From Aquifex aeolicus (GTDB lineage: Bacteria > Aquificota > Aquificia > Aquificales > Aquificaceae), in the NCBI GenBank assembly GCA_015661465.1, contig DQVZ01000249.1, forward strand, positions 1 through 14,732: a DNA stretch of 14,732 bases, in the 5' to 3' direction. This document shows positions 1 through 14,732 of the stretch, piece by piece (within the stretch, counting starts at the first letter, position 1; every line of letters starts with the position of its first letter). A program made the position numbers and the translations under genes. Under the pieces are notes generated by a model, which was not told the origin of the DNA, searched no databases, and saw only the letters and a list, made by a program, of their open reading frames with translations.

Positions 1-135
1 AAGATACTTTGTAAGATGTTTTATAGCATTTTCATAATCTTTGACTTTGTAATACTCAAGTCCTAAGGAATAATGAACCATAGGATTTTCTGGATTTTTT
101 TCCAAGAGATTCTTAAAGTATTCTATTTTATTCAT
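1..135 (-). CDS. TPR-repeat protein, N-terminal part (runs off the window)
   Basis: Reading leftward from 135 gives 45 codons with no stop up to base 1, so only the N-terminus is visible. The residues NPENPMVHYSLGLEYYKVKD followed by YENAIKHL match the helix-turn-helix pattern of a tetratricopeptide repeat (W/L-G-Y-A-F-P spacing, here with Y, G, Y, A at the usual places). TPR proteins are protein-protein scaffolds; the partner cannot be told from this fragment. There are two possible ATGs, at 139-141 and 133-135. The GGAGG at 143-147 lies 1 base from the first and 7 from the second, so the second is preferred. The gene starts 34 bases after the DUF72 stop on the same strand and is probably the last visible gene of an atpA-DUF72-TPR transcript. 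Total length and the number of repeats are unknown. Confidence 0.75.
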   Translation of the reverse strand, partial: MNKIEYFKNLLEKNPENPMVHYSLGLEYYKVKDYENAIKHLTKYL

Positions 136-169
136 TTTCATACCTCCGCCTGAGTAATCATAAATAAAA

Positions 170-1009
170 TTACTCCCATAACTTAGGAGCAAAACTGGAA
201 AGCAGTCCCTTAGGAAATTTTACTTCTTCACCAAAAAGTTCTTTCAGTTGAAGGGCATTCAAAGCACCTTTCCCTCTGTAGTGGTTATTAAAGAATACAT
301 ACGTGTCCTTCTTTTCGTAAATTTTTAGTATCTTATCCTTAATTTTTTCAATTTCTTCAGGTGAGTAAAGGTAATCATACCGTTCGTACGGTTCCCTGTT
401 GTTGTGCCACTTTTCTTTGTTTTTTCCATGCAGCCTTATATAATTTATCGTTCCCACAGAAGTCCAAGGGCCTACCAGTAATCCCTTTATTTTAGGAGCA
501 TCTATATTTACAAGGGCAGAAAATCCCGCCTCTTCTACAAAATTGTAAAAATCGTGATTGGCAAAACTTCTGTGTCTTACCTCTATAACCCTATCTACAC
601 CTGCAAAATCCCGCGAAAGCTTTTTAATGTACTCGATATTCTCCGGTGTATATCGAAAACTTTCGGGAAATTGAAAAAGGAGCGCTATAAATCTTTTTTC
701 TTCTTCTAAGAGTGGCTTTATACCATCTATAAACTTTTTTACATCTTCTTTCGTATAATTCATTTCGTGGGTAAATATTTGATTTACTTTTACTGCAAAC
801 TTTAAACGTTTCGTTTTTTCGAGGAAACTGTGAAACGTGAATGGATGAGGCATAGTGTAGTACGTGTAATTTATTTCTACAACTTCAAAATATTTTTCAT
901 AATAAATTATCATCTCACCTTCTGGAATGTGAGAAGGGTAAAAGGTTCCTTTCCAATCTTTATAGGAAAAACCACTACATCCGATATAGATATTTTTAGG
1001 CTTTTTCAT
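170..1009 (-). CDS. DUF72 (YecE-like) family protein
   Basis: This 279-residue protein belongs to the DUF72/YecE family, a TIM-barrel-like family of unknown biochemical role. The signature parts are visible in order: an N-terminal YIGCSGFSYKDWKG segment, FEVVEINYTYYTMP, then F-A-V-K-V-N, VIEVRHRSF near the middle, NYIRLHGKN, and a C-terminal YVFFNNHYRGKGALNA segment. The length is normal for the family (about 240-300). A longer reading from a TTG at 1069 is possible, but it would overlap atpA by 32 bases and adds 20 residues that do not look like the family start; the ATG at 1007-1009, just before MKKPKNIYIGCSGF, is preferred. It begins 28 bases after the atpA stop in the same direction. No GGAGG precedes it; a TAAAAT hexamer lies at 1018-1023, 8 bases before the ATG. 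No link to ATP synthase is known to me. Confidence 0.88.
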   Translation of the reverse strand: MKKPKNIYIGCSGFSYKDWKGTFYPSHIPEGEMIIYYEKYFEVVEINYTYYTMPHPFTFHSFLEKTKRLKFAVKVNQIFTHEMNYTKEDVKKFIDGIKPLLEEEKRFIALLFQFPESFRYTPENIEYIKKLSRDFAGVDRVIEVRHRSFANHDFYNFVEEAGFSALVNIDAPKIKGLLVGPWTSVGTINYIRLHGKNKEKWHNNREPYERYDYLYSPEEIEKIKDKILKIYEKKDTYVFFNNHYRGKGALNALQLKELFGEEVKFPKGLLSSFAPKLWE

Positions 1010-1037
1010 ATAAAAGAATTTTAAAGGGAAGAGAGAG

Positions 1038-2549
1038 TTAGGGAACAAATCTTTGTTTGAAGGTATCAAGAGCTTCTTTTATCTTATTTTCAAGTTCTTC
1101 ATCTAGTTTTTTCTTCTCAAGAATTTCCTTTAGAAGTTCAGGTCTTTCGTTGTCAAGGAATACGTACAATTCCTTTTCAAACTTTCTCACAGATTCAACA
1201 GGGATATCATCTAGATATCCATGGGTTCCGGCATATATTAGGATTATTTGCTTTTCAACGGGAATAGGATTGTAAGGTTCTTGTTTTAGAAGTTCTACAA
1301 GTCTTAAACCTCTGTTGATTTGCTGTTGGGTTGCCTTATCGAGTTCGGATGCGAATTGAACGAAAGCTTCCAGTTCTCTAAATTGTGCAAGCTCGAGTCT
1401 AAGCGTTCCCGCAACCTGTTTCATTGCTTTTATTTGAGCTGCACCACCAACTCTGGATACGGAAAGACCTACGTTAATAGCAGGTCTAATACCTTTGTTA
1501 AAGAGGTCAGACTCAAGATATATTTGTCCGTCGGTAATTGAGATTACATTGGTAGGAATATACGCTGCAACGTCTCCGGCTTTGGTTTCAATTATAGGAA
1601 GTGCGGTAAGTGAACCGGCTCCGAGGTCATCGTTCAGCTTTGCTGCCCTTTCAAGGAGTCTCGAGTGGAGGTAGAACACGTCTCCAGGGTATGCTTCTCT
1701 TCCGGGAGGTCTTCTCATGAGTAGTGAAAGCTGCCTGTAAGCTTCGGCGTGCTTTGAGAGGTCATCGTATATTATCAACGCGTGTTTTCCGTTATCTCTG
1801 AAGTACTCACCAATTGTACATCCTACGAAAGGAGCCAAGTATTGAAGTGATGCAGGGTCTGATGAGGAAGCTACTACAACACAGGTATATTCCATAGCTC
1901 CTTCTCTTTCGAGTAGTTCAATTAATCTCGCGGTAGCCGCTCTCTTTTGTCCTACAGCAACGTAGATACAGTAAACATCGCTGTTCTTTTGGGCCAGTAT
2001 TGTATCTATTGCAACCGTAGTTTTCCCTGTAGCCCTATCACCTATTATTAGCTCTCTCTGTCCTCTTCCTATAGGAATCATCGCATCTATGGCTTTGATA
2101 CCTGTTTGGAGAGGTTCATGAACGGGTTTTCTCTTCACAACACCGGGAGCAATTTTTTCAACCGGAGAACGATATTCAAATTGAATGGGTCCCTTTCCAT
2201 CAAGGGGATTTCCAAGTGGGTCTATAACTCTTCCTATTAGTCCCTCTCCAACAGGGATGTCAAGAATTCTTCCGGTTCTTTTTACTATATGACCCTCTTC
2301 TATACCTGTTTCAGAACCTAAGATAATAATACCTACATTGTCCTCTTCAAGGTTAAATGCGAGTCCTTGCTGTCCTCCTTGAAATTCAACTACTTCCATT
2401 GCCATAACGTTTTCAAGTCCGTAAGCCCTTGCTACACCATCACCTACGTAGTAAACTACTCCTACTTCTTCCATTTTGGCTTCAGGTTCAAAATCCTTTA
2501 TCTGCTGTCTAAGTATTTCAAGGGCTTCCTCATAGGTCAGTGTAGCCAT
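1038..2549 (-). CDS. atpA: F1Fo ATP synthase subunit alpha
   Basis: The 503-residue protein is the alpha subunit of the F1 sector, which binds nucleotide non-catalytically and shapes the catalytic sites of subunit beta at the membrane. Visible features are the N-terminal beta-barrel region (about 25-95), the P-loop GDRATGKT at 170-177, YVAVGQK at about 196-202, [11 protein letters not shown] at about 258-268, [12 protein letters not shown] at about 279-290, and the arginine finger in SVSRVGGA (R366). Length is normal for the family. One oddity: the P-loop has Ala173 where most bacterial and mitochondrial alpha subunits have Gln (GDRQTGKT). The start is firm: GGAGG at 2556-2560 lies 6 bases before the ATG. 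The usual neighbours atpH, atpG and atpD are not in the window; instead ilvB is divergent and a DUF72 gene follows, so atpA is an orphan of the normal operon. Confidence 0.97.
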
Positions 2550-2670
2550 ACCTTACCTCCTAACCTGTTTACTGAAAAGTATTGTAGCACAAAGATGCTT
2601 TAAACTATTGAAGTTTAAATAAAATTTAACAAATTTAATTAAATAATTATCGCGGAGGTATTAGTAAGAA
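2550..2670. promoter_or_regulatory. Divergent atpA/ilvB control region
   Basis: This 121-base gap separates two divergently read genes and should carry both promoters. For atpA (minus strand) a good -10 is TACAAT at 2586-2581, preceded by TG one base upstream (TGCTACAAT), an extended -10; no convincing -35 was seen. The implied leader is about 25 bases and contains GGAGG. For ilvB the AT-rich stretch 2608-2650 contains a TTGAAG at 2608-2613 and several possible AT-rich -10 hexamers, none at ideal spacing, so its promoter cannot be fixed. A 12-base perfect palindrome ATTTAATTAAAT sits at 2633-2644; being all A/T it may be chance. The ilvB ribosome site CGGAGG ends at 2658, 12 bases before the ATG, longer than usual, but an in-frame TAA at 2665-2667 rules out an earlier start. 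Confidence 0.45.
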
Positions 2671-4428
2671 ATGGCTGCAAAGAAGGGAGCAGACATAGTA
2701 ATAGAAACACTAAAGGAAGAAGGAGTAGAAGTAATTTTCGGACTCCCCGGCGGAGCCATAATGGAGGTTTACGACGCACTTTATAGACTCGGAGGAATAA
2801 AACATATACTTACAAGACATGAACAAGGCGCAGGGCATATGGCTGAAGGTTACGCAAAGGCCACTGGAAAAGTTGGTGTCGTAATGGTTACCTCCGGACC
2901 CGGAGCTACAAACCTTGTAACTCCTATAGCTGATGCATACATGGATTCCGTACCGTTGGTTGCTATTACCGGTCAAGTTCCTACCCATCTCATAGGAAAC
3001 GATGCCTTTCAGGAAGTAGATATAGTCGGTATTACAAGACCTATTACAAAACATAATTTTTTGGTTAAGAGTATAGAGGAACTTCCTCTCATACTAAGAG
3101 AGGCTTTTTATATAGCCAGAACCGGAAGACCCGGTCCCGTTTTGGTTGACCTTCCTAAAGATATAACTCAACAGATAGCGGATGTGAGCATCCCATCGGA
3201 TGAGGAAGTCAAAAGTGCCCTTCCCGGTTATAAACCCCATGTGGAAGGCAATTCCCAACAGATTAAAAAGGCAGCCCAGCTGATAATGTCCGCCAAGAGA
3301 CCTGTTCTCTATGTAGGTGGTGGTGCGGTAAATTCTGAAGCTCAAGAAGAGTTAATAGAATTGGCTGAATTAATGAAAATTCCCGTAACAACTACTACAC
3401 AAGGAAAAGGGGCATTTCCTGAAACTCACCCCCTTTCTTTAAGAATGTTGGGAATGCACGGAACATACTATGCAAATATGGCAGTTTACAACTCGGACCT
3501 CCTTATAGCAGTAGGAGCCAGATTTGACGACAGAGTTACCGGGAAAATAGACGAATTCGCTCCAGAAGCCAAAATAATCCATATAGATATAGACCCGGCT
3601 TCCATTTCAAAGAATATTACGGTTGACGTTCCGATAGTAGGTGATGTGAAGATAGTTTTAAGAAAGCTTATAGAGGAGCTCAAAAAGAAAGGAGCAAAGA
3701 TTATTTATCCCGAAGAGAGAAAAAAGTGGCTGGAACAGATCGAGCAGTGGAAGAAGCTTCATCCGCTTACTTACAGAAATTCCGATAAAGTGATAAAACC
3801 CCAGTATGTAATTGAAGAGCTGTGGAAAGCTACTAACGGAGAAGCGATAATTGTTCCTGGTGTTGGACAGCATCAAATGTGGGCTGCAATGTTCTACAAA
3901 TTCAAATATCCCAGACAGTTTATAAACTCTGGTGGGCTGGGAACAATGGGCTTCGGTCTTCCTGCGGGAATAGGAGCAAAAATCGGTAGACCTGATAGAG
4001 AAGTGTGGGTAGTAGATGGAGACGGTTCTTTTGTAATGACAATGCAAGAGATAATAACCGCTGTTCAGTATAAAATTCCCGTAAAAGTAGCCATAATCAA
4101 CAACGCTTATCTGGGGATGGTTAGACAGTGGCAAGAACTCTTTTACGAAAAAAGGTATTCTGAGGTTGATTTAAGTGTTCAACCGGACTTTGTAAAACTC
4201 GCTGAATCTATGGGTGCTGTAGGACTTAGAGCTAAAAAACCGAAAGAAGTTAGAGAGGTCATCGAAGAGGCGAGAAAAGTTGAAGATAAACCGGTAATAG
4301 TAGACTTCTGGGTAGATAGGGAAGAAAATGTCCTACCTATGGTTCCAGCAGGAAAATCTTACAAGGATATGATTTTGGAAGATGGAAAAGGGAAACACGA
4401 AGCGGAAACTATGTACCTTGTAGGTTAA
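2671..4428 (+). CDS. ilvB: Acetolactate synthase (AHAS) large catalytic subunit
   Basis: This 585-residue ThDP enzyme condenses two pyruvates to 2-acetolactate, or pyruvate with 2-oxobutyrate to 2-aceto-2-hydroxybutyrate, the first shared step of valine, leucine and isoleucine synthesis in the cytoplasm. The N-terminal pyrimidine-binding domain shows GLPGGA and the catalytic glutamate E51 in TRHEQGAGHMAEGYA, then VTSGPGATN. The central FAD-type domain contains VGARFDDRVTGK. The C-terminal ThDP domain has the diphosphate motif GDGS at 450-453 ending in NN at 477-478, followed by LGMVRQWQELFY. These, and in particular FDDRVTGK and MVRQWQ, separate AHAS from pyruvate oxidase and other family members. 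Length is typical (about 560-590). The regulatory subunit gene ilvN/ilvH, normally adjacent, is absent; ilvC and leuA are also not here. The stop lies only 6 bases from the end of the convergent VWA gene. Confidence 0.96.
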   Translation: MAAKKGADIVIETLKEEGVEVIFGLPGGAIMEVYDALYRLGGIKHILTRHEQGAGHMAEGYAKATGKVGVVMVTSGPGATNLVTPIADAYMDSVPLVAITGQVPTHLIGNDAFQEVDIVGITRPITKHNFLVKSIEELPLILREAFYIARTGRPGPVLVDLPKDITQQIADVSIPSDEEVKSALPGYKPHVEGNSQQIKKAAQLIMSAKRPVLYVGGGAVNSEAQEELIELAELMKIPVTTTTQGKGAFPETHPLSLRMLGMHGTYYANMAVYNSDLLIAVGARFDDRVTGKIDEFAPEAKIIHIDIDPASISKNITVDVPIVGDVKIVLRKLIEELKKKGAKIIYPEERKKWLEQIEQWKKLHPLTYRNSDKVIKPQYVIEELWKATNGEAIIVPGVGQHQMWAAMFYKFKYPRQFINSGGLGTMGFGLPAGIGAKIGRPDREVWVVDGDGSFVMTMQEIITAVQYKIPVKVAIINNAYLGMVRQWQELFYEKRYSEVDLSVQPDFVKLAESMGAVGLRAKKPKEVREVIEEARKVEDKPVIVDFWVDREENVLPMVPAGKSYKDMILEDGKGKHEAETMYLVG

Positions 4429-4434
4429 CTTCCG

Positions 4435-6309
4435 TTATTCTCCTATTAAGAGTCGTCTGAACTGGTTTTCCATCACAAAGGAAAACACAGAAGGGAGTTT
4501 TGCTATATCTTCAACACTTATACCAGTTTTTTCGAAATATTCTTTAACCATATGTGTGGCCTCTCCAACACCTATGGCAACTATAGGTATTTTCATTTTC
4601 ATTTGGGAAATCATGTTTTTAAGTTCATCACCTTTCAAACCTTTTGTAGGTTGTCCGTCGGTAAAGAGGATTAAAACACCCTTTTTATGTTCTTTTTTTA
4701 TCACCGTTTCAAGACTTTCCACACCTATATTAATAGCCTTACTCAAATCCGTACTGCCTCCTAGGCTGTCCAGAATATCTAAAATACGTGCTTTTGCAAT
4801 TCTATAGTCTTCATTAAAATCCTTTATCGTATAAACATTTTCGTTAAACACCTTTATGGAAAATCCCATTTTAAGCTTATCTAGGACTTCTGAAACGAGA
4901 ATCAAAGACTTCAAGGCGTTTATAATCTTTTCCTCTTTTTTCATAGAAGAAGAAATATCCATAAGAAGTTCAAAAACCAATTCTTTTCTTTCCGGTATTT
5001 CTCTTTTCATAAATATTCTTCCTCTTCCTATAGGTACTTCGGTAGCAACTCTTTTGTAGTTCAAACGTTTTCCCCTGTAGTACTTTCCGTCCCAAATTTC
5101 TTCTTCTTTGGGTAGTAAATTATCAAACTTCCTCTTAAAGTGTTCTACATAAGGAAGGACACTTTTGAGTAAAATTCTGTACTTTTGGAACTCTTTCTGT
5201 GTAAGACCATGTTCTTTTCTGAATTTTTTGTCCAGTTCTGACAGTTCCTCTTCTTCTTTTTGTTTTTTAGATTTCAAACTGTGATTTGCAGACACTTCTT
5301 CCCAAGCTTTGAATATAAAGCTTATAAATCCTCTGTGTTCTACGTCAACTTCCAGGGTTTTTGGTAGAAAATAGTTTAGGAAAGAAATATCCTTTTCAAG
5401 AAGGTCTATATAGCTCATCTGTTTTAAGTAATCTTTCATCCAGTCTGGGATTGTGTCAAGGGCTTTGAGTATTTGCTTCATTACCTCGGAAGGAAACTGG
5501 AAGGCCTTTTTATTTTTATTTTCTTTAATGTAGTTTCTTATCTCTGTAGGAAGCTTTGAAAGTATATCCGTCATAATCCTTGCTTTGTGGGCATCCTCTC
5601 TGTTTCTTCCTTTGGCTTCTTCGATTAAAAGGTCCACATAATTTAAATCTTTGGATAAGTCTACGAGAACTCTGAATCTTTGCCATAAGTCTTCCATTAC
5701 TATGTCGTAGGAACTCTGGGGATTCTCTTCTTTTAAGTACTCGTAGAAGCTTCTTTCCATAGTGGAGTAATAACGTTTTACTTCATCGGAAAATTCGTAG
5801 TCTTCATTAATCCAAGAGTAAATGAAGGAAATGGCAAGTTCGTGATAGGGATAATGGGGATTTATTTTCGAGAGAATTTCTTTATACCTTTTCTTTAAAG
5901 CTGAAAATGAAGATGGATTCTCTTCCACCAATTTACTGTCAACCTTTAAACTTTCAAGGACTGCAAAAAGGACTAAAAAAGCTGTAGGTACATATCCTGC
6001 TCTGAATACTTCTCTTTGTCCAAATCTCCAGTGAGGAAAGTAAGTATACAGCAGAAGGGCTATTTCATGTCTTATTGAATTTACAGTATAATCTTCACTC
6101 TTCTTTAAAAAATCAACGACGTTATAAAGAATTCCTCTCGGTATCCTTACCCCCCGCGGAACCTCTTCTACTTCTCCCTTTGCCCACATTTCCAAAAGAG
6201 GAAGGAACTTAGGGTCATATCCCGCTCCCCAGCCCTCATAGGAAGGTTGTACCTCTATATCGAATTCCTCTTCCAATAAGTTCGCTATAGCTTTCCACTT
6301 TTCCTTCAC
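4435..6309 (-). CDS. VWA-domain (CoxE/NorD-like) protein
   Basis: The 624-residue protein has an uncharacterised, mostly charged and helical N-terminal two thirds and a C-terminal von Willebrand factor A domain (about 440-620). A complete metal-ion-dependent adhesion site is visible: D451-I-S453-S-S455, T520 in GGSTDLS, and D551 in FTDGQ. There is no signal peptide or membrane segment, so it is probably cytoplasmic. Such soluble VWA proteins (CoxE, NorD, CobT/ChlD, YehP-type) usually work with a MoxR-type AAA+ ATPase to remodel or load metal into a target protein; no such ATPase is in the window. The start is GTG at 6309; an in-frame TAA just upstream excludes anything longer. No Shine-Dalgarno is seen, and a TTGTTT-16-TACTTT promoter ends 8 bases before the GTG, suggesting a leaderless message. 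Its target is unknown. Confidence 0.85.
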   Translation of the reverse strand: MKEKWKAIANLLEEEFDIEVQPSYEGWGAGYDPKFLPLLEMWAKGEVEEVPRGVRIPRGILYNVVDFLKKSEDYTVNSIRHEIALLLYTYFPHWRFGQREVFRAGYVPTAFLVLFAVLESLKVDSKLVEENPSSFSALKKRYKEILSKINPHYPYHELAISFIYSWINEDYEFSDEVKRYYSTMERSFYEYLKEENPQSSYDIVMEDLWQRFRVLVDLSKDLNYVDLLIEEAKGRNREDAHKARIMTDILSKLPTEIRNYIKENKNKKAFQFPSEVMKQILKALDTIPDWMKDYLKQMSYIDLLEKDISFLNYFLPKTLEVDVEHRGFISFIFKAWEEVSANHSLKSKKQKEEEELSELDKKFRKEHGLTQKEFQKYRILLKSVLPYVEHFKRKFDNLLPKEEEIWDGKYYRGKRLNYKRVATEVPIGRGRIFMKREIPERKELVFELLMDISSSMKKEEKIINALKSLILVSEVLDKLKMGFSIKVFNENVYTIKDFNEDYRIAKARILDILDSLGGSTDLSKAINIGVESLETVIKKEHKKGVLILFTDGQPTKGLKGDELKNMISQMKMKIPIVAIGVGEATHMVKEYFEKTGISVEDIAKLPSVFSFVMENQFRRLLIGE

Positions 6310-6384
6310 GGGGTTTTAAAGTAGAAGAATCTCATGGAAAAACAATTTAAATTCCTTATAAGGATTTAAGAATGTTCTTATACT
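6310..6384 (-). promoter_or_regulatory. hisG/VWA intergenic region with putative VWA promoter and palindrome
   Basis: The 75-base gap between the hisG stop and the VWA start holds a candidate minus-strand promoter: TTGTTT at 6345-6340, a 16-base spacer and TACTTT at 6323-6318. Transcription would start about 6311-6312, virtually at the GTG at 6309. Upstream of it lies a perfect 12-base palindrome TCCTTATAAGGA at 6353-6364, and next to that a six-base inverted repeat TAAGAA/TTCTTA at 6367-6380. The palindrome could be an operator or chance in AT-rich DNA. No GC-rich terminator hairpin with a T-run was seen for hisG. Confidence 0.4.
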
Positions 6385-6990
6385 TTACTTCAGTTTTTCT
6401 ATAAAATCGAGAACAAGGTTGTTTTTTATTCTAAAGCTATCCTTATTGGCTATAAGCCAAGCTGTAGATTTTCCGACTTCTTCAATAACAACTAGACCAT
6501 TTTCCTTTAAGGTTCTTCCGGTTTGAACCAGGTCAAGAATGAACTCGGCAAGTCCGACTAAAGGTGCAAGTTCTACGGAACCGTTCAGATAATAAATGTC
6601 CGCTTTAATACCTTTACTTTTAAAGAATTCATAGGCTATGTTTGAGTATTTAGTAGCTACAGTTATATGAGTTAAATTGAAATACTTTTCTTTACTCTCG
6701 GGCTTGCCAGCTACCGCTATTGTGCAGTAGCCTATTCCCAAATCGAGTAACTTGTACACGTCAGGCTTTCTTTCCAAATAAACGTCGTAGCCGCAAACTC
6801 CTAGGTCTGCAACCCCGCGTTCTACATAAACAGGAACATCGAAGGGTTTCACAAGGTAAAAAGTATAACTACTCTCCCTTAAAATTAATTTTCTCCCTTC
6901 CTGAAGTTTATTTTCTATAACACCTTTGTTTAAAAAAAGATGAATAGTTTCACTAAAGAGACGCCCTTTCGGAACAGCAATTTTCAACAT
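6385..6990 (-). CDS. hisG: ATP phosphoribosyltransferase, short form (HisG-S)
   Basis: The 201-residue protein catalyses the first step of histidine synthesis, joining ATP and PRPP to give phosphoribosyl-ATP. Visible motifs are LKIAVPKGRL at the start, DVPVYVERGVADLGVCGYDV in the first lobe, TIAVAGKP, and the PRPP-binding region VELAPLVGLAEFILDLVQTG RTL (about residues 138-160). It stops at about 200 residues and lacks the C-terminal ACT-like regulatory domain of the long form (about 290-300 residues). Short-form enzymes work as a hetero-octamer with HisZ, a HisRS-like regulatory subunit that mediates histidine feedback; hisZ is not in the window. The ATG shares its A with the last base of the upstream gene's TAA (TAATG), and AGGTAGG lies inside the end of that gene, so translation is probably coupled to it. 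No other his genes are nearby. Confidence 0.95.
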   Translation of the reverse strand: MLKIAVPKGRLFSETIHLFLNKGVIENKLQEGRKLILRESSYTFYLVKPFDVPVYVERGVADLGVCGYDVYLERKPDVYKLLDLGIGYCTIAVAGKPESKEKYFNLTHITVATKYSNIAYEFFKSKGIKADIYYLNGSVELAPLVGLAEFILDLVQTGRTLKENGLVVIEEVGKSTAWLIANKDSFRIKNNLVLDFIEKLK

Positions 6991-8861
6991 TATTTCTTTT
7001 TCCTACCTCTGCTTCTTTTCGGTTTTATCCTAATGAGAACTTCATCTGGATTTACGGTTTCCCCTACTCTGACAAAAATCTCATCGACAACACCATCAAC
7101 AGGGCTGTGTATCTCGTTTTCCATTTTCATAGCTTCTATAACTAAAAGGACATCACCTTCGTTTACCCTATCCCCGACGTTAACTTTTATGTTTACAACT
7201 TTACCGGTAATAGGCGAGGTTATGTCTCCCACTCCCCTGGGTTTTGGTCTCTTGCTTACTACAGTTCCTCCTTCCGTAGCTTCTGTGGCAAAAGCTTCTG
7301 TAATTTTAACTTCCCTTATAGGTTGAAGATGAACCTCTTCAAGCTGTCCATCTAACCTAATAAAGAAGGTTCTTCTGGTTTGGTCTTCCTCTCCCTTACC
7401 AGCTATCTGGACGTGGTACTGCTCTCCGTGAACTGTTATGTAGAACTCCACAGGGGCTTTACATTCGGAACCTTCTTCTACAGTTTCTTCCATGGGCAGA
7501 GGAGGTACTTCTCCCTTTTCAACCTTTTCTCTCCATTCAAAGAACTCTTTAGCTACCACAGGGAAAAGTGCATAGGAAAGTATATCTTCTTCAGAACGGG
7601 CCCCCGCTTCTATTGCTTCATCTCTTATTTTTTCAAGTTCGGGTTCCAAGAGGTCTGCAGGCCTTTTATCGTAAATAGGCTGTTCGTCCCCGAGAATCTT
7701 TTTGATAATTTCCTCTTTTATAGGAGCAGGAGGTCTACCGTATAAACCCTTTACGTAGTCCTTTGTTTCTTTAGTTACAACTTTATACCTTTCACCGTGT
7801 AAAACGTTTAAAAATGCCTGAGTTCCAACTATTTGACTTGTAGGAGTAACAAGAGGAGGATATCCAAAATCTTCTCGCACTCTTTTTACTTCCTCTAAAA
7901 CCTCTTCGAGTTTTTCTTCGAGATTTTGTTCTCTTAGCTGGGAAATGAAGTTGGATATCATTCCACCTGGAACTTGGTGTATGAGGACTTCAACATCAGG
8001 ATATGGAGGGAGAACATCGTATTTCTTGTACTTTTTTCTGATTTCCTTCATTAAATCACCGACTTTTTTGTAAAGTTCGGCATTTACCTTTATCTCGTAT
8101 CCGAATTCCCTAAGAACGTATATCATCGTTTCTCCGGGAGGGTGGGAGGTTTGCCCCGATAGGGAGTAGCAAGAGGTGTCTATCATTTCAGCTCCCGCCT
8201 CTATACCCTTCAGCTGTGCCATTTCTGCTAAATCCGCAGTAGTCTGGGTATGAAGGTGGACGGGATAGTTAGGGAACTCAGATTTAAGTGCGGACACTAA
8301 CTCATAACAAACCTTGGGAGAAAGAATTCCCGCTTGGTCCTTTATCGAAATTATATCAATTCCCATATCCACCAGTTCTCTTGCAACTTTTACGTAATAC
8401 TCTATGGTGTGAACCGGACTTATTGTGTATGAAAGGACGCCTTTAACGATTCCCCCAACTTTCTTAGCAGTTTCAATAGCTTTTCTCATATTACGGGTAT
8501 CGTTAAGGGCGTCAAATATCCTAAAAACCTCTATACCGTTGTCGTAAGCCCTTTTGATAAATTCTTCAACAACATCGTCCGCGTAATGTCTGTAACCTAC
8601 CACGTTCTGACCTCTCAGGAGCATTTCCAGTTTAGTATTCTTAGCCCTTTCTTTGAATTTTCTAAGTCTTTTCCAGGGGTCCTCTTTTAAGTATCTCAAA
8701 CAAACATCGAAAGTTGCTCCTCCCCACACCTCCAGAGACCAAAATCCGCACTTATCAAGCATCTCAATAGCATCGAGCATATCCTCTGTTCTCACGCGCG
8801 TGGCAAGGAGGCTTTGAATTCCGTCCCTAAGGGAAACGTCCGTAATCTTAATTTCACGCAT
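6990..8861 (-). CDS. oadA: Biotin-dependent carboxylase, carboxyltransferase + biotin carrier subunit (OadA/PycB/CfiA family)
   Basis: The 623-residue protein combines an N-terminal TIM-barrel carboxyltransferase, a conserved PYC_OADA region and a C-terminal biotinyl domain. Metal-site residues are recognisable: D13 in DVSLRDG, K174 in IKDQAG (the lysine that is carbamylated in the family), and H202/H204 in HLHTQ. LLATR, GYRHYADD and FRIFDALND are family-typical. The biotin lysine is K579 in EAMKMEN, and a lysine/arginine-rich tail ends the protein. It could be pyruvate carboxylase subunit B, the large subunit of 2-oxoglutarate carboxylase (CfiA, known from Hydrogenobacter), or an oxaloacetate decarboxylase alpha chain; the symbol is family-level only. 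The biotin carboxylase partner is not in the window, nor are membrane Oad subunits, so a soluble carboxylase is likelier. Start: ATG 8859-8861, 6 bases after GAGGTG; the GTG at 8870 overlaps this ribosome site. hisG is translationally coupled. Confidence 0.88.
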   Translation of the reverse strand: MREIKITDVSLRDGIQSLLATRVRTEDMLDAIEMLDKCGFWSLEVWGGATFDVCLRYLKEDPWKRLRKFKERAKNTKLEMLLRGQNVVGYRHYADDVVEEFIKRAYDNGIEVFRIFDALNDTRNMRKAIETAKKVGGIVKGVLSYTISPVHTIEYYVKVARELVDMGIDIISIKDQAGILSPKVCYELVSALKSEFPNYPVHLHTQTTADLAEMAQLKGIEAGAEMIDTSCYSLSGQTSHPPGETMIYVLREFGYEIKVNAELYKKVGDLMKEIRKKYKKYDVLPPYPDVEVLIHQVPGGMISNFISQLREQNLEEKLEEVLEEVKRVREDFGYPPLVTPTSQIVGTQAFLNVLHGERYKVVTKETKDYVKGLYGRPPAPIKEEIIKKILGDEQPIYDKRPADLLEPELEKIRDEAIEAGARSEEDILSYALFPVVAKEFFEWREKVEKGEVPPLPMEETVEEGSECKAPVEFYITVHGEQYHVQIAGKGEEDQTRRTFFIRLDGQLEEVHLQPIREVKITEAFATEATEGGTVVSKRPKPRGVGDITSPITGKVVNIKVNVGDRVNEGDVLLVIEAMKMENEIHSPVDGVVDEIFVRVGETVNPDEVLIRIKPKRSRGRKKK

Positions 8862-8921
8862 ATTAGACACCTCACTAATACTTAAAAAACAATAATATAA
8901 TACGAGTAGATTTAAAACAAA
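8862..8921. promoter_or_regulatory. Overlapping divergent promoters for the biotin carboxylase and ComEC-like genes
   Basis: Within 60 bases two promoters appear to overlap. Leftward (carboxylase): TTGTTT at 8920-8915, a 17-base spacer, TATTAT at 8897-8892, giving a leader of about 24 bases with the ribosome site GAGGTG at 8873-8868. Rightward (ComEC-like): a consensus TATAAT at 8896-8901 without a good -35, giving a leader of about 14 bases and no Shine-Dalgarno before the GTG at 8922. The two -10 boxes share bases 8896-8897, so polymerase could occupy only one at a time. In addition, an inverted repeat TATTAG (8861-8866)/CTAATA (8875-8880) flanks the carboxylase ribosome site. Confidence 0.5.
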
Positions 8922-10142
8922 GTGCCCCTTAAAAATTTGCTACTACACTTATCGGTGTTTTTGATAGCTCTTACCTACTCCTACAACACTGCTAAACTTC
9001 CTGAATTTAGGGAATACACGGTGTATATGAAACTTAAAGTTTTAGGACAGTGGGAACTGTACGAGGAAGGTATAGGTTCTCCTGTTGAAATCGAAGAGTC
9101 CGAAATTACGGAGCTTGAAGGTAGAAAGGCATTCTTGTTTATAAGAAAACCCTTTTATATTCCAGAATCCCGAAGAATAGAAATATTTGGAAATGTAAAG
9201 GTGAAAGATAACAGGATTTTTATTTCCTCTTACGGATGGGATGTGGAAGAATTGCCCTCTAAAAACAACTTAAGGAATTCCCTTATGGCGAAATTCAAAA
9301 GCATAGTAAAAGAGGAACACCTTCAGGCGATAGGCCTTGCCTTTTTATTCGGAGAAAGCAAAAGAAATCTTACGATAGAGGTGGAAAGTGCTTTTCTGCA
9401 TACTGGTCTCATTCACGTCCTCGTGGTTTCGGGTCTCCATGTTGGTTTAGTATTTCTCATACTCTCCAAAACTTTACCAAGATTTTTGGGAATGTGGGTA
9501 GGATTGATAGGAGTTTTATTTTACTTCTTCTTTATAGTTCCCCAAAACCCTCCGGTGATAAGGGCTACATCTATGATACTAATTTATATTTTTTCACAGC
9601 TCTCCTTCAGACAATATTGTTCACTGTGTTCTTTATTTTTTAGTTCAAGCGTAATGCTTTTTTTGCTTCCCTACTTTGTATTTTCCTATTCCTTCTGGCT
9701 TTCCTTCTTTGCGGTACTTTACATAGTTCTCACCTTAAAAGATCTTAAGGTTAACAACTATTTAAAGAGCCTTCTTGTATCACTTGCAGCCTTTACGGGA
9801 ACAGCTCCGCTGATAGCCAGTTTTTCTTTTATTACTCCCTTATCGGTTCTACTTACTCCCGTCCTGTCTCCCCTTATCTTTGCGTACGCTCTGTTTTCAA
9901 TAATCTCGCTAATTACATTTTTTTCTTTTATACCAACACTGGTGTTTATGAACCTCAGCGGTGAAATTGTCTTTCGAATTTTAAATTTCTTCAGTGACTT
10001 TTCTCCAAAGTTACTCAGCGGTATCACTTCCCAAGAAGCTTTTATCGTAAGCTTAATCGGAGCAGCTGCGTTATACTTTACACGGGGTTTATACAGACTA
10101 ATACCGCTTCTTGGTATAAACCTTTATTTAATTCTCAGGTAG
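8922..10142 (+). CDS. ComEC/Rec2-type competence membrane protein (short form)
   Basis: The 406-residue protein carries the ComEC 'Competence' domain, the presumed DNA channel of the inner membrane in natural transformation. The diagnostic motif is at about 162-176 (GLIHVLVVSGLHVGL), preceded by FLFGESK and followed by a series of hydrophobic segments between about 165 and 400, including a conserved FTGTAPLIASF stretch. A first hydrophobic segment is at about 5-20, followed by a soluble domain (about 30-150) as in ComEC. Full-length ComEC proteins (about 600-800 residues) also have a C-terminal metallo-beta-lactamase domain; this one ends after the membrane domain. Start: GTG at 8922; an in-frame TAA at 8913-8915 excludes a longer form, and no Shine-Dalgarno is seen. 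It is followed by sucC after 63 bases, but a functional link is not expected. No other competence genes are nearby. Confidence 0.85.
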   Translation: MPLKNLLLHLSVFLIALTYSYNTAKLPEFREYTVYMKLKVLGQWELYEEGIGSPVEIEESEITELEGRKAFLFIRKPFYIPESRRIEIFGNVKVKDNRIFISSYGWDVEELPSKNNLRNSLMAKFKSIVKEEHLQAIGLAFLFGESKRNLTIEVESAFLHTGLIHVLVVSGLHVGLVFLILSKTLPRFLGMWVGLIGVLFYFFFIVPQNPPVIRATSMILIYIFSQLSFRQYCSLCSLFFSSSVMLFLLPYFVFSYSFWLSFFAVLYIVLTLKDLKVNNYLKSLLVSLAAFTGTAPLIASFSFITPLSVLLTPVLSPLIFAYALFSIISLITFFSFIPTLVFMNLSGEIVFRILNFFSDFSPKLLSGITSQEAFIVSLIGAAALYFTRGLYRLIPLLGINLYLILR

Positions 10143-10205
10143 ATTATTATTTCAGTTTTTAATTAAATAAATTAAAACGCCATTTTAGTTAGAGGAGGTG
10201 GCTTT
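10143..10205 (+). promoter_or_regulatory. sucC leader with AT-only inverted repeat and strong ribosome site
   Basis: The 63-base gap before sucC contains an inverted repeat of eight-base arms, TTTTAATT (10157-10164) and AATTAAAA (10170-10177), around a five-base loop. It is all A/T, so it would form a weak RNA hairpin, but it could be a protein-binding dyad or a poor terminator for the ComEC-like gene. A strong ribosome site GAGGAGGTGG (10192-10201) places GGAGG 7 bases before the sucC ATG. No clear -35/-10 pair was seen. Confidence 0.4.
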
Positions 10206-11363
10206 ATGAAATTACACGAGCATCAGGCCAAGGAGATATTTTCAAAGTACGGAATACCTGTTCCCGAAGGGAAAGTAGCTTTTTCCTTGAAGGAAGCTAA
10301 GCAAGTTGCCGAAGAATTGGGAGAATTTCCTCTGGTAGTAAAAGCCCAAATACACTGTGGAGGAAGAGGTAAAGCTGGCGGTGTAAAAATAGTGAAAAAC
10401 ATGGAAGAACTCCAGCAATCTGTTGAAGTATTACTGGGTAAGGTTTTAAAAACCTTCCAATGTCCCGACGGAAAACCCGTAAACAGAGTGCTCATAGAAA
10501 AGGCAACAAACATAGACAGAGAGTACTACTTAGCCATCACCTTAGACCGTTCCAAATCAAAGCCCGTAATAATGGCATCAGCTGCGGGTGGTATGGAAAT
10601 CGAGGAAATTGTCAAAGAAGACCCCGATGCGATAATAATCGAAACCATAGACCCTGAGCTGGGACTTATGCCTTATCAGACTAGGGAATTAGCATTCAAG
10701 TTGAATCTTCCGGTAAAAGATTTTGTAAATATCGCTCTGAAGCTTTATCAGATTTATAGAGATTTAGACGCTTCTCTCGTGGAGATAAATCCTCTCGTTA
10801 TTACCAAGGAAGGAAATCTTATAGCACTTGATGCAAAAATGGACATTGATGACAATGCGTTGTTCAGACACAAGGATATTCAAGAAATGGAAGATGAAAG
10901 CCAAATTCCAACTTTGGAAGCGGAAGCCAAGAAATACGGTCTTAATTACATAAAGCTCAACGGGAACATAGGGTGTATGGTAAACGGTGCCGGACTTGCT
11001 ATGGCTACCATGGACATAATAAAGCTGGCAGGAGGAGAACCTGCAAACTTTCTGGATGTAGGCGGTGGAGCAAATGTCGAACAGATAGCAAATGCCTTTA
11101 GAATACTTATGGCAGACCCTGACGTTAAAGCGGTATTCATAAACATCTTCGGTGGAATCCTTAGGGTAGACAGACTGGCTCAAGGATTAATAGAGGCTTC
11201 CAAGATAGTAGAATTAAAGGTTCCCGTGGTGGTCAGACTGGAAGGAACAAACGTAGAGGAAGGAAAGAAAATGCTCCAAGAATCTGGGCTGAACTTCATA
11301 ACCGCGGAAGATATGTGGGATGGAGCTAAAAAAGCTGTTGAACTTGCTAATAAACAAAGCTAA
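10206..11363 (+). CDS. sucC: Succinyl-CoA synthetase (ADP-forming) beta subunit
   Basis: The 385-residue protein is the nucleotide-binding beta subunit of succinyl-CoA synthetase, which links succinate + CoA + ATP to succinyl-CoA. The ATP-grasp region starts with [19 protein letters not shown] and includes [16 protein letters not shown] and VEINPLVIT. The C-terminal ligase domain (from about residue 245) has [30 protein letters not shown] and [14 protein letters not shown]. It aligns over its whole length with E. coli SucC (388 residues). The related citryl-CoA synthetase of Aquificales has clearly longer subunits, which argues that this pair is the true succinyl enzyme. In a reductive TCA organism it would run toward succinyl-CoA. 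sucD follows after 17 bases, so the two are cotranscribed. Confidence 0.96.
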
Positions 11364-11380
11364 TTTAGGAGGTCTGGGAA

Positions 11381-12298
11381 ATGGCTATACTTGTTAACAA
11401 AGATACCAAGGTTGTAGTTCAGGGAATTACCGGTAAAGAAGGTTCTTTCCATGCAAAACAATGTAAGGAGTACGGTACACAAATTGTTGCAGGAGTTACT
11501 CCTGGCAAAGGTGGAATGGAAGTAGAGGGTATCCCTGTCTTTAATACCGTAAAAGAAGCTGTTGGAGAAACAGGGGCTAATTGCTCACTGATATTTGTTC
11601 CTGCACCTTTTGCCGCAGACGCTATAGTGGAAGCGCTTGATAACGGTATAGAGCTCATAGTTTGCATTACAGAAGGAATCCCCGTAAAAGACATGATGAT
11701 GGTAAAGGACTATATGTTAAAAAATTACCCTAACGCAAAGCTGGTAGGGCCTAATTGTCCTGGACTTATAACTCCGGGTGAGGCCAAAGTAGGAATAATG
11801 CCGGGTCATATCTTTAAAAAAGGGAAAATAGGAATAGTTTCAAGAAGCGGAACACTTACATATGAGGCTGCATTCCAGCTTACCAAATATGGTCTAGGAC
11901 AGTCCACAGCAGTAGGTATAGGAGGAGACCCGGTACACGGACTTACCCATAAGGATGTTATAGAAATGTTCAATAAAGACCCAGAAACAGAAGCGATTCT
12001 TATGATTGGAGAAATCGGAGGTACCGAAGAAGAAGAAGCGGCTGAGTACATAGAGAGTGAAGTGGAAAAGCCGGTATTTGCCTACATAGCGGGAATTACC
12101 GCTCCACCTGGAAAGAGAATGGGACACGCAGGAGCTATAATCACGGGAGGAAAAGGAACCGCTAAGGCTAAGATGGAAGCTCTTGAAAAAGCGGGAGCTT
12201 ATGTAATAGAAAATCCTGCGAAGATTGGAGAAACCGTAGCAAAAATCTTGAGGGTTGTAGAACTGGAAGAAGAAGAAAGAACATACGATGCTGAGTAA
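11381..12298 (+). CDS. sucD: Succinyl-CoA synthetase (ADP-forming) alpha subunit
   Basis: The 305-residue protein is the CoA-binding, phosphohistidine-carrying alpha subunit. The N-terminal Rossmann-type domain shows [16 protein letters not shown] and [23 protein letters not shown] and [13 protein letters not shown] follow. The active-site histidine is H249 in [12 protein letters not shown], equivalent to His246 of E. coli Suc[18 protein letters not shown] supplies the conserved glutamates near it. Length is a little above E. coli (289) because of an acidic C-terminal extension of about 15 residues. The ATG at 11381 has AGGAGG at 11367-11372 and lies 17 bases after the sucC stop. The ferredoxin gene follows after 64 bases and may belong to the same unit. 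Confidence 0.96.
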
Positions 12299-12329
12299 GA
12301 TTATATTAATATTTTCTTATTCGCATTAT

Positions 12330-12354
12330 CTTTAAGAAAAAATCTTAAAGGAGG
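12330..12354 (+). promoter_or_regulatory. Inverted repeat overlapping the ferredoxin ribosome site
   Basis: CTTTAAGA (12330-12337) and TCTTAAAG (12343-12350) are perfect inverted eight-base arms around a loop of five A. The right arm overlaps the ribosome site AAAGGAGG (12347-12354), which lies 8 bases before the ferredoxin ATG. In RNA the hairpin would cover part of the site; in DNA it could be a dyad operator. With six A-T pairs of eight it would be unstable as RNA at high temperature. Confidence 0.45.
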
Positions 12355-12362
12355 TAAGTACT

Positions 12363-12593
12363 ATGGGATTGAAGGTAAGGGTTGACCAGGATACTTGCAC
12401 TGCTTGCGAGCTTTGCTACGATAGAATCCCCGAAGTTTTCAAGAATATAGGTGATGGAATAGCAGACGTAGTCAAATACGACATAGAAGATGACGAAGGA
12501 CACTGGATGATTGTTCCCGAAGGATTGGAGGACGAAGTACAGGAAGTCGCAGACGAATGCCCCAGCGGTTCTATAATAGTTGAAGAAGAATGA
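12363..12593 (+). CDS. Single-cluster [4Fe-4S] ferredoxin
   Basis: The 76-residue acidic protein has the cysteine pattern of a one-cluster ferredoxin: C12-x2-C15-x2-C18 near the N-terminus and C66-P near the C-terminus, four ligands for one [4Fe-4S] cluster. A second CxxCxxCxxxCP set is absent; the intervening segment is acidic. It is a soluble low-potential electron carrier. Members of this type in Aquificales are thought to donate electrons to pyruvate- and 2-oxoglutarate:ferredoxin oxidoreductases of the reductive TCA cycle; its place directly after sucCD fits that. ATG at 12363 with AAAGGAGG 8 bases upstream. The last codons are partly duplicated about 83 bases downstream, which looks like the remains of a second copy. 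Confidence 0.93.
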   Translation: MGLKVRVDQDTCTACELCYDRIPEVFKNIGDGIADVVKYDIEDDEGHWMIVPEGLEDEVQEVADECPSGSIIVEEE

Positions 12594-12632
12594 AAATTCC
12601 CTTTTCCCTTTTCTATAAATTTTTTCTTTGCT

Positions 12633-12660
12633 TTGATGAATACTTGGGCTGTTCTATAAT
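12633..12660 (+). promoter_or_regulatory. Promoter for the MBL-hydrolase gene group
   Basis: TTGATG at 12633-12638, a 16-base spacer and a consensus TATAAT at 12655-12660 form a good sigma-70-type promoter. Transcription would begin near 12667, between the two possible TTG starts of the MBL gene (12663 and 12672). Both boxes lie in or at the edge of the ferredoxin remnant; the TATAAT is made of its Ser-Ile-Ile codons. Confidence 0.55.
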
Positions 12661-12682
12661 AGTTGAGGAACTTGAAAAATAA
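12635..12682 (+). pseudogene. Remnant of a second ferredoxin gene (3' end only)
   Basis: Read in one frame, 12635-12682 gives DEYLGCSIIVEELEK and a stop. It lines up without gaps with the ferredoxin end DECPSGSIIVEEE encoded at 12552-12593. At DNA level 28 of 36 bases match between 12552-12587 and 12635-12670, including 16 identical bases in a row (GTTCTATAATAGTTGA). The ligand cysteine and following proline are lost (C-P became Y-L). Upstream of 12635 no ferredoxin-like coding is left; the DNA is a pyrimidine-rich tract. The best explanation is a decayed tandem duplicate. Chance similarity cannot be fully excluded because the region is short. Confidence 0.55.
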
Positions 12683-13427
12683 AATCATTTTTCTAGGAAC
12701 TGCTGGAGGTAGGATAGTAACCTTTAATCTTATAAAGCGTTCTGGAGGTTTTTTAGTAGAGGATAGTGGACATTACCTCCACGTAGACCCGGGTCCGGGA
12801 GCATTTGTATACTTACACCACCTGGGAATTGATTATAAGAAAATAGACCTAGTAGTTCTTTCCCATCTGCACTTAGACCACTCTGCGGATGTGAATACTA
12901 TTCTTGAATCCGCTACAAACGGAGGAAAGTATAGGAATATATCCCTTTTTGCCCCTAAATCCGCAGTAATAGGAGAAGATAGGGTCGTTCTACCTTACCT
13001 GAGGAAACGCCTTATAAAGGAGGAATTCTTTTCAGAGGGTTCTACGCATACTTACAAATCCTGGAAAGTTAAAGCGGTAATAAAACACAGACATCATAAA
13101 GCAGAGACTTACGGCCTGTTTATAAACGATAAAATTGTCTACGTATCCTGTGCAGGATTCGAAGAAAGGATGCTGGAACTTTACCCTAAGAATGCAAAGC
13201 TGATGATTATAAACACTACATTCTATAGAAAAAGACCCGGTGTAGAACATTTATCAGTAGAAGATGCTGAATTACTCATAAAAGAGCTCACACCCAAGAG
13301 AGCAGTAATTACCCATTATTCTATGGAAATGCTGGAAAAAGGGATAGAGAGAGTAGCCGATGAACTCTCAGATAAAACCTCCGTTGAGGTTATACCTGCT
13401 AAAGACAATTTAATTCTGGAAGTTTAA
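12663..13427 (+). CDS. Metallo-beta-lactamase-fold hydrolase
   Basis: The protein of up to 254 residues has the MBL fold: IIFLGTAGGRI strand-turn at the N-terminus, HVDPGPGAF, the metal motif HLHLDHS (H68, H70, D72, H73), a histidine cluster KHRHHK (H142-H145) and a final ITHYS (H218). The N-terminal LGTAGG and HxHxDH with a late T-H-Y-S recall the RNase Z/phosphodiesterase branch rather than beta-lactamases, but the RNase Z exosite is not evident. The metal-bridging aspartate expected in a YSGDT-like strand is missing; the corresponding strand reads YVSCAGF (C163). Starts are TTG 12663 or TTG 12672 (251 residues); the family-like sequence begins right after the second and the mapped promoter favours it. 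No ATG or GTG is available. The substrate is unknown. The next gene starts 9 bases after its stop. Confidence 0.82.
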   Translation: MRNLKNKIIFLGTAGGRIVTFNLIKRSGGFLVEDSGHYLHVDPGPGAFVYLHHLGIDYKKIDLVVLSHLHLDHSADVNTILESATNGGKYRNISLFAPKSAVIGEDRVVLPYLRKRLIKEEFFSEGSTHTYKSWKVKAVIKHRHHKAETYGLFINDKIVYVSCAGFEERMLELYPKNAKLMIINTTFYRKRPGVEHLSVEDAELLIKELTPKRAVITHYSMEMLEKGIERVADELSDKTSVEVIPAKDNLILEV

Positions 13428-13436
13428 AATAGAAAA

Positions 13437-13817
13437 ATGCCTGTAATTTTTAATAAAAAAAGAGAGATAGAAGGCATTCCGGGGAATTACCCTTTCACTG
13501 CGGAAAATCTATTCAGAGTTGGTCTAGCACTCTGTACCCTTTGGGTTATAGATAAAGAAGTTGAAAAACCCGTTTTATCTATTGAAGAAGCTAATTTCGT
13601 CACCTTATCGTTAGCGGTCGGTTTCATGAATGGGGGAGGTGATGTGGTATTGAAAGAAAAGGGGGACATAGAACTTACACTGCTAAAAGGAGATACTTGG
13701 AAGGTTAAAATTTCTCCTTTCACCGATACAGATTTGAAGAAAATCGAAAGCATGCTTTTCGGAAGGTATCCAATCCCCAAAAGAACAGGTGAAGACATAG
13801 GTATGTTTAGGTGTTAA
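13437..13817 (+). CDS. Small protein resembling phosphohexomutase domain I, without catalytic serine
   Basis: This 126-residue protein has no obvious assignment at first sight, but its conserved points follow those of domain I of alpha-D-phosphohexomutases (PMM/PGM, GlmM): [20 protein letters not shown] matches the GIRG..P-x-T-x-E....G opening, [10 protein letters not shown] matches the G-x-x-x-G-A-D-V-V strand, and [12 protein letters not shown] matches the domain end ...EIGRV. Where the active-site loop TASHNP with its phosphoserine is expected, the protein reads TLLKGD (about residues 80-85), so the serine is replaced by leucine. Domains II-IV are absent; real enzymes have about 450 residues. 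It therefore looks like a catalytically dead, single-domain relative or a relic still open as a frame. ATG 13437 is 9 bases after the MBL stop; no Shine-Dalgarno, but TAAAAT at 13425-13430. Function unknown. Confidence 0.6.
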
Positions 13818-13820
13818 AAT

Positions 13821-13826
13821 TATACT
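13821..13826 (+). promoter_or_regulatory. -10-like box just before the DCD-like gene
   Basis: TATACT at 13821-13826 lies 9 bases before the ATG at 13836 and no Shine-Dalgarno is present in the 18-base gap. If used as -10 it would give an almost leaderless message. No convincing -35 is seen, so the gene may instead be read through from the MBL promoter. Confidence 0.3.
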
Positions 13827-13835
13827 TTTAAGACT

Positions 13836-14069
13836 ATGCGAGGCTTTATATTCGCCTGCACCAACAAAAGCGAAAAAGAGTGTTTAGATAATTTGATATT
13901 TGCTACGAATAAAGCTTACGGTCATAGAATCTTTGGCATAAATAAAGGAGATTATATTTTTCTTTATAACTTGGACACAGATGCACTTTATGGGACCTTT
14001 GAAGCGGAAAAAAGCCTCTATGATAAAAGTACTGAATTATTTGGAGGTAAATATCCCCTACTTAGTTAA
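13836..14069 (+). CDS. DCD-like domain protein, frame ends at a probable frameshift
   Basis: The 77-residue frame resembles the DCD (Development and Cell Death) domain best known from plant proteins: an opening G-x-IF-x-C-x-N-x-S-x-x-ECL block (residues 3-17), then LIFAT where plants have LFGLP, then KGDYIFLYNLDTDALYGTFE matching G-x-x-LFLYN..T..LHG-x-FE. The domain should end with a (F/Y)PAQVRV-like strand. Here the frame reads KYPLLS and stops at 14067-14069, whereas the next frame continues KYP with YLVKVKP if one base of the CCCC run at 14055-14058 is skipped. The domain therefore seems to continue into the methyltransferase frame. The domain's biochemical role is not established; PUA/EVE-type small domains offer a comparison as nucleic-acid readers. 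ATG 13836 has no ribosome site. Resemblance is by eye only. Confidence 0.6.
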   Translation: MRGFIFACTNKSEKECLDNLIFATNKAYGHRIFGINKGDYIFLYNLDTDALYGTFEAEKSLYDKSTELFGGKYPLLS

Positions 14070-14732
14070 AGTAAAACCGAAATCAAAGGTTAAAAAGTTA
14101 GAAAGAGCATCAAAGATTTTTAAACTGATGGGGATTAATTGGCGTGATATTTTAACCGATTATGGAGCTAAACTTTTATCTGAAGTGATAGAGGGTAATC
14201 TGAAAGTTCTAAAGAAGATTAATAAAGAAAGGGTTATAGACAAATTCTATAGACCACCTTTATTTTCAACTACCCTTTGGGATTTTCCCAAGCAAAGCTA
14301 TGGAGATACTCCAAAAGGTAATAATAGATATCCAGGTGTTACCCCTGCATTTATAATTTACAATCTCATCCATAGGTATACCGAACCCGGAGACTTAGTT
14401 TTGGACCCTATGGCTGGAAGCGGAACAACAATAGATGTTTGTAAAGAGGAAGGAAGAAAAGTAATAGCTTTTGATATAGTACCTACCCGTAAAGATATAA
14501 TACAAGCTGATGCAAGGAGTATGCCGATAAAAAGTGAAAGTGTAGACTTTATATTCATAGACTCCCCTTATTCCGATAATATCAGGTATAATGACCATCC
14601 AAAAAATATAGGACATATTCCAGCAACCGATGAAAGTTTTTTCGATGAGTTAGAAAAAGTTATGAAGGAAGCGTATAGAGTTTTGAAACAAGGTAAATAC
14701 TTAGCTTGGCTAATAGGAGACCAGTGGGCAAA
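14020..14732 (+). CDS. DNA methyltransferase (N6-adenine/N4-cytosine type), 5' end uncertain, 3' end beyond the window
   Basis: From 14059 to the window end one frame stays open. It contains an SAM-binding motif I, LVLDPMAGSGTT, preceded by a motif X-like YPGVTPAFIIYNLIHRY, then a motif II-like VIAFDI, and a catalytic motif IV-like FIDSPYSDNIRY (DSPY in place of D/N/S-P-P-Y). EAYRVLKQGKYLAWLIGD follows as in family motifs VI-VIII. This is the layout of amino-methylating DNA methyltransferases; base and site cannot be told. The recognition part may lie after the window. An ATG at 14020-14022 in this frame allows a separate start with a 50-base overlap of the DCD-like frame, but the homology of the first residues (YLVKVKP) suggests the natural N-terminus is the DCD-like domain, joined by a +1 shift at 14055-14058. 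No restriction endonuclease gene is visible. Confidence 0.8.
   Translation, partial: MIKVLNYLEVNIPYLVKVKPKSKVKKLERASKIFKLMGINWRDILTDYGAKLLSEVIEGNLKVLKKINKERVIDKFYRPPLFSTTLWDFPKQSYGDTPKGNNRYPGVTPAFIIYNLIHRYTEPGDLVLDPMAGSGTTIDVCKEEGRKVIAFDIVPTRKDIIQADARSMPIKSESVDFIFIDSPYSDNIRYNDHPKNIGHIPATDESFFDELEKVMKEAYRVLKQGKYLAWLIGDQWA

Follow-up and report, generated by a model that had tools for sequence, protein, structure and literature searches.

The window analysed here, a stretch of 14,732 bases, ends in the 5' part of a gene that is a frame-split, incomplete copy of a type II restriction-modification (R-M) methyltransferase gene. It is considered likely that this gene belongs to a system composed of a DCD-methyltransferase fusion and a BsaWI-type endonuclease, located between a gene for a 126-aa protein and a 5'-3' exonuclease gene, and that its methyltransferase core protects sites built around CCGG, with the DCD domain serving as an accessory reader. 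The window represents the entire contig C236 of an assembly in 307 contigs with a completeness of 82%.

The split methyltransferase gene in the window

The assignment of the N-terminal part to the DCD domain, proposed in an earlier note on this DNA from inspection of the letters, was borne out by a Pfam profile search, in which positions 13836-14066 matched PF10539 (DCD) with 43.7 bits (E 2.9e-11; cut-off 27.8), a value far beyond chance. The note had staked its idea on a match of this piece to a DCD/PUA-type profile. The match spans residues 3-59 of the window ORF and positions 2-58 of the 126 positions in the profile. A complete DCD domain is not present in one frame, as the DCD frame of the window stops after 77 residues. 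The break lies inside the DCD/EVE-like fold, which reaches to about residue 119 in the model of a relative, and the window DCD frame includes only the first ~75 residues.

The amino-methyltransferase was also recognised correctly in the note. Frame 13981-14730, which overlaps the DCD ORF, matched N6_N4_Mtase (PF01555) with 83.7 bits (E 2.4e-23), and DPMAGSGTT and DSPY were located at 14404-14430 and 14560-14571, respectively; these correspond to motifs I and IV, as named in the earlier note. Having PF01555 and both motifs, the core is predicted to be a DNA amino-methyltransferase of the N4-cytosine or N6-adenine class. Its C-terminal part is missing, the contig end falling at about position 297 of a relative's 375-position model. 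In NCBIfam, the DCD piece of the window has no family, and the methyltransferases of the window and of the relative L003 matched only models far under their cut-offs. Among the PADLOC matches listed (25 of 71 for the window and 25 of 58 for L003), most were to generic models of type II methyltransferases, and there was nothing for the DCD domain or the endonuclease.

The DCD domain does not lead straight into the methyltransferase, as had been thought. A stop codon at 14069 closes the DCD frame, while the methyltransferase occupies the next one, and no ORF spans both; hence the window copy, being in two frames, does not encode the DCD domain and the methyltransferase in one protein. The positions of the features are given in Table 1.

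Table 1. Positions of the split gene and of its left neighbour in the window.
Feature	Position	Strand	Evidence or remark
126-aa gene, left neighbour of the DCD ORF	13437..13817	+	No Pfam match at E <= 1
DCD ORF of 77 aa, holding the initial ~75 residues of the DCD/EVE-like domain	13836..14069	+	PF10539, 43.7 bits; stop just past the frame change
Zone in which homology leaves the DCD frame and continues in the next one	14050..14062	+	Two window pieces aligned separately with 4 intact relatives
Last strand and closing helices of the DCD/EVE-like fold, then the linker; second frame	14062..14262	+	In-frame ATG at 14128
Amino-methyltransferase core, ended by the contig end	14269..14730	+	PF01555, 83.7 bits

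It is judged to be close to an even chance that the frame change arose by error in sequencing or assembly and that the organism has an intact gene. The break is the only one in ~900 nt and both frames are otherwise conserved, the other 64 DCD-bearing loci examined (see below) all have a single ORF, and the assembly behind the contig is fragmented (307 contigs). However, the other large ORFs of the contig have no obvious break, as judged by their length and not by comparison with relatives, and a remnant in the genome G085 shows that such systems decay. A real and recent mutation that silences or shortens the gene, so that any enzyme still made would begin at a later start codon and lack DCD, is a serious possibility, though held to be somewhat short of even. 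The in-frame ATG at 14128 precedes the core, and natural DCD-less enzymes likewise have their first possible start a short distance before it (4-77 residues at 20 loci). The related genome G085, moreover, keeps just the first 37 DCD residues at the site of a sister's full system. Against this, no clear ribosome-binding site was seen by eye in the 20 nt before 14128. As the frame change parts the start of the DCD domain from the enzyme, the most that the cell could produce would be a methyltransferase lacking DCD, unless the change is a sequencing error or is recoded; this architecture would be one that exists naturally elsewhere.

Probable insertion site and distribution of the fusion

In two genomes of the same genus, G006 and G001 (L149 and L150), the gene immediately after the 126-aa gene codes for a 5'-3' exonuclease (PF02739), and the G006 copy of the 126-aa gene is 95% identical to that of the window. 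The R-M system is absent from the site in both of these genomes. At a contig end in G002, the 5'-3' exonuclease gene adjoins a C-terminal endonuclease fragment of 118 residues that shares 69% identity with the L003 enzyme. Given the site without the system in G006 and G001 and the end of the endonuclease beside the exonuclease gene in G002, the system is most likely an insertion between the 126-aa gene and the 5'-3' exonuclease gene. In G004, of the same genus, the 126-aa gene has different neighbours, and in G005 the region is cut by a contig end; no match to the gene was found in the same-genus genomes G002 and G003. The G+C content of the system is 34.7%, lower than the 39.2% of the rest of the window. 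Elsewhere in the window, positions 12681-13424 encode a protein of the metallo-beta-lactamase fold (PF12706, 66 bits) with a weak similarity, below cut-offs, to ribonuclease Z models.

A DCD match over the cut-off was found in 9 of 136 genomes of the phylum, the window's genome included. Six of the other eight (G016, G023, G033, G048, G075 and G079) carry a full-length DCD-methyltransferase in one ORF, and in all six a gene for a BsaWI-type endonuclease (PF18643) lies beside the fusion on the same contig. The endonuclease gene was the next gene after the fusion at all three phylum loci examined directly, with scores of 99-113 bits. A search of the window's own genome, which is 82% complete and in which the contig ends inside the methyltransferase, revealed no endonuclease. 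PF18643 matches were present in 22 of the 136 genomes compared with 9 for DCD, hence the endonuclease is commoner in the phylum than the DCD fusion. In two further Aquificota genomes (L093 and L097), the BsaWI-type endonuclease adjoins a different amino-methyltransferase that has no DCD domain and matches the whole of PF01555.

The remnant in G085 (L132 1495-1677, minus strand; L146) retains only the first 37 DCD residues in an open frame of 61 aa, which is followed by another gene. It sits at the site that holds the full system in the sister genome G033, indicating that such systems are lost by deletion. In G103 and G108, the DCD domain is found within a different protein of 265-281 aa. This second DCD architecture was observed in two genomes of the order, at L088 165-959 (minus strand) and L089 1429-2271 (plus strand), with DCD scores of 69-70 bits. 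The C-terminal part of the L088 and L089 proteins matches no Pfam family at E <= 0.001; by eye it may be akin to a restriction-type nuclease.

A pattern-based scan of the genomes of 84,980 species yielded 116 relatives; the best 80 of them were examined, together with one DCD-less relative from a viral contig collection. Profiles built for this work identified the DCD domain, linker and core in 60 of these 81 relatives (best 80 of 116 plus one viral) and the core without DCD in 20; L079, the N-terminus of which is cut by a contig start, was left out of the DCD counts. Including the window and four whole-genome loci, there were 65 DCD-bearing loci, and the DCD domain and core are in one ORF at 64 of them, the window being the sole exception. 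The fusion suggested in the earlier note is therefore genuine in the relatives, where the search for an intact form met no DCD-bearing homologue with separate parts (64 of 64 besides the window), and is interrupted by the frame change in the window itself. As judged by record titles, the DCD-bearing set extends beyond hyperthermophiles. In the DCD-less enzymes, the first possible start is 4-77 residues ahead of the core (20 loci).

DCD status is compatible with a single change on the core tree (p-AU 0.72; quick trees without L079, L058 and L086), and three changes are needed for the DCD-less rows when L079 is omitted. Duplicate records across two collections (L002/L013 and L090/L012) entered the tree once. 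Repeated loss of DCD is unsupported, as one DCD-less clade was not rejected at this p-AU, and the DCD-less enzymes may form one sister clade. Partial matches numbered 7 in phage records and 18 in plasmid records, and all of them fell short of 80% query coverage; thus no sign of phage or plasmid carriage was seen there. The viral contig L087 encodes a DCD-less methyltransferase core at 107-934, and its left edge holds the end of a gene for a BsaWI-type endonuclease.

The BsaWI-type endonuclease and its predicted target

A defence context had been proposed in the earlier note, and the neighbourhoods of the relatives agree with it. Within 1.5 kb, a BsaWI-type endonuclease gene was found at 41 of the 60 DCD-bearing and 19 of the 20 DCD-less methyltransferase loci (best 80 of 116 plus the viral relative). 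Fourteen of the 60 DCD-bearing loci have no such gene despite at least 900 nt on each side, and at another five the flank is cut; the former indicate that DCD is not tied to restriction. Nitrososphaera-like archaea account for nine of the 14 (L018, L019, L020, L028, L031, L035, L039, L040 and L075), and these DCD-methyltransferases, with no endonuclease within 1.5 kb, are possibly solitary. At eight loci (L008, L025, L036, L043, L057, L061, L063 and L074), the endonuclease is split into two ORFs, by error or decay.

BsaWI is described as recognising W/CCGGW, with R169-D170-R171 as the motif that reads CCGG, K85 reading the outer base pair, and D145 and K165 in the putative active site (PMC4652773). 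The endonucleases of the relatives have the PF18643 match, the PD...K active-site residues and the R-(D/E)R triad. Conservation among 53 of them is 53 and 50 for P and D of the PD motif, 53 for the lysine, and 51, 52 and 53 for R, E and R of the triad, respectively. The correspondence with BsaWI residues was drawn from the Pfam match and one weak alignment between L003 and BsaWI (E 0.64). In this weak alignment, a proline of L003, with a lysine adjacent, is opposite K85, and the flanking specificity may therefore differ from that of BsaWI. A CCGG core in the target of the relatives' endonucleases is a fair prediction from these residues.

For 16 endonucleases associated with DCD-less enzymes, the best DCD-associated match is 39% to 83% identical, the top value of 83% over 203 residues being shared by the L082 and L078 endonucleases in comparison with L033. 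Enzymes of such similarity as the closest pairs very probably share a cleavage site. Six changes of the DCD label are required on the endonuclease tree, a quick tree that carries a long-branch warning, and at least two of them are forced by starred branches; an exchange of partners, or gain or loss of DCD, may lie behind them.

Role of the DCD domain

In a structure comparison, the nearest neighbours of the modelled DCD domain of a relative were the EVE and YTH readers of modified bases, and the model thus has a PUA-like, EVE/YTH-type fold. This modelled fold favours the reader-like nature suggested in the earlier note, and the binding itself is only a prediction. The aromatic residues at DCD positions 41, 54, 69 and 73 in all 47 rows are no more than suggestive of modified-base binding. 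Sequence identity of DCD to the EVE (PH1033, MJECL36 and VcaM4I) and YTH readers is just 7-19%. When the PDB was searched with a profile of 47 DCD sequences, a collagenase (E 0.068) came just before MJECL36 (E 0.08), hence the EVE link is not proven by sequence alone. The DCD domain is fused to a writer, whereas the EVE reader VcaM4I is fused to a nuclease. Plant DCD proteins, which are assigned to stress and cell death, belong to the same Pfam family, PF10539, but differ in hosts and fused partners (PMC1182354).

The combination, which was not known to the author of the earlier note as characterised in Aquificales, is not new in itself. Bell, Wolf and Koonin (2020; PMC7641849) placed DCD in the PUA-like superfamily, with occurrence mostly in archaea and hyperthermophilic bacteria, reported that DCD-methyltransferase fusions are frequent and that the next gene is usually for a PD(D/E)XK nuclease, and suggested recognition of modified DNA by DCD. 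The loci of the relatives share the domain order, the nuclease neighbour and the archaeal or hyperthermophile occurrence with those fusions; the window copy differs in being split over two frames and ended by the contig end. Neither BsaWI nor Aquificota is mentioned in the main text of that paper, and no paper joining BsaWI, DCD and methyltransferase was found in the open-licence literature. The fusion is therefore already known, and the link to BsaWI and the comparison with DCD-less enzymes are new, as far as the literature searched shows.

In the reading of Bell et al. (2020), DCD recognises modified DNA, foreign or host, and recruits the methyltransferase for additional methylation, the system restricting modified DNA. 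The EVE/YTH-like fold of the model and those authors' argument from genomic context (PMC7641849) are in its favour. However, the nuclease nearby belongs to the BsaWI family, the named member of which recognises W/CCGGW, and the same nuclease family pairs with DCD-less enzymes, which looks like an ordinary type II R-M system plus an added reader; this reading is thus regarded as unlikely, if still worth consideration.

The DCD domain is probably not a target-recognition domain that gives the methyltransferase its sequence specificity. Its position before the core and the term 'specificity module' used by Bell et al. (PMC7641849) would suit such a role, as would the motif order of the core, which in L003 is permuted relative to 2zie (residues 232-297 correspond to 36-100 of 2zie, and 153-231 to 202-282) and leaves room for an N-terminal recognition domain. 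However, 19 of the 20 DCD-less sisters are near the same endonuclease family, with members up to 83% identical to DCD-associated ones. Where endonucleases as alike as the closest pairs lie beside both kinds of methyltransferase, both kinds would have to protect what is very probably the same site, and DCD is not needed for that. The role was ranked low owing to these sisters and is considered improbable.

That the substrate is RNA is very unlikely, since, although EVE/YTH-type domains bind RNA too and a Foldseek search with the whole model of a relative placed archaeal Trm11 first among methyltransferases of which several act on tRNA, 10 of the 12 PDB matches at E <= 0.01 to a profile of 60 relatives are named DNA methyltransferases (two are just 'Methyltransferase') and the usual neighbour is a restriction-endonuclease gene.

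The most likely role of DCD is that of an accessory reader of modified bases, as suggested by the modelled fold and the comparison with DCD-less enzymes. The methyltransferase core would protect a site with a CCGG core, and DCD, as an EVE/YTH-type reader, would add a second contact without selecting the target site. This contact would most likely be with a base that is already modified, for example in the methylated parental strand after replication or in modified foreign DNA. A narrower form of this accessory role, that DCD reads the enzyme's own mark, is speculative and rather improbable. The domain would then grip the methylated parental strand of hemimethylated CCGG-type sites and the fused methyltransferase would restore the daughter strand, making the enzyme a bacterial reader-writer maintenance methyltransferase in a type II R-M system.

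One endonuclease family with both DCD-bearing and DCD-less methyltransferases provides a natural comparison, which separates DCD as the part that picks the target from DCD as an added reader. It also opens the ligand of a domain that occurs in plant cell-death proteins as well to tests on small proteins, of which some come from thermophiles. Reading of the enzyme's own mark, if true, would give a testable ligand for the DCD domain, that of plants included, with the natural DCD-less sisters as controls.
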